A DNA stretch of 64,000 bases. It comes from Cellulomonas timonensis (GTDB lineage Bacteria > Actinomycetota > Actinomycetes > Actinomycetales > Cellulomonadaceae). Positions 1-64,000 of this stretch are shown piece by piece. Location: assembly GCF_900046455.1 (NCBI RefSeq), contig NZ_FCOT01000012.1:544017-608016 (forward strand). The letters run 5' to 3'. The translations under genes were made by a program, and so were the position numbers. A model generated the notes under the pieces. The model did not search any database. It was not told where the DNA came from and saw nothing but the letters and a program-made list of their open reading frames with translations. Positions within the stretch are counted from its first letter, which is position 1, and every line of letters begins with the position of its first letter.

Positions 1-326
1 TTGAACCACTGCGCCAGGGCGAACAAGAACCCCAGCCCGGCGAACCCGACCCCGAACACGATCTCCCGGCTCAACCACGACGAGTCGAAATGCCGGATCA
101 CATTCAGCGAGTGCATCCGGTCGCCCATGTGGAACCTCGACGCGATCAACCCGAACACCCTCCCCGGGCCGATCGCATACAACGCGGTGTCGGTCATCTT
201 CTCGACCGTGCCCGCCGCGAACTTGCGACCGGCCACGACCTGCACAATTCCCAACACCACGAACGCGCCCACGCTCATCTGCGCCGCCAGGGTGAACACG
301 ATCATCGGAAGCTCAGCGGTGTGCAT
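1..326 (-). CDS. dmsC: DmsC-like membrane anchor subunit of DMSO reductase, copy 1 (partial, cut by window edge)
   Basis: N-terminal part of a DmsC/NrfD-type membrane anchor, the subunit that oxidises membrane quinol and passes electrons to the Fe-S subunit DmsB. It starts at ATG 326, three bases after the stop of dmsB copy 1, so the two are translationally coupled. The 326 bp match bases 4334-4659 of the complete downstream copy almost throughout. A cluster of differences near bases 117-165 changes several codons: V to G, M to R, L to F, M to R and P to R within about 23 codons. This puts arginines into what is a hydrophobic segment in copy 2. The C-terminal part lies outside the window, so I cannot say whether the gene is intact. 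Confidence 0.85.
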   Translation of the reverse strand, partial: MHTAELPMIVFTLAAQMSVGAFVVLGIVQVVAGRKFAAGTVEKMTDTALYAIGPGRVFGLIASRFHMGDRMHSLNVIRHFDSSWLSREIVFGVGFAGLGFLFALAQWF

Positions 327-329
327 GAG

Positions 330-947
330 TCACAGCTCCTCAGGGTTGGCCACAGAACCCGTGCCCGAACCACTGGGCTGGGCGTCACGGTGGGGGGTGA
401 TCACCAGGCGCGGACGCGTGATCGCCGGATCCGGCAACGGCTCCACACCCGCCAGATCACCATGCTCGGCGCGCAACTCCTCAACCGGGCCATAGCTCAG
501 CGCCCGCGACGGGCACGCCGCCACACACGCCGGGTCCTTGCCCTCCGAGCGGTAATCCGCGCACAGGTCGCACTTAGTCATATGCCCGGCCTCCGCGTCG
601 AACTGCGGAGCCGAATACGGGCACGCCCACTCGCAATACCGGCACCCCACACACACATCCTGATCGACGGTCACCACACCATCAGGACCCTGGCTCATCG
701 CCGTCGTCGGGCACACCCGCACACAAATCGGGTCCTCACAGTGATTACACGCGATCGACGTGTAATACGAGAACACATTCGGCACAACGGTGTTCCCGTC
801 ACGCTGCCACGTCCCACCCGAATACTCCGCGACACGCCGCCACGTCACACCCACCGGCAGATCATGCTTGTCCTTACACGCCACAGAACAGGCCTTACAC
901 CCGTTACACAGCGTCTGATCAAAATGGAAACCCAGCTCAGCAGCCAC
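330..947 (-). CDS. dmsB: DmsB, four-cluster ferredoxin-type subunit of DMSO reductase, copy 1
   Basis: 205-residue electron-transfer subunit. Sixteen cysteines form four [4Fe-4S] motifs: C14/17/20/24, C67/70/75/79, C99/102/105/109 and C126/129/141/145. This is the standard DmsB layout, which relays electrons from the DmsC anchor to the molybdenum subunit DmsA. The start is GTG at 947, just after a GGGGG ribosome-binding sequence and 14 bases after the dmsA stop. It has no signal peptide of its own, as expected if it is carried across the membrane with the Tat-tagged DmsA. The protein is identical in sequence to copy 2 at 4663-5280 although the adjacent DmsA proteins differ widely. Confidence 0.96.
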   Translation of the reverse strand: MAAELGFHFDQTLCNGCKACSVACKDKHDLPVGVTWRRVAEYSGGTWQRDGNTVVPNVFSYYTSIACNHCEDPICVRVCPTTAMSQGPDGVVTVDQDVCVGCRYCEWACPYSAPQFDAEAGHMTKCDLCADYRSEGKDPACVAACPSRALSYGPVEELRAEHGDLAGVEPLPDPAITRPRLVITPHRDAQPSGSGTGSVANPEEL

Positions 948-961
948 GATCGTCTACCCCC

Positions 962-3430
962 TTACGCCTTCTCGACCTGGACAAGAGCTGTGTGCTGCGC
1001 ATTCCCCTTGGACAACGGGGTGGGATGGATCCGGGTCAGCACATTGACGGCGCCACCGGTGTCGACGCCGTCCTGGTCGGGCTTGTACCAGGCGCCCTGG
1101 GGCACCGAGAGCACGCCCGGCATGATGCGGGCCGTGACCTTCGCAGGGATGCGGATCCGGCCCCGGTCGTTGAAGATCTCGACCAGGTCGTCGTTCTCGA
1201 TGCCACGCTCCTGGGCGTCGGCGGGGTTCATCCACACCTTCTGCGGGTGGGCCTCCTGCAGCCAGGGGACGTTGCCGTAGGTCGAGTGCGTCCGGGACTT
1301 GTAGTGGTGCCCGATGACCTGCAGCGGGTACTTCTCGTTGGTCCGCGCCTCGATGGCGCCTTCCCACGTGTCGACGTGCTCGGGCAGGGCGGTGAGCTTG
1401 TCACCGGGCTCCGCGTTGGGGAACTCCCAGGTCGAGGTCATCTCCCACAGCTCGGAGGAGAAGATCTCGATCTTCCCGGACGGGGTGTCGAGGGGGTTGG
1501 CGACCGGGTCCTCGCGGAACGCCTTGAGCGGGACGGTGGGTCCGTCGGGGTTCGTGTACCGGTACACGCCCTGCTTCTGCAGCTCTTCGAAGGTCGGGAA
1601 GTCAGGGCGGTCCTTGCGCGTCTCCTCGTGCATCCACCGGACCCACTCCTCGCCGGTGCGCCCCTCGGTGAACTCCTGCTCGACACCCAGGGCCTTGGCG
1701 ATCCCGGTGCAGATCTCGTAGGACGGCTTGGAGTCGAACAGCGGCTCAATCGACTTCTCGCACATGATCAGGTACGCGACGTCACCGGTGTACTCGCTGG
1801 GCGCCATGTCCCAGCGCTCGGCGGTTGTGGTGTCGGGCAGGATCAGGTCGGCCATCTTCGCCGAGGCCGTCATCTGGTTGTCGACGACCACGATGAACTC
1901 GCAGAGCGACTCGTCCTTGAGGATCGCGCGCGTGCGGTTGATGTCCGCGTGCTGGCTGGCCAGCATGTTGCCCGCGTACTGCAGCAGAAACTTGATGCCG
2001 ACGTCGAGCTTGTCCTTGCCGCGGACCCCGTCCTTGAGCCGGGTCAGCTCCGGGCCGCGCTCGATCGCGTCGGTCCAGCCGAACATGGAGATCTGGGTCT
2101 CGACCGGGTTCGAGCCGTCCGGGAACCACATCGACGCGGGCCAGTAGTAGCCCTCGCGACCGCCCGTGCCACCGCCGGAGATGCCGACGTTCCCGGTGAT
2201 CGCCGCGAGCGTGTAGATCGCCCGGGCCTGGTTCTCGCCGTTGGCGTGCCGCTGCGGCCCCCAGCCCTGCGTGATGTTGGCGGGCTTGGCGAGCGCGATC
2301 TCGCGTGCGACGCGGATGATCTGGCCTGCCGGGACGCCGGTGACGTCGGCCGCCCACTCGGGGGTCTTCTCGATCCCGTCGGAGCCCTCGCCCATCACGT
2401 AGGAGCGGTAGGAGTTGCCGGAGGGAACACCCTCGGGCATGTGCGCCTCGTCGAAGCCCTGGCAGTACGCGTCGAGGAACTCCTGGTCGTGCAAGTTCGC
2501 GCTGATGATCGCGTGCGCCATGCCCGCGACGAGCGCCGCGTCAGTCCCGGGCCGCGGCGCCAGCCACTCGTCGGCGAGGTTCACCACCGAGTCAGACTGC
2601 CGCGGGTCGATGACGATGAACTTCACGCCGGCCTGCTTCTTGGCCCACAGCGACGTGAAGAGCACACCGCCGCCGCTCATGCGCGTCTCCATGGGGTTGT
2701 TGCCCCACAGCACGATGAGCTGGGAGTTCGCGGCCGAGTCCTCGAAGCTGTTGCTGATCTGCTCGTCCGGGTTCCCGTAGTGGAACCGGGTGCAGGTGCC
2801 GATCTGCCCGTAGGAGTAGTTGCCGTAGTACCCGAGGTTGCCGCCCATGAGGTTGAGCAGCCGAGCCCAGCCGCCGCTCGTCGACATCAGGCCGTTCCAG
2901 GTGCCCGAGCCGTAATTGCTGTAAATGGCCTCGTTGCCGTACTTCTCGATCGTGCCCTTGAGCTTCTCGGCGAACAGCTCGTACGCCTCGTCCCAGGTGA
3001 TCTGCTCGAACTCGCCCGAGCCGCGCTCGCCGACCCGCTTCATGGGGGCCTTGAGCCGGTCGGCGTTGTAGATGCGCTGGCGCATCGAGCGGCCGCGCAC
3101 GCATGCGCGGATCTGCCGCGTGTAGAGCTCGTCGTCACCCGTGGGGTCGGGCGAGACCCGGACGATCGCGCCGTCCTTGACGTCGAACCGCAGCGGGCAC
3201 CGCGAACCGCAGTTGATGATGCAGGCCGACCAGGTGGTCTTGTCCCCCGTCGCCGCGTCTGCCGTGAGCGTGGCCGCGTTGGAGGGCCCGACGCCGGGCA
3301 GGAGGCCCAGCGAGGCTCCCGCGCCCACGAGGGCTGCCCCACCGCCAGCCGCGCCCGACCACTTCAGGAAGGATCGGCGCGGCATCCCGGTGGTGGTGGG
3401 TGGAATCTCTGTCGTCCCAACGTCGGTCAT
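962..3430 (-). CDS. dmsA: DmsA, molybdopterin catalytic subunit of DMSO reductase, copy 1
   Basis: 822-residue DMSO-reductase-family molybdoenzyme, which reduces dimethyl sulfoxide or a related S-/N-oxide as terminal electron acceptor. A Tat signal (R18-R19-S-F-L-K) is followed by a hydrophobic stretch. The N-terminal Fe-S motif is C70-x3-C74-x3-C78-x31-C110, followed by the DmsA-typical RGRSMRQRIYNADRLKAPMKR. A tyrosine-serine pair near residue 205 fits the Mo-ligand serine region. I chose ATG 3430 because AAAGGA lies eight bases upstream and the start matches copy 2; an in-frame ATG at 3490 would add 20 residues before the Tat motif. It is first gene of the operon dmsA-dmsB-dmsC. Physiological substrate is not proven by sequence. 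Confidence 0.93.
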   Translation of the reverse strand: MTDVGTTEIPPTTTGMPRRSFLKWSGAAGGGAALVGAGASLGLLPGVGPSNAATLTADAATGDKTTWSACIINCGSRCPLRFDVKDGAIVRVSPDPTGDDELYTRQIRACVRGRSMRQRIYNADRLKAPMKRVGERGSGEFEQITWDEAYELFAEKLKGTIEKYGNEAIYSNYGSGTWNGLMSTSGGWARLLNLMGGNLGYYGNYSYGQIGTCTRFHYGNPDEQISNSFEDSAANSQLIVLWGNNPMETRMSGGGVLFTSLWAKKQAGVKFIVIDPRQSDSVVNLADEWLAPRPGTDAALVAGMAHAIISANLHDQEFLDAYCQGFDEAHMPEGVPSGNSYRSYVMGEGSDGIEKTPEWAADVTGVPAGQIIRVAREIALAKPANITQGWGPQRHANGENQARAIYTLAAITGNVGISGGGTGGREGYYWPASMWFPDGSNPVETQISMFGWTDAIERGPELTRLKDGVRGKDKLDVGIKFLLQYAGNMLASQHADINRTRAILKDESLCEFIVVVDNQMTASAKMADLILPDTTTAERWDMAPSEYTGDVAYLIMCEKSIEPLFDSKPSYEICTGIAKALGVEQEFTEGRTGEEWVRWMHEETRKDRPDFPTFEELQKQGVYRYTNPDGPTVPLKAFREDPVANPLDTPSGKIEIFSSELWEMTSTWEFPNAEPGDKLTALPEHVDTWEGAIEARTNEKYPLQVIGHHYKSRTHSTYGNVPWLQEAHPQKVWMNPADAQERGIENDDLVEIFNDRGRIRIPAKVTARIMPGVLSVPQGAWYKPDQDGVDTGGAVNVLTRIHPTPLSKGNAQHTALVQVEKA

Positions 3431-3640
3431 CGGGGGCGTCCTTTCGCGCAGGTCTCGCGCACGCGATTGGCACGGAGACGGATGGCTCAATGCTCCCGGG
3501 CCCCCGATGTGGGACGTGGGGCCATGGTCCTGCCGGGATTGGACCGTTTAGCCACAGAAATCGACGGTTTATTCGCGTACATACGCAAGGCTCGCGTGTG
3601 CTATTGCCCGAAATGGCGCCCTCGTCCCCCGCAAAGTGCC
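3431..3640 (-). promoter_or_regulatory. Upstream region of dmsA copy 1, conserved with copy 2
   Basis: Non-coding leader and promoter region. It shares short blocks in the same order with the region upstream of dmsA copy 2: a block with CTCCCGGG near 3490-3500, acatacgcaa near 3579-3588, and CTATTGCCCGAAATG at 3601-3615. Conservation of these blocks across diverged duplicates suggests shared regulatory sites. I cannot assign a regulator; no clear Fnr-type TTGAT-N4-ATCAA site is visible. Together with the terminator this accounts for the 302-bp gap to the next gene. Confidence 0.45.
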
Positions 3641-3658
3641 GGGGCCAGCCGGACCAAA

Positions 3659-3686
3659 GGCCCGCACCCTGGTGGGGGTGCGGGCC
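3659..3686 (-). terminator. Hairpin terminator after dmsC copy 2
   Basis: Perfect 10-bp stem (ggcccgcacc at 3659-3668 paired with ggtgcgggcc at 3677-3686) with an 8-base loop. On the minus strand it is followed by TTTGG. It sits 46 bp beyond the dmsC stop, separating the two tandem dms operons. Confidence 0.75.
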
Positions 3687-3732
3687 ATTCGCCGTGCGTC
3701 GTCGCCGTGATGGGCGGCGGCTCGGCGGGGTG

Positions 3733-4659
3733 TCACATGCCGATGCGGGTCATCTGCTCGTAGAACTGCGACCGGCCGATCAGCTCACCGGCCAGCACCA
3801 GCACGAACGCGCTGGTCGCCACGATCGCGAGCATCCGCACCCCCGCGTCCTTCGCATGCGAGGCATACCGGTACAGGAACACCCCCAGCAGCCCGGCCCC
3901 GGCGAACACCAGCACCAGCCGCGCGACGAACCACACCCCAGAGAACACCGCGGCCGACTCCGCCGCGGCCCCCCCGGCGGCCGACAGGTTCGAGATGTGC
4001 AGCGGGATGATCACGAACTCGACGCCGAGCATCGCCACAGCGCCCAACCCCACGCCCTTGAGCGAGCCCGTCAACAACGCCGCCGTCGACTCATCCAGCT
4101 CGGCCCCGCCAGCCGAGCGACGGCGCCACATGATCGAGCCCATGAACGCCGCACCAACGGCGAGCGAGCCCAACAGGAATGTCGTGGCGAAGAACTGCGC
4201 GGGCGTCGCCCAGGTGTGCCAGGCCGGAACCGTCTCGAGCGTGTAATAAATCATGCTCATCACGAACACCAAGCACAGGCCCACCACAGCCGTCACACCA
4301 GCCAGGACCTGACGCAAACGCGCCGAGCCCCACTTGAACCACTGCGCCAGGGCGAACAAGAACCCCAGCCCGGCGAACCCGACCCCGAACACGATCTCCC
4401 GGCTCAACCACGACGAGTCGAAATGCCGGATCACATTCAGCGAGTGCATCGGGTCGCCCATGTGGAACATCGACGCGATCAATCCCAGCACCATCACCGG
4501 GCCGATCGCATACAACGCGGTGTCGGTCATCTTCTCGACCGTGCCCGCCGCGAACTTGCGACCGGCCACGACCTGCACAATTCCCAACACCACGAACGCG
4601 CCCACGCTCATCTGGGCGGCCACGGTGAACACGATCATCGGAAGCTCAGCGGTGTGCAT
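3733..4659 (-). CDS. dmsC: DmsC-like membrane anchor subunit of DMSO reductase, copy 2
   Basis: Complete 308-residue polytopic membrane protein with about eight hydrophobic segments. It is the DmsC anchor that binds menaquinol and delivers electrons to DmsB. It starts at ATG 4659, three bases after the dmsB stop, and ends before a strong hairpin. The first hydrophobic segments contain the GPVMVLGLIASMFHMGDPMH stretch, which is altered in copy 1. Family assignment rests on operon position, size and topology more than on a diagnostic motif. Confidence 0.9.
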   Translation of the reverse strand: MHTAELPMIVFTVAAQMSVGAFVVLGIVQVVAGRKFAAGTVEKMTDTALYAIGPVMVLGLIASMFHMGDPMHSLNVIRHFDSSWLSREIVFGVGFAGLGFLFALAQWFKWGSARLRQVLAGVTAVVGLCLVFVMSMIYYTLETVPAWHTWATPAQFFATTFLLGSLAVGAAFMGSIMWRRRSAGGAELDESTAALLTGSLKGVGLGAVAMLGVEFVIIPLHISNLSAAGGAAAESAAVFSGVWFVARLVLVFAGAGLLGVFLYRYASHAKDAGVRMLAIVATSAFVLVLAGELIGRSQFYEQMTRIGM

Positions 4660-4662
4660 GAG

Positions 4663-5280
4663 TCACAGCTCCTCAGGGTTGGCCACAGAACCCGTGCCCG
4701 AACCACTGGGCTGGGCGTCACGGTGGGGGGTGATCACCAGGCGCGGACGCGTGATCGCCGGGTCCGGCAGCGGCTCCACACCGGCCAGATCACCATGCTC
4801 GGCGCGCAGCTCCTCGACCGGGCCATAGCTCAGCGCCCGCGACGGGCACGCCGCCACACACGCCGGGTCCTTGCCCTCGGAGCGGTAGTCCGCGCACAGG
4901 TCGCACTTGGTCATATGCCCGGCCTCCGCGTCGAACTGCGGAGCCGAATACGGGCACGCCCACTCGCAATACCGGCACCCCACACACACATCCTGATCGA
5001 CAGTGACCACACCATCAGGACCCTGGCTCATCGCCGTCGTCGGGCACACCCGCACACAAATCGGGTCCTCACAGTGATTACACGCGATCGACGTGTAATA
5101 CGAGAACACATTCGGCACAACGGTGTTCCCGTCACGCTGCCACGTCCCACCCGAATACTCCGCGACACGCCGCCACGTCACACCCACCGGCAGATCATGC
5201 TTGTCCTTACACGCCACAGAACAGGCCTTACACCCGTTACACAGCGTCTGATCAAAATGGAAACCCAGCTCAGCAGCCAC
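4663..5280 (-). CDS. dmsB: DmsB, four-cluster ferredoxin-type subunit of DMSO reductase, copy 2
   Basis: 205 residues, identical to copy 1 at 330-947 with only a few silent base changes. It has the same sixteen cysteines in four [4Fe-4S] motifs and the same GTG start after GGGGG. The near-identity at DNA level continues into the last codons of dmsA and the first part of dmsC, then stops abruptly. This marks a tract homogenised between the two operons. Confidence 0.96.
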   Translation of the reverse strand: MAAELGFHFDQTLCNGCKACSVACKDKHDLPVGVTWRRVAEYSGGTWQRDGNTVVPNVFSYYTSIACNHCEDPICVRVCPTTAMSQGPDGVVTVDQDVCVGCRYCEWACPYSAPQFDAEAGHMTKCDLCADYRSEGKDPACVAACPSRALSYGPVEELRAEHGDLAGVEPLPDPAITRPRLVITPHRDAQPSGSGTGSVANPEEL

Positions 5281-5294
5281 GATCGTCTACCCCC

Positions 5295-7730
5295 TTACGC
5301 CTTCTCGACCTGGACAAGATTCGTGTGCGCCGTGGTGGCCTTGGCCAACGGCGTGGTGTTCCAGCTCGTGAGGGTGTTGATGCTCCCCCCACGGTCCAGC
5401 CCGTCCTTGTCAGGTCGGTACCAGGCGCCCTGCGGCACCGAGAGCACGCCCGGCATGATGCGCGGGGTCACCCGCGCGACCAGCTCGATGCGGCCGCGGT
5501 CGTTGAAGACCTGCACCACGTCGTCGTTCTCGATGCCACGCTCCCGGGCGTCGGCGGGGTTGATCCACACCATCTGCGGGTGGGCCTCCTGCAGCCAGGG
5601 GACGTTGCCGTAGGTCGAGTGCGTCCGGGACTTGTAGTGGTGCCCGATGCACTGCAGCGGGTACTTCTCGTTGGTCCGCGCCTCCTCGACACCCTCGGCG
5701 CCGACGATGTGCTCCGGCAGGGCCGTGATGCGCTGCCCCTCGGGCAGCTCCCACGTGTGGGCGATGTCCCAGATCTGCTTCGAGAAGATCTCGATCTTGC
5801 CCGAGGGCGTCTTGAGCGGGTTCGCGACCGGGTCGTCACGGAACGCCTTGAGCGGGATGACGTGCCCCGCCGGGTTGTTCTGGCGGTAGACGCCAGCCGC
5901 GCGGAACTCCTCGTTCGGAGGGATCGCCGGAGTGTCCTTGCGGGTGGCCTCGATGAGCTCGTCGATCCACTCGTCCTGGGTCTTGCCCTCGGTGAACTCC
6001 TCCTCGACCCCCAGCCGCTTGGCGAGCTCGGTGAGGATCTCGTAGATCGGCTTGGAGTCGAATAGCGGCTCGATCGCCTTGTCCGCGTAGATGACGTACC
6101 CGAGGTCACCCGTCGAGCCGCCCGCCGTGAGGTCACGCTGCTCGACGTTCGACACGTCCGGGAGCAGGATGTCGGCGAACTTCGCCGAGGCGGTCATCTG
6201 GTTGTCGATCACGAGGATGAACTCGAGCAGCGACTCGTCCTGCAGCAGCTTCGACGTCCGGTTGGCGTCCATGTGCTGGTTGACGATCGTGTTGCCGGCG
6301 TAGTTGAAGAGGAACTTGATGCCGGTGTCCAGCTTGTCCTTGCCACGCACCCCGTCCCGGAGCTTCGTCATCTCCGGGCCGCGCTCGACCGCGTCGGTCC
6401 ACATGCAGATCGAGATCGAGGTCCCGACCGGGTTCTTCAGCTCGGGGAAGCCCGCGACCTTGAAGTTGTAGGTGGTCTCACGATCACCGGTGCCACCACC
6501 GGGAATGCCGACGTTGCCCGTGAGCAGCGCGAGCATGAAGACCGCGCGGGCCGAGTTCTCGCCGTTCATCTGACGCTGCGCGCCCCAGCCCTGGCTGATC
6601 GCGCACGGCTTGGCGCCGGCGATCTGCCGGGCGACGGAGATGATCTGCGCGCTCGTGACGCCGGTGATCTGGCTGGCCCACGCAGGCGTCTTGACGACGC
6701 CGTCGGGGCCCGTGCCGAGGATGTAGCTCTTGTAGGAGTTCCCCGCCGGGATGCCCTCGGGCATGTGCTCCTCGTCGTAGCCCACGCAGTACGTGTCCAG
6801 GAACTCCTGGTCGACGAGGTCCTCGGTGATCATCACGTGTGCCATGCCGGCCACGAGCGCCGCGTCGGTGCCCGGGTGCAGCGCAACCCACTCGTCACCC
6901 ACGGTCGACGCTGTGTCGGAGTAGCGAGGGTCGACCACGATGAACTTCGTGCTGCTCATCTGCTTCGCCTTCTGGATGACGAAGGCCTCGCCGCCCATGC
7001 GCGTCTCGAGTGGGTTGTTGCCCCACAGCACGACGAGCTGGGAGTTGACGGCGTCGTCGAACGTGTTGGTCGACGGTGAGGTGCCGTAGGTGTAGGGCGC
7101 GGCGATCTGGATGGCGCCGGTCGAGTACGTGCCATACGAGAGCAGGTAGCCGCCGAGGCAGTTGAGGAACCGGCGCACCGAGGAGCGCGAGCCGATCGCA
7201 CCGCCGTTGGTCCCCGTTCCCGAGTTGAGGTAGACCGCCTCGTTGCCGTGCTCGGCGATGATCCGCTCGAGCTCGGCGGCGATCGTGTCGAACGCCTCGT
7301 CCCAGGTGATCTCCTCGAACTCGCCCGCCCCTCGCGGGCCGACCCGCTTCATGGGGGCCTTGAGCCGGTCCGCGTTGTAGATGCGCTGGCGCATCGAGCG
7401 TCCACGCACGCAGGCGCGGATCTGCTGCGACCCGAGCTCGTCATCACCGGCGTCATCGGTCTCGACCCGGACGATCGTGCCGTCCTTGACGTGGAAGCGC
7501 AGCGGGCACCTGCTCTGGCAGTTGACCCAGCACGAGTTCCACGCCACCGAGTCCGCGCCCGTGATCGGCGACGCGGCCGCGGCGTTCGCGGCGCCGACAC
7601 CGGGGATTCCGAACGACGCGCCTGCGCCGACGAGTGCCGCACCACCCCCCGCCGCACCCGACCACTTGAGGAACGACCGCCGCGGCATCCCGATCGTGGG
7701 TGGAGTCTCTGTCATCCCAACGGCTGTCAT
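5295..7730 (-). CDS. dmsA: DmsA, molybdopterin catalytic subunit of DMSO reductase, copy 2
   Basis: 811-residue paralogue of the catalytic subunit at 962-3430. Tat motif R17-R18-S-F-L-K; Fe-S motif C67-x3-C71-x3-C75-x31-C107; then the same RGRSMRQRIYNADRLKAPMKR block. The sequence from residue about 120 onward (EITWDEAFDTIAAELERIIAEHGNE and beyond) resembles E. coli DmsA more closely than copy 1 does in places. The active-site neighbourhood differs from copy 1 (LSYGTYSTGAIQ against LGYYGNYSYGQIG), so the two enzymes may prefer different oxides. First gene of a complete dmsABC operon; no DmsD-type chaperone gene is in the window. Confidence 0.93.
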   Translation of the reverse strand: MTAVGMTETPPTIGMPRRSFLKWSGAAGGGAALVGAGASFGIPGVGAANAAAASPITGADSVAWNSCWVNCQSRCPLRFHVKDGTIVRVETDDAGDDELGSQQIRACVRGRSMRQRIYNADRLKAPMKRVGPRGAGEFEEITWDEAFDTIAAELERIIAEHGNEAVYLNSGTGTNGGAIGSRSSVRRFLNCLGGYLLSYGTYSTGAIQIAAPYTYGTSPSTNTFDDAVNSQLVVLWGNNPLETRMGGEAFVIQKAKQMSSTKFIVVDPRYSDTASTVGDEWVALHPGTDAALVAGMAHVMITEDLVDQEFLDTYCVGYDEEHMPEGIPAGNSYKSYILGTGPDGVVKTPAWASQITGVTSAQIISVARQIAGAKPCAISQGWGAQRQMNGENSARAVFMLALLTGNVGIPGGGTGDRETTYNFKVAGFPELKNPVGTSISICMWTDAVERGPEMTKLRDGVRGKDKLDTGIKFLFNYAGNTIVNQHMDANRTSKLLQDESLLEFILVIDNQMTASAKFADILLPDVSNVEQRDLTAGGSTGDLGYVIYADKAIEPLFDSKPIYEILTELAKRLGVEEEFTEGKTQDEWIDELIEATRKDTPAIPPNEEFRAAGVYRQNNPAGHVIPLKAFRDDPVANPLKTPSGKIEIFSKQIWDIAHTWELPEGQRITALPEHIVGAEGVEEARTNEKYPLQCIGHHYKSRTHSTYGNVPWLQEAHPQMVWINPADARERGIENDDVVQVFNDRGRIELVARVTPRIMPGVLSVPQGAWYRPDKDGLDRGGSINTLTSWNTTPLAKATTAHTNLVQVEKA

Positions 7731-7925
7731 CGGGGAAGCCCTTTCGCACAGGTCTCGGCTACGACGTTGTCACCGCGACGGATGGCCTAATGCTCCCGGG
7801 CTTCCGATGTGCGACGTGGGGCAATGGTCCTGCCGGATTCAACCCTGTTTCGACGGTAATTTGCCGGTATCCATGTGCACATACGCAATACACGTGTGCG
7901 CTATTGCCCGAAATGCCCGCCGCGT
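7731..7925 (-). promoter_or_regulatory. Upstream region of dmsA copy 2
   Basis: Leader and promoter region carrying the same conserved blocks as upstream of copy 1, including CTATTGCCCGAAATG at 7901-7915 and acatacgcaa at 7880-7889. A 10-bp perfect palindrome ATGTGCACAT lies at 7873-7882 but is not conserved in copy 1. A shared regulator is inferred only. Confidence 0.4.
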
Positions 7926-7973
7926 TGACGACTCGGGCGCGTCGCCCGGTCCCCCAACGGCCGACACGCAAGA

Positions 7974-8003
7974 ACGCTCGGCTGGGAGAACCCAGCCGAG
8001 CGT
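7974..8003. terminator. Strong hairpin between dms region and wall-protein gene
   Basis: Perfect 13-bp stem: acgctcggctggg (7974-7986), loop agaa, cccagccgagcgt (7991-8003). It lies downstream of the minus-strand gene ending at 8075. T-rich flanks are weak, so this may be a Rho-independent terminator in the GC-rich actinobacterial style. Confidence 0.65.
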
Positions 8004-8019
8004 CATCAGCGGCATGGCA

Positions 8020-8051
8020 ATGGCCCCTGCGATTGTCACCGCAGGGGCCAT
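8020..8051 (-). terminator. Hairpin terminator after the carboxypeptidase-like gene
   Basis: 12-bp perfect stem, atggcccctgcg (8020-8031) with cgcaggggccat (8040-8051), 8-base loop, 23 bp beyond the stop codon at 8075. It forms a double terminator with the hairpin at 7974-8003. Confidence 0.7.
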
Positions 8052-8074
8052 GCCGTCGATCATCGAACGGTCTG

Positions 8075-9994
8075 TCAGCCGTTGTACTCCCAGTGCCAGG
8101 CCTCAGGCTTGCTGCCGCCCATCTGCGCCCAGCTGGGGTGCACCCAGCCGAACCGGCCGGCGTTCGCCTTCATCCACTGGTGCTGCGGCGACCCGAAGGT
8201 CTGGATGCCGCCGCCCAGGTCGAGGGCGCGGGCCCAGCCGTGGGTGGACGTGCCAGGCGTCCCGGCCAGGTAGCCGAGCTGGGCCTTGACCCGCACCTGC
8301 GCGTCGTAGGACCGGTAGGAGTCCGTGATGCTCATGTCGGTGCCGAACGCATGCCGGTACTCGATGTTCATCAGCTCGAGCGACGCGGCCGCGTCGCAGC
8401 GCAGCTGGGCGCCCGGGGCGAAGCTCAGCCCGCAGAGCGACGACTCGGGGAACCGGCCGTTGCCCGCGCTGGGCACGCCCTCGGCCGCGACCCGCGCAGA
8501 AGCCTGCGCGGCGGCGGCGCGCGAGGCGTCGTCCTTGGCGGCCATGGCGGCAGCCTCGGCCTCGGCCTTCGCGGCGGCCTCGGCGGCAGCCTGGGCCGCG
8601 GCAGCCTCAGCCGCCGCCTGCTCGGCTGCGGCCTGCTCGGCGGCAGCCTTCTCGGCCAGCTTCTGCTCGGCCGCGGCGACCTGCTCCGCGGTCGGCTCCG
8701 GGACCTCCGGAACCTGGGCGATCACAGCTGTGCCCGACGCGCCGATGCCCGCGGCGGCACTGACCTTCTCGGTCAGGTCGGTCACCTGGTCGAGGGCGTC
8801 GTGCATGTCCGCCGCCACGGTCTGCGTGGCGTGCTCCTTGGCCGACGAGGTCAGCACGTCAGTCAGCATGGTCCCCGCGGAGCGGTCCGTGGCGAGCGGG
8901 CCGATGTTGGTCGGCTCGACAGACGCCGTCCGGACGGTCCCGACGATGTCGGAGCCGGACTTCTTCTCAGCGGCAGCCGTCTCGACGAGCTGCTCCTGCG
9001 CGGACTGCTGCTCGGCGGCAGGCTGAGCCTCGGCGGGCTGCTCTCCCTCGGCAGGCTGCTGCTCGGCAGGCTGCTCACCCTCGGCGGGCTGCTGCTCGGC
9101 AGGCTGCTCACCCTCGGCGGGCTGCTGCTCGGCAGGCTGCTCACCCTCGGCGGGCTGCTGCTCGGCAGGCTGCTCACCCTCGGCGGGCTGCTGCTCGGCG
9201 GGCTGCTGCTCGGCGGGCTGCTCCTGCTCGGGAGCCTCCTCGGCCTGCTGCGCCGCCTCGGCCTCGGCAGCCTTGTCCGCCTCGACCGCCAGAGCGATCT
9301 CGACCTCGAGGGCGGAGCGCTCCTCGACAAGCCCGTTCGCGCTGAGGATCTCGTTGAGCCGCGCGGTCGCGGCGTCGAGCTCGTCGGTGGGGATGTCGGC
9401 CGCGTTCGCGGCCTCGCGGACGGCGTCGGCCGTCTTGGCGGCGTCGGCGGCGACCTGCGAGACGTCAGCAAGCCGCTCGTCCTCCGACACCTGGGAGGCC
9501 TCGGCGCCGATCGCCGGCGTGGCGAACGCGGCGCCACCGCCCAGGAGCAGGCCTGCGGCGAGCACACCACGGGCGATGGGGCGGGCCTGCAAGGTCCGCG
9601 TGATGTGATGCATGCGGATCGTCTCGACGAGACGACCGAAGTGGTGCGTCACCAGGTCGGCGTACTCGCGGATCACGGCGACGGCTTGGCTGTTCCGCAC
9701 CGCCTCGGCCGCGGGGCTGGCGAGGAGCGCCTGTGCCTGGTCGTCGGCCCATGCGAGGAACCGGGTGATCTCGGCTCGGAGCGTCTGGACGACGCTGGTC
9801 TGCTGGAGGACAGAGAAGAGGGTGGCCAGGCCGAGAAGCTGGACCATCGTGTGAGGCCGGAGGGCCCGGATCACCCTGTGGATGCGAGTGTTGGTCATCA
9901 TCAACATGGTGGATATGTCGGGGGCGACTGCACGCATCGCCCGGTGGCCACGGTCTCGGAGGGACCGGGTTGTCGGACGCTTTCTGTTACTCAC
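8075..9994 (-). CDS. Repeat-rich exported protein with C-terminal VanY-type D-Ala-D-Ala carboxypeptidase domain
   Basis: About 639 residues. A basic N-terminal region of roughly 140 residues precedes a hydrophobic export or anchor segment (GVLAAGLLLGGGAAFATPAI). Then come a long Ala/Glu/Gln-rich section with tandem PAEGEQPAEQQ repeats and an Ala-rich coiled-coil-like stretch. The C-terminal domain has SxHGWARALD and WHWEY, which carry the zinc ligands of the peptidase M15/VanY fold, and ends GSKPEAWHWEYNG as in many actinobacterial wall enzymes. It probably trims peptidoglycan stem peptides outside the membrane. The GTG start at 9994 is favoured because a TATCGT box lies seven bases upstream (leaderless); an ATG at 10012 is the alternative. 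Confidence 0.82.
   Translation of the reverse strand: MSNRKRPTTRSLRDRGHRAMRAVAPDISTMLMMTNTRIHRVIRALRPHTMVQLLGLATLFSVLQQTSVVQTLRAEITRFLAWADDQAQALLASPAAEAVRNSQAVAVIREYADLVTHHFGRLVETIRMHHITRTLQARPIARGVLAAGLLLGGGAAFATPAIGAEASQVSEDERLADVSQVAADAAKTADAVREAANAADIPTDELDAATARLNEILSANGLVEERSALEVEIALAVEADKAAEAEAAQQAEEAPEQEQPAEQQPAEQQPAEGEQPAEQQPAEGEQPAEQQPAEGEQPAEQQPAEGEQPAEQQPAEGEQPAEAQPAAEQQSAQEQLVETAAAEKKSGSDIVGTVRTASVEPTNIGPLATDRSAGTMLTDVLTSSAKEHATQTVAADMHDALDQVTDLTEKVSAAAGIGASGTAVIAQVPEVPEPTAEQVAAAEQKLAEKAAAEQAAAEQAAAEAAAAQAAAEAAAKAEAEAAAMAAKDDASRAAAAQASARVAAEGVPSAGNGRFPESSLCGLSFAPGAQLRCDAAASLELMNIEYRHAFGTDMSITDSYRSYDAQVRVKAQLGYLAGTPGTSTHGWARALDLGGGIQTFGSPQHQWMKANAGRFGWVHPSWAQMGGSKPEAWHWEYNG
9038..9225 (-). 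repeat. 33-bp tandem repeats encoding PAEGEQPAEQQ
   Basis: About five near-perfect in-frame 33-bp units inside the carboxypeptidase-like gene, each encoding PAEGEQPAEQQ, flanked by shorter PAEQQ units. The repeat makes an acidic, proline-spaced linker likely to span the cell wall. Unit number is likely to vary between strains and is hard to assemble from short reads. Confidence 0.85.
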
Positions 9995-10105
9995 CCGTAA
10001 CACGATAGGCATCAGGACGCGCGTCCAAAAGCCCGTGGGCTGAGATTTGTGTCACGTTCGCGCGTCAGATAGCGCGGATGCCGCCGTGGGCTGCGGACGG
10101 GCGGA

Positions 10106-10111
10106 TAGGCT
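10106..10111 (+). promoter_or_regulatory. -10 box TAGGCT for leaderless start of the HTH gene
   Basis: TAGGCT ends seven bases before GTG 10119, so the predicted transcription start coincides with the start codon. The gene on the other strand has a matching arrangement at 10002-10007 (TATCGT on the minus strand), giving divergent leaderless promoters about 100 bp apart. Confidence 0.55.
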
Positions 10112-10118
10112 CGCCAGC

Positions 10119-10439
10119 GTGACACCCGCAGACCCGGCCTCCAGCGCCGATCCCGCCATACGAACTGGCGGACTGGACGACCTGTACGACATCGCACGAC
10201 TGGCAGCGCGCCTCAACGTCGAGAACGCGACCATCCGGGTCTGGCTCTCCCGCAAGGTGCCCTGGCTGCCGCCGCCCGACGGCCGCCTCAACGGAGGCGC
10301 GGTCTGGCGCGCGTCGACCCTCGAGGGGATCGAGGAGCGTCGCACGCCCGGCCGCCCTGGTCGCAAGCCCCGCGGCGTCATCGTGCACACACCCCCGCAC
10401 GGCACCCGACTTCCGCAGATCGCGCCACTCTCGGAGTGA
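10119..10439 (+). CDS. Small helix-turn-helix protein, AlpA/MerR-like
   Basis: 106 residues from GTG 10119. The core DLYDIARLAARLNVENATIR then VWLSRKVPWLPPPDG resembles the winged-helix fold of excisionase/AlpA and MerR-type DNA-binding domains, where a recognition helix is followed by a proline-rich wing. The C-terminal third (TPGRPGRKPRGV) is basic and contains an AT-hook-like PGRKPRG. No integrase or other phage gene is near, so a chromosomal regulator is more likely than an excisionase. Function and target are unknown. The next gene follows 16 bp downstream but has its own -10 box. Confidence 0.7.
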   Translation: MTPADPASSADPAIRTGGLDDLYDIARLAARLNVENATIRVWLSRKVPWLPPPDGRLNGGAVWRASTLEGIEERRTPGRPGRKPRGVIVHTPPHGTRLPQIAPLSE

Positions 10440-10455
10440 TGCCTAGGCTGTGACG

Positions 10456-11031
10456 ATGACCGGGTCCGCTGCCTCGGACGCCGTCGCGGAGGCCATGACG
10501 ACGCTCACCCGTCGCGCGTTCCTCCCACCGGCGCAGCGCGCCCACGCCGACGAGGACCGACCCCTGCCGCTCGCCCACGGGCAGACGAACTCCCAGCCGA
10601 GCACGGTGGCCGCCATGCTCCGCCTGCTTGACGTCCCGGCCGGCGCGAGCGTGCTCGACATTGGATCCGGCTCCGGTTGGACCACCGCCCTGCTCGGCCG
10701 CCTGGTCGGCCCCGAGGGCCGCGTCCTCGGCCTGGAGATCGACCCGGACCTCGCGGTCTGGGGCGCGGAGAACCTGGCCGCCTGGTCCATGCCATGGGCG
10801 GCCATCGAGCAAGCCGACCCCAGCGCCCTGGGGCGGCCCGTCGAGGACGGCTGGGACCGCATCCTCGTGTCCGCGTCCGGCCAGCAGCTTCCAGAGGCGC
10901 TGGTCGCCCAGCTCGCGGACGGTGGCCGGATGGTGCTCCCGGTGCGCTCGACGATGTGGCTGGTCGAGCGGCACGGCGAACAGGTCGGACGCAGCCCGCA
11001 GGGGTCGTACGCCTTCGTCCCGCTGCGCTGA
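10456..11031 (+). CDS. pcm: PCMT-family protein-L-isoaspartate O-methyltransferase
   Basis: 191-residue class I SAM-dependent methyltransferase. The SAM motif VLDIGSGSGWTTALLGRLVG is followed by VLGLEID, and the N-terminal half carries RAFLPP and LPLAHGQTNSQPSTVAAML, which match the PCMT family signature. The enzyme methylates isoaspartyl residues in damaged proteins and so begins their repair. The start is uncertain by two codons: GTG 10450 touches the TAGGCT box at 10444-10449, whereas ATG 10456 is placed where a leaderless transcript from that box would begin, so I use 10456. Confidence 0.86.
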   Translation: MTGSAASDAVAEAMTTLTRRAFLPPAQRAHADEDRPLPLAHGQTNSQPSTVAAMLRLLDVPAGASVLDIGSGSGWTTALLGRLVGPEGRVLGLEIDPDLAVWGAENLAAWSMPWAAIEQADPSALGRPVEDGWDRILVSASGQQLPEALVAQLADGGRMVLPVRSTMWLVERHGEQVGRSPQGSYAFVPLR

Positions 11032-11217
11032 GAGGCTGCCTCCGGGCACTGCGGGCATCGGTGCGTACCGGTCGGTAACGGATGTCCCTCGAAAGAGTGA
11101 CGAACCCCCCATTCGCCAGTACGGTGCAGTCCGGAGGCCCTCCCGGACTGCACCTGCCGCACGCGACGAGGTGGCGCCGCCGACACCATCCGCGCCCGCC
11201 GCCCGCAGGAGTGACCC

Positions 11218-14200
11218 ATGACGCGTCGCCCGTCGTCCGCCGCCACCTGGCCGTCCGGCATACGCCGGACCTCCAGGCCCTCTCAGCCCTCCAGGCTCGC
11301 CCTGCCCGTCGCGCTCGCACTGCTGGCGTCCACACTCGCCGGAGCCGGCCCCGCAGGCGCCGCCCCACCGGACAGCCCTGGGATCGAGCCCGGCGCTCCC
11401 GGCGGCCCCGTGGCCTCGGCCGACGCGCTGTCCGGCGCCAAGGTCTCCCCCGCGACGGCTGAGGCGACAGGCCAGGTCACCGCGTTCGTGCAGCTCGACA
11501 CGCCCTCTGCTCTCGACGTGCACGAGAACGGCGGCAGCACCGCGCAGGTGCAGGCCGCCACCCAGCAGGTCGAGGAGCTCGCGGAGGCCGTCATCCCCGC
11601 CGAGGCCGCCCACCCCGGCGCCCGCGCCGCTGACGCCGGCGAGCCCCGGCGGATCTCCACCCTGACGAACGTGATCGCGGGCAGCCTCGTGTCCGGCGAC
11701 GCCGCGCAGCTGCGGGAGCTCGCCGACCGGGACAACGTCGTCGCCGTGTACCAGGTGACGCCGCGCACCCTCGACAACGCCAGCAGCGACGCCTTCACCC
11801 GCGCGCTCGACGTGTGGCAGGGCACCGGGCAGACCGGCGCCGGCATCCGCGTCGGGATCATCGACACCGGCGTCGACTACACGCATGCGGTGTTCGGCGG
11901 TCCCGGCACATCGGAGGCCTACGCCGCCGCATACGGCGCCGACGGCACGGGCACGGTCCCCGCCGACCTGCTCGACGGCGCCAAGTACCTGGGCGGCCGC
12001 GACTTCGCCGGGACGTACTACGACGCGAACCCCGCCTCCACCCTGCCGGGCGCCACGACCGTCCCCGTGCCGGACGACAACCCCATCGACAGCCTCGCCA
12101 CCAGCCCCAACAGCGGCCACGGCACCCACGTCGCCGCCACCGCCGCCGGATACGGCGTGCAGGCCGATGGGTCCACGTTCCGCGGTGACTACGCCGCACT
12201 GTCCGACCTGACGGACTGGCAGGTGGGCCCCGGCTCGGCGCCCGGAGCCGGCGTCTACGCGCTCAAGGTCTTCGGCGACATCGGCGGCTCGACGAACCTC
12301 ACCGCCCAGGCGCTCGACTGGGCCGCCGACCCGAATGGCGACGGCGACCTCAACGACCACCTCGACGTCGTCAACCTCTCCCTCGGCGCCTCCGCCACGC
12401 CGTCCGACGACCCGGACAACCTGCTCATCGACCGGCTCGCCGACCTCGGGGTGCTGTCCGTGCTCTCGGCCGGCAACTCCGGCGACATCACCGACGTGGG
12501 CGGCTCACCCGGCAGCGCCGCCAGCGGCCTGACCGTCGCGAACTCGGTGGGCAGCCCGCTGACGCTCGACGGCGTGGAGGTCACCGCGGCGCCCGACGCC
12601 GCGCTCCTCGGCGCCCACGCCGCGCAGAACTCGGTCGCCTACGCGGGCGACCAGGACGTCAGCGCGCCGGTCGCCTTCCTCGGCGAGACGGTGAGCGGCT
12701 GCTCCTCGCTGGCGGCCCGGAGCGCGGAGATCACCGGCAAGGTCGTCTACCTGTCCTGGGACGACGACGACGCGACCCGGGCGTGCGGCAGCGGCGCGCG
12801 CTTCAACAACGCGCAGGCCGCAGGCGCCGTGGGCGTGCTGCTCGGCACGCAGCGGGCCGTGTTCTCCGGCGGGATCGCGGGCAACGCCGCCATCCCCGGC
12901 GCGCAGCTCACGGCCAGCGCCACCGCCGCACTGCTGCCCGCGATCCGCACGGGCGCCGTGAGCGTCAAGCTCGGACCGTCGCTCGCCGCGTCGGTCAACG
13001 ACGACTCCGCGGGCGACGTGCTCAACCCTGGCTCCTCCCGCGGGGCGCACGGGTCGCTCGGCATCGCGAAGCCCGACGTCGCGGCGCCCGGCACGAGCAT
13101 CCTGTCCGCTGCCTCGGGTGGCGGGAGCGCCGCGCACTCGCTGTCCGGCACGTCGATGTCAGCGCCTCATGTGGCGGGCATCGCCGCCCTGGTCCGGGCC
13201 GCGCACCCCGGCTGGACGCCCGCGGAGGTCAAGGCCGCCGTGATGAACACCGCCACACACGACGTGTTCACGGGCGCCCACGGCACGGGCGACGTCTACG
13301 GCCCGCAGCGGGTCGGCTCCGGCCGGGTCGACGCGGCCGACGCCGTGGCCGGCACCGTGCTGGCCTTCGGCTCGGAGGACCCCGAGCAGGTCTCCGTGAC
13401 GTTCGGCGTGGTGCCCGTCGGCGCCGAGACCGTCGTGCAGCGCAAGACCGTGACGGTGCGCAACACCGGCAGCACCGCCGTCCGGTACTCGACGTCCTTC
13501 GCCGCGGCGACCACCACCGGCGGCGCGACGATCACCACCTCCCCCGCGACGATCACCGTGCAGTCCGGCCGCACCCAGCTCGTCACGCTGACCCTCACGG
13601 CCGACCCGGCGACGCTCGAGCGCGAGCTCGACCCGACGTCGGCCGCGACGCAGGGCGGGCTGCCCCGCGAGCACGTGGCCGCCCTCACCGGGCGGCTGCT
13701 CCTCACCTCCGGAGCCACTGAGCTGCGGGTGCCGGTGCAGGCCGCCCCGCGCCTGGTCAGCGACCTGGCCGCCAGCGGGATCGCGTTCGCCGACGCGGGC
13801 TCTGCCGAGGCCGAGCTCGCGCTGGCCGGCCGTGGCATCGCCTCGGGCGGCTGGACCTCGCTCGTCGCGCCGCTGCAGCTCGCCGCCACGAGCCCTCGCC
13901 TCGAGCGGGCCCCCGGGCTCGTCACGTCCGACTCCTCCGTCGCCGCCGGCGACCTGCGCACGGTGGGCTGGGCGTCGACGGCGCCGCAGCGCGCCGCCGC
14001 CGGGCTCGACCCGGCGGGCGGGTACCTGGGCGTCGGCATCGCGGTGGACGGCGAGTGGGCGACGCTGGGCCAGTCCGTGCTGCCCGTCATCGACATCGAC
14101 CTCGACGGGGACGGCGCCTACGACCGGCAGACGGTGGTGCAGAAGCTCAACGAGGCCACCGACGTGACGGTGCAGCTCACCTTCGACTACTCCACCGGCG

Positions 14201-15183
14201 ACCTGCTCGACGCGCAGCCGGTCAACGGGTTCTTCGGCGACGTGGACTCCACGGTCTTTGACAACAACGTGGTGGTGGTGCCGCTCAGCCTCGCGGACGT
14301 CGGCATCACGCCGGGGGTCACGCCCACGCTGCAGGTGTGGACGTACTCCCAGTACGCCGCCGACCCCAGCCGCCGGGTCGACGCCGTGGAGCCGTTCACG
14401 GTGGACCCGTTCGCCCCCGCGCTGTGGTTCGGCGGCGCGGCTGACACGTTCTGGTCGGTGAGCGCAGAGGGGTCCGAGGTGGCCGTGCACCGCGACCCGG
14501 CGGCCACCGAACTGCCGCAGGTGCTGGTGCTGCACAGCCACAACGCGACCACGACGACGCGCACGCAGGTGCTCGACGTCACCGTGCTGGAGGCGATCCC
14601 CGTCTCGGCGTCCACCACCACGGCGAAGGTCGCGCAGCGGATCGGCGCCTACGGCTCGGGCACGAGCGTGGCCGTCACCGTCACCGGCGCCACCGCGGCG
14701 CCGTCCGGGGAGGTGGAGGTCCGCGAGGGCGACACCGTGATCGCCACCGGGACGCTCGCCGTGGACGGCCTCACCGGCACGGCGACTGTGCCGCTCCCCC
14801 GCGACCTGGCGGTGGGCTCGCACACCCTGACCGTCGCCTACCCGGGCAGCGCGGAGGTCGCGGCATCCTCCGCCACGGCCACGCACGTCATCGTCCGGAC
14901 GCTCGCACGGCTCAGCCTCTCCACCGCGTCCTGGTCGGTGGACAAGGGCGCCACGCCCACCGTCACCATCACCGCCGCAGGCGTCGAGGGCGCACCCGCG
15001 CCCACCGGCACGGTGCGGGTGCTGGTGAACGGGCGCACGGTGGGCACACCGGCCCTGGCGGGCGGCAGCGCGACGTTCACGGCGCCGAAGGTCACCGGGC
15101 CCGCGGTCGTCGCGGTGGTCTACGGCGGGGGCGCGTCCTACCTGCCGTCGGTCACGGCGGGGGTGCTGACCGTGCGCCGCTGA
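11218..15183 (+). CDS. Large secreted subtilase (S8 family) with PA insert and C-terminal Ig-like domains
   Basis: 1321 residues. A signal peptide with hydrophobic core ends near AGAAPP (about residue 45). The catalytic triad is visible: D216 (VGIIDTGVDYTH), H301 (SGHGTHVAA) and S646 (LSGTSMSAPHVAG). The large gap between His and Ser contains a protease-associated (PA) insert around residues 455-590. The C-terminal half is beta-rich, with an Ig-like or Big_3-type repeat near the end (GEVEVREGDTVIATGTLAVDG, GTVRVLVNGRTVG). No LPxTG anchor is present, so it is probably released. It likely degrades extracellular protein; the prodomain lies near residues 80-190. A strong hairpin follows. Confidence 0.93.
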   Translation: MTRRPSSAATWPSGIRRTSRPSQPSRLALPVALALLASTLAGAGPAGAAPPDSPGIEPGAPGGPVASADALSGAKVSPATAEATGQVTAFVQLDTPSALDVHENGGSTAQVQAATQQVEELAEAVIPAEAAHPGARAADAGEPRRISTLTNVIAGSLVSGDAAQLRELADRDNVVAVYQVTPRTLDNASSDAFTRALDVWQGTGQTGAGIRVGIIDTGVDYTHAVFGGPGTSEAYAAAYGADGTGTVPADLLDGAKYLGGRDFAGTYYDANPASTLPGATTVPVPDDNPIDSLATSPNSGHGTHVAATAAGYGVQADGSTFRGDYAALSDLTDWQVGPGSAPGAGVYALKVFGDIGGSTNLTAQALDWAADPNGDGDLNDHLDVVNLSLGASATPSDDPDNLLIDRLADLGVLSVLSAGNSGDITDVGGSPGSAASGLTVANSVGSPLTLDGVEVTAAPDAALLGAHAAQNSVAYAGDQDVSAPVAFLGETVSGCSSLAARSAEITGKVVYLSWDDDDATRACGSGARFNNAQAAGAVGVLLGTQRAVFSGGIAGNAAIPGAQLTASATAALLPAIRTGAVSVKLGPSLAASVNDDSAGDVLNPGSSRGAHGSLGIAKPDVAAPGTSILSAASGGGSAAHSLSGTSMSAPHVAGIAALVRAAHPGWTPAEVKAAVMNTATHDVFTGAHGTGDVYGPQRVGSGRVDAADAVAGTVLAFGSEDPEQVSVTFGVVPVGAETVVQRKTVTVRNTGSTAVRYSTSFAAATTTGGATITTSPATITVQSGRTQLVTLTLTADPATLERELDPTSAATQGGLPREHVAALTGRLLLTSGATELRVPVQAAPRLVSDLAASGIAFADAGSAEAELALAGRGIASGGWTSLVAPLQLAATSPRLERAPGLVTSDSSVAAGDLRTVGWASTAPQRAAAGLDPAGGYLGVGIAVDGEWATLGQSVLPVIDIDLDGDGAYDRQTVVQKLNEATDVTVQLTFDYSTGDLLDAQPVNGFFGDVDSTVFDNNVVVVPLSLADVGITPGVTPTLQVWTYSQYAADPSRRVDAVEPFTVDPFAPALWFGGAADTFWSVSAEGSEVAVHRDPAATELPQVLVLHSHNATTTTRTQVLDVTVLEAIPVSASTTTAKVAQRIGAYGSGTSVAVTVTGATAAPSGEVEVREGDTVIATGTLAVDGLTGTATVPLPRDLAVGSHTLTVAYPGSAEVAASSATATHVIVRTLARLSLSTASWSVDKGATPTVTITAAGVEGAPAPTGTVRVLVNGRTVGTPALAGGSATFTAPKVTGPAVVAVVYGGGASYLPSVTAGVLTVRR

Positions 15184-15217
15184 CCGTGCGCCGATGATCT
15201 TGATCGGCTGACCACGA

Positions 15218-15257
15218 CGGGCCGGGCAGCGAGGACTCCTCCTCGCTGCCCGGCCCG
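15218..15257. terminator. Bidirectional terminator between subtilase and rnhA
   Basis: Perfect 18-bp stem: left arm 15218-15235, right arm 15240-15257, 4-base loop CTCC. It lies between convergent genes and can serve both. Confidence 0.85.
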
Positions 15258-15279
15258 CCGTCGTCGCGTCAGAGCCGCC

Positions 15280-15771
15280 TCAAAACAAGAGGTCGGGCTC
15301 CGGCGCGGGCCGGGGCGCCACCGGCACCCGGTCGGAGGTGCCCGCCAGCGCCGCACGGGCCGCCTGGCCCGCGAGCACGTCCGCGCGCTCGTTGAAGGTG
15401 TCGCCCTGGTGGCCGCGCACCCAGTGGAAGACGCCCTTGCCGGGCCGCTCCGCGATGGCCTTCTCGATGGCCTGCACGAGGGCCAGGTTCTGCACGGGCG
15501 AGCCGCTGGCGGTGCGCCAGCCCTTGCGCTTCCACCCCGCGACCCACTCGGACGCGCACTTGATCGCGTACTGCGAGTCGGACTCGATGCGGAGCTGCTC
15601 GTCGCCCGGGTGGGCCAGGATCGCCTCCAGCAGCGCGGTGAGCTCCGCGATCTGGTTGGTGCCCGACGGGCCGCCGCCCGACTCGCAGGTGCCGTCGTGG
15701 TTGACCCAGGCCCAGCCGATGGCCCCCCCGGGGTTGCGCAGGCAGGAGCCGTCCGTGCTGACCGTGATCAC
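15280..15771 (-). CDS. rnhA: Ribonuclease HI
   Basis: 163-residue RNase H that cleaves the RNA strand of RNA-DNA hybrids. The active-site set is complete: D7 (VSTDGS), E43 (IAELTALLEA), D65 (IESDSQYAI), H121 (WVRGHQGD) and D131 (ERADVLA). The GTG start at 15771 puts D7 at the usual place; a longer frame to 15843 would add an unconserved arginine-rich tail. A CAGAAT box lies six bases upstream, consistent with a leaderless start. Confidence 0.95.
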   Translation of the reverse strand: MITVSTDGSCLRNPGGAIGWAWVNHDGTCESGGGPSGTNQIAELTALLEAILAHPGDEQLRIESDSQYAIKCASEWVAGWKRKGWRTASGSPVQNLALVQAIEKAIAERPGKGVFHWVRGHQGDTFNERADVLAGQAARAALAGTSDRVPVAPRPAPEPDLLF

Positions 15772-15861
15772 CGGAGCATTCTGCCTGCCCGTCCCGCGAC
15801 CCGACGACTCGGCGCCCCGGTCCGGTCGTCGACGCCCGCTCAACCCGCGCGTCAGCGCCGC

Positions 15862-16836
15862 TCAGCCGGACAGCGTGCCCGCGGCGGACAGCGCGTCCAC
15901 GACGCGGCGGACGCTCGACGCCAGCCCCCACTGCTCCGCCAACGCGACCAGTCCCTCGGGGTCGACGGGGGTGGCCGGCAGGGCGTCGTCGAACTCCCCC
16001 ACCGGGGCGTCGGGCGCGACCCGCACCACCATCGGCGCGACCTCCAGGTACGACGCGGCCTCCTGCAACCGGCGCCGCTGCGTGGCCGTCAGCCCGGAGT
16101 CGCCCGCATCCCGCGCGGCCAGCACCCCCGCGAGGTCCCCGTACCGGTGGATGAGCGCCGCGGCGGTCTTCTCCCCGATGCCGGGCACGCCGGGCAGCCC
16201 GTCGCTGGGGTCGCCGCGCAGCACCGCGAGGTCCGCGTACGCGGCGCCGGACGTCACGGCGTACCGCTCGGCCAGCCACGCGTCGTCCACCACGGCGATG
16301 TCCTTGATGCCACGGCTCACCGTGTACAGCACCCGCACCCCGGCGTCGTCGTCGACGAGTTGGAACAGGTCCCGGTCGCCGGTGACCACGTCGACGCCCG
16401 CACGCACGGCGTCGGGGCGTGCGACCTCACGGGCCACCAGGGTGCCGATCACGTCATCGGCCTCGTAGCCGGGCGCCCCGACACGGGCGATGCCGAGCGC
16501 CGCCAGCACCTCGATGATCACCGGGATCTGCGGGGTGAGCGCCTCGGGCACCACCTCGATGCCCGTGGTGCCGGGCACCTCCTGGGCGACCCGCTGCGCC
16601 TTGTAGGACGGGATCGCCGCCACCCGGAACTCCGGGCGCCAGTCGTCGTCCCAGCACGCCACGAGCCGGCCCGGCCGGTGGTCGTCGACGAGCCGGGCGA
16701 TCATGTCCAGCAGCCCGCGCACCGCGTTCACCGGCGTGCCGTCGGGAGCCCGCACCGAGTCCGGCACACCGAAGAACGCCCGGAAGTACAGCGAGGCGGT
16801 GTCGAGCAACATGAGCTTCTCGGTGCGTTCGGCCAT
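15862..16836 (-). CDS. 5'-3' exonuclease, Pol I N-terminal / FEN-like family
   Basis: 324 residues from ATG 16836, preceded by GGGAG. N-terminal LMLLDTASLYFRAFFG carries the first metal-binding aspartate; YEADDVIGTL and VVTGDRDLFQLV are the second metal-binding clusters. The helix-hairpin-helix region reads GDPSDGLPGVPGIGEKTAAA. This is a free-standing version of the DNA polymerase I 5' nuclease domain, common in actinobacteria, and probably removes flaps or RNA primers. It lies on the same strand as rnhA with a 90-bp gap, which suits a shared role in RNA primer removal. The frame is open much further upstream but without conserved sequence. Confidence 0.93.
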   Translation of the reverse strand: MAERTEKLMLLDTASLYFRAFFGVPDSVRAPDGTPVNAVRGLLDMIARLVDDHRPGRLVACWDDDWRPEFRVAAIPSYKAQRVAQEVPGTTGIEVVPEALTPQIPVIIEVLAALGIARVGAPGYEADDVIGTLVAREVARPDAVRAGVDVVTGDRDLFQLVDDDAGVRVLYTVSRGIKDIAVVDDAWLAERYAVTSGAAYADLAVLRGDPSDGLPGVPGIGEKTAAALIHRYGDLAGVLAARDAGDSGLTATQRRRLQEAASYLEVAPMVVRVAPDAPVGEFDDALPATPVDPEGLVALAEQWGLASSVRRVVDALSAAGTLSG

Positions 16837-16899
16837 GTGTGTACTCTCCCACCGGTGACCGTTCTGGTCACCCGAGTCCTGGCTCCTCGGGCGGCCATC

Positions 16900-17124
16900 A
16901 TGAGCCACATGGCCGCGATCGCAGATGACGACGAGCTCACCTACCTGCACCTCATCGAGAACCTCGCCCACGAGGTGATCGGGCTCGCAGTTGACGAGCC
17001 GTGGTTCGGCTTCGGTGAGGAAGGCCAACTCGCGGCCGAGCCATTCGATCGCGCCATCAACGAGCTCGCGAGCCACCTGCGGATGCAGCATCACAAAGGC
17101 GACGGGTGCGTGGACGAGCAGTGA
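16900..17124 (+). CDS. Hypothetical small acidic protein
   Basis: 74 residues from ATG 16900, rich in Glu and Asp with mixed helix-forming residues (DDDELTYLHLIENLAHEVIGL). I recognise no family. The opposite strand is also open here as the upstream extension of the exonuclease frame, so coding strand is not certain. The plus-strand reading is favoured because its composition looks like a soluble helical protein and it ends cleanly before the LacI gene. The upstream ribosome-binding site is weak. Confidence 0.5.
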   Translation: MSHMAAIADDDELTYLHLIENLAHEVIGLAVDEPWFGFGEEGQLAAEPFDRAINELASHLRMQHHKGDGCVDEQ

Positions 17125-17182
17125 CCGCGCGGGCTCGGATCCATGAGGACGACCGTGCTCACACACGTGGCTCCGGTTCGGG

Positions 17183-18226
17183 CTAGGCCGAGGCGCGCCG
17201 CACCAGTGATGTCGGCAGGGTGATCGCCGCGGGCTCCTGGCCCTCGATGACCTCGAGCAGCAGCCGGACCATCTCGGCGCTGATCCGCTCGAACGGCTGG
17301 CGCATGGTGGTGAGCGGCGGGTGCAGGTTCGCGGCGAGGCCGGAGTCGTCGAAGCCGCCGACGGCGACGTCCTCGGGCACGCTGCGGCCGGCATCGCGCA
17401 GCGCGACGAGGGCGCCGGAGGCCATGAGGTCGGAGGCGACGAACACGGCGTCGAGGTCGGGGCGCCGGGCGAGCAGCTCCCGCATCGCCTGCTCGCCGCC
17501 GTCGCGCGTGTAGTCGCCGTGCGCGACGAGCGTCTCGTCGAAGCGGTCGCCCAACTCCTCGCGGTACCCGGCGAGCCGCATCGTGCCGCCGGGGGTGTCG
17601 AGCGGCCCGGTGATGGTCGCGACGTGGTGGCGGCCCTGGTCGAGCAGGTGCCGGGTCATGCGGCGTGCTCCCCCGGCGTCGTCAGCGGTGACGTAGCCGA
17701 CCTGCTCCTCGAAGCCGAGCGGCATACCGCAGGCGATGACGGGGACGTCAGCGCACAGCAGCGACGCGACCAGCGGGTCGTCCCGGTGGGAGGAGATGAG
17801 CAGCACGCCGTCGACGTGGCCGGCTGTCACGTACGCGGTGATGCGGCGGCGCTCCTCGGGGGTGGACGCGACCATGAGCAGCAGCGGCATCTCCCGCTTG
17901 GCCAGGGCCTCGGCGGCGCCGCGCAGCAGGATGGAGAAGTTGGGGTCCTCGAAGAGCAGGTGCTGCGGCTCGGTGAGCAGGAACGCCACCGAGTTCGAGC
18001 GCCCGGTGACGAGGCTGCGGGCGTGGTGGTTGGCCGCGTAGCCGGTGGCCCGGATGGCCTCGTTGACGGCCGCGAGCGCATCCGGGGACACCCAGTGCCC
18101 GCCGTTGATCACCCGGGAGACGGTGCCGCGCGAGACTCCGGCGGCGGCGGCGACGTCGCGGATGGTCGGTCGCTTCCGCGGGGTCGGCGGGGTGTGCTGC
18201 TCCACGCCACGTGACTCTAGGCGCAT
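17183..18226 (-). CDS. LacI-family transcriptional regulator of the galactan locus
   Basis: 347 residues. The N-terminal LacI HTH is clear (TIRDVAAAAGVSRGTVSRVI), followed by the hinge region and a periplasmic-binding-like effector domain ending in GGFDDSGLAANLHPPLTTMR. It starts one base after the stop of the upstream permease gene (TGAGATG), so it is the last gene of the transporter operon. By position it should bind the twin TGTGCACG(G/C)TCACA sites at 21617-21630 and 21706-21719 and respond to a galactose-containing sugar. The effector is inference. Confidence 0.92.
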   Translation of the reverse strand: MRLESRGVEQHTPPTPRKRPTIRDVAAAAGVSRGTVSRVINGGHWVSPDALAAVNEAIRATGYAANHHARSLVTGRSNSVAFLLTEPQHLLFEDPNFSILLRGAAEALAKREMPLLLMVASTPEERRRITAYVTAGHVDGVLLISSHRDDPLVASLLCADVPVIACGMPLGFEEQVGYVTADDAGGARRMTRHLLDQGRHHVATITGPLDTPGGTMRLAGYREELGDRFDETLVAHGDYTRDGGEQAMRELLARRPDLDAVFVASDLMASGALVALRDAGRSVPEDVAVGGFDDSGLAANLHPPLTTMRQPFERISAEMVRLLLEVIEGQEPAAITLPTSLVRRASA

Positions 18227-18227
18227 C

Positions 18228-19148
18228 TCAGGCCTTCACCGCGCCCGCGGCGAGGTCGACCTGCCAGTAGCGCTGCAGCGTGAGGAACAGCGCGACCAGC
18301 GGGATGATCGACAGCAGAGCGCCGGTGATCACCGAGGTGTACATCGCGGGTTGTGAGGCGCCCTGGTTGAGCAGCCCGGACAGGCCCACGGTGAGCGGGA
18401 ACAGCCGGTCGTTGCCGAGCATGATGTACGGCAGCATGAAGTTGTTCCAGATGGCCACGAACTGGAACAGGAACACGGTGACCAGCCCGGGCAGCATCAT
18501 CGGCACGGCGACGGTGGCGAAGATCCGCAGCTCGCCGGCGCCGTCGGTGCGGGCCGCCTCGATCACGTCGGTGGGCACCGAGGCCGCCGCGTAGATGCGC
18601 GCCAGGTAGATGCCGTACGGGCTGATGATGCTGGGCAGCAGCACCGACCAGTAGGTGTTGGTCAGGCCCACCTGTGCCAGCAGGAGGTACTGCGGGATCG
18701 CCAGGACGACGCCGGGCACCAGGACCCCGGCGAGCAGCACGTTGAAGATCGCCTTCTTGCCGGCGAACTGGTACGTGGCGAGCCCGTAGCCGGCGGTGGC
18801 GGAGACCACCACCGACAGCAGCCCGCCGACGCCCGCGTACAGCGCGGTGTTGGCCATCCACCGCCAGAACAGGCCTCCCCGGTAGGACGCGAGCTCACCG
18901 ATGTTCTCCAGGAGGTGCGTCGACGGGGCGAAGGTGAACGTGGAGAACAGCTCGCCGGCGCTCTTGCTGGACGCGATGAGCACCCACGCGACGGGCAGCA
19001 GGCAGTACACGGCGCCGAGCACGAGGATCGTGGTGGCGACGGCGCTGGGTCGTTCGCCCCCGGCGGGCCGTCCGGGGCGACGGCGGCTCGGCGCGGCGCC
19101 TGGGTCCGTCCCGGTGGCGGGCGCCGGCGTGGGATACGTGGTGGCCAT
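18228..19148 (-). CDS. Sugar ABC transporter permease (MalG-type)
   Basis: 306 residues with six hydrophobic segments. The cytoplasmic EAA loop reads EAARTDGAGELRIFATVAVPMM, the contact site for the ATPase. It starts at ATG 19148, one base after the stop of the previous permease, and is followed by the LacI gene. An extra N-terminal extension of about 30 Pro/Thr/Ala-rich residues precedes the first segment. It forms the membrane channel with its neighbour to import galacto-oligosaccharides captured by the binding protein. Confidence 0.93.
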   Translation of the reverse strand: MATTYPTPAPATGTDPGAAPSRRRPGRPAGGERPSAVATTILVLGAVYCLLPVAWVLIASSKSAGELFSTFTFAPSTHLLENIGELASYRGGLFWRWMANTALYAGVGGLLSVVVSATAGYGLATYQFAGKKAIFNVLLAGVLVPGVVLAIPQYLLLAQVGLTNTYWSVLLPSIISPYGIYLARIYAAASVPTDVIEAARTDGAGELRIFATVAVPMMLPGLVTVFLFQFVAIWNNFMLPYIMLGNDRLFPLTVGLSGLLNQGASQPAMYTSVITGALLSIIPLVALFLTLQRYWQVDLAAGAVKA

Positions 19149-19149
19149 G

Positions 19150-20121
19150 TCACTTCTCCTGGTTGAAGGCATGGTTCTGCACGAGGCGCAGGAACCCGAA
19201 CGACAGCGCGAAGGTCGCCACCGCGATCACCACGGACGTCGCGGCCGCGGAGTACAGGTCGTCCCGGGTGAACGCGTCGCGGTACACCTTCATCAGCGGG
19301 GTCCACGTGCTGGAGATGGTGTTGGTCAGCGGCTTCAGCGTGGTGGGCTCGGCGAAGACCTGGAGCGTGGCGATCATCGAGAAGACGGACGTCATGATGA
19401 GCGACGGCGCCACGATCGGGATCTTGATGCGCCAGGCGATGGCGATCTCGTTGCAGCCGTCGATGCGCGCCGCCTCGTACAACTCGGTGGGGATCGCCTT
19501 GAGCGCGGTGTACAGGACCACCATGTTGAAGCCGACGCCGCCCCACAACGCGATGTTCGCGACGGCGAAGATGACCAGGTCGGAGGACAGCAGCTGGGGG
19601 AAGTCGCCGCCCAGCCGCTCCGCGATCCACGCGAATGGGCTGACCGCCGGCAGGTAGAGGAAACCCCAGAGCAGCGAGGAGATCACCGCCGGCACCGCGT
19701 ACGGCAGGAAGATCGACACCCGGGAGAACCCGCGCGCGCGGGTGCGCCGCGAGTCGAGCAGCAGCGCGAACAGCAGCGCCATCCCGAGCATCGTCGGCAC
19801 CAGCAGCAGGCCGTAGAGCCCCACCCGCAGCACCGAGGCGATGAACTCAGGGTCGGAGAGCGCCCGCTCGTAGTTGGACAGCCCTGCCCACACCTCGGTG
19901 CGCGCGCCCTTGCCGAGCCCCAGGCCGCTGACCTTGACGGTGCGAAGGCTGAGGTAGGCGGCGTACCCGATGGGCAGCGCGAGGAAGAGCGCGAATAGGG
20001 TGACGGCGGGGGCGAGGAACGCGTACGGCGCGAGCGTGCGCCGTCGGCCCCCGCGCCAGCCGGGCCGGACGGTGGCATCGGGCGGGATGGACGGGCGTTG
20101 CGCCGCTTCGGTGCTGGTCAC
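19150..20121 (-). CDS. Sugar ABC transporter permease (MalF-type)
   Basis: 323 residues, six hydrophobic segments, EAA loop YEAARIDGCNEIAIAWRIKI. The start is GTG 20121 with GGGAG upstream. It is the partner of the MalG-type permease. No ATP-binding subunit is encoded in the operon; in actinobacteria a shared MsiK-type ATPase usually serves such importers. Confidence 0.93.
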   Translation of the reverse strand: MTSTEAAQRPSIPPDATVRPGWRGGRRRTLAPYAFLAPAVTLFALFLALPIGYAAYLSLRTVKVSGLGLGKGARTEVWAGLSNYERALSDPEFIASVLRVGLYGLLLVPTMLGMALLFALLLDSRRTRARGFSRVSIFLPYAVPAVISSLLWGFLYLPAVSPFAWIAERLGGDFPQLLSSDLVIFAVANIALWGGVGFNMVVLYTALKAIPTELYEAARIDGCNEIAIAWRIKIPIVAPSLIMTSVFSMIATLQVFAEPTTLKPLTNTISSTWTPLMKVYRDAFTRDDLYSAAATSVVIAVATFALSFGFLRLVQNHAFNQEK

Positions 20122-20208
20122 GGGTGGCTCTCCCTCGTGGGGCGGATGCGGGATCGGTGCGCGGCGGGCCGGCCGGCCGGGGGGAGGACGGCCGACCCAC
20201 CGCCTGCC

Positions 20209-21543
20209 TCACTCCTTCACGGAGAACCCGGAGGTCTTGAGGTCCTCGATCGTCGCCTTCTGCATGGCCTTCACCGCGTCGGTGAACGCGCTGCGCGACT
20301 TCGCCTCGGTGGCCTTGCCGAACTCGTCGTTGTAGGCGGAGTACGCCACGTTGACGTTGGGCCCGAAGGTGAAGCTCCCGGCCGTCTGCGCGATCTCGCC
20401 GGCCAGGTCGTAGAAGTCGGCCTGATCGGCGAAGAACGCCGGCGGGCTGGCAAGCGCCTTCGCCTGGCTGGGGATGTTCGCCGGGTAGAGGCCGCCCTCG
20501 GAGACGAGCGCGCTCACGGCCGTCTGGTCGGTGTTGAGCCAGGTGAGGAACTCGGTGGCCTCGGCGACGTGCTCCGACTGGGTGGTGACGGCCGTGGCCG
20601 AGCCACCCCAGTTGCCCGTCGCGGGCTTCGCGGCGTCCCACTGCGGCATGGCGGCCATCTTCCACTTGCCCGCCGTGTCGGCGGCGTTGCCCTCGAGCAC
20701 CCCGGGCGCCCAGATCGCCGAGAGCCAGCCCACCTGCGTGCCGTCGTTGAGGGCCGCGTTCCACTCCGGGGTGTACATCGGCTTGTTGTCGATCACGCCG
20801 GACTCGACGAGGCCGCCCCAGTAGTCCGCGACCTTGAGGGTGGCGTCATCGTCGATCGACACGGTCCACGAGTCGCCGTCGATGCCCCACCACGACGCCC
20901 CGGCCTGCTGGGCGAGGCCGGTGAACCAGCCCGCGTCGGCGGCGGAGAACGTGCCGAGGTACTTGGTCGGGTCGGCGGCGTGGAGCTGTGCGGCCACGTC
21001 GGCGTACTCGTCCCAGGTGGTGGGGACGGCCAGGCCCAGGGACTCGAAGATGTCGGCCCGGTAGTAGAACTGCATCGGCCCGGAGTCCTGCGGGACGGCG
21101 TAGACCGCGTCGCCGCCCAGGGTCACGGCATTCCAGACGCCCTCGGGGAACTGGCCCGCGACGTCGTCCCCGAGCTCGCCGGAGATGTCGGCGAGCGCGT
21201 CAGAGGAGACCAGCGTGGGGATCTTCTGGTACTCGGCCTGCATGAGGTCGGGAGCCCCGCTGCCGGCCTTGATCGCGGTGAGCAGCTTGGTGACGGCCGG
21301 GTCGCCGCCGTCCTGCTTGTTGACGGTGACCTGGATGTCGGGATGCGTGGAGTTCCACTCCTCGACCACGGCGTCCATGCCGGGCGCCCATGTCCAGAAC
21401 GTGAGCTCCACCGCGTCCCCTGAGCCAGCCCCGCCGTCTCCGCCGGTGCTCTCACCGCTGCTGCCGCCGTCCGAGCAGGCCGCCATGAGCGCTGCCGTGG
21501 CAGCGAGGGCGGCGACGGTCCTGATGCCTGTGTGCAGGCGCAT
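20209..21543 (-). CDS. Sugar-binding lipoprotein of ABC importer (family 1 solute-binding)
   Basis: 444 residues. Signal peptide with lipobox ALMAAC (lipidated Cys near residue 23) followed by a Ser/Gly-rich linker, then a family 1 extracellular solute-binding fold (LTFWTWAPGMDAVVEEWN at the start of the mature domain). It captures sugar outside the membrane and hands it to the two permeases. It is the first gene of the minus-strand operon; GAGGAGGA precedes the start. The divergent neighbours GH42 and GH53 indicate beta-1,4-galacto-oligosaccharides as the likely ligand. Confidence 0.93.
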   Translation of the reverse strand: MRLHTGIRTVAALAATAALMAACSDGGSSGESTGGDGGAGSGDAVELTFWTWAPGMDAVVEEWNSTHPDIQVTVNKQDGGDPAVTKLLTAIKAGSGAPDLMQAEYQKIPTLVSSDALADISGELGDDVAGQFPEGVWNAVTLGGDAVYAVPQDSGPMQFYYRADIFESLGLAVPTTWDEYADVAAQLHAADPTKYLGTFSAADAGWFTGLAQQAGASWWGIDGDSWTVSIDDDATLKVADYWGGLVESGVIDNKPMYTPEWNAALNDGTQVGWLSAIWAPGVLEGNAADTAGKWKMAAMPQWDAAKPATGNWGGSATAVTTQSEHVAEATEFLTWLNTDQTAVSALVSEGGLYPANIPSQAKALASPPAFFADQADFYDLAGEIAQTAGSFTFGPNVNVAYSAYNDEFGKATEAKSRSAFTDAVKAMQKATIEDLKTSGFSVKE

Positions 21544-21616
21544 CTGTCCTCCTCGTCAAGGACCCGCCGCTTCGTCGCGGCGGGGCGCACTGCGACTTCA
21601 CGGACGTCGCTGTGCC

Positions 21617-21630
21617 TGTGCACGGTCACA
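21617..21630. promoter_or_regulatory. Candidate LacI operator 1, TGTGCACGGTCACA
   Basis: Partly palindromic 14-mer with a central CG and TGTG/CACA arms, upstream of the binding-protein gene. It shares 14 of 15 bases (TGTGCACG-G/C-TCACAG) with the site at 21706-21719, which is in opposite orientation. Confidence 0.65.
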
Positions 21631-21651
21631 GTACGGGCACCCTTCTGGGCC

Positions 21652-21680
21652 TTGTCAATGGGTCAATCGTGGTGTTATCT
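21652..21680 (+). promoter_or_regulatory. Sigma-70-type promoter for the GH42-GH53 genes
   Basis: -35 TTGTCA at 21652-21657 and -10 TTATCT at 21675-21680, spacer exactly 17 bp. The predicted start near 21687 places the operator at 21706-21719 just downstream, a position where a bound repressor would block transcription. Confidence 0.65.
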
Positions 21681-21705
21681 CTTCGTTGCATGGCCCGCTG
21701 AGGCC

Positions 21706-21719
21706 TGTGAGCGTGCACA
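21706..21719. promoter_or_regulatory. Candidate LacI operator 2, TGTGAGCGTGCACA
   Basis: Read on the minus strand it is TGTGCACGCTCACA, one base different from operator 1. It sits between the predicted GH42 transcription start and its ribosome-binding site (AGGAGAG at 21730-21736). Confidence 0.65.
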
Positions 21720-21738
21720 ACGACGTGTCAGGAGAGTC

Positions 21739-23868
21739 ATGAGTTCAGGCTTCACCCTCGCCCCCGTGCCCACCCTGGACGGCAGCCGTGCGCCGCAGGG
21801 CCGGGTGCTCGGCGACCGTGGGATCTCCTACGGAGGCGACTACAACCCCGAGCAGTGGCCCGAGGAGGTCTGGGCGCAGGACGTCGCGCTGATGCGCGAG
21901 GCCGGGGTGAACCTGGTCAGCATTGGCATCTTCTCCTGGGCGCTGCTCGAGCCACGTCAAGGCGCGTACGACTTCGGCTGGCTCGACCGGCTCATCGAGC
22001 TGCTGCACGCCCATGACATCCGCGTCGACCTCGGCACCCCCACGGCATCCCCGCCCGCCTGGTTCTTCGCCGCCTACCCGCACACCCGCGTCGTCACCCG
22101 CGAGGGGACCACGCTCGGCTTCGGCTCACGCGGCATGGCCAGCCCCAGCTCGCCCGAGTACCGCCGCGCGTCCGTGGCCATCGCCCAGCAGCTCGCGCGC
22201 CGCTACGGGCAGCACCCCGCCCTCGCCCTGTGGCACGTGCACAACGAGTACGGCGCGCCCGTCTCCGAGGACTACTCCCCCACCTCCGCCGCCGCCTTCC
22301 GCACCTGGCTGCAGGCCCGCTACGGCGCGCTGTCCGCGCTCAACGACGCCTGGGGCACCACCTTCTGGGGCCAGCGCTACGGCGAGTGGGAGCACGTCGG
22401 CGTGCCGGCGGTCGCCCCCTCGGTGGTCAACCCCGCCCAGCGCCTCGACTTCGCCCGATTCACCAACGACCAGTTGCTCGCGTGCTTCATCGCCGAGCGG
22501 GACGCGATCCGCGCCGAGTCGCCCCACGTGCCGATCACCACCAACTTCATGGCCGGCCCCTGCCCCGCCGTGGACCTGTGGCGCTGGGCCCGCGAGGTCG
22601 ACATCGTCGCCAACGACCACTACCTCACCGCCGCCGACGAGCGCGGCCACGTCGGCCTCGCGCTCGCCGCCGACCTCACCCGCTCCGTGGCCGCCGGCCG
22701 CCCCTGGGTGCTCATGGAGCACTCCACCTCCGGGGTCAACTGGCAGCCGCGCAACGTCGCCAAGCGCGCCGGGGAGATGGCCCGCAACGCGTTCACACAC
22801 GTGGGCCGCGGCGCCGACGCGGTGCTGTTCTTCCAATGGCGCGCCTCCCGCTCCGGCGCCGAGAAGTTCCACTCGGCGATGCTCCCGCACGCCGGCACGT
22901 CCAGCCGCGTCTGGCGCGAGGTGTGCGCCCTGGGCGCCGACCTCGGCCGCCTCGACGAGGTGGTCGGCTCCGAGGTGCGGGCCGACGTCGCACTCCTGTG
23001 GGACTGGGAGTCGTTCTGGGCGCAGGACCTCGAGTGGCGGCCCAGCGCCGACCTGTCCCACCGCGAGCGCTCCGAGGCCTTCTACGACCGGCTGTGGCGC
23101 GACGGGCTCACCGTGGACATGGCCCACCCCGAGGCGGACCTCTCCGCCTACCGGCTGGTCGTCGCGCCCGCGTCGTACCTGCTCACCCAGGCCGCCGCCG
23201 AGAACCTCACCCGCTACGTCGCCGACGGCGGCACGCTGCTCGTCTCCTACTTCTCCGGGATCGTCGACGAGCACGACGCCGTGCACCCCGGCGGGTTCGG
23301 CGCGCCGCTGCGCGACGCGCTGGGCCTGACCGTGGAGGAGTTCCTGCCGTTGCGCGCCGGAGAGCAGGCGCGGCTGGGCTGGCCCGGCGGCGACCCGTCC
23401 GGCGACGGGCCGCTCGAGCTGGTGGGCGACGTCTGGACCGACGACGTCACGCTCGACGGCGCGGAGGTCGTCGCCACATACCTCGACGGCCCCGCCGCCG
23501 GGGGGCCCGCCCTCACCCGGAACACGCACGGCGCCGGAGCGGGCTGGTACCTCTCGACCCGGCTCGACGCCGAGGCCCTGGCGCCCGTGCTCGCGGCCGT
23601 CTACCGCGACGCCGGGATCACCCCGGCCGGCTTGCCCGAGGAGCTGGAGGTCGTGCGCCGCCACGGCGCCGGCGCCGAGTACGTCATCGCCGTCAACCAC
23701 GGCGAGGCTGCGGCGACCGTCCCGCTCGGCGGCGCCGGACAAGGCCTGGCCGACGACCTGATCAGCGGCCAGCGGGTCGAGCACGCGTTCACTGTGGCCC
23801 CCGGCGGCGTCCGGGTGGTCCGCATCGCCCATGACGCCGACGACGCCGCGCCCACCGCCCCGAGCTGA
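21739..23868 (+). CDS. GH42 beta-galactosidase
   Basis: 709 residues, no signal peptide, so intracellular. The TIM-barrel domain starts at GGDYNPEQWPEEVW. The catalytic acid/base is E170 in WHVHNEYG and the nucleophile E327 in WVLMEHSTSGVNW, both standard for GH42. A trimerisation-type middle domain and a small C-terminal beta domain follow. It probably releases galactose from beta-1,4-galacto-oligosaccharides imported by the divergent ABC transporter. ATG 21739 is set by AGGAGAG five bases upstream; the frame is open upstream but has no other good start. Confidence 0.95.
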   Translation: MSSGFTLAPVPTLDGSRAPQGRVLGDRGISYGGDYNPEQWPEEVWAQDVALMREAGVNLVSIGIFSWALLEPRQGAYDFGWLDRLIELLHAHDIRVDLGTPTASPPAWFFAAYPHTRVVTREGTTLGFGSRGMASPSSPEYRRASVAIAQQLARRYGQHPALALWHVHNEYGAPVSEDYSPTSAAAFRTWLQARYGALSALNDAWGTTFWGQRYGEWEHVGVPAVAPSVVNPAQRLDFARFTNDQLLACFIAERDAIRAESPHVPITTNFMAGPCPAVDLWRWAREVDIVANDHYLTAADERGHVGLALAADLTRSVAAGRPWVLMEHSTSGVNWQPRNVAKRAGEMARNAFTHVGRGADAVLFFQWRASRSGAEKFHSAMLPHAGTSSRVWREVCALGADLGRLDEVVGSEVRADVALLWDWESFWAQDLEWRPSADLSHRERSEAFYDRLWRDGLTVDMAHPEADLSAYRLVVAPASYLLTQAAAENLTRYVADGGTLLVSYFSGIVDEHDAVHPGGFGAPLRDALGLTVEEFLPLRAGEQARLGWPGGDPSGDGPLELVGDVWTDDVTLDGAEVVATYLDGPAAGGPALTRNTHGAGAGWYLSTRLDAEALAPVLAAVYRDAGITPAGLPEELEVVRRHGAGAEYVIAVNHGEAAATVPLGGAGQGLADDLISGQRVEHAFTVAPGGVRVVRIAHDADDAAPTAPS

Positions 23869-23869
23869 C

Positions 23870-23891
23870 CGGCCGGGGCGCCCGCCCCGGC
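23870..23891 (+). other. Intercistronic hairpin between GH42 and GH53 genes
   Basis: The self-complementary run ggccggggcg-cc-cgccccggcc forms a 10-bp stem just after the GH42 stop. It could be a weak terminator or an mRNA-stability element that sets a different level for the secreted enzyme. Confidence 0.5.
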
Positions 23892-23918
23892 CACCGCCCA
23901 CGCGTCAAGGAGGACACG

Positions 23919-25655
23919 ATGAGGCACCATCCCCGCACTGCCCGCCACGCGGCCGATCCACACGATCCCGTTCCACGCATGGCTCCGGCGTTCGGCTGGC
24001 CACGGCCCCGCCTCTCCGCGTTGGCGCTGGCCGGCGTGCTCGCGCTCGCCGCGGCCACACCGGCCGCCGCGACGCCCGGCTCCGGCCCGCAGGCCCGCGA
24101 CAAGGCGCCCCAGCAGGTCGGCGCGCTGGTGAACGGCGGCTTCGAGGCGGGCCTCACCGGCTGGAAGGTCACCGGGGCCACGGGCGCCGCGAAGGTCGAG
24201 GGCCCCGGGCACGACGGCTCGGCGCAGCGCCTCGCCCACTGGTCCGCCAGCGCGTACGACGTGCGCACCCGGCAGACGGTGAAGCGCCTGGCGCCGGGCT
24301 GGTGGACGGTCAGCGCATGGGTGAAGTCCGGTGGGGCGCTCGACGCGACCACGCTCGGCCTCACCGGCTGCGGCGTGGACGACGTGACGACCACCCCGCT
24401 CACCGAGCAGGACGACGCGTGGGTGCGGCTGTCCGTGTCCGCGAAGGTCCGCGGCGGATCCTGCACCGTGGAGATCGCCACGCGCGGGCCGGGCGGCGCC
24501 TGGGCCAACGTGGACGACGTGACCCTCACGCCGGGGCAGGTCTCGCGGGACGTGCGCGGCGGCGACCTGTCCGGGCTCGCCAAGAACGAGGACCATGGCG
24601 CCACGTACAAGACGGCGAAGGGCAAGGCCGGGGACGCGGTGCGGATCCTCGCCGACGCCGGGATGAACGTGGGACGGCTCAAGGTGTGGGTGGACCCGGC
24701 GGACGGGTACAACGACCGCGAGCACGTCGTGGCGACGGCCAAGCGCATCAAGGCCGCGGGCATGGGCCTGTTGGTCGACTTCCACTACTCGGACCGCTGG
24801 ACCGACCCGGGCGCGCAGGGCGTGCCGTCCGCGTGGGCGGGCCAGTCCCCGGCCGAGCTCCAGCAGTCCGTCCACGACCACACGCGCGACGTGCTCGACG
24901 CCCTCGCGGCCGAGGGCATCACCGCCGACTACGTCCAGGTGGGGAACGAGATCAACCCGGGGATGCTGTGGCCGTGGGGCCAGACCTGGGACGTCGACAC
25001 CACCGACGGCGTCGTGGGCGCGCAGTGGGACAACCTGGCCGCGTTCCTCACCGCGGGAGCCCAGGCGGTGCGCGAGGTGGACCCCGACACCCGCGTGATC
25101 CTGCACTTGACGAACATCAACAACGGCATCGGCTCACTGACCTGGTGGTTCGACGAGGTCACCGCCAGGTCAGTCCCGTTCGACGTGATCGGCCTGTCCT
25201 ACTACGGCTACTGGCACGGCAGCCTGGCGGATCTGCAGGGCGCCGTCAGCACCCTGTCGCAGCGCTACGACCGCGACGTGCTGGTCGTCGAGACCGCCTA
25301 CCCGTTCACCCTCGAGGATGACTCCCCCGCGTGGGAGAACATCATGAACCTCCCCGACGAGCTCGTCTCCGGCTACCCCGCCACCCCGGCGGGCCAGGCC
25401 GCCGCGCTGCGCGCCGTGCAGGACGTCGTCGCCTCGGCGCCCGGCGGCCGCGGCATCGGGACGGTCTACTGGGAGCCCGCGTGGACGGCTGTGGAGGGCA
25501 ACGGCTGGGACCCGGAGGACCCGTCATCGGGCAATGCCTGGGAGAACCAGGCGCTGTTCGACTTCGACGGCCGGCTGCTGCCCGCGGCGAAGGAGCTCGC
25601 GGCCGATCCGTCGACCACGGCCCTGTGCGAGCACGGCGGCCGCCGAGCCCGCTGA
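23919..25655 (+). CDS. Secreted GH53 endo-beta-1,4-galactanase with N-terminal carbohydrate-binding-like domain
   Basis: 578 residues. Signal peptide with core ALALAGVLALAAATPAAATP. Residues about 60-205 form a beta-sandwich domain (NGGFEAGLTGWKVTG onward) resembling the CBM61 or similar module found with GH53. The GH53 barrel begins at GMNVGRLKVWVDPADGYND; catalytic glutamates are E344 (VQVGNEINPG) and E458 (VVETAYPFT). It cuts the beta-1,4-galactan side chains of pectin outside the cell, feeding the importer and GH42. A 22-bp palindrome in the 50-bp gap after GH42 may modulate read-through. Confidence 0.94.
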   Translation: MRHHPRTARHAADPHDPVPRMAPAFGWPRPRLSALALAGVLALAAATPAAATPGSGPQARDKAPQQVGALVNGGFEAGLTGWKVTGATGAAKVEGPGHDGSAQRLAHWSASAYDVRTRQTVKRLAPGWWTVSAWVKSGGALDATTLGLTGCGVDDVTTTPLTEQDDAWVRLSVSAKVRGGSCTVEIATRGPGGAWANVDDVTLTPGQVSRDVRGGDLSGLAKNEDHGATYKTAKGKAGDAVRILADAGMNVGRLKVWVDPADGYNDREHVVATAKRIKAAGMGLLVDFHYSDRWTDPGAQGVPSAWAGQSPAELQQSVHDHTRDVLDALAAEGITADYVQVGNEINPGMLWPWGQTWDVDTTDGVVGAQWDNLAAFLTAGAQAVREVDPDTRVILHLTNINNGIGSLTWWFDEVTARSVPFDVIGLSYYGYWHGSLADLQGAVSTLSQRYDRDVLVVETAYPFTLEDDSPAWENIMNLPDELVSGYPATPAGQAAALRAVQDVVASAPGGRGIGTVYWEPAWTAVEGNGWDPEDPSSGNAWENQALFDFDGRLLPAAKELAADPSTTALCEHGGRRAR

Positions 25656-25690
25656 GCGCCCTCACTGATTAGCTCAGCCGTCAGTGGGCA

Positions 25691-25715
25691 GTCCGCCCCG
25701 GTGCGCGGGGCGGGC
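25691..25715. terminator. Terminator between GH53 gene and the convergent DUF4126 gene
   Basis: Stem of 8 bp or more (ccgccccg / cggggcgg) with loop gtgcg. It lies in the 63-bp gap between convergent genes. Confidence 0.7.
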
Positions 25716-25718
25716 TGC

Positions 25719-26171
25719 TCACCTGGACCGCACCGCCAGTGCCGCGAGCCCCACGGATGCCGCGTCCTCGAGGAGCGCCCCCGGCCAGTCGGGGCCTCGC
25801 GCGTCAGCCCAGCCCCGCCATGCGGCGCCCGTCCAGGTCCCCGCGAGGGCGCCTGCCGCCCCGGCGAGCGCGGGCAATGGCAGGGGCGAGCCCGCGCGTC
25901 GGGCGAGGATCGCCGCTCCGGCGACGGCATTCGCCACCCGGAGCGCCGGGCCCGGCGCGTTGAGGCGGCTGGGGGTGGTGGGCAGCTTGTCGATCACCAT
26001 CTCGCCGACCACACCGAGCAGCAGCACCCAGCGCCGGACCCGGACCCTCTGCGCGGACCCAGGCTCGGGCGGCGGCCCAGCCAACAGCGGCGCCGCCAGG
26101 CCCATCGATCCCCGGCCACCGGTCGCCACACCGAGCACGAAGCACCGTGCGACGACCCCGCGCGCCGTCAT
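25719..26171 (-). CDS. DUF4126-like membrane protein
   Basis: 150 residues with several Ala/Gly/Leu-rich hydrophobic stretches. The pattern of short paired segments around DKLPTTPSRL and a closing EDAASVGLAALAV is that of DUF4126 membrane proteins, whose function is unknown. ATG 26171 is chosen because GGGGGAGAA lies just upstream; an ATG five codons earlier has no such site. It stands alone, convergent with the GH53 gene. Confidence 0.68.
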   Translation of the reverse strand: MTARGVVARCFVLGVATGGRGSMGLAAPLLAGPPPEPGSAQRVRVRRWVLLLGVVGEMVIDKLPTTPSRLNAPGPALRVANAVAGAAILARRAGSPLPLPALAGAAGALAGTWTGAAWRGWADARGPDWPGALLEDAASVGLAALAVRSR

Positions 26172-26263
26172 CCGCTTCTCCCCCATCCGCCCAAAATGGC
26201 CCCTGCGGGCGCGGGCGGCAACTGGTGCGGGTGACGGCCCCCACCTGAGGCGGTGGGGTGTTC

Positions 26264-26305
26264 CCGCGGCCGGACGCCACGCCCTCCTGTGGCGCCCGGC
26301 CGCGG
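26264..26305 (-). terminator. Hairpin terminator after the sigma-linked membrane protein gene
   Basis: 10-bp stem ccgcggccgg (26264-26273) with ccggccgcgg (26296-26305), extended inside by GCCAC/GTGGC. It lies directly beyond the stop at 26310. Confidence 0.75.
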
Positions 26306-26309
26306 AGCC

Positions 26310-27704
26310 TCAGCCGGCGGGCGCGAAGTCCAGGTGCGCGTCCGCCACGGCCACGACGCTCCAGGTGCTGCCGGAGCCGTCGGACAGCTCGTAGCTGGGC
26401 AGCAGCACGGTGGCGCCGTTGTCGGGATGGGTCAGCCCGAGGCCGAGGCGCGCGGACGTCAGGGTGACCTCCGTGACGGCCCAGGGGAGCCGGGCGCCAG
26501 CGACCGGGGTGGGCGGGACGGTGAAGTCGGGCTCCACCGGCATAATCGCCATGTCGGGCACGGCCGCCTCGAGCTCGGTGGTGCGGGCCAGCGGCATGAT
26601 CCCGCCCCAGCTGCTCCCGAACCGCGGGTCGGTGAGCCGCGCGACGGCGTCCGCCGCGCTGATCACCTCGAGCTCACCGAGCTCGACCACCGGCGCCAGG
26701 GACCCGTTGAGGCTCTGCACCACGCCATCGGCGGCGAGCTGCACGTTCCACGCCACCCCGGTCCGCTGCCCGTCGAGCAGCAGCTCCGCCGTGACGGAGG
26801 CGATCTCCGTCGTCCAGCTCTCGCCGAGGACGACCTCGTAGGCGGTGTCGTCGACGCCCATGGCGCCCAGCAGCTCACGGGTCCGCTCGATCGCCTGATC
26901 GGCGCCGGGGGCCGGCTTGCCGCCCTCACACGACTCGAGGGCGGGCGCGGGGGCGATCTCGATCGCCGCGCCGCCCGGGTCGGCGGAGGCGCCGCCGACC
27001 CCCGTGGACGCGCTGACGCACTGACCCGCCTGGACCGTGGGGTCGTAGTAGTTGACGCTCGTGAGGCCGTCGGGCTGCACCTGCACCGAGGGGCCGGAGC
27101 CGTCGTTGGGGCCGATCCGCCACGAGCCCCACTCCTGCACGGGCTCGCCGGTGACGCCGAGCGCCTTCGCGACCCTCTCCGCGGTCTCGCGCGAGTACGA
27201 CGCCTCCGCGTCGAAGCCCCAGGCGGTGGCCGCTCCCCCGTCGGTGGACAGCCCCGAGCCGGTGTACACGGTCCGTCCGCCGAAGCCCATCGACATCCGG
27301 TCCTCCGCCATGGACAGCGCGCCACCGGCGGCTGAGGCGGCCTCCGGGGCCGCTCCCCCGAGGTCCACGGCCGCCGGGATGGAGCTGCCCGCCGCCGTCT
27401 GATCGGGGCCGGTCGACCCTGAGCCCAGCGCGTACCCGCTGGTCCCGACGATCGCGAGGGCTGCGACGCCCGCGGCGACCTGGAACCAGCGCGCCCCCAG
27501 CGTCCGTCGCTGTCGACGCGCGGCGAGCTCGTCCCCGGTGGCGTCCGGCTCACCGGCGGCCGGCCCGTCAGCGGCGAGGTCGCCGGTGCGGGCCGCGACG
27601 GCGGCGTTCAGGCGGTCGACGTCCGGCTCGGCGCCGGTGGCCGGGTCGGCGTCGCGGAGCCGGTCGAACGGGTCGTCGGGCGGGAGGGGCGGCACGCTGG
27701 TCAC
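26310..27704 (-). CDS. Single-pass membrane protein, candidate partner or anti-sigma of the ECF sigma factor
   Basis: 464 residues. About 70 cytoplasmic residues (acidic then basic, ending ARRQRRTLGARW), one membrane segment (VAAGVAALAIVGTSGYAL), then a large exterior domain of about 370 residues with several conserved-looking W/Y-rich stretches. The start is GTG 27704 with CGGAGG upstream. It lies downstream of an ECF sigma gene on the same strand, the usual place for an anti-sigma factor. The cytoplasmic part lacks the HxxxCxxC zinc motif of typical ZAS anti-sigmas, so the role is inference. The intergenic region above it contains a suspected artefact. Confidence 0.65.
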   Translation of the reverse strand: MTSVPPLPPDDPFDRLRDADPATGAEPDVDRLNAAVAARTGDLAADGPAAGEPDATGDELAARRQRRTLGARWFQVAAGVAALAIVGTSGYALGSGSTGPDQTAAGSSIPAAVDLGGAAPEAASAAGGALSMAEDRMSMGFGGRTVYTGSGLSTDGGAATAWGFDAEASYSRETAERVAKALGVTGEPVQEWGSWRIGPNDGSGPSVQVQPDGLTSVNYYDPTVQAGQCVSASTGVGGASADPGGAAIEIAPAPALESCEGGKPAPGADQAIERTRELLGAMGVDDTAYEVVLGESWTTEIASVTAELLLDGQRTGVAWNVQLAADGVVQSLNGSLAPVVELGELEVISAADAVARLTDPRFGSSWGGIMPLARTTELEAAVPDMAIMPVEPDFTVPPTPVAGARLPWAVTEVTLTSARLGLGLTHPDNGATVLLPSYELSDGSGSTWSVVAVADAHLDFAPAG

Positions 27705-27730
27705 GGTGACCTCCGAGGGTCGGGATGGGG

Positions 27731-27762
27731 TGCGACGGGTCGAAGACTCTTCTGCCCCGTCT
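27731..27762. repeat. 32-bp direct repeat, copy 1
   Basis: Identical to 27842-27873 (starts tgcgacgggtcgaag, ends gccccgtct). The two copies flank an 79-bp stretch of foreign character. Taken alone, each copy also folds with gacggg/cccgtc arms, and one copy may be the native terminator of the sigma gene. Confidence 0.9.
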
Positions 27763-27841
27763 CCTTATACACATCTGACGCCGCCGTCGAGTCTTCCCGC
27801 CTGCGCTCCCTTTACACCCAGTAATTCCGCAGCAATTCCGT
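27756..27841. other. Probable assembly artefact: sequencing-adapter-like plus foreign 16S rRNA-like sequence
   Basis: Read on the minus strand, 27756-27790 closely follows the Nextera read-1 overhang adapter, including an exact 16-base run GTCAGATGTGTATAAG. Next to it, 27791-27828 matches the V4 part of 16S rRNA from Clostridia-like bacteria (GGAATTACTGGGTGTAAAG and GGAGCGCAGGCGGGAAGAC). The base composition is lower in GC than the surroundings. The order 16S fragment, adapter, host sequence fits a chimeric library molecule. I regard the stretch as not part of the chromosome. The adapter and 16S matches are from memory, not from a search. Confidence 0.8.
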
Positions 27842-27873
27842 TGCGACGGGTCGAAGACTCTTCTGCCCCGTCT
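27842..27873. repeat. 32-bp direct repeat, copy 2
   Basis: Second copy of the repeat at 27731-27762. Collapsing the two copies removes 111 bp and leaves a normal intergenic space of about 111 bp between the sigma factor and the membrane protein gene. Confidence 0.9.
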
Positions 27874-27926
27874 ATGTGGCGTCGAGGCCGGGACTTGCAC
27901 CCGGGGTGGTCAGGCGGGGTGGTCGG

Positions 27927-28475
27927 TCAGGCGGGGGCGTGCGCCGCCCAGGCGTCCTGCAGGCGGGCGCGGGCGCGGGACAGCGCGGCGTCGGCTCCGC
28001 CCCGGCTGATGCCGAGCACCTCGGCGAGCTCGGCGCCGTTGAGGCCCTCCCACGCGCCGAGGAGCAGGATGCGCCGGTCCCGGGGGCTGAGCGCGGCGAG
28101 CACGTCGCGCACCTGCTCGTCGGCCACCGCGAGGGTCGCCGGGTCGCTCTCGTCGATCTCATCGGGCACATCGCCCACCGGCACGGGGCGGCCCTTGCGT
28201 CGGTGGTTCGCGAGCACGAAGCCCGCGGTGCGGTACAGCCACGGCAGCTCGGCGCCCTCGGGCACGTCGGCCCTCCGCCGCCAGGCGACGGCGAGCACGT
28301 CGGCGGCCAGGTCCTCCGCGTCGTCACGGGGCGCCCGGCGCACGAAGTACCGGTAGAGCGCCGGGCCGTGCTCGCGCACCATCGACTCGAACCACGGCGC
28401 GTCATGCTGCGCGGGCACGCTCATCCACTCGGGGGTGGGCGGCGTGTCGTGGTCACGTTCGGTCCGCGGCGGCAC
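27927..28475 (-). CDS. ECF-type RNA polymerase sigma factor
   Basis: About 182 residues from GTG 28475 (GGAG five bases upstream), or 165 from an ATG at 28424. Region 2 is visible as FESMVREHGPALYRYFVRRA then DAEDLAADVLAVAWRR; region 4 as LSPRDRRILLLGAWEGLNGA then ELAEVLGISRGGADAALSRAR, the HTH that reads the -35 element. It directs RNA polymerase to a small stress regulon. Its likely partner is the membrane protein gene just downstream. Confidence 0.9.
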   Translation of the reverse strand: MPPRTERDHDTPPTPEWMSVPAQHDAPWFESMVREHGPALYRYFVRRAPRDDAEDLAADVLAVAWRRRADVPEGAELPWLYRTAGFVLANHRRKGRPVPVGDVPDEIDESDPATLAVADEQVRDVLAALSPRDRRILLLGAWEGLNGAELAEVLGISRGGADAALSRARARLQDAWAAHAPA

Positions 28476-28587
28476 GGCGTCTCCTGGGCTCGGGGGGCGC
28501 GCTCGGGCGAGAGCTCCTCCACCCAGCCTGTGTCGCGGCCCACCGGCATCTTGCACGCCGCCTGCGACATTCCTCGCACTGATGCCA

Positions 28588-28626
28588 CGGCCCGGGCTCA
28601 TGTCCCGCCGACACGAGCCCGGGCCG
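28588..28626 (-). terminator. Terminator after the MinD/ParA-like gene
   Basis: Perfect 12-bp stem: cggcccgggctc (28588-28599) with gagcccgggccg (28615-28626), 15-base loop, 17 bp beyond the stop at 28643. Confidence 0.75.
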
Positions 28627-28642
28627 TGATCGCGGCCGGCGG

Positions 28643-29965
28643 CTACAGGCCGTCCGCCACCTCGGCGGTGACCTGCAGCCACGCCTCCCGGGTCCGCCGG
28701 GACAGCGCGTCGTACCCGATGGGCCCGCCGCTGACGAGCCCGCTGTCATACGGCACGTCGATCACGGAGCGGGTGAGCGCGCCGAAGTGCTGGTGCAGGC
28801 GCCGCCGCAGCCGGCGGTCCACGCGGGGGGCTGGCGCCGAGAGCACCGTCACCGCCCGGCGGATGAGGTCGTCGTGGCCGGTGGCCCGCAGCGCGTCGAG
28901 CGCCCACGCGGCCGACTGCGCGGTGTCCTCGCGGACGGTGGAGACCACCACGAGCTGGTCGGCGACCTCCACCGCCGCCTGCCAGTTCGACGCCCGCATG
29001 TTGTTGCCGGTGTCGACCACCATGACGCGGTAGAAGCGCTCGAGGGTGCCGTGCAGCTCGCCGAAGGCCTCGGCGTCGACGGAGGCGGCGGAGGCCGCGT
29101 CCTCGTCGGAGGCGAGCACGTCGAACTGCGCCGAGCCCTGCGAGCGCACGTAGTTGTCGAGGTCGCCCACCCGGGCCACCTGGAGGTCGGTGAACCGCGA
29201 GAGGTTCTGCAGCAGGTTGACCGCCGTGTTGGTGTGGCGCGCGTGCTCCGAGCGCCAGCCCAGGGTGCCGCGCGTCTCGTTGTTGTCCCACGCCAGCGTG
29301 TAGCCGCCGCGGTGGATGCCGAACGTCGAGGCGAGCAGCAGCGTCGCGGTGGTCTTGTGCGCGCCGCCCTTGGGGTTGATGACGACGATGGTCTTGGGCC
29401 CGTCGAGGCTGCGCTGCACGGCCCGCACGGCATCGCGGTGCCGGTGCTCGTTGCGGCCGGGTCCCACGGTGACCAGGCCGAGGGTCGCGCGGCGCACGGC
29501 CACCTGCCAGCCATGCTCGGCCGGACCGGTGGGGCTCTGCGACCGGGTGGCCAGCAAGTCGTCGAGCGTCGGCAGCGGGTCGCCGTCGGGCTCCGCCGCA
29601 GCGGGGCGCCGGGTGGACCTCGTCGTGCGGGCGGTCCGGCCGCCGGCGTGCGCTCCCCCGTCGGGCGCGTTGCGCGGGCCCTCAGCGACCCCGCTCGCCG
29701 CCTCCTCCACAGTCCCGTCGGGGTGGATGACCAACGACCAGGTGCCATCCGGGTCCTCGACCTCGGCGGGCAGCGGCCGTCCGGCGCGTCCCGCGAGCTC
29801 GGCGATGAGGCCGGTGACGGCTGCGCCCGCCTCGGCCATGCTGCCTGTCGCGACGCGCTGCACGATCCCCTCGATCACGATCTCCCCCGTGCCATCGGCC
29901 CGGACGACGGCTTGCACCGGGTCGGTCGTGTGCACGTCTTGAGCAACGGCTCCTGGCTCGCTCAT
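28643..29965 (-). CDS. MinD/ParA-like P-loop ATPase with long N-terminal extension
   Basis: 440 residues. Residues 1-175 form a Gly/Ala/Thr-rich extension with a short beta-rich start (DGTGEIVIEGIV). The ATPase domain has a deviant Walker A, NPKGGAHKTT near residue 196, with the signature lysine, and a Walker B-like VMVVDTGNN. This is the SIMIBI/MinD fold seen in ParA-like and type VII secretion-associated ATPases of actinobacteria. No parB, parS-like cluster or ESX gene is nearby, so cargo or partner is unknown. It is transcribed alone. Confidence 0.8.
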   Translation of the reverse strand: MSEPGAVAQDVHTTDPVQAVVRADGTGEIVIEGIVQRVATGSMAEAGAAVTGLIAELAGRAGRPLPAEVEDPDGTWSLVIHPDGTVEEAASGVAEGPRNAPDGGAHAGGRTARTTRSTRRPAAAEPDGDPLPTLDDLLATRSQSPTGPAEHGWQVAVRRATLGLVTVGPGRNEHRHRDAVRAVQRSLDGPKTIVVINPKGGAHKTTATLLLASTFGIHRGGYTLAWDNNETRGTLGWRSEHARHTNTAVNLLQNLSRFTDLQVARVGDLDNYVRSQGSAQFDVLASDEDAASAASVDAEAFGELHGTLERFYRVMVVDTGNNMRASNWQAAVEVADQLVVVSTVREDTAQSAAWALDALRATGHDDLIRRAVTVLSAPAPRVDRRLRRRLHQHFGALTRSVIDVPYDSGLVSGGPIGYDALSRRTREAWLQVTAEVADGL

Positions 29966-30096
29966 CAGCTGGGCCTCCCATCGACGGTGACGATGCCGTC
30001 CCGAACCTACGCTGGACCTGTCGTTTTCGCATCGTAAAGGGCATTTCCGGCATTCGCGGCGTGGCGGGCCCGCGCGCCGGTGCGGCCCACGGCGCC

Positions 30097-30102
30097 TAGG
30101 CT
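30097..30102 (+). promoter_or_regulatory. -10 box TAGGCT for leaderless amidotransferase transcript
   Basis: TAGGCT followed by seven bases and then GTG 30110. It supports that start over other in-frame choices. Confidence 0.55.
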
Positions 30103-30109
30103 CGGACCG

Positions 30110-30838
30110 GTGAGGCCCTTCCTCCTGCTCGCGTCACGCGCCGAGGACGTCGCCGCGGACGACGAGCTCGCGGCCTTCGCGCGGTTCGGCGGGCTGAGCC
30201 CCGACCGGCTGCACCGGGTGCGGATGGAGGCCGGCCCGCTGCCCCCGATCGACCTCGACGACTACGCGGGCGTCCTGATGGGCGGCAGCCCGTTCAACTC
30301 ATCCGACCCCGAGGACGCCAAGCCGCCGACGCAGCGGCGCGTGGAGGCCGAGCTGCGCCCGCTGCTGGACCAGATCGTCGCGCGCGACGTGCCGTTCCTC
30401 GGCTCCTGCTACGGCGTCGGCACGCTCGGAGTCCACCAGGGCGCGGTCATCGACGGCCGCTACGCGGAGCCCGTGGGGCCCGTGCCCGTCACGCTCACCG
30501 ACGCCGGGGCGGCCGACCCGCTCCTCGCAGGCCTGCCGCGCACGTTCGACGCGTTCGTCGGGCACAAGGAGGCGTGTGCTGAACTGCCCCCGGCCGCGAC
30601 CCTCCTGGCGTCCTCCCCCACCTGCCCAGTCCAGATGTTCCGGCTGCGACGCCACCTGTACGCGACGCAGTTCCACCCGGAGCTCGACGCACAGGGGATC
30701 CTCACCCGCATCGAGGTGTACCGGCACGCCGGGTACTTCCCCGCACACGAGGCCGATCAGGTCGCCGCCCGGATCCGCGCCGCCGACGTCTCGTGGCCGC
30801 ACCTGGTGCTGCGCAACTTCGTCCGGCTGTTCGGCTGA
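30110..30838 (+). CDS. Class I glutamine amidotransferase-like protein
   Basis: 242 residues. The nucleophile elbow is GSCYGVG (C100) and the His-Glu pair is in QFHPEL (H189, E191), the complete class I triad. It is a stand-alone domain related to the GMP-synthase amidotransferase (GuaA N-terminal) group, which often acts on unknown acceptors in actinobacteria; closely similar proteins are annotated as GMP synthase-like or gamma-glutamyl hydrolases. The substrate cannot be read from the sequence. The start at GTG 30110 is supported by the TAGGCT box. Confidence 0.88.
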   Translation: MRPFLLLASRAEDVAADDELAAFARFGGLSPDRLHRVRMEAGPLPPIDLDDYAGVLMGGSPFNSSDPEDAKPPTQRRVEAELRPLLDQIVARDVPFLGSCYGVGTLGVHQGAVIDGRYAEPVGPVPVTLTDAGAADPLLAGLPRTFDAFVGHKEACAELPPAATLLASSPTCPVQMFRLRRHLYATQFHPELDAQGILTRIEVYRHAGYFPAHEADQVAARIRAADVSWPHLVLRNFVRLFG

Positions 30839-30981
30839 CACCCGCCACCCCTGCGGGACGACCGGTCGGCGGATGGCCTCTTGCCGCACCGTCGCGGGGT
30901 CACTACGTTCACCATGCCCCCACCAGGCACGCGCCGTGCTCCGACTTCCCGATGGACTCCCTGCGATGAAGCGAGGACGAC

Positions 30982-31431
30982 ATGCCGCCCCGCGCGCACC
31001 CCCCGAGCCTGCCCACCACCCGTTCTGGGCCGTCTGGCCGGGCGGCCGCCCGCCGCCGGGTCGCCGCCGCCACTGGCGCCCTGGCGCTGCTCCTGCTGCT
31101 CCTGGTCGGCTGGCCCGTTGCCACGCGGATGATGTTCGACGCGCGCGCCGAGCCCGGGTGGGCGGTGGTGCAGGGCGTCCTCGGAGACGAGGTGCGCGCC
31201 GTGCACGACTCCGACCCGGAGGGCCCGACGTTCGCCCTCGACCTCGGCGCCGAGCAGGCGGCCCCCGGGCAGCGGGTGGCCGTGCGCTACGACCCAGATG
31301 ACATGCAACGCGTCGTGCCGGCGGCGAGCTCGGTGTGGAGCGTGCCGCTGCTGCTCGGCGCGGCGTTCGCCCCGGTGCTGGCAGCTGTCGCGATCGGCGC
31401 CGCCGCGCGAGGTCGGCGCGGGCGCGGCTGA
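30982..31431 (+). CDS. DUF3592-like membrane protein
   Basis: 149 residues. A basic N-terminus, a membrane segment (GALALLLLLLVGWPVA), an exterior beta domain of about 65 residues (VRYDPDDMQRV near its end), and a second segment (VPLLLGAAFAPVLAAVAIGAA) before a basic tail. The layout matches DUF3592 proteins, whose role is unknown. GAGGA lies upstream of ATG 30982. It ends four bases before the convergent nucleotidyltransferase gene. Confidence 0.65.
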   Translation: MPPRAHPPSLPTTRSGPSGRAAARRRVAAATGALALLLLLLVGWPVATRMMFDARAEPGWAVVQGVLGDEVRAVHDSDPEGPTFALDLGAEQAAPGQRVAVRYDPDDMQRVVPAASSVWSVPLLLGAAFAPVLAAVAIGAAARGRRGRG

Positions 31432-31435
31432 CGGC

Positions 31436-32014
31436 TCAGGCCCGCGGCGCCGTCACCCCGATCTCGCCGAGCAGGTAGAGGAACGCCCTCGCATACGGGT
31501 GCTCGCGGACCTCGTGGGCCAACCGGTCCCAGTCGACCTGCTCGCGCAGGGCACGGGCGATCGGCAGCAGCCGGGTGTAGTCGCAGAAGTGCTCGCCCAG
31601 CACCCGCAGCTTCGCGGACAGCACGTCGGTGGCGTCCATCACCGGCATCCGCACGGCCAGCACCTCGATCACGTCGGAGCGGGCCAGCATCTCCGGGGTG
31701 ACGGGCTCGCCCACCATCCGGAAGATGACGTCCACCAGGGCGCCCCGCCGGTAGGCCTTGAACAGCCAGTCCTCGGCGGGATCCCGCACCTCCAGGCCCG
31801 CCGCCGTGATCACCGCCTTGGCGCGCTCGACGTCCGCCTCCGCGATGGCGAAGTCCGCGTCGTGGCTGGGCTCCGGCGCCCCGCGGGCCCAGGCCGCGTA
31901 CCCGCCCACGAGCGCGAACGGGATGCCCGCGCGGCCCAGCGCGACAGCCGTGCGGCGCAGGCCGTCCTGCAGGTCGTCGCGCGGCCCGCCCTCGGGTTCG
32001 ACGCCGTCCGTCAT
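31436..32014 (-). CDS. Nucleotidyltransferase-fold protein (MNT/AbiEii-like)
   Basis: 192 residues. The motif GGYAAWARG ... SHDADF is the Pol-beta superfamily signature GG-x-n-D-x-D, with two metal-binding aspartates. The rest is an alpha-helical domain. Such proteins occur as toxins in HEPN/MNT and AbiE systems or as lone aminoglycoside-type transferases; here there is no HEPN or antitoxin partner beside it, so no function can be assigned. ATG 32014 is preceded by a TACACA box six bases upstream. Confidence 0.75.
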   Translation of the reverse strand: MTDGVEPEGGPRDDLQDGLRRTAVALGRAGIPFALVGGYAAWARGAPEPSHDADFAIAEADVERAKAVITAAGLEVRDPAEDWLFKAYRRGALVDVIFRMVGEPVTPEMLARSDVIEVLAVRMPVMDATDVLSAKLRVLGEHFCDYTRLLPIARALREQVDWDRLAHEVREHPYARAFLYLLGEIGVTAPRA

Positions 32015-32071
32015 GAGGCGTGTGTACACGACAGCGCGCGCCCGCGCAGCGCGGACAGGACAATCGAGCCG

Positions 32072-32851
32072 ATGCGCCTCGCCACGTTCAACATCCTGCA
32101 CGGACGCTCGCCGAGCGACGGCCGGGTGGACCTCGACCGCCTCCGGTCGGCTGTGCGCGTCCTCGACGCCGACGTCCTGGCCCTTCAGGAGGTGGACCGC
32201 GACCAGCCACGGTCGCATGGCGCCGACCTCACAACGGTGGCCGCCGAGGCCATGGGCGCCGACGAGCACCGGTTCGTGGCGACGATGCACGGCGAGCCCG
32301 GGGTGTGGTCGGCCGCCACGGGCGACCGGCAGCCCGCCGCGTCGAGCTACGGCATCGCACTGCTCAGCCGCCTCCCGGTGCTGTCGTGGCAGGTGCTGGC
32401 GCTGCCCGCGCTGCGGGGCCGCGCGCCGGTGCAGTTCCCGGGCGCCCGACTGCCCGCGCTGGTGCGGGATGAGGCTCGGGCGGCGGTGCTCGCGTCCGTC
32501 AGCACGCCGCACGGGCCGCTGACGGTCGTCGCCACGCACCTGACGTTCATCCCCGGCTGGAACGTGGTGCAGCTGCGCCGCCTGGTGCGCGAGCTGCGTC
32601 GCCAGCCGCGTCCACTCGTCCTGCTGGGCGACCTGAACGTCGACCCCCGACGCGCCGCGCAGGCGTCGGGGATGCGCGCCTTGGCGCGGGCGGCGACGTT
32701 CCCGTCACAGTCCCCACAGCGCCAACTCGACCACATCCTGGCCGACGGCCCGGTGGCGGCGGCCGGCGAGGCCATGTCGCTCGACCTCGGGCTGTCCGAC
32801 CACCGCGCGCTGGCGGTGGACGTGCGGGTCAGTCCTGGTTCTCCACCGTGA
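32072..32851 (+). CDS. Endonuclease/exonuclease/phosphatase (EEP) family hydrolase
   Basis: 259 residues, no signal peptide. Conserved blocks: MRLATFNILHG at the start, LALQEVD (metal-binding Glu), ATHLTF, LLGDLNVDP and LSDHRAL, which together are the EEP active site. Possible substrates include phospholipid head groups, inositol phosphates or nucleic acid; the sequence does not decide. It is divergent from the nucleotidyltransferase gene and its last 23 bases overlap the convergent RsbW-like gene. Confidence 0.88.
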   Translation: MRLATFNILHGRSPSDGRVDLDRLRSAVRVLDADVLALQEVDRDQPRSHGADLTTVAAEAMGADEHRFVATMHGEPGVWSAATGDRQPAASSYGIALLSRLPVLSWQVLALPALRGRAPVQFPGARLPALVRDEARAAVLASVSTPHGPLTVVATHLTFIPGWNVVQLRRLVRELRRQPRPLVLLGDLNVDPRRAAQASGMRALARAATFPSQSPQRQLDHILADGPVAAAGEAMSLDLGLSDHRALAVDVRVSPGSPP

Positions 32852-33272
32852 ACCACACCGTCTTGCCGCCGTCGTCCAGGCGTTCGACGCCCCATGCGGA
32901 GGACAGCGTCGCGACCAGTGCCATGCCACGGCCGTTCGGATCCGTGGGCTCCGGGCGGCGCACCCGCGGGCGGGTCGGGCTCTCGTCCGTGACCTCGACC
33001 CGGACCTCGTCCTGGTAGATCCGCACGTGCACGCGGATCTCGCCGTCGGACGGCCCGTGCAGCACCGCGTTGGCGACCAGCTCGCCGGCGAGCAGCTCCA
33101 CCACCTGGTTCGACGCGCCGTGCACGCCTGCCGCCGCGACGGCCCGCATGATCCAGTGGCGGGCGGCTCGGGGCGCTGAGCGCTCGGCGCGGAGCACCAA
33201 CTCGCCGGTCTCGGCGAGGGCCTCCCTGCGCCGCACGCTGCCAGCACTGCGTAGCTCTCGGACGTCGCCCAC
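32829..33272 (-). CDS. RsbW-like histidine-kinase-fold ATPase (anti-sigma/serine kinase type)
   Basis: 147 residues from GTG 33272. N-box ELVANAVLHGP and G-box PNGRGMALVATL mark the HATPase_c fold of RsbW/SpoIIAB-like serine kinases. In actinobacteria many such proteins act with anti-anti-sigma factors and PP2C phosphatases. No STAS partner is adjacent. A CACAGT box six bases before the GTG supports the start. The gene overlaps the 3' end of the EEP gene. Confidence 0.85.
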   Translation of the reverse strand: MGDVRELRSAGSVRRREALAETGELVLRAERSAPRAARHWIMRAVAAAGVHGASNQVVELLAGELVANAVLHGPSDGEIRVHVRIYQDEVRVEVTDESPTRPRVRRPEPTDPNGRGMALVATLSSAWGVERLDDGGKTVWFTVENQD

Positions 33273-33498
33273 CGGTCCACTGTGCCCGACGCGTGGACGG
33301 TCCGCCGGGTGAACAGGGCCCAACATCTGTACTGGCGTCCAGATCCCCCGGCACCCCCTGGGGGATTTGCCGGACTCGTCCACATTTCTCCGCGTAGCCC
33401 TCTCACCAGGCACGTTCACCCGCTCGGCGCCTAACCTGACGAGACCCGGGCGCGCCGAGACGCCGCCGGGGACGCGGCCACGACGGCGAGGAGCGGGC

Positions 33499-34926
33499 AT
33501 GGCGTCCGATGCGCTCGTGTACGGCACGGCACGCGCCCGATGGGTGCTGCTCGCCACGGTGCTCGGCTCGGCCGTGGCGTTCATCGACGCCACAGTCGTG
33601 ACCATCGCCCTGCCGCACATTGGCCGCGAGCTCGACGCCGGCACCGCCGACCTCCAGTGGACCGTCAACGGGTATGCGCTGACCCTCGCCGCGTTCCTGC
33701 TGCTCGGCGGCTCCCTCGGCGACAGGTTCGGGCGGCGGCGGATGTTCCTGGTCGGGGTGGTGTGGTTCGCCGCCGGGTCGGCGCTGTGCGCGTTCGCGCC
33801 GAACATCGGGACATTGATCGGCGCGCGCGTGCTGCAGGGCGTCGGCGGCGCGCTCCTCACGCCCGGCTCCTTGTCGATCCTGCAGGCGTCCTTCGGCGAG
33901 CAGGACCGGGGGAAGGCGATCGGGGCCTGGTCGGGGCTGGGCGGCATCGCCGGCGCGGCCGCGCCCTTCTTGGGCGGCTGGATCGTCGATGTGGCGAGCT
34001 GGCGCTGGATCTTCTTCATCAACCTGCCGCTGACGGCCGTCGTGGTGGCGGTCACGCTGCGCCACGTCCCCGAGTCCCGCGACCCCCAGGCCGCGCAGTC
34101 GCTCGACGTGGGCGGCACGCTGCTCGGCGCGGTGGGGCTCGCGGGCCTCACCTACGGGTTCACCGCCTGGCCCGCCTACGGCCCCACCGACGTGCGGGTG
34201 GCGGGCTCACTGGCCGTGGCCGTCGTCGCGCTCGCCGCCTTCCTGCTGGTCGAGCGCCGAGCCGCACATCCGCTGCTGCCACTGCGGCTGTTCCGCTGGC
34301 GCCCGTTCAGCGGCACCAACGCCGCGACGTTCGTGGTGTACGCGGCGCTCGGCGGGGTGTTCTTCTTCCTGGTGGTGACGTTGCAGGTGGTCTCGGGGTA
34401 CAGCGCGCTGGCCGCGGGCCTGGCCCCGCTGCCGGTGACGGTGCTCATGCTGCTGCTCTCGCCGCGGGCCGGGGCGCTGGGCACTCGCATCGGACCCCGG
34501 CTGCCCATGACCCTGGGGCCGCTCGGCTGCGGGGCGGGCGTGCTGCTGCTCGCCGGCGTGGGCCCCCACGCCCCCTACCTGACGGCGGTGCTCCCCGGGG
34601 TGGTCGTGCTGGGCCTCGGGCTCTCGCTGACCGTGGCGCCGCTCACCTCGACAGCACTGGCCTCGGCGCCGGACAACCTGGCGGGCGTCGCCAGCGGGGT
34701 CAATAACGCCGTGGCCCGGATCGCGAGCCTGCTGGTCATCGCCGTGCTACCACTGGTGGCAGGCGTGGGCAGCAGCCTCACCGACGCGGCCACGCTCGCC
34801 CCCGCCCACCGGACGGCCATGCTCGTGTGCGCAGGACTGATGGCCGCCGGGGCCCTGATCGCCTGGGCGACGGTGCCCGGCAGCAGCGCGGCCGTGCGAC
34901 CCCGACCGGGCATGTCGGCGGCATGA
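33499..34926 (+). CDS. DHA2-family MFS drug exporter (EmrB/QacA type)
   Basis: 475 residues and about fourteen membrane segments. Motif A reads GDRFGRRRMFL after segment 2, and motif C-like GGIAGAAAPFLGG appears in segment 5, both typical of drug:H+ antiporters. GAGGAG precedes ATG 33499. It overlaps the following small gene by four bases (ATGA), so the two are co-translated. The substrate is unknown. Confidence 0.93.
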   Translation: MASDALVYGTARARWVLLATVLGSAVAFIDATVVTIALPHIGRELDAGTADLQWTVNGYALTLAAFLLLGGSLGDRFGRRRMFLVGVVWFAAGSALCAFAPNIGTLIGARVLQGVGGALLTPGSLSILQASFGEQDRGKAIGAWSGLGGIAGAAAPFLGGWIVDVASWRWIFFINLPLTAVVVAVTLRHVPESRDPQAAQSLDVGGTLLGAVGLAGLTYGFTAWPAYGPTDVRVAGSLAVAVVALAAFLLVERRAAHPLLPLRLFRWRPFSGTNAATFVVYAALGGVFFFLVVTLQVVSGYSALAAGLAPLPVTVLMLLLSPRAGALGTRIGPRLPMTLGPLGCGAGVLLLAGVGPHAPYLTAVLPGVVVLGLGLSLTVAPLTSTALASAPDNLAGVASGVNNAVARIASLLVIAVLPLVAGVGSSLTDAATLAPAHRTAMLVCAGLMAAGALIAWATVPGSSAAVRPRPGMSAA

Positions 34927-35189
34927 GCGACGATGTGCGGGTGCCTGACTACCTCGCCCGCATCACCGTCCAGGACATCCCCGACGAGGCGGTGCGCGCC
35001 GGGATGGCCGACGCTCTCGGCGCCAGCGGCGACGACCAGCCGGACGGGCTCGGCCCCGACGGTGGAGCCGTGGCCTTCGAGGTCCCAGGCGAGGCGCCCG
35101 ACCTGGCCACCGCGCTGGACGCCGCGCACCGGCACGCCGCCGAGGTGCTCGACGGCTTCGTGTGGGAGGTCGAGGTCGACCCGCGCTGA
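34923..35189 (+). CDS. Small hypothetical protein coupled to the MFS exporter
   Basis: 88 residues, very acidic (Asp/Glu-rich), soluble. The start ATG overlaps the exporter stop (ATGA), so it is in the same operon. I recognise no family; an accessory role to the transporter is only inferred from coupling. Confidence 0.7.
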   Translation: MSDDVRVPDYLARITVQDIPDEAVRAGMADALGASGDDQPDGLGPDGGAVAFEVPGEAPDLATALDAAHRHAAEVLDGFVWEVEVDPR

Positions 35190-35206
35190 CCCTGGCCGAT
35201 GCTGAG

Positions 35207-35240
35207 CACTCTCGAACGCTGAGCCATTTTCGAACGCTGA
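35207..35240. repeat. Short direct repeat tcgaacgctgagcc
   Basis: The 14-mer occurs twice about 17 bp apart between the small acidic gene and the terminator. It could be a regulator site or a simple duplication; nothing decides. Confidence 0.5.
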
Positions 35241-35250
35241 GCCGACTGCG

Positions 35251-35290
35251 CGTCCGCACCGGGGAGTCCCCCCGACCCCCGGTGCGGACG
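35251..35290. terminator. Bidirectional terminator before the ammonium transporter gene
   Basis: 14-bp perfect stem: cgtccgcaccgggg (35251-35264) with ccccggtgcggacg (35277-35290). It lies between convergent genes. Confidence 0.85.
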
Positions 35291-35338
35291 GGCAGCCGGC
35301 TCAGAGCCCTCTGGCCCGGCGCCGTTGCCTCCGGCCCC

Positions 35339-36955
35339 TCACACGATGTCGACGTCCTGCCGGTACACGGACCTCGGGTCGACGCTGAACCGGTGCACGA
35401 GCTGCGCCACGACGGCGGCGGCGTGCGCGTCGTCCACCACCGCCTGCACGCGCAGCCGCTCGCGGAAGTCCACGCGCTGGTAGCGGCCCCGGAAGGACTG
35501 GACCACGGGCGTCGCGGAGTACACGGCCGCGTCGGACAGCACGATCGACTCGGCGCCCGCGGCGAGGAGCGCGTCGCGCAGCTCGTCGACGCGGCCGGCG
35601 TCCACCAGCGCGGTGACGAGCTGCCGCCCGGCGCGCCGCCGTCGTCGGCCGGTGTCCGCGGCCACAGGGACGGGCCGGTCGCTACCGAGGCCACGACCGG
35701 CGGACTCCATCTCGGAGGCCGCCACGCTGCTGAGCGCGTACGCCGCCGCGCCCTGCTGCTCGCGGTCCAGGTCGCCCTGCTCCGCGAGCGGCACCCGCAG
35801 CCCCACCGTCACGTTGACCAGTGCGGCGATCACCCAGCTCACCACGAAGGAGAAGACGGACACGCTGACGACGGCGATCCCCTGATGGCCGAGCAGTGTG
35901 CCGCCGCCGCCGTTGAACACCCCGTCGGCGCTGAGGGGGTTGATCGCGCTGTCCGCGAAGAACCCGAGCAGGAGCGAGCCGAGGACCCCGCCGGTGAAGT
36001 GCACGGCGATCACGTCCAGCGCGTCGTCGTAGCCGAGCCGGAACTTGGCGTGCACGGCGAGGTTGCACACGAGGCCCGCGATGACGCCGATGAGGATCGC
36101 GGCCCCGGTGCTCACGTACCCGGCGCACGGGGTCACTGTCGCCAGGCCCGCGACCGCGCCGGACGCCGCGCCGACCAGGGTCGCGTGCCCGCTCGTGAGG
36201 CGCTCCAGCAGCAGCCACGCGCACATCGCCCCGGCTGCTGCGACATGCGTGTTCATGAGCGCCTGCGCGGCGATCTCGTTCGCCTGCAGCCCGTCACCCG
36301 CGTTGAAGCCGAACCACCCGAACCACAGGATGCCCGCGCCCGCGAGCATCAGCGGCAGGTTGCTGGGCGAGGAGGACACGCGCGGCCAATCACGTCGCCT
36401 GCCGACCACGAGCAGCACCGCGAGCGCCGCGCCCCCGGCCGAGGCGTGCACCACCATCCCGCCCGCCCAGTCCTGCGCGCCCATCGCGGTGAGCCACCCC
36501 TTGGGGTGCCACAGCCACCGGGCGACCTGCGGGTACACCGCCAGCGACCACACCGCCAGGAACACCACCCAGCCGAGCATCTTGAGCCGCCCGGCGGTGG
36601 CGCCCGTGAGCAGCGCGGGAGTGATGACGGCGAACATCATCTGGTAGGCCACGAAGGCCAGCACGGGGATGGTGACGCCCGCGGCGACGGTGTGGAACTC
36701 CGGCTGCTCGACGTCCAGCAGCGCCGTCGCGTCGAACGCCCCCAGGTACTTGGTGCCCTCGTTGCTGAAGGCGAGCGTGTACCCCAGCAGCACCCAGGTC
36801 AGGGAGATGACGCCGAGCGGCACGGTGTTCTGCAGCATCATCGCCAGCGTGTTGCGGGACCGCGCCATGCCGCCGTAGAACATCGCCAGGCCGGGCGTCA
36901 TGAACAGCACCAGTGCCGCGCACACCAGCACCCATGCGGTGTCTGCCTCGTTCAT
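35339..36955 (-). CDS. amt: Ammonium transporter (Amt) with fused C-terminal PII-like domain
   Basis: 538 residues. Residues 1-395 are a full Amt channel with eleven segments. The twin pore histidines are H170 (GGMVVHASAG) and H319 (DVIAVHFTGG). After a linker rich in Arg and Ala (about 396-443) comes a 95-residue domain, RQLVTALVDAGRVDELRDAL ... SFRGRYQRVDFRERLRVQAV. It follows the GlnB/GlnK pattern: beta-alpha start, T-loop RG-x-Y region, then conserved D-F and the second beta-alpha unit. A PII regulator normally binds Amt in trans to gate ammonium uptake; here it would be in cis. No separate glnK is next to it. Confidence 0.92.
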   Translation of the reverse strand: MNEADTAWVLVCAALVLFMTPGLAMFYGGMARSRNTLAMMLQNTVPLGVISLTWVLLGYTLAFSNEGTKYLGAFDATALLDVEQPEFHTVAAGVTIPVLAFVAYQMMFAVITPALLTGATAGRLKMLGWVVFLAVWSLAVYPQVARWLWHPKGWLTAMGAQDWAGGMVVHASAGGAALAVLLVVGRRRDWPRVSSSPSNLPLMLAGAGILWFGWFGFNAGDGLQANEIAAQALMNTHVAAAGAMCAWLLLERLTSGHATLVGAASGAVAGLATVTPCAGYVSTGAAILIGVIAGLVCNLAVHAKFRLGYDDALDVIAVHFTGGVLGSLLLGFFADSAINPLSADGVFNGGGGTLLGHQGIAVVSVSVFSFVVSWVIAALVNVTVGLRVPLAEQGDLDREQQGAAAYALSSVAASEMESAGRGLGSDRPVPVAADTGRRRRRAGRQLVTALVDAGRVDELRDALLAAGAESIVLSDAAVYSATPVVQSFRGRYQRVDFRERLRVQAVVDDAHAAAVVAQLVHRFSVDPRSVYRQDVDIV

Positions 36956-37098
36956 GTCGCAGCCTTCCCGAGAGCGCGCCCCCGCCGCTCTTCACAGGCT
37001 TCGGCGGCGGTCTCCCGCGCCTGCGCCCCCTGCTGCGAATGTAAACGAGTGGGGCATAGGGCGCGATTCGACCGCGGGGATCCGACCGCGGGGCCAGG

Positions 37099-37389
37099 TC
37101 AGCGCACTGGCGTCCAGCGCGGTCCCGCGCGGCGGTCGAGCGTGGGGCGGGTCGTCGCGCCGAGGCCATCGACGGTGGCCACCACGTGCCGTCCCACCGC
37201 GAGCGCGTGCTCGTCGTCGGCGACGGTGAACCGCACCGTGATCCGGGCCTCGCCGTGCGGCACCGCGAGGTCGGAGGACTCGACAGTGGCGAGCTCGCGC
37301 GCGGCCGAGGCCGCGGTGGGCAGGACGTCGGCCGGGTCGACGCCAGGTCGCAGGAGGCCGAGGCCGATCGAGACGCGGTAGGAGGGCAC
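37099..37389 (-). CDS. Small hypothetical protein
   Basis: 96 residues from GTG 37389. A compact alpha/beta pattern is visible: two strands (YRVSIGLGLL, EARITVRFTV) around helices, ending in a basic tail. It might be a small ligand-binding or ferredoxin-like fold, but I cannot name a family. A TACGGT box eight bases upstream suggests a leaderless transcript. It lies upstream of the amt gene on the same strand with a 143-bp gap. Confidence 0.65.
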   Translation of the reverse strand: MPSYRVSIGLGLLRPGVDPADVLPTAASAARELATVESSDLAVPHGEARITVRFTVADDEHALAVGRHVVATVDGLGATTRPTLDRRAGPRWTPVR

Positions 37390-37552
37390 GGGCGTCCACC
37401 GTACGCGTCTCCACGCCCCTTCTGAGGCGCCTCAGGCCACCGCCCGACGGCGCCGGGCCCCCAAGACCCGTCACCTGACCGATCCGCGCGCCCACGCCTC
37501 AGGACCACTGTGCGAGGTGCGGGAGACCGCACCCATCGGACAGGAGAAGGCG

Positions 37553-37786
37553 ATGAACGACATGTGGGGGCAGGGCCTGGACGCCGAGCTGGCGTACCGG
37601 AGGGAGCGGATGCTCGCTGACGTGGTGGGCATGGGCTCGCGTCGGCAGGCCCGGGACGGCGGGACGGGGACCACGGAGGGCAGGGTCGTCGAGGTCGGGC
37701 TGCTCACCCGGATCCGCCGCGCGCTCCGGCGGGCCGGGCGTGGGTGGGGCCTGACAAGATCGGGGACATGGGCCGCACCTCGATGA
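37553..37786 (+). CDS. Small hypothetical basic protein
   Basis: 77 residues with AGGAG before ATG 37553. A central Arg-rich stretch (RRERMLADVVGMGSRRQ) and a basic C-terminus. Its last 19 bases overlap the start of the LuxR gene in another frame. No family recognised. Confidence 0.55.
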   Translation: MNDMWGQGLDAELAYRRERMLADVVGMGSRRQARDGGTGTTEGRVVEVGLLTRIRRALRRAGRGWGLTRSGTWAAPR

Positions 37787-40701
37787 CGACGCAGTTCGTG
37801 GCGCGGCATGAGCAGGTCGAGCAGGTCGCCGCAGCGCTGGCCCGGGCCGCCGAGGGGCGCCCGGGCGCGGTGCTGCTCGGGGCCGACGCGGGTGTGGGCA
37901 AGACCCGGCTGCTGCAGCGCAGTGCCGAGCTCGCGCAGCAGGCCGGCGCCACGGTGGTCACCGTGCACTGCGTGGACCTGGGCGAGATCGGCCTGCCGTA
38001 CCTGCCCTTCGCGGAGGCCCTGGCCCAGCTCCGCGCGCTGCTGCCGGACGTGGTCGACCGGGCGCTGACGCAGCGTCCCGCTCTCGGGCGGCTGCTGTCG
38101 GCGGGCGCCCACGAGCTTCCCGCGGGCGAGGACCAGACCAGCCGGCTGCAGCTCTTCGACGGGATGTCCGAGGTGCTGGGCGCCGTGGGCCGGCCGGGCG
38201 CGCCGCTGCTGCTGGTCATCGAGGACCTGCACTGGGCCGACCCCTCGAGCCGGGACGTGCTGCGGTTCCTGCTCGCGCGGATGCGCCAGGAGCACCTGCT
38301 CGTCGTCGCGAGCTACCGCGCCGACGACCTGCACCGCCGGCATCCCCTGCGCCCGATGCTCGCGGAGATGACCCGGCACCCTCGGGTCGAGCGCATCGAC
38401 CTGCCCGCGTTCACCGTCGACGAGCTCCGCGAGTTCACCACCGCGACGCTCGGCCGCACGCTGACCGAGGCCGACCTGCGCCGGGTGAGCGAGCGGTCCG
38501 AGGGCAACGCGTTCTTCGCGGAGGAGCTGCTGGAGACGACGGCGGCGGACGGCGACTCCCTGCCATGGACGCTGCGCGACGTCCTGCGCAGCCGCCTCGA
38601 GCAGCAGGACCCGGCGGTGCAGCGGCTCGCCCAGATCGCCTCGGTGGCGGGCCGGCGGGTCGACGAGCCGCTGCTGCGCGCGGTGGCCCAGGACGCGGCG
38701 GGCGCCGAGCTGGACGCCGCGCATGGCTTCGACGCGGTGCTGCGCGAGGCCGTCGCCCACCACGTGCTGCAGGGTGAGGACCAGCGGATCGCCTTCCGGC
38801 ACGCGCTGCTGGCGGAGGCCGTCTACGCGGACCTGCTGCCCGGAGACCAGGTCGCGCTGCACCGCGCCTACCTGCGCGCCTTGGAGGCCGATCCGCCGCT
38901 CGGCCCGCCCTCCCAGGTGGCGGTGCACGCGATGCGCGCCCACGACCTGCCGACGGCGCTGCGCGCCTCCCACGCGGCCGCCCATGCCGCGGCCCAGGTG
39001 CTGGCCCACGTCGAGGAGCTGCGTCAGCGGGAGACGGTGCTCGAGCTGTGGGACGCGGTGCTCGACGCCGCCGAGCAGGTGGGCGCGGACCTGGTGGACG
39101 TGCTGCTGGCCGCCTCCGGCGCTGCGAGCCGCTGCGGCGAGCTCGAGCGCGCCATCGCCCTCGCCGGGCGGGCGGTCGAGGCGTCGAGCGGCGACGTGAC
39201 CCGACAGGCGCAAGTCCGCACCGTGCTGGCCAGGTGCCTGCTCGCTGACGACCGCGTGCAGGAGGCGCACACCGAGGCGGGGCTGGCGGTGGCCGCCCTT
39301 GCCGAGGCTCCCTGCCCGGAGGCCATGCCGTGGGCGCTGGCGACCCATGCGCGCGCGGCGATGAACCTCGACCTGGACGACGAGGCGGAGCGCAGCGCGG
39401 AGTCCGCCGTGGCCAGCGCCCGCGCGGTCGGCAACGCCGGCGCGGAGGCTGACGCGCTCACCACCCTCGCGGTGCTCGTCGTGGACGACCCGGAGCGCGC
39501 GGCGGCGCTGCTGACCGAGTCCGCGGCCCGCGCCCGGCAGGCCGGGGACCTCGCCACCGAGCTGCGCACGCTCTACAACCTGGCCACGACGCACTACTAC
39601 GCGGGGCAGCTCGCGCAGGCCCACACGATCGCGGCCCAGGCGACCACGCAGGCACGGGACGCGGGAGTGGCGCTGAGCGTGGGCGGGGTCACGGTGTGGG
39701 TCTTCTCGGAGATCGTGCGGTACGCGCTGGGCGACCTGAGCCCCGCTCCGCCCGACCGCCCGCCGGTTCCCGCGGCGATGGCGCCGCTCTTCGCGGCCAT
39801 CGAGCTGTACTCGGCGGTGGCCCGCGGCGACGCGGACGTGATCGAGCGCGGCCAGGCGATGCGGTCGTCGTGGGACCGCGACGGGCAGCTCGCGCTGATC
39901 GCCGGGGGCTGCACCATCGAGGCGCTCACCTGGGCCGGGCGGGTGGACGAGGCCGTCGACCTGGCGCTCGAGCTCATCGACCACTTGGGCCGCACCTGGA
40001 ACGACAACTTCTTGGGTGGCATCCGGCTCGCCGCCCTGGCCCTGGGCGCCCTCGCGGACGGCGCGGAGCGGGATCGCCAGACGGGCGCGGACCCCGCAGT
40101 GCGGCTCACGCTCGGCGCCGGCCTCATCGAGCGGGCGCGTGCCGCGGCTGAGCGCGGGCGCCCGAGGGGCGGCCGGCTCGGGCCCGAGGGGCGGGCCTGG
40201 CTCGTGCGCGCCCACGCCGAGCACGCGCGCCTCGGCGGCGTCGCCGACCCGGCGCTGTGGGAGGCGGCCACCGAGGCGTTCGCCTACGGCCACCACTACG
40301 ACGGCGCATGCTCGCGGGCCCGCTGGGCCGAGGCCCTGCTGGCCTCCGGCGACCGCCAGGCCGCGTCCCGGGAGGCTGCTCGCGCGCTCCTCGACGCGCA
40401 GCAGATGGGCGCCGAGCCGCTCCGCGCCTGGGTGACGGCGCTGGCCCGCCGCGGCCGCCTGGACGTGCCCGGCGTGCGGGCGCCGGCCGTGGACCTCCTG
40501 ACCGCCCGCGAGGCGGAGGTGCTGGCGCTCGTGGCCGACGGGCTGAGCAACCGGCAGATTGGCGAGCGCCTGTTCATCAGCGGCAAGACGGTGAGCGTGC
40601 ACGTGTCGAACCTGCTGGCCAAGCTCGGGGCGTCGGGCCGCGCGGAGGCCGTGGACGTCGCGCACCGGCGCGGGCTGATCGGGGCGCAGGTCGAAGGCTG
40701 A
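37768..40701 (+). CDS. Large LuxR-family regulator with N-terminal AAA/NTPase domain (LAL type)
   Basis: 977 residues. Walker A GADAGVGKTRLL (about residues 38-49) and Walker B LLLVIEDLHWADPSS form a STAND-type ATPase. A long helical, TPR-like middle follows, and a C-terminal LuxR HTH (LTAREAEVLALVADGLSNRQ ... ISGKTVSVHVSNLLAKLG). Such proteins switch on target genes after ligand and ATP binding. ATG 37768 lies seven bases after a CAAGAT box, favouring a leaderless start; ATG 37783 is possible. The target is not known; it may regulate the methyltransferase gene downstream. Confidence 0.9.
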   Translation: MGRTSMTTQFVARHEQVEQVAAALARAAEGRPGAVLLGADAGVGKTRLLQRSAELAQQAGATVVTVHCVDLGEIGLPYLPFAEALAQLRALLPDVVDRALTQRPALGRLLSAGAHELPAGEDQTSRLQLFDGMSEVLGAVGRPGAPLLLVIEDLHWADPSSRDVLRFLLARMRQEHLLVVASYRADDLHRRHPLRPMLAEMTRHPRVERIDLPAFTVDELREFTTATLGRTLTEADLRRVSERSEGNAFFAEELLETTAADGDSLPWTLRDVLRSRLEQQDPAVQRLAQIASVAGRRVDEPLLRAVAQDAAGAELDAAHGFDAVLREAVAHHVLQGEDQRIAFRHALLAEAVYADLLPGDQVALHRAYLRALEADPPLGPPSQVAVHAMRAHDLPTALRASHAAAHAAAQVLAHVEELRQRETVLELWDAVLDAAEQVGADLVDVLLAASGAASRCGELERAIALAGRAVEASSGDVTRQAQVRTVLARCLLADDRVQEAHTEAGLAVAALAEAPCPEAMPWALATHARAAMNLDLDDEAERSAESAVASARAVGNAGAEADALTTLAVLVVDDPERAAALLTESAARARQAGDLATELRTLYNLATTHYYAGQLAQAHTIAAQATTQARDAGVALSVGGVTVWVFSEIVRYALGDLSPAPPDRPPVPAAMAPLFAAIELYSAVARGDADVIERGQAMRSSWDRDGQLALIAGGCTIEALTWAGRVDEAVDLALELIDHLGRTWNDNFLGGIRLAALALGALADGAERDRQTGADPAVRLTLGAGLIERARAAAERGRPRGGRLGPEGRAWLVRAHAEHARLGGVADPALWEAATEAFAYGHHYDGACSRARWAEALLASGDRQAASREAARALLDAQQMGAEPLRAWVTALARRGRLDVPGVRAPAVDLLTAREAEVLALVADGLSNRQIGERLFISGKTVSVHVSNLLAKLGASGRAEAVDVAHRRGLIGAQVEG

Positions 40702-40772
40702 GCACCCGCAGGGCCTCCCGGCCGGCTGTGCCACGATGGCGCCACCCATCCCAGCATGACTCGAGGCGCCCC

Positions 40773-41981
40773 ATGATCCACAGCACTGACCGCATCCAGA
40801 CCACGCACGCCGGCAGCCTTCCCCGGACGCCCGAGCTGCTGGCCGCGAACGCCGCCCGTGAGGCCGGCGGGACCGCCGAGGGCTATGACGCCCTGCTCTC
40901 CGACGCGGTCCTCGACCTGGTGCGCCGCCAGCGCGACCTGGGCATCTCCGTCCCCGGCGACGGGGAGTTCGGCAAGGCGATGAGCTCGGCCGTGGACTAC
41001 GGCGCCTGGTGGTCCTACTCGTTCCAGCGGCTGGGCGGCCTGGAGCTCGACACCGCGATGGCCTGGGCCACCGCCGACCACACGTCGATGCCCGGCGACA
41101 TCCGCCTCACCGGCTTCGGCAACCGCCGCGACCAGGTGCGGTTCCGCGAGGCGTACACGGACCCGGCGAGCGGCATCTTCGCCGCCGAGGGCCCCAAGCC
41201 GTTCCCGAAGTGCACCGGGCCGCTGACGTACACGGGCCAGGCCGCCATTGCCTCCGACGTCGCGAACCTGCGCTCGGCGCTCGACGCGACGGGCGTCACC
41301 GAGGGCTTCATCACGTCGATCGCGCCCGGCAGCGCCGCCCGCATCGCGAATGAGCACTACGCCACCGACGAGGAGTTCGTCTGGGCGTGCGCCGACGCGC
41401 TGCGCGAGGAGTATGTGGCGATCATCGAGGCCGGCCTGGTGCTGCAGATCGACGACCCGTCGATCGCGGAGAGCTGGGACCAGATCAGCCCCGAGCCCAG
41501 CCTCGAGGACTACCTGGCGTTCACGCGGGTCCGGGTCGAGGCGCTGAACCACGCGCTGCGCGGGCTGCCGGAGGACCAGATCCGCTACCACCTGTGCTGG
41601 GGCTCGTGGCACGGCCCGCACACCACGGACCTGCCGATGAAGGACATCGTCTCGACGATGCTCGAGGTCAACGCCGGCGCGTACTCCTTCGAGGCCGCCA
41701 ACGTGCGCCACGAGCACGAGTGGCGCGTCTGGGACGACGTGAAGCTGCCCGACGGCAAGCTCATCCTGCCCGGCGTGGTGAGCCACTCCACGAACGTCGT
41801 CGAGCACCCGGAGCTCGTCGCGGACCGCATTGAGCGGTTCGCCACCCGCGTCGGCCGCGAGAACGTCATCGCCGCCACCGACTGCGGGCTCGGCGGCCGG
41901 GTGCACCCGCAGATCGCGTGGGCGAAGCTCGAGTCGCTGGTGCAGGGCTCGGAGATCGCCTCGCAGCGCCTCTGGGGCTGA
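40773..41981 (+). CDS. MetE C-terminal-like cobalamin-independent methionine synthase family protein
   Basis: 402 residues, the size of the catalytic half of MetE. Zinc-site residues are visible: H273-x-C275 in YHLCWGSWHG, a Glu in SFEAANVRHEHE and C371 in ATDCGLGGR. The N-terminus has the IQTTHAGSLPR motif of the group. These short MetE-like proteins include core methyltransferases using other methyl donors and coenzyme-M-type alkyl transferases; the methyl donor cannot be set from sequence. It follows the LuxR gene by 71 bp on the same strand, with TCGAGG-like spacing before ATG 40773. Confidence 0.85.
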   Translation: MIHSTDRIQTTHAGSLPRTPELLAANAAREAGGTAEGYDALLSDAVLDLVRRQRDLGISVPGDGEFGKAMSSAVDYGAWWSYSFQRLGGLELDTAMAWATADHTSMPGDIRLTGFGNRRDQVRFREAYTDPASGIFAAEGPKPFPKCTGPLTYTGQAAIASDVANLRSALDATGVTEGFITSIAPGSAARIANEHYATDEEFVWACADALREEYVAIIEAGLVLQIDDPSIAESWDQISPEPSLEDYLAFTRVRVEALNHALRGLPEDQIRYHLCWGSWHGPHTTDLPMKDIVSTMLEVNAGAYSFEAANVRHEHEWRVWDDVKLPDGKLILPGVVSHSTNVVEHPELVADRIERFATRVGRENVIAATDCGLGGRVHPQIAWAKLESLVQGSEIASQRLWG

Positions 41982-42039
41982 TCACGCCCTGAGCTGACGG
42001 GCCGGCTCCGTCGTCCCCTCCGCGTGGGCGACGGGCCGG

Positions 42040-42056
42040 CCCGGGAAGAACCCGGG
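42040..42056 (+). terminator. Short hairpin after the MetE-like gene
   Basis: CCCGGG - aagaa - CCCGGG stem-loop, 59 bp beyond the stop. It is short but GC-pure; moderate support as a terminator before the next gene. Confidence 0.45.
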
Positions 42057-42078
42057 TCCTCGGGAGCGTTCCGCTCGC

Positions 42079-42804
42079 ATGCCCACAGTGATCACGTCTG
42101 TCGACCCACTGCTGCCCACCGTCAGCGCCGAGGCGTCCCCCGCCGCCACGGCCTACGACCCCGCCGCTGACCCGCAGGCGGAGCTCGACCGTCAGATCCA
42201 GGCGTATGCGGAGTTGGGCGTGGCCGACCTGCTCGGCCTCGACGCCGCGGGACTGCGCGCCGTCACCGAGCCCTTGCGCCCCGTCGTGGCGGCCCTTCCG
42301 GCTCCTCCCGCGGGCGACGACTACGTGCCGTTCGTGCTGGTGCTGAGCCCGGACGCGTTCGCGGCGCACGGCCGCGACCTGAACGACGCGGTGCCCGCGA
42401 TGCGCCGAGGCCGCCAGCGCGGCGTCAGTGTGATCGACCGCGAGGAGCTCGCGACGTACCGCCCCATCGAGGGCGTCGAGCAGCCCGCCAGCCCGGTGTG
42501 GCTGCTGCACGGCATCGACACCGGCTCGGAGTTCTGCGGGACGCCGCCCGAGACCGCGCTGGTCACGGTGCGCGGCCGGGGCCGGACCCCGCTGACCATC
42601 CCGGAGGGCATCGCGCTGACCGTCGTGCGGCCCGACATGCTGCGCCCGAACAAGTGCTATTCGCTGATGGGCTCGCGTGCGGGCAACCAGCGGGTGCCCG
42701 CGGTGTGGATCAGCGAGCGCCGCGCGAAGCTCGGCTGGTGCTGGGACCGCAACCCGCACACCTGGCTGGGCGCCGCGTCCGCCGCCGGGCGCCAGGGAGC
42801 CTGA
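42079..42804 (+). CDS. DUF5701-like protein
   Basis: 241 residues, soluble. The start ELDRQIQAYAELGVADLLGL and the central PFVLVLSPDAFAAHGRDLND, WLLHGIDTGSEFCG and the late VPAVWISERRAKLGWCWDRN are the blocks I associate with DUF5701, an actinobacterial family of unknown function. It stands in a run of short genes with no clear functional link. Confidence 0.7.
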   Translation: MPTVITSVDPLLPTVSAEASPAATAYDPAADPQAELDRQIQAYAELGVADLLGLDAAGLRAVTEPLRPVVAALPAPPAGDDYVPFVLVLSPDAFAAHGRDLNDAVPAMRRGRQRGVSVIDREELATYRPIEGVEQPASPVWLLHGIDTGSEFCGTPPETALVTVRGRGRTPLTIPEGIALTVVRPDMLRPNKCYSLMGSRAGNQRVPAVWISERRAKLGWCWDRNPHTWLGAASAAGRQGA

Positions 42805-42905
42805 CCCTGAGAGCCGCGCACAGCCGGGCGGATTACCCTCCGAATGTCAGTGCAGAAGCCGTTCCCGTCGGCCCACGCCGCGGGCGACCCGAAGAGGAGT
42901 CACCC

Positions 42906-43562
42906 ATCACCGCCTCGCTCGTGTTCGTGCATGGCATGCGCACGTCCTCGGCGATCTGGGACCGCCAGGTCACCGCGGTGACCCGGTCCGGCCACCGTGC
43001 CCATGCCGTGGACCTGCCCGGCCATGGCTCCCGCGGCCGGGAGCGCTTCACGTTCGACGCCGCCCTCGACACCATCGACGACGCGGTCAGCGCCTGCCCC
43101 ACGCCACCGTTGCTGGTGGGGCTGTCCATGGGCGGCTACGCGTCACTCGCCTACGCCGCGCGCCACCAGGGCCGGCTCGGGGGCGTGGTGCTGGCGGGCT
43201 GCTCGGCCGAGCTCCGCGGCAAGCCGATCGGGGCGTACCGCCGGGTGACACACCACATGTCCCGGGCGTTCGGCCTGGGCGGGGACGACTGGCATGTCGT
43301 GAACGACATGCTCGGCGCGCTCAAGGGCTACTCGTCGCTGGCGCACCTGCGCGTCCTGCGGCTCCCCGTGTGGCTGGTGAACGGCATACGCGATCCGCTG
43401 CGGATAGACGAGCGGCGCTACCTCTCGGTGCTGCCCAGCGCACGGCTGACGGTGGTGCCCGGCGCGGGCCACGACGTGAACACCCATGCGCCGACGGCGT
43501 TCAACCGGATCCTGCTCGACGCCGCGCACCGCTGGCGGACGCCGGGCGGCGTTCCCGCGTGA
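42906..43562 (+). CDS. Alpha/beta hydrolase (apparent ATC start)
   Basis: 218 residues. The fold is clear: VFVHGMRTSS (oxyanion strand), nucleophile elbow GLSMGGYASLAY, acid residue region VWLVNGIRDPLR and His in GAGHDVNTHAP. The reading frame has no in-frame ATG, GTG or TTG at the right place. An AAGAGGAG ribosome-binding sequence at 42892-42899 points to ATC 42906 as the first codon (ITASLVFVHG); a single G-to-C difference from ATG is also possible. The substrate is unknown. Confidence 0.78.
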   Translation: MTASLVFVHGMRTSSAIWDRQVTAVTRSGHRAHAVDLPGHGSRGRERFTFDAALDTIDDAVSACPTPPLLVGLSMGGYASLAYAARHQGRLGGVVLAGCSAELRGKPIGAYRRVTHHMSRAFGLGGDDWHVVNDMLGALKGYSSLAHLRVLRLPVWLVNGIRDPLRIDERRYLSVLPSARLTVVPGAGHDVNTHAPTAFNRILLDAAHRWRTPGGVPA

Positions 43563-43600
43563 TGGCGCCAGGACGCCGCCCGGCGGCGCGCCTGGGCTGG

Positions 43601-43813
43601 TCAGACGGGCCCGGGCGCGACGTGCCCGTCGGCGGTGCGCAGCGTGGTGTCCGGCCCCGGGAACACGAGCGTGCGCTCCCCCGAGTCGTCCCACTGCACG
43701 ACGAAGGGCGGTGTCCCGTCGGCGTGCCGGAGCTCCACCACGAGGCCCTCGCGGACATGTCCGCCCACGACCCCGGAGCTGCTCATGATGCGATCTCCCA
43801 CGGTTGCCTTCAT
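43601..43813 (-). CDS. DUF1918 protein
   Basis: 70 residues with the typical start MKATVGDRI and the core PPFVVQWDDSGERTLVFPGPD. DUF1918 proteins are small actinobacterial beta-barrel-like domains of unknown function. It is convergent with the hydrolase gene, 38 bp away. Confidence 0.88.
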   Translation of the reverse strand: MKATVGDRIMSSSGVVGGHVREGLVVELRHADGTPPFVVQWDDSGERTLVFPGPDTTLRTADGHVAPGPV

Positions 43814-44026
43814 CGCGCTCCCCCTGTGCTCACCACGTGTCCGATGCGCCTCGCGAGCCGGACGTCCGCGTCGGCGCCACCTCCCATCCTGCCCCGCCAG
43901 CCCACAGATGACACGCGCTCATGGGCCTCGATCCGGGTCACACACGCCTATGCACACCGGCGCCAGAGATGTCCAGTGCCGGACGTCCGTCCACAACATG
44001 CCCAGAGATAGTGGAAGATCGTGGAG

Positions 44027-44269
44027 ATGCCCTACCGACCCGCCGGGAAACCCCGCCATCTGCCGAACAGTCCCTTCAATGCCGCCCGCGAGGCGGCGCT
44101 CGCCAAGATCGTCCCGCTGCCAGTCGGCACGCGGGTCTCGCATGAGCGGCACGGCCTCGGCCGTGTCATCGCGCTTGATGGCGACGCAGCCGTCATCGTC
44201 GACTTCGGGCACGGCGAGCGCCGCCGCGTCGCGCTCAACAGCCCCAAGATCGAGCGCCTGGAGGACTGA
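44027..44269 (+). CDS. Small hypothetical protein with SH3-like pattern
   Basis: 80 residues from ATG 44027, with a GAAGAT box seven bases upstream; GTG 44021 is an alternative. The second half reads VGTRVSHERHGLGRVIALDG then AAVIVDFGHGERRRV, a beta-barrel pattern like the CarD/UvrD C-terminal or similar SH3-type domains. A nucleic-acid or polymerase contact is possible but unproven. Confidence 0.65.
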   Translation: MPYRPAGKPRHLPNSPFNAAREAALAKIVPLPVGTRVSHERHGLGRVIALDGDAAVIVDFGHGERRRVALNSPKIERLED

Positions 44270-44270
44270 C

Positions 44271-44313
44271 CGAGTCCCGCACCCAGCGCCGAGGCGGCTG
44301 GGCACGGGACTCG
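44271..44313. terminator. Hairpin terminator between the small gene and the GH127 gene
   Basis: cgagtcccg (44271-44279) pairs with cgggactcg (44305-44313), and cccagc with gctggg inside. It lies between convergent genes; a second short hairpin (cgggctcg/cgagcccg) follows near 44323-44341. Confidence 0.7.
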
Positions 44314-44344
44314 ATGACGACCTCGGGCTCGACGAGCCCGGGGC

Positions 44345-46342
44345 TCAAGCGACGGGCAACCACACCCGCATCGTCGACGGGCCGCGGTTGGCCCAGGCGT
44401 GATACGGCACCAGCGGCGTCAGGCGCGCCGGCTCAGCCGTGGGCGCCGGCGCCCTGTCGGCGTACGGCCAGGACGCGTCCTCGACCTGCGCGGGCGCCAC
44501 GGGGACCAGCACCTCGCCATCGCGCTCCACAGGAGCACCGTCGACCACGACCCGCGCGGTGTTGACCGAGGCGTCTCGGCCCTCCGGGTCCAGGTCCACC
44601 GACTCCAGTGCCATCACGATCGGCCCGCGCTCCACGGCGACGGATCCGCGCACCGCGTCGACACGGGGGTCGGCCCACGTCCACCGCGCCACCACCGGCA
44701 GGCGCAGCTCGACCACGTCACCAGGGGCGAACGCACGAGTGACGTGCGCGTACCCGGGCGCCACCGGCTCGGTCGCGCCATCCACGGTGAGCGTCGCGCC
44801 CTCGGCCCAGGACGGGGCGCGCAGGCTCAGGGTCCACGGCTCGTCGGCGCCGCCCAGTGTGGCCGGCTCGAGCACGGTGACGCGGATGTCGCCGTCCGAC
44901 GGGTAGGCCGTCTCGACCTTGACCGCCGCCTCGCGGCCGCCCGGCTGCGTGGCACTGGGCAGCGCGGCCCGGATCTCGGCGGGGGCGTATTGGTGGACCT
45001 GCAGCCCGGACGCGTCAGTCGTCGCCAGGTAGGAGCCCAGCGACGCGAGGGTGCGGGCCACGTTCGTCGGGCAGCAGGACACCTCGAACCAGGGGGCGCG
45101 CAGGCTCGACGACGCGCGCGGGCTGGCCTCGGCGGCGTCCGGGACGCTTCCGGGCACGCGCTGGTGCAGCGTGTTCGTGTAGAAGAACGCGCGGCCGTCG
45201 GCGGCGGGCGACGCGGCGACCACGTTGTACAGCGCCCGCTCGACGGCGTCCGCGTGCAGCACGTCGCCGGTGGCGAGCAGCAGCCGCTGGTTGACCATGA
45301 CGGACGCGACGCCCGCGCAGGTCTCGGAGTAGGCGCGGTCCGGCGGCAGCTCGTGGTCGAGCCCGAAGGACTCGCCCTCGTGGTGGGCGCCCATGCCGCC
45401 GGTCAGGTAGGTGCGGCGGGCGAGCGTGGCCCGGGTCTGCAGGCGGACCGCCTCGAGCAGCTCGGCGTCGTCGGCCTCGACGGCGATGTCCACGGCGCCG
45501 GCCGCCAGGTACAGGGCCCGCACCGAGTGGCCTGCCATGATCCGTGTCTCACGCACCGGCACGTCGTCCTGGAAGTAGCTGCGGCCGAACTCGATGTCGC
45601 CCAGCCGCCCGTGCCCGCGACGCTCGACGAACAACGCGGACTGGTCCAGGTACTTCTGCTCACCGGTGTACCGGCCCAGCTCAGCGAGGGCCACCTCGAT
45701 CTCGGGGTGCCCGCAGACGTTGTCGATGCCGCCCGGGCCGAACACGTCGCACACGTGGTCGGCGGCGCGCACCGCGATCTCCACGAGCAGATCGTGGCCG
45801 GTGGTGCGGCCGCGCGCCACGCCCGCCTGGATCAGGTGCCCGAAGCAGTACAGCTCGTGGCCCCACTGCAGGTCGGAGTAGCGGTCGCCTTGGCCGGGCC
45901 GCCCGTAGTGGGTGTGGAGGTACCCGTCGGGCTCCTGCACCCGGGCGATGCGCTCGACGAGGGCACGCAGGCGGCGGTCCATATCGGCGTCGCCCGTGCG
46001 GCCGATCTCCCAGGCCATGGCCTCGATCAGCTTGTACACGTCGGAGTCGGCGAACTCGCGGCCGCGACGGTCCTGCGGCAGCCGCCCCTCGACGGCAGCG
46101 TCGAAGTTGCCCGTCCAGCCCATCTGGTCGACCCACGCCTCGCAGTGCTCGATGATCGCCGTCGCGTTGAGCTGCTGGCGCTCGCCCCAGAAGCCGCCGT
46201 CGATCCGCGCCTCGCCGATCCCGAGGGGCTGCAGCACGCCCTGGGACGGGGCGATGGGCAGGCCGCGGTCAGGCCGGTCGGCGACCTCGGGGACGAGGCC
46301 GCGGGCGAGTGAGGGCAGGGTGGAGCGAGCCGAGAGAGGCAT
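44345..46342 (-). CDS. GH127 beta-L-arabinofuranosidase
   Basis: 665 residues, no signal peptide. The zinc and catalytic residues of HypBA1-type enzymes are present: E340-T-C342 in YSETCAGV and C423-C424 in SCCPTN, with the second cysteine pair about 81 residues after the first, close to the family's spacing. An (alpha/alpha)6 barrel and C-terminal beta domains fit the length. It releases L-arabinofuranose from beta-linked arabino-oligosaccharides, such as those on plant hydroxyproline-rich proteins. It is the last gene of the ABC importer operon at 46397-49442, which fits cytoplasmic hydrolysis after uptake. Confidence 0.93.
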   Translation of the reverse strand: MPLSARSTLPSLARGLVPEVADRPDRGLPIAPSQGVLQPLGIGEARIDGGFWGERQQLNATAIIEHCEAWVDQMGWTGNFDAAVEGRLPQDRRGREFADSDVYKLIEAMAWEIGRTGDADMDRRLRALVERIARVQEPDGYLHTHYGRPGQGDRYSDLQWGHELYCFGHLIQAGVARGRTTGHDLLVEIAVRAADHVCDVFGPGGIDNVCGHPEIEVALAELGRYTGEQKYLDQSALFVERRGHGRLGDIEFGRSYFQDDVPVRETRIMAGHSVRALYLAAGAVDIAVEADDAELLEAVRLQTRATLARRTYLTGGMGAHHEGESFGLDHELPPDRAYSETCAGVASVMVNQRLLLATGDVLHADAVERALYNVVAASPAADGRAFFYTNTLHQRVPGSVPDAAEASPRASSSLRAPWFEVSCCPTNVARTLASLGSYLATTDASGLQVHQYAPAEIRAALPSATQPGGREAAVKVETAYPSDGDIRVTVLEPATLGGADEPWTLSLRAPSWAEGATLTVDGATEPVAPGYAHVTRAFAPGDVVELRLPVVARWTWADPRVDAVRGSVAVERGPIVMALESVDLDPEGRDASVNTARVVVDGAPVERDGEVLVPVAPAQVEDASWPYADRAPAPTAEPARLTPLVPYHAWANRGPSTMRVWLPVA

Positions 46343-46396
46343 GGGGGAACCAGCTTCCGGGTGGAGGGTGTGACGAGTGCGAGGAAGGGGGCGCGG

Positions 46397-47212
46397 CTAC
46401 TTGACGGCGCCGACGGTCAGGCCGTCGCGCAGCTGCTTGTACGTGCTCATGAACACGATGAGGATCGGCACCGAGGTGATGACGGCCAGCGCCATCAGGC
46501 CGGGCCAGTCGATGCCGAACGCGGAGACCTGCTGGGCGAGCAGCGCGCTGAGCGGGTACTTGCCCGGCGTGAGGAAGAAGTTCACCGAGTAGAGGAACTC
46601 GCCCCACGAGAGCAGGAACACCAGCGTGCCGGTGGTCGCGACGCCGTTGCGGGCGATGGGCAGCACGATCGACAGGAACGCGCGCGGGATCGAGGCTCCG
46701 TCGATCGAGGCGGCCTCCTCGAGCGCGATCGGGACCCCGCGGAAGAACGGCCGCAGCAGCAGCACCGCGAACGGGATGAGCAGCGCGGTGTCCGCGAGGA
46801 TGACCGCGAGGGTCTGGTCGAGCATGCCCCAGTTGCTGAAGACCTGGAACATCGGGATGACCGAGGCCGTCTGCGGCACCATCTGCAGCACGATCAACAG
46901 GCCCAGCGCGATGGTCGTGAACCAGCCGCCGAGCCGGGCGAGCCCGTACGCCGCCGGGATGGCCACCAGCAGCACCAGAGCCGTGGTGCTGGTCGCGATG
47001 ATCACGGACTGCTTCATCGCGAGCATCAGGTCGCCGTCGAACGCGTTGACGTAGGCGGCGGTGGTCGGGCGGAAGAACCAGGCGCTCTCGGTCGAGAAGA
47101 CGTCAGCGGAGGTCTTGAAGGAGGTGAGCACGATCCACAGGAGCGGCACCCCGTACATGAGGGTCAGCAGCAGGCGGACTGCGATGTTGACCGGGCCGGC
47201 CTTCTTGTTCAC
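46397..47212 (-). CDS. Sugar ABC transporter permease (MalG-type)
   Basis: 271 residues, six hydrophobic segments, EAA loop EEAASIDGASIPRAFLSIVL. The start ATG 47212 overlaps the preceding permease stop by four bases. It forms the translocation pore with the MalF-type partner. GH127 follows 54 bp downstream. Confidence 0.93.
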   Translation of the reverse strand: MNKKAGPVNIAVRLLLTLMYGVPLLWIVLTSFKTSADVFSTESAWFFRPTTAAYVNAFDGDLMLAMKQSVIIATSTTALVLLVAIPAAYGLARLGGWFTTIALGLLIVLQMVPQTASVIPMFQVFSNWGMLDQTLAVILADTALLIPFAVLLLRPFFRGVPIALEEAASIDGASIPRAFLSIVLPIARNGVATTGTLVFLLSWGEFLYSVNFFLTPGKYPLSALLAQQVSAFGIDWPGLMALAVITSVPILIVFMSTYKQLRDGLTVGAVK

Positions 47213-48141
47213 GACTCCGACTCCTCTCGGCGGATGCTGCGGGCGTAGATGAAGGCCATGACGAGCACGAGCAGCACGGTCACGACGGAGGTCGCGGCGC
47301 CGAGGCCGAAGTCGTACCGGACGAAGGCTTGGATGTAGCCGAGGAACGGCAGCGTGTTGGTCGCCGTCCCGGGCCCGCCGTAGGTCATGACGTAGATGAA
47401 GTCAAAGCTGCGGAACGCGTAGACGACCGTCAGCACGGTGAGGACGAGCAGTGTGGGCCGGGCGGCGGGCATCATGATGTGCTTGATCTCCTGCCACGGC
47501 CTGGCCCCGTCGAGCTGCGCGGCCTCGAACACCTCGGTGGGGATGGTGAGGATCGCGGCCCGGAACACCAGGGCGTTGAACGGGATGACGGCCCAGGAGT
47601 TCACGAAGGCGACGGACATCAGCGCCCAGCTCTGGTCGTACAAGAACGGGATGGTGTCCATCCCCAAGCCGGTGATCACGGTGTTGAACAGGCCCGCGTC
47701 GCCGAGCAGGAACTTCCAGACGCTGCCGTTGACGACGGGCGGCAGCGCCCAGACGAACACCATGAGGGCCAGCAGCACCGTCGACCACTTGCCCGTGCCG
47801 CGCAGCGCGATCGCCGCGGCGAGGCCGCCGACGAGGCCGAGCACCGTGACCACGACCACGAAGATCGCGGTGCGCCCGAGCGCGTCGGGCATCTCGCCCT
47901 CGAGGCCCTTGCGGAGGTTCTCGAGCCCGGTGAACGCCCACGACGAGTTCAGCGTGATCGAGGTGACCTTGCTGACGCTCATCCGCACGAGCTGCAGCAA
48001 GGGGTAGAACGAGAATGCGGCGAGGAAGATCGCCGCGGGCGCGATGAAGTACAGCCGGTTGCGCCCCCGGTTCTTGTCGCGCCTGAGCGCTGGCGCCGAT
48101 GACGCCTTCCTGGTCGGTTGTTCGTCCATGGTCAGTGCCAT
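47209..48141 (-). CDS. Sugar ABC transporter permease (MalF-type)
   Basis: 310 residues, six hydrophobic segments, EAA loop FEAAQLDGARPWQEIKHIMM. It is coupled to the following permease (4-bp overlap). ATG 48141 and ATG 48129 are both possible starts. No ATPase is encoded with it. Confidence 0.93.
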   Translation of the reverse strand: MALTMDEQPTRKASSAPALRRDKNRGRNRLYFIAPAAIFLAAFSFYPLLQLVRMSVSKVTSITLNSSWAFTGLENLRKGLEGEMPDALGRTAIFVVVVTVLGLVGGLAAAIALRGTGKWSTVLLALMVFVWALPPVVNGSVWKFLLGDAGLFNTVITGLGMDTIPFLYDQSWALMSVAFVNSWAVIPFNALVFRAAILTIPTEVFEAAQLDGARPWQEIKHIMMPAARPTLLVLTVLTVVYAFRSFDFIYVMTYGGPGTATNTLPFLGYIQAFVRYDFGLGAATSVVTVLLVLVMAFIYARSIRREESES

Positions 48142-48173
48142 CGGTGCCAGCGCCCCTCAGTCTCGGCGGGTCG

Positions 48174-49442
48174 TTACTTCTTGAGCAGCGACGGCAGTGC
48201 GGCCATCACGCTCTCGGCGGCCTTCGCCGGGTCCTGCTGGCCGCCGATCGCGGCGCTCCACGCCTGGCCCACGGTGATCTGCAGGTCTGCCACGCTCGCG
48301 GCGGGGACGATGCTGTCGGGGTAGTTCGCGCCGGCGCTGGACAGCGAGTCGGCGAACGGCTTGAGCAGCGGGTTGCCGGTGACGGCCTCGTCGGCGGAGG
48401 CGTCGGCGCGGGCCGGGAGGCTGCCGACGTTGCTCACGGCGAGGAGCTGGCCCTCGGCGTCGAGGTAGGTCTCCTGCAGGTACTGCCAGGCGAGCTCGGG
48501 GTTCTTCGCGTGCGCGCCGATGCCCTCGCCCTCACCGCCCAGGTAGACCTTGCCCGAGTCGCCCACGGGCAGCGGCACCACGCCGTACTCGAAGCTCGCG
48601 TCGGCCTCCGCGGCGCCCATCTGCCAGTTGCCGTTCGCGGCGAACGCGTAGTTGCCGCCGGTGAACTGCTGGAACGGCACCGTCTGGTCCCAGGTCACGG
48701 ACTCCTGCGAGAGCCAGCCGTTGTCGACCCAGTCACGCACCATGGAGAAGCCGGACTCGAGGTCGGCGGCCTGCGGGTCGGTGTAGTCGAAGCCCTGGCT
48801 CGTGAGCCACGGGTACGCCTGCCACTCGCCCTGCGACTGCGGCAGCCCCGAGAGCGTGATGCCGCCCTTGCCGGCGTCCTTCGCGGCGGCCATGGCGGCC
48901 TCGAGGTCGTCGATCGTGGTGGGGGCCTCGACGCCGATCTCGGCGAGGATGTCGGCGTTGTACCAGAGGCCCAGCAGGTTCACGTAGCCCTGCACGGCGT
49001 AGATCGAGTCGTCGACGGTGTGGATGACCGAGTCGGGGAACTGGTCCGCGTCGGCGAATGCGCCCCACTGCTCGTCGAGCGGCGCCAGGGCGCCGGCGAG
49101 GGCGAGCGTCGAGGCGTCGGCGCCGTTGAAGACGACGACGTCGGGGCCGGTCTTGGCGCCCGCCGCGGAGATCAGCTTGGAGTTGAGCTGGTCGTAGGGG
49201 ACGAAGACGTTCTTGACCTCGACGCCCTCGTGGGCGGCCTCGAACTTGTCGGCGTAGTCGTCCATGAGCTTGACCTGGTTGTCGGCGCTGAAGTAGTGCC
49301 AGACGGTCAGCTCCTGCGATCCGCCGGCGGAGGACCCGCCTTCGGATCCCGAGTCGCTGCTGGAGCAGCCGGTGAGCGCGAGGGCGCCCACCACCGAGAT
49401 GACGCCGAGGGCGCGTGCGCCCTTCCTAACCTTGATGTTCAA
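48174..49442 (-). CDS. Sugar-binding lipoprotein of ABC importer
   Basis: 422 residues from TTG 49442, chosen because AAGAGGAG lies six bases upstream and the signal peptide then starts LNIKVRKG; longer starts lack a ribosome-binding site. Lipobox ALTGC, then a Ser/Gly linker and the family 1 fold (ELTVWHYFSADNQVKLMDDY). It is the first gene of the operon. The GH127 and GH43 neighbours suggest arabinose-containing oligosaccharides as ligand. Confidence 0.92.
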   Translation of the reverse strand: MNIKVRKGARALGVISVVGALALTGCSSSDSGSEGGSSAGGSQELTVWHYFSADNQVKLMDDYADKFEAAHEGVEVKNVFVPYDQLNSKLISAAGAKTGPDVVVFNGADASTLALAGALAPLDEQWGAFADADQFPDSVIHTVDDSIYAVQGYVNLLGLWYNADILAEIGVEAPTTIDDLEAAMAAAKDAGKGGITLSGLPQSQGEWQAYPWLTSQGFDYTDPQAADLESGFSMVRDWVDNGWLSQESVTWDQTVPFQQFTGGNYAFAANGNWQMGAAEADASFEYGVVPLPVGDSGKVYLGGEGEGIGAHAKNPELAWQYLQETYLDAEGQLLAVSNVGSLPARADASADEAVTGNPLLKPFADSLSSAGANYPDSIVPAASVADLQITVGQAWSAAIGGQQDPAKAAESVMAALPSLLKK

Positions 49443-49549
49443 CGGATCTCCTCTTTGAGTTCGCGCAAGGGCTCGAGCCTGGATTGACCTCGCCCGCATC
49501 GGCGCCGCCATCGGCTCCGACCCACCTCGGCGCTCTGCTCCGAAACTCG

Positions 49550-49565
49550 CCGAAATGCTTTTCGG
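49550..49565. promoter_or_regulatory. Palindromic operator candidate CCGAAATGCTTTTCGG
   Basis: CCGAAA and TTTCGG arms around TGCT, in the 181-bp divergent region between the binding-protein gene and the LacI gene. A TAGCAT box (49571-49576) is adjacent. No second copy was found in the window, so support is weaker than for the galactan operators. Confidence 0.45.
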
Positions 49566-49623
49566 GACGCTAGCATCGGGCTGCAGCGCTGGTCAAACAG
49601 TTCCAACGAAGGGATGACGACGG

Positions 49624-50682
49624 GTGGACGTGCCCCTCACAGCGGCCCACGAGGCCGCTGACACACCGGTCATCAGCCGACCCCGCAACCCGACGCTCAA
49701 GGACGTGGCCCGGCTTGCGGGCGTCTCCGTGGCCACCGCCTCCAAGGCGCTCAACGGTCGCGACAACGTGCACCCCGAGACCCGGCAACGCGTGGTGGAC
49801 ATCGCGAACCGCATCTCCTTCACGCCCAACACGCTCGCGCAGAGCCTCATCGCCGGGCAGACCGGCACCGTCGGGCTCCTCACCCACGACCTCGAGGGCC
49901 GGTTCTCCATCCCGATCCTCATGGGCGCCGAAGACGCTTTCGGCTCCGGGAAGATGTCCGTGTTCCTGTGCGACGCGCGCGGCGACGCGATCCGCGAGCA
50001 GTACCACCTGCAGGCGCTGCTCGGACGCCGCGTCGACGGCCTCATCGTGGTCGGCAGCCGCACCGAGCCCCGCCCCTCACTCGGCGCCCTGCCCGTTCCC
50101 GTCGTCTACGCCTACGCGCCCTCCGACGACCCGCAGGACTGCTCGCTCGTGCCCGACAACGTCAGCGCCGGGCGCCTCGCCGTCGAGCACCTCGTCGCCA
50201 CCGGCCGCACCCGCATCGCGCACATCGGCGGCGACCCCGGATACGACGCCGCCGTGTCACGCGACGAGGGCATCCGCGCCGCGCTCCATGCCGCCGGGCT
50301 CCCCCTCGTCGGCGGTGACACGCTGTTCGGCAACTGGTCCGAGCAGTGGGGCCGCGCCGCCGCGCAGCGGCTCCTCGACCAGGAGCCCGGCCTCGACGCC
50401 CTCATCTGCGGCAGCGACCAGATCGCCCGCGGCGCCCTCGACACCCTGCACGAGCGCGGCATCGCCGTCCCCGAGCAGGTCGCCATCGCGTCCTTCGACA
50501 ACTGGGAGATCCTCGTCACCGGGGCCCGCCCGCAGCTCACCAGCATCGACATGTCCTTCGAGACGCTCGGGCGCATCGCCGCCGAACGACTCACCAGGGC
50601 CATCGAGGGTCAGCGCACCCACGGCGTGGAGTTGCTCCCCTGTCGGCTCACCGTCCGCGGATCGACGGTGCTGGGCGCCTGA
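49624..50682 (+). CDS. LacI-family transcriptional regulator of the arabino-oligosaccharide locus
   Basis: 352 residues from GTG 49624. HTH TLKDVARLAGVSVATASKAL, then a sugar-binding effector domain ending in SFDNWEILVTGARPQLTSID. It is divergent from the importer operon and is followed four bases later by the GH43 gene, so it probably controls both. The ligand is presumably an arabinose- or xylose-containing sugar. Confidence 0.92.
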   Translation: MDVPLTAAHEAADTPVISRPRNPTLKDVARLAGVSVATASKALNGRDNVHPETRQRVVDIANRISFTPNTLAQSLIAGQTGTVGLLTHDLEGRFSIPILMGAEDAFGSGKMSVFLCDARGDAIREQYHLQALLGRRVDGLIVVGSRTEPRPSLGALPVPVVYAYAPSDDPQDCSLVPDNVSAGRLAVEHLVATGRTRIAHIGGDPGYDAAVSRDEGIRAALHAAGLPLVGGDTLFGNWSEQWGRAAAQRLLDQEPGLDALICGSDQIARGALDTLHERGIAVPEQVAIASFDNWEILVTGARPQLTSIDMSFETLGRIAAERLTRAIEGQRTHGVELLPCRLTVRGSTVLGA

Positions 50683-50686
50683 GGCC

Positions 50687-52231
50687 GTGCGCGCCCTCGA
50701 CAATCCCGTCCTCGCGGGGTGCCACCCCGACCCGTCGGTGTGCCGCGTGGGTGAGACGTACTACCTGGTGACGTCGTCCTTCGGGTACTTCCCGGGCATC
50801 CCGGTGCACCGCAGCGAGGACCTGATCGAGTGGGAGCTGATCGGCCACGTCCTCGACCGCCCGGAGCAGGCGGTCTTGCACGGCCTGGACATGTCGGACG
50901 GCGTCTGGGCGGCGACCATCCGCCATCACGACGGCGTGTTCTACGTGGTCTCCGGCATCGCCCGCGAGCGCACCGGCGCCAGCATCTTCGTCGTCACGGC
51001 CACGGACCCCGCCGGCCCGTGGTCGGACCCCGTGGAGCTCGACGCCGAGGGGATCGACCCGTCGCTGTTCTTCGACGACGACGGGCGCTGCTGGCTCACC
51101 GCCGCGCGGGACGCCGTGGACCCCTCGGCCACCGGCCCAGGCGAGCTGTGGATACGGGAGCTGGACCTCGCCGCACTCCGGCTCGTGGGCGAGACGCATG
51201 TGCTGTGGCACGGCGCCCTGAGCGGCCAGTGGGTGGAGGGCCCGCACCTGTACCTGCATGACGGCCGTTACGTGCTGCTCGCCGCAGAGGGCGGCACCGA
51301 GCGCCACCACGCCGTCACCGCCGCGACGGCCGCCGCCGTGACCGGCCCGTACACCACCGACCCCCGCAGCCCGCTGCTGACCCACCGGCATCTCGGCCCG
51401 GGGCACCCCGTCCAGAACGTCGGACACGCCGACCTGGTCGACACCCCATCCGGGCAGTGGTGGGCGGTCGTCCTGGGCGTGCGGCCCGTCGCGGGCACGC
51501 ATGTGCTGGGGCGCGAGACCTTCCTCGTTCCCGTCGACTGGTCGCCCGAGGGGCCGGTGTTCGCGCCAGGCGCCGGCGCAGTCCTCCTGCCCGACGAGAG
51601 CGACGCGGCGCCGGGCCGTGCCGAGGCCCTCGACTCCGGAGCCTCCCTCGCCCTGCAGGGCTGGTCCAGCCTGCGCGGCCCGGTTGCGGACCTGGTGGCG
51701 CCCCAGGACGGCGCCCTGGTCCTCATCCCCTCCACCACACGCCTCGAGGGCCGCGGCGCCCCGACGTTCGTCGCCCGCCGCCAGCAGCACCCGAGGTTCC
51801 ACGCCACCTGCCGGTTGCGGGTCGACGGCCTCACCGGCGACGAGCAGGCCGGGCTCGTGGTGTTCATGCACCAGGACCGGTTCGTCACGCTCGCACTCGG
51901 CCTCGACGCCGCGGGAGCCCTCGAGGTCCGAGCGATCGCCCGCACCACGGCCGGCAGCGAGCTGCTCGCACGCGCGCCGGCGCCCGACGGGCCGGTGACC
52001 CTGCAGGTGACCGGCGACGACGCCGCCTACTCGTTCGGGCTCGACGTCCCCGGGCAGGCGCGGACACTCCCCCTGGCGGAGGTCGACCGGTCGTTCCTCA
52101 GCACCGAGGAGGCCGGCGGATTCCTGGGCGTCCACGTGGGCGTCTTCGCCGATGGCGCCCTCGGGCCCACCTCCGCCCGCGCCACCATCGAGGAGTTCGT
52201 CTACACGCCCCAGGCCCAGCCGACGCCCTGA
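50687..52231 (+). CDS. GH43-family glycosidase (beta-xylosidase / alpha-L-arabinofuranosidase type)
   Basis: 514 residues, no signal peptide. The five-bladed propeller residues are visible: D15 (CHPDPSVCR), D124 (GIDPSLFFDD) and E184 (QWVEGPHLY), the GH43 base, pKa modulator and acid. The C-terminal 200 residues form a beta-sandwich, as in XynB-type two-domain GH43 enzymes. The GTG start at 50687 lies four bases after the LacI stop. It acts in the cytoplasm on imported side-chain sugars; xylose or arabinose specificity cannot be set from the motifs. Confidence 0.92.
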   Translation: MRALDNPVLAGCHPDPSVCRVGETYYLVTSSFGYFPGIPVHRSEDLIEWELIGHVLDRPEQAVLHGLDMSDGVWAATIRHHDGVFYVVSGIARERTGASIFVVTATDPAGPWSDPVELDAEGIDPSLFFDDDGRCWLTAARDAVDPSATGPGELWIRELDLAALRLVGETHVLWHGALSGQWVEGPHLYLHDGRYVLLAAEGGTERHHAVTAATAAAVTGPYTTDPRSPLLTHRHLGPGHPVQNVGHADLVDTPSGQWWAVVLGVRPVAGTHVLGRETFLVPVDWSPEGPVFAPGAGAVLLPDESDAAPGRAEALDSGASLALQGWSSLRGPVADLVAPQDGALVLIPSTTRLEGRGAPTFVARRQQHPRFHATCRLRVDGLTGDEQAGLVVFMHQDRFVTLALGLDAAGALEVRAIARTTAGSELLARAPAPDGPVTLQVTGDDAAYSFGLDVPGQARTLPLAEVDRSFLSTEEAGGFLGVHVGVFADGALGPTSARATIEEFVYTPQAQPTP

Positions 52232-52234
52232 CAG

Positions 52235-53398
52235 TCAGCGGGCGGCGCCCACGACCTCCGCGGTCATCCTCGACGCCGAGGCCTCCACCAGCGGGCGCAG
52301 GTAGTGCGTGGCGAGCCACGCGACGACAGGCGCGGCCACCGCATCGCCGAACCCGTACAACGCCTGGTTCGTTCGCGCCCCGGACAGGTCGTAGTCCGCG
52401 GCGCCCATGAGACGCGCGTACTCGCGGGGCGTCATCCACCGCACCCGCACGCGCCCGCCTCCGAGCTCGACGACGGCCTGCTTGGACGATCCGCCGCGAG
52501 CGGTGCGCAGGCACCCGGAGATGTCGTCGGCGCGCACCTCCCACACCGCGACGCCCTGCCGGGTCCGCCGATACGCCGTCCGGCGGCTCACCCCGGCAGC
52601 CCGCTGGAGGGCATGCACCCGGCCCGTCTGCACCGGCGACAACGAGTCGAGGAATGCCTGCGTCCGCACTGCGTCCCACCAGCGCGGATCGCCCGCCGGC
52701 AGGTCTTCCGTCAGGTCGGTCAGGCCGGTGCTGCGCAGCGCGGGCGGCTCCGGCAGCGCCGCCTGGTGTGTGGTCAACGTCGGGTCCTCGAACGGGCGCC
52801 GCAGCCAGTCGGGACGCAGCTCCGGGCTCGGCGCCTCACTATCCGCCGGCGGATGCTGCGCGCCCACCAGGAACAGCCGCGGCCGTGACTGCGGCACGAA
52901 CCGGCGCGCGTCGAGGGCCAGGATGTCCACCGAGTAGCCCAGGCCGTTGAACGCCCGGACCGCCGCCGTCAGGTCCGCGCCACCATGCGAGGTGGCCAGG
53001 CCCACCACGTTCTCCAGCACCACCACCCCGGGCCGGTCCGCGCCGAGCTCGCCCAGCAGGCGGGTGAACTGCCAGAACGCCCCCGACTCGCGGCCCGCCA
53101 ACCCCGCCCTGCCGCCAGCCAATGACAGGTCCGTGCACGGCGACGACGCCCACGCGAGCGCGGCTCCACGCGGCAAGTCCGTGCCAGCCACCAGGCCGAT
53201 GTCCCCCAAGACGAACGTGTGCGCCACCGCCTCGTCCCGGAAGTGCCCCTGGTACAGCGCGCGCTTGTCCGCCTCGTAATCGTTCGACCAGGCGACGTGG
53301 AACCCCGCGGCCTCCAGCCCGAGCCGCGCGAGCCCCATACCAGCGAAGAACTCCAGGACCTGCGGCTTCGCAGCGGGCAGCACGTCCGTCGTCGACAT
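52235..53398 (-). CDS. DNA (cytosine-5-)-methyltransferase, Dcm-like
   Basis: 387 residues. Motif I FFAGMGLARLGLEAAGFH, the catalytic loop SSPCTDLS (C88), motif VI ENVVGLATS (E129-N130) and motif VIII QSRPRLFLVG are in the usual order, with a target-recognition region between about residues 215 and 320 and motifs IX-X at the end. It has no restriction partner in the window but is divergent from a vsr gene, so it is probably an orphan Dcm-type enzyme. ATG 53398 is set by a TAGGAT box seven bases upstream (leaderless). The frame is open upstream of this but without conserved sequence. Confidence 0.93.
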   Translation of the reverse strand: MSTTDVLPAAKPQVLEFFAGMGLARLGLEAAGFHVAWSNDYEADKRALYQGHFRDEAVAHTFVLGDIGLVAGTDLPRGAALAWASSPCTDLSLAGGRAGLAGRESGAFWQFTRLLGELGADRPGVVVLENVVGLATSHGGADLTAAVRAFNGLGYSVDILALDARRFVPQSRPRLFLVGAQHPPADSEAPSPELRPDWLRRPFEDPTLTTHQAALPEPPALRSTGLTDLTEDLPAGDPRWWDAVRTQAFLDSLSPVQTGRVHALQRAAGVSRRTAYRRTRQGVAVWEVRADDISGCLRTARGGSSKQAVVELGGGRVRVRWMTPREYARLMGAADYDLSGARTNQALYGFGDAVAAPVVAWLATHYLRPLVEASASRMTAEVVGAAR

Positions 53399-53405
53399 GG
53401 CGCCC

Positions 53406-53411
53406 ATCCTA
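53406..53411 (-). promoter_or_regulatory. -10 box TAGGAT for the methyltransferase
   Basis: On the minus strand TAGGAT is followed by seven bases and ATG 53398. It is divergent from the TACGGT box of vsr; the two promoters lie within 65 bp. Confidence 0.55.
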
Positions 53412-53450
53412 AGGAGCACCGCGCCGCAGTCCCCCGGCGGCGCCCCGTCG

Positions 53451-53456
53451 TACGGT
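53451..53456 (+). promoter_or_regulatory. -10 box TACGGT for vsr
   Basis: TACGGT then six bases then GTG 53463, consistent with a leaderless vsr transcript. Confidence 0.5.
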
Positions 53457-53462
53457 GGTGGC

Positions 53463-53900
53463 GTGACCGACGCAGCCTCGTGGGCGAGCTCCCCAGCCGT
53501 CCGGAGGTCCATGCAGGGCAACCGCTCCCGCGACACGGTCCCCGAGCTGGCCGTGCGCCGCGCCGTGCACGCCCGGGGCCTGCGGTATCGCGTCGCCACC
53601 CGCCCCGTGCCGAGCCTGCGCCGCACCGCCGACCTCGTCTTCAGCCGCGCGCGGATCGCGGTGTTCGTCGACGGCTGCTACTGGCACGGCTGCCCCGAGC
53701 ATCATCGGCTGCCCGCCACCCACGTCACCTACTGGTCCGAGAAGGTCGCCCGGAACCGCGCCCGCGACCTCGACACCGACGCCCAGCTCGCCGCCGCCGG
53801 GTGGACGGTCATGCGCTTCTGGGAGCACGACGACCCGGCCGTCGTCGCGAACGCCGTCGAGGCGGCCGTGCGTCCCCGTCCCACAACGCCGAATGACTAG
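53463..53900 (+). CDS. vsr: Very short patch repair endonuclease Vsr
   Basis: 145 residues. The family blocks are present: RRAVHARGLRYRV, RTADLVFSRARIAVFVDGC (active-site Asp), CYWHGCPEH (zinc-binding Cys/His), YWSEKVARNRARD and GWTVMRFWEHD. Vsr nicks beside T:G mismatches that arise when 5-methylcytosine deaminates, so it protects the sites made by the neighbouring Dcm-like enzyme. GTG 53463 is favoured by the -10 box. Its last four bases overlap the convergent acyltransferase gene. Confidence 0.94.
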   Translation: MTDAASWASSPAVRRSMQGNRSRDTVPELAVRRAVHARGLRYRVATRPVPSLRRTADLVFSRARIAVFVDGCYWHGCPEHHRLPATHVTYWSEKVARNRARDLDTDAQLAAAGWTVMRFWEHDDPAVVANAVEAAVRPRPTTPND

Positions 53901-55060
53901 ACCAGCGCCTTCTCGGGCTCTGGCTCTCGCGTGGCCACTGGCGGGGGGCTCGCGATCGCCTCGGGGCGCCTTCTGTCGAATGTCCGGCGGATCCACTGCT
54001 GTGCGGGCCGCTCGATCACGAGGTGGGCGCCGACAGCCGCGAACATGATCATGGCGAAGAGGAGGCCCGTGGTGAACAGCCAGCCGAGCCACGTCTCCAC
54101 CGGTCCGAGGGTGAGCCGGGCGACAAGCGGCCCGTGCAGCAGGTAGAACGCGAACGAGGCCTCACCGGCGAGGATCATGGGCTTCGTCGACAGCAGGCGG
54201 GCCAGAGGCGTCTCGGGACTCGCGGCGAGGCCCCAGATCACGAGTGCGGCAGGCAGCAGATACGCGGCATCCCACGACCAGGCCGTGTGCAGCAACGATG
54301 GCCACGTCATCAGCACGAGGAACGCCACAGCCCCCACGGCCTGGGCCGTGGCGCCGATCCATGCCTTGACCTGCACCGCTCGCGCGAGCAGGGCCACCGA
54401 GATCCCGACGACGAAGTCGCCCAGCCGAGCGAGCGGGTTCCGGTACAGCCAGCGGTGCGCCGACTCGGCGTCAGCCCATGGCAGGGCATCCCGGCCACTG
54501 GCGACGAACCACCAGGCGAGGGCGATGACCACAGCCGTCGCGACGACGGCCAGCCCGAGCAGCACCGACGGGCGCGACCGTATCCGGTAGATCGCGAGCA
54601 TCAGCGCGGGGAAGCACGCGTACAGGAAAAGCTCGACCCCGATGGACCAGCCCGGCCCGTTGAGCGCCAACGCGAACGACATGTCGGACGACCACGTCTG
54701 GAGCGCCGCGACGTGCCACCAGGTGCTCGCGGGCAGTGTGTGCGTGACGAGCGCCGGCGCCACGACCCACAGCAGCGCCACCAGGTACAGCGGGTAGATC
54801 CTCGCCACCCGCGCCACCGCGAACGACCAGAGCGCGCGCCCGGTCAATGTCGAGAACCGGTCGGCGTAGTTCCACGCCAGCACGAAACCCGAGAGGACGA
54901 AGAACACGGTGACGCCGTTGTACCCCGCCGCCGCGAACGTCACGGCTCGCGGGTTGACGCCTGGGGGCACCCCCACGTGGCTCAGGTAGACGAGGACAGC
55001 GGCGACGATGCGGAGGCCCGTGAGCGACTCGATGCGCCTGGCGCCACTGGGTGAATGCAC
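53897..55060 (-). CDS. Acyltransferase 3 family membrane protein
   Basis: 387 residues with about ten membrane segments. The early block RIESLTGLRIVAAVLVYLSH and the following FFVLSGFVLAWNY are typical of acyltransferase 3 (OafA/YrhL) proteins, which O-acylate cell-surface glycans or peptidoglycan. The C-terminal tail is Arg/Pro-rich. GTG 55060 is chosen because a TACGCT box lies seven bases upstream; a TTG ten codons earlier is an alternative. The substrate is unknown; no glycan gene cluster is adjacent. Confidence 0.9.
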   Translation of the reverse strand: MHSPSGARRIESLTGLRIVAAVLVYLSHVGVPPGVNPRAVTFAAAGYNGVTVFFVLSGFVLAWNYADRFSTLTGRALWSFAVARVARIYPLYLVALLWVVAPALVTHTLPASTWWHVAALQTWSSDMSFALALNGPGWSIGVELFLYACFPALMLAIYRIRSRPSVLLGLAVVATAVVIALAWWFVASGRDALPWADAESAHRWLYRNPLARLGDFVVGISVALLARAVQVKAWIGATAQAVGAVAFLVLMTWPSLLHTAWSWDAAYLLPAALVIWGLAASPETPLARLLSTKPMILAGEASFAFYLLHGPLVARLTLGPVETWLGWLFTTGLLFAMIMFAAVGAHLVIERPAQQWIRRTFDRRRPEAIASPPPVATREPEPEKALV

Positions 55061-55138
55061 GCGAGCGAGCGTAGAGCCTGACGTGCTCAATCGATGGCAG
55101 CCGTCCGGGGAAGTCTGCGGTGGGCCTTGCGGCTCGCC

Positions 55139-55729
55139 TCAGGCCTCGGCGGTGGGCGTGGGCAGCGGCCGGCCGTCAGGCCGCATTCCGGCGACCAGCA
55201 TCGCCATGAGGCGGGTGTCGAACCCGGGGAACGCGTCGGGGGCATGCACGGTGGCCGGTTGGCCCACCTTGGCCACGGCGAGGACGAACTCGGTGGCCCC
55301 GAGGTCCGGGCGGAGCAGCCCGGCGTCGCGGGCCTGCGCGAGCACCGCCTCGACGGCTTGCTCGGTGCGCTGCTGGGCGGCGGCGACCTGCGGTGCCAGC
55401 GATGCCTCGGGGTCGTGTGACAGGGCGGGGATGACCGATCCGAGCTGGAGCCTGACCAGCCGGTCCGTGAACGTCTGCCACGTGGCGTCGGGCTGCTCCG
55501 CGAACGTCGCGCTCGCCTCCGAGGCCGCGAGCTGCATGTCCTCCAGGACCGCGCAGGCGGTCGCGTCGGCGAGGTCCTGACGGGTCGGGAAGTTGCGGTA
55601 GAGCGTGGCGATGCCCACACCGGCTCGCGCGGCGACAGCGTCGAGGGCGACCGCGTCGCCGTGTAGCAGAAAGAGCTCGCGGGCTGCGGCGATGAGGGCC
55701 TCACGTCGCCTGAGGGCGTCCGCGCGCAT
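55139..55729 (-). CDS. TetR-family transcriptional repressor
   Basis: 196 residues. TetR HTH: REALIAAARELFLLHGDAVA then LDAVAARAGVGIATLYRNFP. It is divergent from the membrane protein at 55844-56911, with a clear palindrome at 55802-55828 between them, so it most likely represses that gene and itself. The effector-binding domain is not diagnostic. Confidence 0.92.
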   Translation of the reverse strand: MRADALRRREALIAAARELFLLHGDAVALDAVAARAGVGIATLYRNFPTRQDLADATACAVLEDMQLAASEASATFAEQPDATWQTFTDRLVRLQLGSVIPALSHDPEASLAPQVAAAQQRTEQAVEAVLAQARDAGLLRPDLGATEFVLAVAKVGQPATVHAPDAFPGFDTRLMAMLVAGMRPDGRPLPTPTAEA

Positions 55730-55801
55730 GGTCTCCCTCCAGGGTCGTCAGGGGTCGGGGGCCCAGGGCCTCCGTTTGACACCGTAGCCGAGGCGGACCA
55801 G

Positions 55802-55828
55802 ATTAGCGGAGGAAAATCCTCCACTAAT
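55802..55828. promoter_or_regulatory. TetR operator, 27-bp palindrome
   Basis: ATTAGCGGAGGA - aaa - TCCTCCACTAAT: two 12-base arms with one mismatch. It lies 15 bp upstream of the divergent membrane gene start (55844) and 73 bp upstream of the tetR start, a common TetR arrangement. Confidence 0.75.
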
Positions 55829-55843
55829 GCTTGAGGGACACAC

Positions 55844-56911
55844 ATGCCTGACACCGCCACGCCGAGATCGACCACGAACCAGGCGGAAGCCGTCCCCGCT
55901 CGCCCGACGCCACGCGCGGACGGGCATCTGCCGAAGTTCGCCGCCTCGCTGCTCGCCCTGACGGCGATCGTGGTGGTGCTGCTCGTCCTGTTCATCCTGC
56001 CCTCGCTCAAGAGCGGCGCGCGCGACCTGCCGATCGGCACGGTCGGCGACGCCCACGCCGTTCAGGTGCTGGGCGACCAGCTCGACGTCGTGTCCCCGGG
56101 AGCCTTCGACACCGCGGCCTACGACGACGAGGCAGCGCTGCGCACCGCGATCCTCGACCGGGCGGTGGTGGGCGGCGTGGTGGTCGAGAACGGCTCCGCA
56201 CGGCTGCTGACCGCCAGCGCCGGCAGCGCCCCCATCGCCGGGGAGCTCACCGGGAGCGTCACGGCCGCCGGGGCCGGCATCGGGATGCCCGTCGCCATCG
56301 AGGACCTCGTGACGTTCACGACCGAGGACCCCACCGGCATCGGCATCGGCGGGCTGGCCTTCCCCCTGGTCTTCGGCGGCATCGTCCCCGCCGTCGTGGC
56401 GATGCGGGTGTTCCCGCACAGCCTGCGCCTGCAGCTCGCGAGCGCCGGATCGTTCGCCGTGGTGGGCGGCGTCGTGGTGACCGCCGTGCTGCGATTCTGG
56501 TTCGGCAGCTTCGACGGCTCGATCCTGCTGCCCGCGGCGGCGCTCGCCCTGGGCATCGCAGCCATCTCAGTGCCGCTGATCGGGCTGCAGTCCACGCTCG
56601 GCGGCAAGGGGTTCACCGCGCTGGCGGCCTCGATGATGTTCCTCGGCAACCCGCTCGCCGGCATCGGCGCCTCCGCGGCCTGGCTGCCCAGCGGGCTGGG
56701 GCTCTTCGGCCAGCTCCTTCCGCCCGGCTCGACCGGCACGCTCGTGCGCTCGGCGGCGTACTTCGACGGGCGCGGCGCCGGCAGCGCCCTAGTGGTGCTC
56801 CTGGTGTGGGTCGTCGCCGGGGTCGGGCTGTGCGTCCTGGGCAAGCGCCGCACGGCCGGCGCCCAGGCTCCCGTGGCCACCGAGCTGGCGCCGGAGCCCG
56901 CGCCGGCCTGA
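55844..56911 (+). CDS. Polytopic membrane protein, candidate ABC-2/YhgE-like exporter component
   Basis: 355 residues. One N-terminal segment (LLALTAIVVVLLVLFILPSL), an exterior domain of about 130 residues, then five segments. This is the half-layout of YhgE/Pip and ABC-2 type permeases. No ATPase gene is with it. Divergent control by the TetR protein suggests a drug- or lipid-related efflux role, by analogy only. GAGGGA precedes ATG 55844. Confidence 0.75.
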   Translation: MPDTATPRSTTNQAEAVPARPTPRADGHLPKFAASLLALTAIVVVLLVLFILPSLKSGARDLPIGTVGDAHAVQVLGDQLDVVSPGAFDTAAYDDEAALRTAILDRAVVGGVVVENGSARLLTASAGSAPIAGELTGSVTAAGAGIGMPVAIEDLVTFTTEDPTGIGIGGLAFPLVFGGIVPAVVAMRVFPHSLRLQLASAGSFAVVGGVVVTAVLRFWFGSFDGSILLPAAALALGIAAISVPLIGLQSTLGGKGFTALAASMMFLGNPLAGIGASAAWLPSGLGLFGQLLPPGSTGTLVRSAAYFDGRGAGSALVVLLVWVVAGVGLCVLGKRRTAGAQAPVATELAPEPAPA

Positions 56912-56933
56912 CGGCCCGTGGCCAGCAACGGAA

Positions 56934-56955
56934 AGAGGCCCCCGAAGGGGCCTCT
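56934..56955 (+). terminator. Hairpin terminator after the membrane protein gene
   Basis: agaggcccc - cgaa - ggggcctct, perfect 9-bp stem, 22 bp beyond the stop. A tRNA gene on the other strand begins its 3' end 16 bp further on. Confidence 0.8.
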
Positions 56956-56970
56956 GACCTGCTGTCTTGC

Positions 56971-57046
56971 TGGAGCCGCCTAACAGAATCGAACTGTTGA
57001 CCTTCTCATTACGAGTGAGACGCTCTACCGACTGAGCTAAGGCGGC
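56971..57046 (-). tRNA. tRNA-Thr (anticodon CGT)
   Basis: 76 bases including an encoded CCA. Acceptor stem GCCGCCT/AGGCGGC, D-arm with GCTCAGTCGGTAGAGC, anticodon stem TCTCA/TGAGA around loop ctCGTaa, T-arm AACAG-TTCGATT-CTGTT. All stems pair. Discriminator base is T. It reads ACG codons. Confidence 0.95.
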
Positions 57047-57173
57047 ATCGTCGTTCTCCGAGGAGCACGGCGAGCGCGCCCACTGTACCTAACGGAGGGG
57101 CCAGTCTCCAAAGCGGCCGACACGGCCCCTGGTCAGGGCCGCAACGGCGCGCCCCAGGGCTGCGGCCCGATGG

Positions 57174-58775
57174 TCAGCAGCGGGTCCCGTCGGCGGGCGC
57201 CTCGCCGGTGAGCAGGTAGGTGTCCACCGCGTCGTCCACGCACTCGTTGGAGCGGCCGTAGGCGGTGTGCCCCTCCCCCTCGTAGGTGAGCAGCACGCCG
57301 GAGGACAGCAGCTCGGAGAGCGACTCAGCCCACGCGTAGGGGGTGGCGGGGTCGTTGGTGGTGCCGATGACGAGGATCGGCGCCGCGCCCTCGGCGGCGT
57401 AGGAGTCGAGGCCGCCCGCCTCGGGCACCGGCCACTGCGCGCAGACGACGCCGCCGTAGGAGAAGTAGTAGCCGATGGTGGGCGCCGCGGCCTGGATGTC
57501 CTCGGCGGAGGCCTGCATGGTCCCCAGGTCGGATGGGGAGCGGTCGTCGGCGCAGTTGATGGCCCAGAACGCCTCGGTGGAGTTCGACGCGTACGTCCCG
57601 TCGGACTCGCGCTCGTAGTAGGCATCCGAGAGGGTCAGCAGCATGGAGCCGTCGTTGCGGAGGGCTCCACGCAGGCCCTGGGTGAGGGCGGGCCACCAGT
57701 CGGGGGCGTAGAGGCTCACGGCCATGCCGGAGAAGGCGAGGCTTCCGGTGAGCTGGCGGTCGGGGTCGTCGGTGGGGAGCGGGCTGCGACGGGCCCGGTC
57801 GAGGATCTTCTTCACCTGGGCCATGCCGTCATCCACGGAGCCGGTCAGCGGGCAGTCGGCGCCGGACTGGCAGTCCTCGACGTAGGCGCGCAGCGCAGAC
57901 TCGAACCCGATGGCCTGGCCCTTGGCGAGCTCGTCCGCGGTGAGGGTGGGGTCGAGGGCGCCGTCGAGCACCAGGCGGCCGACCTTCTCGGGGTACAGCG
58001 CGGCGTAGGTCGCGCCGAGCTGGGTGCCGTAGGAGTACCCGAGGTAGGTGAGCTTCTCGTCGCCGAGCACGGCGCGCAGCACGTCCATGTCGCGGGCGGC
58101 GCTGACGGTGTCGACGTGCTCCAGCAGGGCGCCGGTGTTCTCCAGGCACGCCTGGCCGACGGCGCCGAAGACCTGCTCGGCGGCCTCGACTCCGGCCTCG
58201 GTGCTGTAGTCCGGGTCGGCGGAGACGATCTCGTCCATCTGCGCGCCGTCCACGCAGGTGATCGGCTGGGAACGGGAGACGCCGCGCGGGTCGAAGCCGA
58301 CGATGTCGTAGCTCTCGATGACGTCCTTGCCGGCACGGTCCAGCACGACTGTCGTGAGGGCGTCCACCCCGGAGCCGCCGGGGCCGCCGGGATTGATCAG
58401 CAGCGAGCCGAGCACGTCGGAGCCGGTGGCGGTCGACCGGTTCACGGCGAGCTCGATGACGTCGCCCTCGGGGTCGTCCCAGTCGAGGGGCACCTCGACG
58501 GTGGCGCACTCAAGGCCGTCGCATGCCGTCCACTCGACCTGCTGCTCGTAGAACCGGGCCAGCTCGGTGGGCACGTCGTGAGTGATCGAGGGGCGCTCGT
58601 CACGTTCTGACTGGTGCTTGGGGCTGGTGCACCCGGCGAGCGCGAGCGCGCCGACGGCAGCCATGGCGACGGCGCTCCACACGCGGTGCGGGCGGTGGGA
58701 GCGGGCGCGGCCCTGGTCGGGGACCTGGGGGCTGGTGGGCATGGCGCGGCGCAGGTCACGGCGAGTGAGAGGCAC
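57174..58775 (-). CDS. Exported alpha/beta-hydrolase lipoprotein, tripeptidyl aminopeptidase (TAP) family
   Basis: 533 residues. Signal peptide with lipobox ALAGC (C49). Catalytic triad: S248 in GYSYGTQLG, D475 in GTTNDPATPY and H503 in GEGHTAYG, with the C-terminal TAP-like extension of this Streptomyces-type peptidase family. The oxyanion region is NPGGPGGSG. It probably cleaves N-terminal tripeptides outside the membrane. GTG 58775 is set by a TAGGGT box six bases upstream (leaderless). Confidence 0.92.
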   Translation of the reverse strand: MPLTRRDLRRAMPTSPQVPDQGRARSHRPHRVWSAVAMAAVGALALAGCTSPKHQSERDERPSITHDVPTELARFYEQQVEWTACDGLECATVEVPLDWDDPEGDVIELAVNRSTATGSDVLGSLLINPGGPGGSGVDALTTVVLDRAGKDVIESYDIVGFDPRGVSRSQPITCVDGAQMDEIVSADPDYSTEAGVEAAEQVFGAVGQACLENTGALLEHVDTVSAARDMDVLRAVLGDEKLTYLGYSYGTQLGATYAALYPEKVGRLVLDGALDPTLTADELAKGQAIGFESALRAYVEDCQSGADCPLTGSVDDGMAQVKKILDRARRSPLPTDDPDRQLTGSLAFSGMAVSLYAPDWWPALTQGLRGALRNDGSMLLTLSDAYYERESDGTYASNSTEAFWAINCADDRSPSDLGTMQASAEDIQAAAPTIGYYFSYGGVVCAQWPVPEAGGLDSYAAEGAAPILVIGTTNDPATPYAWAESLSELLSSGVLLTYEGEGHTAYGRSNECVDDAVDTYLLTGEAPADGTRC

Positions 58776-58836
58776 GGCACCACCCTAAGCGGGATCGACC
58801 ACCCCGCCATGCCGGTCCACGGATGCGGATGGAGGC

Positions 58837-58881
58837 GTCAGCCCTGCGCGTGTCAGCCCTGCGCGTGTCAGCCCTGCGGGC
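58837..58881. repeat. 15-bp tandem repeat gtcagccctgcgcgt, nearly three copies
   Basis: Units at 58837-58851 and 58852-58866 are identical; the third at 58867-58881 is partial and contains the holB stop codon. The repeat looks like a duplication of the last holB codons, extending past the stop into the intergenic space. Confidence 0.8.
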
Positions 58882-60040
58882 GCAACGCGATGGTCATGGC
58901 CTCCACTGCCAGGAGCGGCGCGACATTCCCCGCCAGCCGGGTGCGCGCCTCGCCGATGGCGTCCATGCGCCGCAGCGTCTGCTCGGGGGTGCTGCTGGCG
59001 GCGAGCGCCCGCACGTCGTCCTGCTGCTCGAGGTTGACCAGCTCGACCCCTGCGTGGAGCTGCACCACGAGGACGTCGCGGTACAGCGAGAGCAGGTCGA
59101 TCATCGCGCGGTCGAGCACGTCCCGTTGGGCGCGGGTGGCCCGGCGCTTCTGCTCCTCTTCGAGCAGGCGGATCTGGGCCCGCAGCGCCGGGGGGATCGT
59201 CGCGGCGCCCTCGGCGCCCATGGAGCGCAGCAGCGCGGCGCGCTCGGCGGCGTCACGGTCCTCGGTGGCGGCCTTCGCGTCGGCCTGCGCGGTCTCCACG
59301 AGCTCCCCGGCGGCTAGCACGGCGTCGCCGACGCCCCGCACGCGCGGCGGGATGGACAGCACCTTGGCCCGGCGCGCCCGCGCCTCGGGGTCGCGGGCGA
59401 GGCGCCGGGCCACTCCGACGTGGCTCTGCGCGGCGCGGGCCACCACGGCCGCCACGGCCGGGTCGATCCCGTCGCGGCGGACCAGCAGCTCGGCGACGGC
59501 GTCAACGGGCGGCACCCGCAGCGGCACGGAGCGGCTGCGTGAGCGGATGGTGACCAGCACGTCCTGAGGGCTGGGAGCGCACAGCAGCCACACAGTGCGC
59601 GGCGGCGGCTCCTCGATGGCCTTGAGCAGCACGTTGCCGCTCGTCTCGTTGAGCCGGTCGGCGTCCTCGATGATGATCACGCGCCAGCGCCCCTGCGACG
59701 GGGACCGCTGGGCGAGCTCGACGAGGGGGCGTGCCGTCTCCGCGCGGATCTGCACGCCCTCGGTGGCGACGACTGTCACGTCGGGGTGCGTGCCGGCCAG
59801 CACTGTGGCGCATGCGTGGGACCTGACGTCGCCGCTCGGGTCCTGCAGGGCTGCGGCGAAGGCGCGCGCGGCGTTGGACCGGCCCGATCCGGGCGGGCCC
59901 GTGATCAGCCAGGCGTGCGTCATCTGGGAAGGGTCCTCGGCGGCGCCCCGCAGCACGTCGATCGCGGGCTCCTGCCCGACCACGTCGTCCCAGACCGTGG
60001 CGCCCGCCGCGATCGGGGTCGCCGTCTCCCAGCCCGTCAC
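58868..60040 (-). CDS. holB: DNA polymerase III subunit delta'
   Basis: 390 residues, AAA+ clamp-loader subunit. VVGQEPAIDVL at the start, a P-loop-like GPPGSGRSNAARAFA that lacks the lysine (usual for delta', which does not bind ATP productively), and the sensor-like IIIEDADRLNETSGNVLLK and IRSRSR. The GTG start at 60040 overlaps the tmk stop by four bases (GTGA), giving the common tmk-holB pair. An arginine-rich upstream extension of the frame is not conserved. Confidence 0.94.
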   Translation of the reverse strand: MTGWETATPIAAGATVWDDVVGQEPAIDVLRGAAEDPSQMTHAWLITGPPGSGRSNAARAFAAALQDPSGDVRSHACATVLAGTHPDVTVVATEGVQIRAETARPLVELAQRSPSQGRWRVIIIEDADRLNETSGNVLLKAIEEPPPRTVWLLCAPSPQDVLVTIRSRSRSVPLRVPPVDAVAELLVRRDGIDPAVAAVVARAAQSHVGVARRLARDPEARARRAKVLSIPPRVRGVGDAVLAAGELVETAQADAKAATEDRDAAERAALLRSMGAEGAATIPPALRAQIRLLEEEQKRRATRAQRDVLDRAMIDLLSLYRDVLVVQLHAGVELVNLEQQDDVRALAASSTPEQTLRRMDAIGEARTRLAGNVAPLLAVEAMTIALRPQG

Positions 60041-60684
60041 GAGGCGCGCTCCAGCAGCGCTGCCATCCGATCCCGCACCTGGGCGGCAATCTCGTCGACG
60101 GGGCGGGTCGCGTCGAGCACGAGCCAGCGCGCCGGCTCGGCGGCCGCGCGGTCCAGGAAGGCCTGCCGGGTGCGGCGGTGGAACTCGTCGCCCGCGCGCT
60201 CGAGCCGATCGGGGTCGCCGGTGAGGCGCGAGCGGCCCAGCACCGGGTCCAGGTCGAGCAGCACGGTCAGCGCGGGCATCAGGCCGTGCGTGGCCCACAG
60301 CGAGAGGTCCTCGACCTCCTGGGCGCCCAGGTCGCGCCCACTGCCCTGGTAGGCGACCGAGGAGTCGAGGTAGCGGTCGGTGATGACCACGGCCCCCCGC
60401 TCAAGCGCCGGGCGGACCAGGGAGTGCACGTGGTGCGCGCGGTCGGCGGCGTACAGCAGGGCCTCGGTGCGGGCGTCGACGTGGTCGCCGTGCAGCACCG
60501 CGTCGCGCAGCAGGTGGCCCAGTGCGGTGCCGCCGGGCTCGCGGGTCAGGACGACCTCGCGGCCGCAGGACTCCACCCACTCGCCGAGCAGGCGGGACTG
60601 CGTGGACTTGCCGGCGCCGTCCCCACCCTCGAAGGAGACGAACACCCCGGGGGCCGTCGGGATGGCGGGCGAGGTGGAGGTCAC
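60037..60684 (-). CDS. tmk: Thymidylate kinase
   Basis: 215 residues. P-loop FEGGDGAGKSTQ (about residues 18-29), DR-motif ITDRYLDSSVAYQG and LTREPGGT, the standard TMP kinase set. It phosphorylates dTMP to dTDP. GTG 60684 follows a TACCCT box by seven bases (leaderless) and avoids a long upstream extension without conserved sequence. It is co-transcribed with holB. Confidence 0.95.
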   Translation of the reverse strand: MTSTSPAIPTAPGVFVSFEGGDGAGKSTQSRLLGEWVESCGREVVLTREPGGTALGHLLRDAVLHGDHVDARTEALLYAADRAHHVHSLVRPALERGAVVITDRYLDSSVAYQGSGRDLGAQEVEDLSLWATHGLMPALTVLLDLDPVLGRSRLTGDPDRLERAGDEFHRRTRQAFLDRAAAEPARWLVLDATRPVDEIAAQVRDRMAALLERAS

Positions 60685-60741
60685 GCCCGTCAGGGTAGCC
60701 GCGATGGCTGACGTGGCTTCCCCCACCTGCCACACTGTCCC

Positions 60742-62529
60742 GTGACCACCACGCCGCGCGCCGAGGACAGCCGTGCGCTGCCGGTCTCCGCCTCGCTGCC
60801 CGCTGAGGCCGATGAGGCATTCGAACGCTTCTGCCGCCTGGCCCAGCGCCAGCTCGACACCCCTGTGGTGCTCGCCTCGCTGATCTCCCAGGAGGGCCAG
60901 GTCATCCCCGGCGCCGTGGGCCTGCCCCCGGACCTGGACGCCACCCGGATGCTCCCGCTGGCGCTCTCCCTGTGCCAGCACGTGGTGGCGGACGCGGCGC
61001 CGCTGATCACCCAGGACGCCCGGCTCGACGCACGCCTGAGCGAGAGCGGCGCCGTCCGCGAGCTGGGATTCGTGGCCTACGCCGGGTTCCCGATCGTCGA
61101 CGCGCGCGACCAGGTGGTGGGCACGTTGTGCGCGCTGGACGTGGTGCCGCGCGAGTGGTCCGAGGACGACCGCGCGGTGCTGCTCGACCTGGCCGAGGCG
61201 TGCAGCTCCGAGCTGCGGCTGCGCGGCGAGCGGGAGCGCGCGCGCCGCGCCCAGCAGCAGGCCACCCGCTCGTACCGGCAGAGCGGGCTGCTGCTCCTGC
61301 TGAGCGACGCGTTCCAGGACGCCCTGACCGTCCGGGACGTGGCCCGGACGGCCGCGCGGGTCGCCGCGACGGGGCTGGGCACGTCCTTCACAGGGCTGGC
61401 GGCGCTGGAGCGTGACGGGAGGAGCCTGTCGTACGTCTCGATGGAGGCTTTCACCGGCGACGACATCGAGCGGTGGCGCCGGACGCGGATCACCGACGAC
61501 CGCCCCATCGCGCATGTCGCACGCACCCGCAAGCCACTGTTCTACGAGGACCGGGCCACGCTGGTCGCGGACTTCCCCGTGGTGGGGCAGATGGAGTTCA
61601 TGGGCGAGGCCCGCGCGTTCCTCCCCCTGGTGTCCCAGCATCGCCTGATCGGGGTGCTGGGCATCGGCTGGCAGCAGAAGCGCGCCTTCGACGACGACAA
61701 CCGCACCATCAAGACCGCGCTGGCGGCCTACACCGCGCAGGCCCTGGAGCGGGCCCAGCTCCTCGAGGAGCGCCGCGACGTCGCGCGCACACTGCAGGAC
61801 GCGATGCTCACCGCGCTGCCGCAGCCCGATCACCTGGCGATGGCCGCGCACTACCTGCCCGCAGGCCGCGCGGACCGGGTGGGCGGCGACTGGTACGACG
61901 CGGTGGTGCTGCCCGGCGGATCGGTGGCCGTGATGGTGGGCGACGTCACCGGCCATGACATGGACGCCGCGGCGCGCATGGGCCAACTGCGGTCGACGTT
62001 GCGGGCCTTCGCGTGGGACCGCCCAGACCTGCCCTCGACGTGGCTCGCGCGGCTCGACCATGCCATCAAGGGGCTGGGCCTGGGCACCGTCGCGACCGCG
62101 TTGGCCGGCCGCATCGACAGGGTCGACGGGGGCTACCGGCTGCACTGGTCCAGCGCAGGCCACCCACCGCCGGTGGTGGTGCGCCCCGGGGCGGGCGCCT
62201 GGGCACTGGGCGGCACTGGCGCCAACGACCTGCTGTTGGGTATCAACCCGCAGCGCGCACGGCGCGACCATGAGCACCGGCTCCAGGCGGGTGACACCCT
62301 GCTGCTGCACACCGACGGCCTGGTGGAGCGGCGCGGGCGTCCCCTGCAGGAGAGCCTGGACACACTCACCGCGACCGCCGGCAGGCTTAGCCACCTGCCG
62401 CCGGACAAGCTGGTCCGCGCGCTGACCGACGAGTTGGTGGGCGGTCAGCCCTCGGACGACACCGCGGTGCTGGCGGTGCAGATCCGCCAGTGCCCCGGTG
62501 ACGCGGAGGTCACTCCCCCGGGTACGTGA
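60742..62529 (+). CDS. GAF-domain PP2C (SpoIIE/RsbU-type) serine phosphatase
   Basis: 595 residues. Two GAF-like sensory domains (about residues 25-165 and 195-345) precede a PP2C-type phosphatase: RVGGDWYDAVVLPGG, VGDVTGHDMDAA, WSSAGHPPP and SDDTAVLAV carry the metal-binding acids. Such proteins dephosphorylate anti-anti-sigma factors in partner-switching pathways; no STAS gene is next to it. GTG 60742 is preceded by CACACT. The last 20 bases overlap the convergent oxidoreductase gene. Confidence 0.93.
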   Translation: MTTTPRAEDSRALPVSASLPAEADEAFERFCRLAQRQLDTPVVLASLISQEGQVIPGAVGLPPDLDATRMLPLALSLCQHVVADAAPLITQDARLDARLSESGAVRELGFVAYAGFPIVDARDQVVGTLCALDVVPREWSEDDRAVLLDLAEACSSELRLRGERERARRAQQQATRSYRQSGLLLLLSDAFQDALTVRDVARTAARVAATGLGTSFTGLAALERDGRSLSYVSMEAFTGDDIERWRRTRITDDRPIAHVARTRKPLFYEDRATLVADFPVVGQMEFMGEARAFLPLVSQHRLIGVLGIGWQQKRAFDDDNRTIKTALAAYTAQALERAQLLEERRDVARTLQDAMLTALPQPDHLAMAAHYLPAGRADRVGGDWYDAVVLPGGSVAVMVGDVTGHDMDAAARMGQLRSTLRAFAWDRPDLPSTWLARLDHAIKGLGLGTVATALAGRIDRVDGGYRLHWSSAGHPPPVVVRPGAGAWALGGTGANDLLLGINPQRARRDHEHRLQAGDTLLLHTDGLVERRGRPLQESLDTLTATAGRLSHLPPDKLVRALTDELVGGQPSDDTAVLAVQIRQCPGDAEVTPPGT

Positions 62530-63514
62530 CCCCGACCTGCGCGCGCACGTCGTCGAGGGTCCGCATCACCGCGAGGGTGTCGTCCCAGGTGAGCAGGGGG
62601 CTCTCGACGTCGCCGGCGGCGATCCGACGGGACACCTCAGCCGCCTCGTACTGCAGGCCCTTGGTGGCGGGCAGGTCGAACGTCCACACCCGGCCGTCAC
62701 GGCGGATCACCCGGAACGACGTGGGCGTGTAGAACGACCCCGCGACCTCGATGAAGCCCTCGGTGCCGGAGATCGTGGCAGTGGTCGGCGTCTTGGCCCA
62801 CAGCGTGGTGGTCAGCGTCGCCTGCGCGCCGCCCGGGTACGTGAGCGCCATCGACACCTGGCCGTCGACACCGGTCTCGGTGAGCGCGCCGACGGCGTGC
62901 ACCGACTCGGGGGCGCCCAGGAAGTCGTGCGCGAAGGACACCGGGTACACCCCGAGGTCGAGCAGCGCGCCGCCGGCGAGCGCCGGGTCGAACAGCCGGC
63001 TGACCGGGTTGAACGCGAAGAACTGGCCGTGGTCGGCGGTGATGTTGACGATGTCGCCGATCTCTCCGGCGTCGACCACCTGGTGCAGCGCGGCGACGTG
63101 CGGCAGGAACCGCGTCCACATCGCCTCCATCACGAAGACCCCCGCCTCGCGCGCGGCCGCGAAGACCTGCTCGGCCTCGGCGGGGTTGCGGGTGAACGCC
63201 TTCTCGATGAGCACGTGCTTGCCGGCGGCGATGGCCAGCAGCGCGTTCTCCAGGTGCTCGGAGTGCGGGGTCGCGATGTACACGACGTCCACCTGCGGGT
63301 CCTCGACGAGGTCGCGGTAGCCGACGTGCGTCGTCGGGATGCCGTGCGCGGTGGCGAACCTCTCGGCGCGGTCCCGGTTGCGGGAGCCGACGGCGACGAG
63401 CTGCGCACGGGTGTGCGCGTTGACCGCGTCGGCGAAGACTCCGGCGATTCCGCCAGCCCCCAGGATGCCCCAGCGGATCGGAGGTGCGGTGCGCGGGTCC
63501 TCGGTGCGTGACAT
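62510..63514 (-). CDS. Gfo/Idh/MocA-family oxidoreductase
   Basis: 334 residues. N-terminal NAD(P)-binding motif WGILGAGGIAGVFADAV, then VDVVYIATPHSEHLENA and the family EKAFTRNPAEAEQ (catalytic-region Lys). The C-terminal beta-sheet domain includes GALLDLGVYPVSFAHDFLG. It probably oxidises a sugar or inositol derivative. ATG 63514 lies seven bases after a TAGGTT box (leaderless). The substrate is not readable. Confidence 0.92.
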   Translation of the reverse strand: MSRTEDPRTAPPIRWGILGAGGIAGVFADAVNAHTRAQLVAVGSRNRDRAERFATAHGIPTTHVGYRDLVEDPQVDVVYIATPHSEHLENALLAIAAGKHVLIEKAFTRNPAEAEQVFAAAREAGVFVMEAMWTRFLPHVAALHQVVDAGEIGDIVNITADHGQFFAFNPVSRLFDPALAGGALLDLGVYPVSFAHDFLGAPESVHAVGALTETGVDGQVSMALTYPGGAQATLTTTLWAKTPTTATISGTEGFIEVAGSFYTPTSFRVIRRDGRVWTFDLPATKGLQYEAAEVSRRIAAGDVESPLLTWDDTLAVMRTLDDVRAQVGVTYPGE

Positions 63515-63521
63515 GCCGACC

Positions 63522-63527
63522 AACCTA
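63522..63527 (-). promoter_or_regulatory. -10 box TAGGTT for leaderless oxidoreductase transcript
   Basis: On the minus strand TAGGTT precedes ATG 63514 by seven bases. Confidence 0.5.
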
Positions 63528-63653
63528 GCGCCCCCGCTGCGCCGCGGGCGGTTGGCGCCTACCGTGGAGGTGTCGCCGGTCAGCCGGCCCCGTCGCCCCG
63601 CGACGCCGCCGCGCACCCGTCGGCGGCGTCATGCCACATCCCGGGGAGGACCC

Positions 63654-64000
63654 ATGCCCGCGCAGTCACCCGTTCGCACCTTCATCAGCCCGGCTCGGTA
63701 CACCCAGGGCCGCGGCGCCCTGGCCTCGCTGGGCGCCCAGGTGGCGCCCATCGGCAGGGCCCCGCTGATCATCGCCGACGACGTGGTGTGGGGGCTCGTC
63801 GAGGACCAGGTCCGCAGTTCCCTCGAGGCCGCAGGACTACCGGTGCGGCGTGAGGGGTTCGGCGTGTTCGCGACGGCCGCGGCGGTGGACCGCATCGCCG
63901 AGCAGATCCGCTCCACGGGCTCGGACGTCGTGATCGGCGTCGGCGGCGGCAGCACCATCGACGCGGTCAAGGCAGCGGGCGACCTCACGGACATCCGGTG
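63654..64000 (+). CDS. gldA: Glycerol dehydrogenase-like iron-containing alcohol dehydrogenase (partial)
   Basis: N-terminal 115 residues, cut by the window edge. The start FISPARYTQGRGALASLGAQ and the NAD-binding GVGGGSTIDAVKA match the GldA branch of group III alcohol dehydrogenases, which oxidise glycerol to dihydroxyacetone. GGGGAGGA precedes ATG 63654. The metal-binding His residues lie beyond the edge, so the exact substrate is open. Confidence 0.85.
   Translation, partial: MPAQSPVRTFISPARYTQGRGALASLGAQVAPIGRAPLIIADDVVWGLVEDQVRSSLEAAGLPVRREGFGVFATAAAVDRIAEQIRSTGSDVVIGVGGGSTIDAVKAAGDLTDIR

Follow-up and report, generated by a model that had tools for sequence, protein, structure and literature searches.

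An adapter-bearing stretch between two 32-bp host repeats is almost certainly an assembly scar

Between an ECF-type sigma-factor gene and its neighbor, the window (the whole stretch of DNA analysed here, 64,000 nucleotides long) carries a short insert that is bounded by direct repeats and resembles both a Nextera library adapter and 16S rRNA. The question raised by this locus is whether the insert is part of the chromosome or a product of sequencing and assembly. We conclude that it is almost certainly an assembly scar, which would have arisen when an adapter tail was kept at the end of a contig and this end was then joined to the next contig without removal of a 32-bp overlap. The conclusion is based on the dozens of error-bearing adapters in the same draft genome, the barcode pair that many of them share, the floor of two substitutions in their sequence and the native form of the locus, which lacks the insert.

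Composition of the stretch

On the plus strand, host sequence is followed by the reverse complement of the adapter, the reverse complement of a 16S V4 fragment, 12 unmatched bases and again host sequence (Table 1). The two 32-bp copies are identical, and the 79 bp between them (27763-27841) have a GC content of 57%, compared to 78% in the 500 bp on either side. Both the bounding repeats and the lower GC content of the original prediction are thereby confirmed.

Table 1. Coordinates of the features at 27731-27873 of the window and of the facing adapter pairs in the draft genome
Feature	Position	Strand	Remark
Left copy of the 32-bp direct repeat (host)	27731-27762		Presumed true end of the left contig; present once in congeners G006 and G005
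Nextera read-1 adapter (one base inserted, two substituted)	27759-27790	-	Reference sequence in PMC3906532
Foreign 16S rRNA V4 fragment, Clostridia type	27791-27829	-	27797-27829 identical (33/33) to Subdoligranulum; 27791-27796 presumed
12 bases outside the adapter and 16S matches	27830-27841		Taken as probable read-tail noise
Right copy of the 32-bp direct repeat (host)	27842-27873		Start of the right contig; taken as unremoved contig overlap
Facing adapter pairs	G000:C12:247537-247707; C12:1061847-1062050; C11:534427-534657; C13:380750-380938; C13:645238-645301

Local alignment to the read-1 Nextera sequence gave a score of 22 at this site, against a best score of 13 among 1,820 other segments of the window. 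The adapter had been placed at 27756-27790 on the minus strand; its identity stands, while its start shifts to approximately 27759 by alignment, and the first four bases of the match (GTCT) are common to the host repeat. The exact run that had been claimed within it was recovered as the 16-mer GTCAGATGTGTATAAG on the minus strand at 27764-27779. When up to three mismatches were allowed, the adapter core TTATACACATCTGACGC occurred once in the window and in none of 100 shuffles. The adapter lies directly after host sequence and in read-through orientation, its reverse complement being on the plus strand as in a read-2 read-through. The position at which the i5 barcode would be expected is occupied by 16S sequence instead.

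The adjacent Clostridia-like V4 sequence of the original prediction was likewise found. The 33-bp match to the V4 region of a Subdoligranulum 16S gene scored 33, compared to at most 12 in the 1,820 other window segments, and presumably reaches 27791 in Faecalibacterium-type sequences. The five 16S matches of the host genome itself are merely 75-76% identical to the same Subdoligranulum reference, and the fragment is therefore foreign; a reading of the insert as the host's own 16S rRNA gene was rejected on this ground. Besides these five long matches, a genome search returned the fragment with an E-value of 5e-10, followed by two matches with E-values of 0.92 and 3.2. Among the tails of 46 adapter sites compared with one Subdoligranulum 16S sequence, only that of the window site gave a clear match (33 versus at most 11 in 20 shuffles). 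The tails of loci L019 and L022 scored 13, versus 11 in shuffles, and were not accepted as 16S. The piece is oriented as read 2 of a V4 amplicon would be. One of the collected records (OY725862.1, Subdoligranulum variabile, 5558 bp), listed as a plasmid, contains one complete 16S rRNA gene together with two tRNAs and the beginning of a 23S gene; judged by this gene content, it is probably a chromosomal rRNA piece.

An Rfam scan of 25000-31000 gave two sub-threshold matches, both outside the insert, and did not report the 16S fragment. Searches in plasmid, E. coli and phage collections returned adapter-like or 16S pieces only, with no record covering 80% of the query, and the exact junction of the insert was found in none of the viral contigs searched.

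Adapter copies, barcodes and repeats across the genome

The genome searched is the draft of 13 contigs (4.06 Mb) that contains the window. It holds approximately 46-53 degraded Nextera adapters, the window site included. The adapter core has 35 matches with at most three mismatches (reversed-pattern control: 0), and the read-2 form of the adapter was found at 9 places (control: 0). The 19-base mosaic end CTGTCTCTTATACACATCT was found at 36 places, of which 0, 0, 23 and 13 carry 0, 1, 2 and 3 substitutions, respectively (control: 0), and at up to three mismatches it was absent from six whole congeneric genomes. The total of 53 is a collapsed list of core, mosaic-end and read-2-form places plus one place with the adapter end and i5 barcode, and some of its entries, such as C12:314992 and C9:122577, are weak and may be chance matches; the number of distinct sites examined as sequence is 46. 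Loci were taken from 30 of the 35 core places, 30 of the 36 mosaic-end places, all 9 read-2-form places and 30 of the 62 adapter-end-plus-i5 places; 15 of these last 30 were used in the analyses of tails, repeats and barcodes. Two loci (L036 and L072) have no mosaic-end match within the limits used. The adapter sites are mostly internal to contigs, with one (C1:74-97) at a contig end. Long G runs immediately precede or surround the adapter at two loci on contig C8 (L011 and L022, G000:C8 near 292234 and 186269); they resemble the tails of low-quality reads and are probably non-native too.

Adapter trimmers can work with tolerances of about 10%. The absence of ungapped mosaic ends with fewer than two substitutions is, we infer, the residue to be expected from a trimmer that tolerates about one mismatch, i.e. 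approximately 10% of a 19-base adapter. The window's own mosaic end carries, by eye, one inserted base and one substitution; it is missing from the 36 places because of its inserted base, and its combination of insertion and substitution fits the same floor as the other mosaic ends of the genome.

At many sites, the sequence next to the adapter looks like the barcodes of one library, i5 TCTTACGC (with reverse complement GCGTAAGA) and i7 AGGCAGAA. At 29 sites in read-1 form, the adapter is followed by TCTTACGC exactly in 5 cases, with one mismatch in 7, with two in 8 and with three to six in 9. The adapter end together with the i5 barcode occurs in the genome at 4 places exactly and at 6 with one mismatch; looser matches are mixed with chance ones (62 places versus 13 in the control). 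For the 7 sites in read-2 form, the i7/P7 block contains AGGCAGAA exactly in 4, and all 28 bases are exact in 2. At locus L025, the sequence after the barcode goes on with GTGTAGATCTCGGTGGT, which we take to be P5-type sequence. PMC7589761 lists AGGCAGAA as N703 and GCGTAAGA as S517. Given the barcodes of one library at many adapter sites, the assembly very probably contains fragments of the library from which it was sequenced.

With a score of 20 or above as the threshold, 45 of the 46 sites were tested for host direct repeats on both sides of the adapter; L020, close to the end of a contig, was omitted. Such repeats are present at 6 of the 45 sites, including the window site, and at 0 of 270 control positions. 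At the other 39 sites no host repeat reached this threshold in the span tested, so that a minority of sites show the unremoved overlap directly. Four sites have exact repeats of 32, 42, 26 and 35 bp with different sequence between them. Such varied lengths fit contig overlaps and do not fit the fixed target duplication of a transposon. Furthermore, adapters occur in five facing pairs within 45-184 bp (Table 1), where a rough estimate predicts approximately 0.3 close pairs; the five look like two untrimmed contig ends joined tail to tail. Two more close pairs (C11:534611/534632 and C13:1001753/1001828) do not face each other.

Native locus and origin of the insert

The locus was compared with that of relatives. 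Congener G006 aligns to the query in two parts, 1-163 (89%) and 243-801 (90%), whose target ranges overlap by exactly 32 bp, and has a single 32-bp copy and no insert at the site. The alignment of G005 also passes through the site with one 32-bp copy and without the insert. In alignments on both strands, the joined-flank form scored 423.5 versus 371.5 for the assembled form in G006, and 330 versus 288 in G005. The empty site with one 32-bp copy in both congeners is what the predicted shortening of the native form by 111 bp requires. In total, 13 of 19 loci from relatives favor the joined-flank form and 6 slightly favor the assembled form; these six are more distant, with a poorly aligned intergenic region, and the result is clear in G006 and G005 only. 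When up to four mismatches were allowed, the adapter core was found in none of the 19 loci. At a second scar, L024, the comparison with G006 has the same outcome as at the window site, with an overlap of 40 bp; G005 has no match there. For the facing-pair site L016, no homologous flank was found in G005 or G006.

The assembly scar may have formed as follows. A fragment shorter than the read would have been sequenced through into the far-end adapter, which, because it was read with errors, would have escaped the trimmer. An untrimmed tail of poor sequence would have remained at the contig end, and a gap closer or scaffolder would have joined that end to the next contig. The first 32 bases of the latter would equal the host part of the left contig, and this overlap would have been kept at the join. 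The host repeats, the facing pairs and the contig-end adapters in other genomes support read-through tails at contig ends that were joined later. Read-through alone does not explain the 16S piece, since the piece starts at the i5 barcode position and is the only clear 16S match both among the 46 tails and outside the rRNA genes. A 16S amplicon sequenced on the same run would have contributed it. An amplicon library whose signal entered through a mixed or neighboring cluster, or through a chimeric molecule, is a plausible source, and a contaminant read inserted during gap filling is a possible one. A mixture of adapter and 16S signal at the same cycles did not, by eye, appear to fit the substitutions in the adapter.

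The original prediction had ascribed the stretch to a chimeric library molecule. Its verdict of an artefact holds, but a single molecule of 16S amplicon, adapter and host DNA that was assembled as one piece is unlikely and gives way to a genome-wide fault. Such a molecule would account for the order and content at the window site and for the 16S sequence in the place of the barcode, directly after the adapter. However, the same adapter occurs without 16S at dozens of other sites, the two-substitution floor and the facing pairs indicate read tails and joins, and a host repeat of 32 bp on the far side would require the molecule to re-enter the host. Taken over 46-53 sites, with host repeats at 6 of 45, a single chimeric molecule is inadequate. 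Being an artefact as well, it is compatible with the assembly scar and could have supplied the tail at the window site; the 16S fragment itself may yet require a chimera or signal from another cluster.

Explanations that place the insert in the living chromosome fare far worse. The exact direct repeats on either side would suit a real insertion, in which a tagmentation end or a synthetic construct had duplicated 32 bp of its target, but we regard this as highly improbable: at five other sites the host repeats differ in length and enclose other junk, the barcodes of one library recur at many sites, and the insert is absent from both congeners that align through the site. Moreover, Tn5 generates a target duplication of 9 bp rather than 32 bp. 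Transposon insertion in general was rejected, as it requires a constant element and a constant duplication length, whereas the repeats measure 32, 42, 26 and 35 bp and enclose differing contents. It is just as improbable that adapter-bearing library DNA was truly taken up and integrated at many chromosomal places with duplication of the host ends. That the stretch is a natural, AT-richer regulatory element with a chance resemblance to adapter and 16S can practically be dismissed. Its position between the sigma-factor gene and the next gene would be suitable, but the match scores are far above all else in the window, no adapter-core match is expected by chance, a simple consensus scan gave no promoter or terminator pattern at the insert, and the insert is absent from the two congeners aligning through the site. 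The genome-wide adapter copies and the empty sites are decisive against it. The advice not to treat the stretch as a promoter or element is accordingly upheld by dozens of adapter copies with the barcodes of one library and by the empty site in two congeners.

For annotation, the 79 bp and one 32-bp copy are to be ignored. The ECF-type sigma-factor gene lies at 27927-28682 on the minus strand (Pfam search) and the next gene at 26310-27704, also on the minus strand; the latter encodes a 464-aa protein with no Pfam match, which is possibly the partner of the sigma factor. Since the artefact is in the intergenic region, the true spacing between the two genes is 111 bp shorter than assembled. The open reading frames that run through the stretch, 27538-28356 on the plus strand and 27568-27900 on the minus strand (the latter without Pfam match), are no evidence of genes. 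Elsewhere in the window, a tandem array with a 33-bp unit is present at 9029-9222 (6 copies, 95% matches). The significance of the scar is limited to data quality: approximately 46-53 places need to be rescreened and corrected before genes, promoters or repeats are called. Its signature, i.e. at least two mismatches in every adapter, barcodes of the library in contig interiors and flanking host repeats, flags assemblies that were trimmed but unclean and then scaffolded or gap-filled, and that a search for the exact adapter would miss.

Comparison with known adapter artefacts

According to Turner (2014, PMC3906532), short-insert Nextera XT reads carry at their 3' end the reverse complement of the adapter from the other end; index and PCR primer sequence come next, and then a stretch of As and seemingly random bases. 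The window site resembles this read-through in that a reverse-complement adapter follows host sequence. Unlike the reads described there, the adapter lies within an assembled chromosome, in the interior of a contig, and the run of As is not seen at the window site. Among the paper titles listed in literature searches, none points to internal adapter scars of this kind.

The adapter core was also detected in at least 120 stretches of other public genomes. Among the matches listed, it runs off the fetched sequence within 250 bp at 79 of 80 loci, where the end of the fetched sequence is presumably a contig end. The exact adapter variant of the window is in none of the 85 matches listed for these 80 loci, in a collection that may omit records of the window's own genome. 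Three phage records, KY883635.1, LR597649.1 and LR597635.1 (H41, H45 and H51), have adapter-like matches within approximately 220 bases of the record end, which suggests that adapter was left over in them; some other phage records among the matches have internal ones. Other public draft contigs presumably carry the adapter at their ends, whereas the genome of the window carries it mostly inside its contigs, and this difference points to a later joining of contigs.
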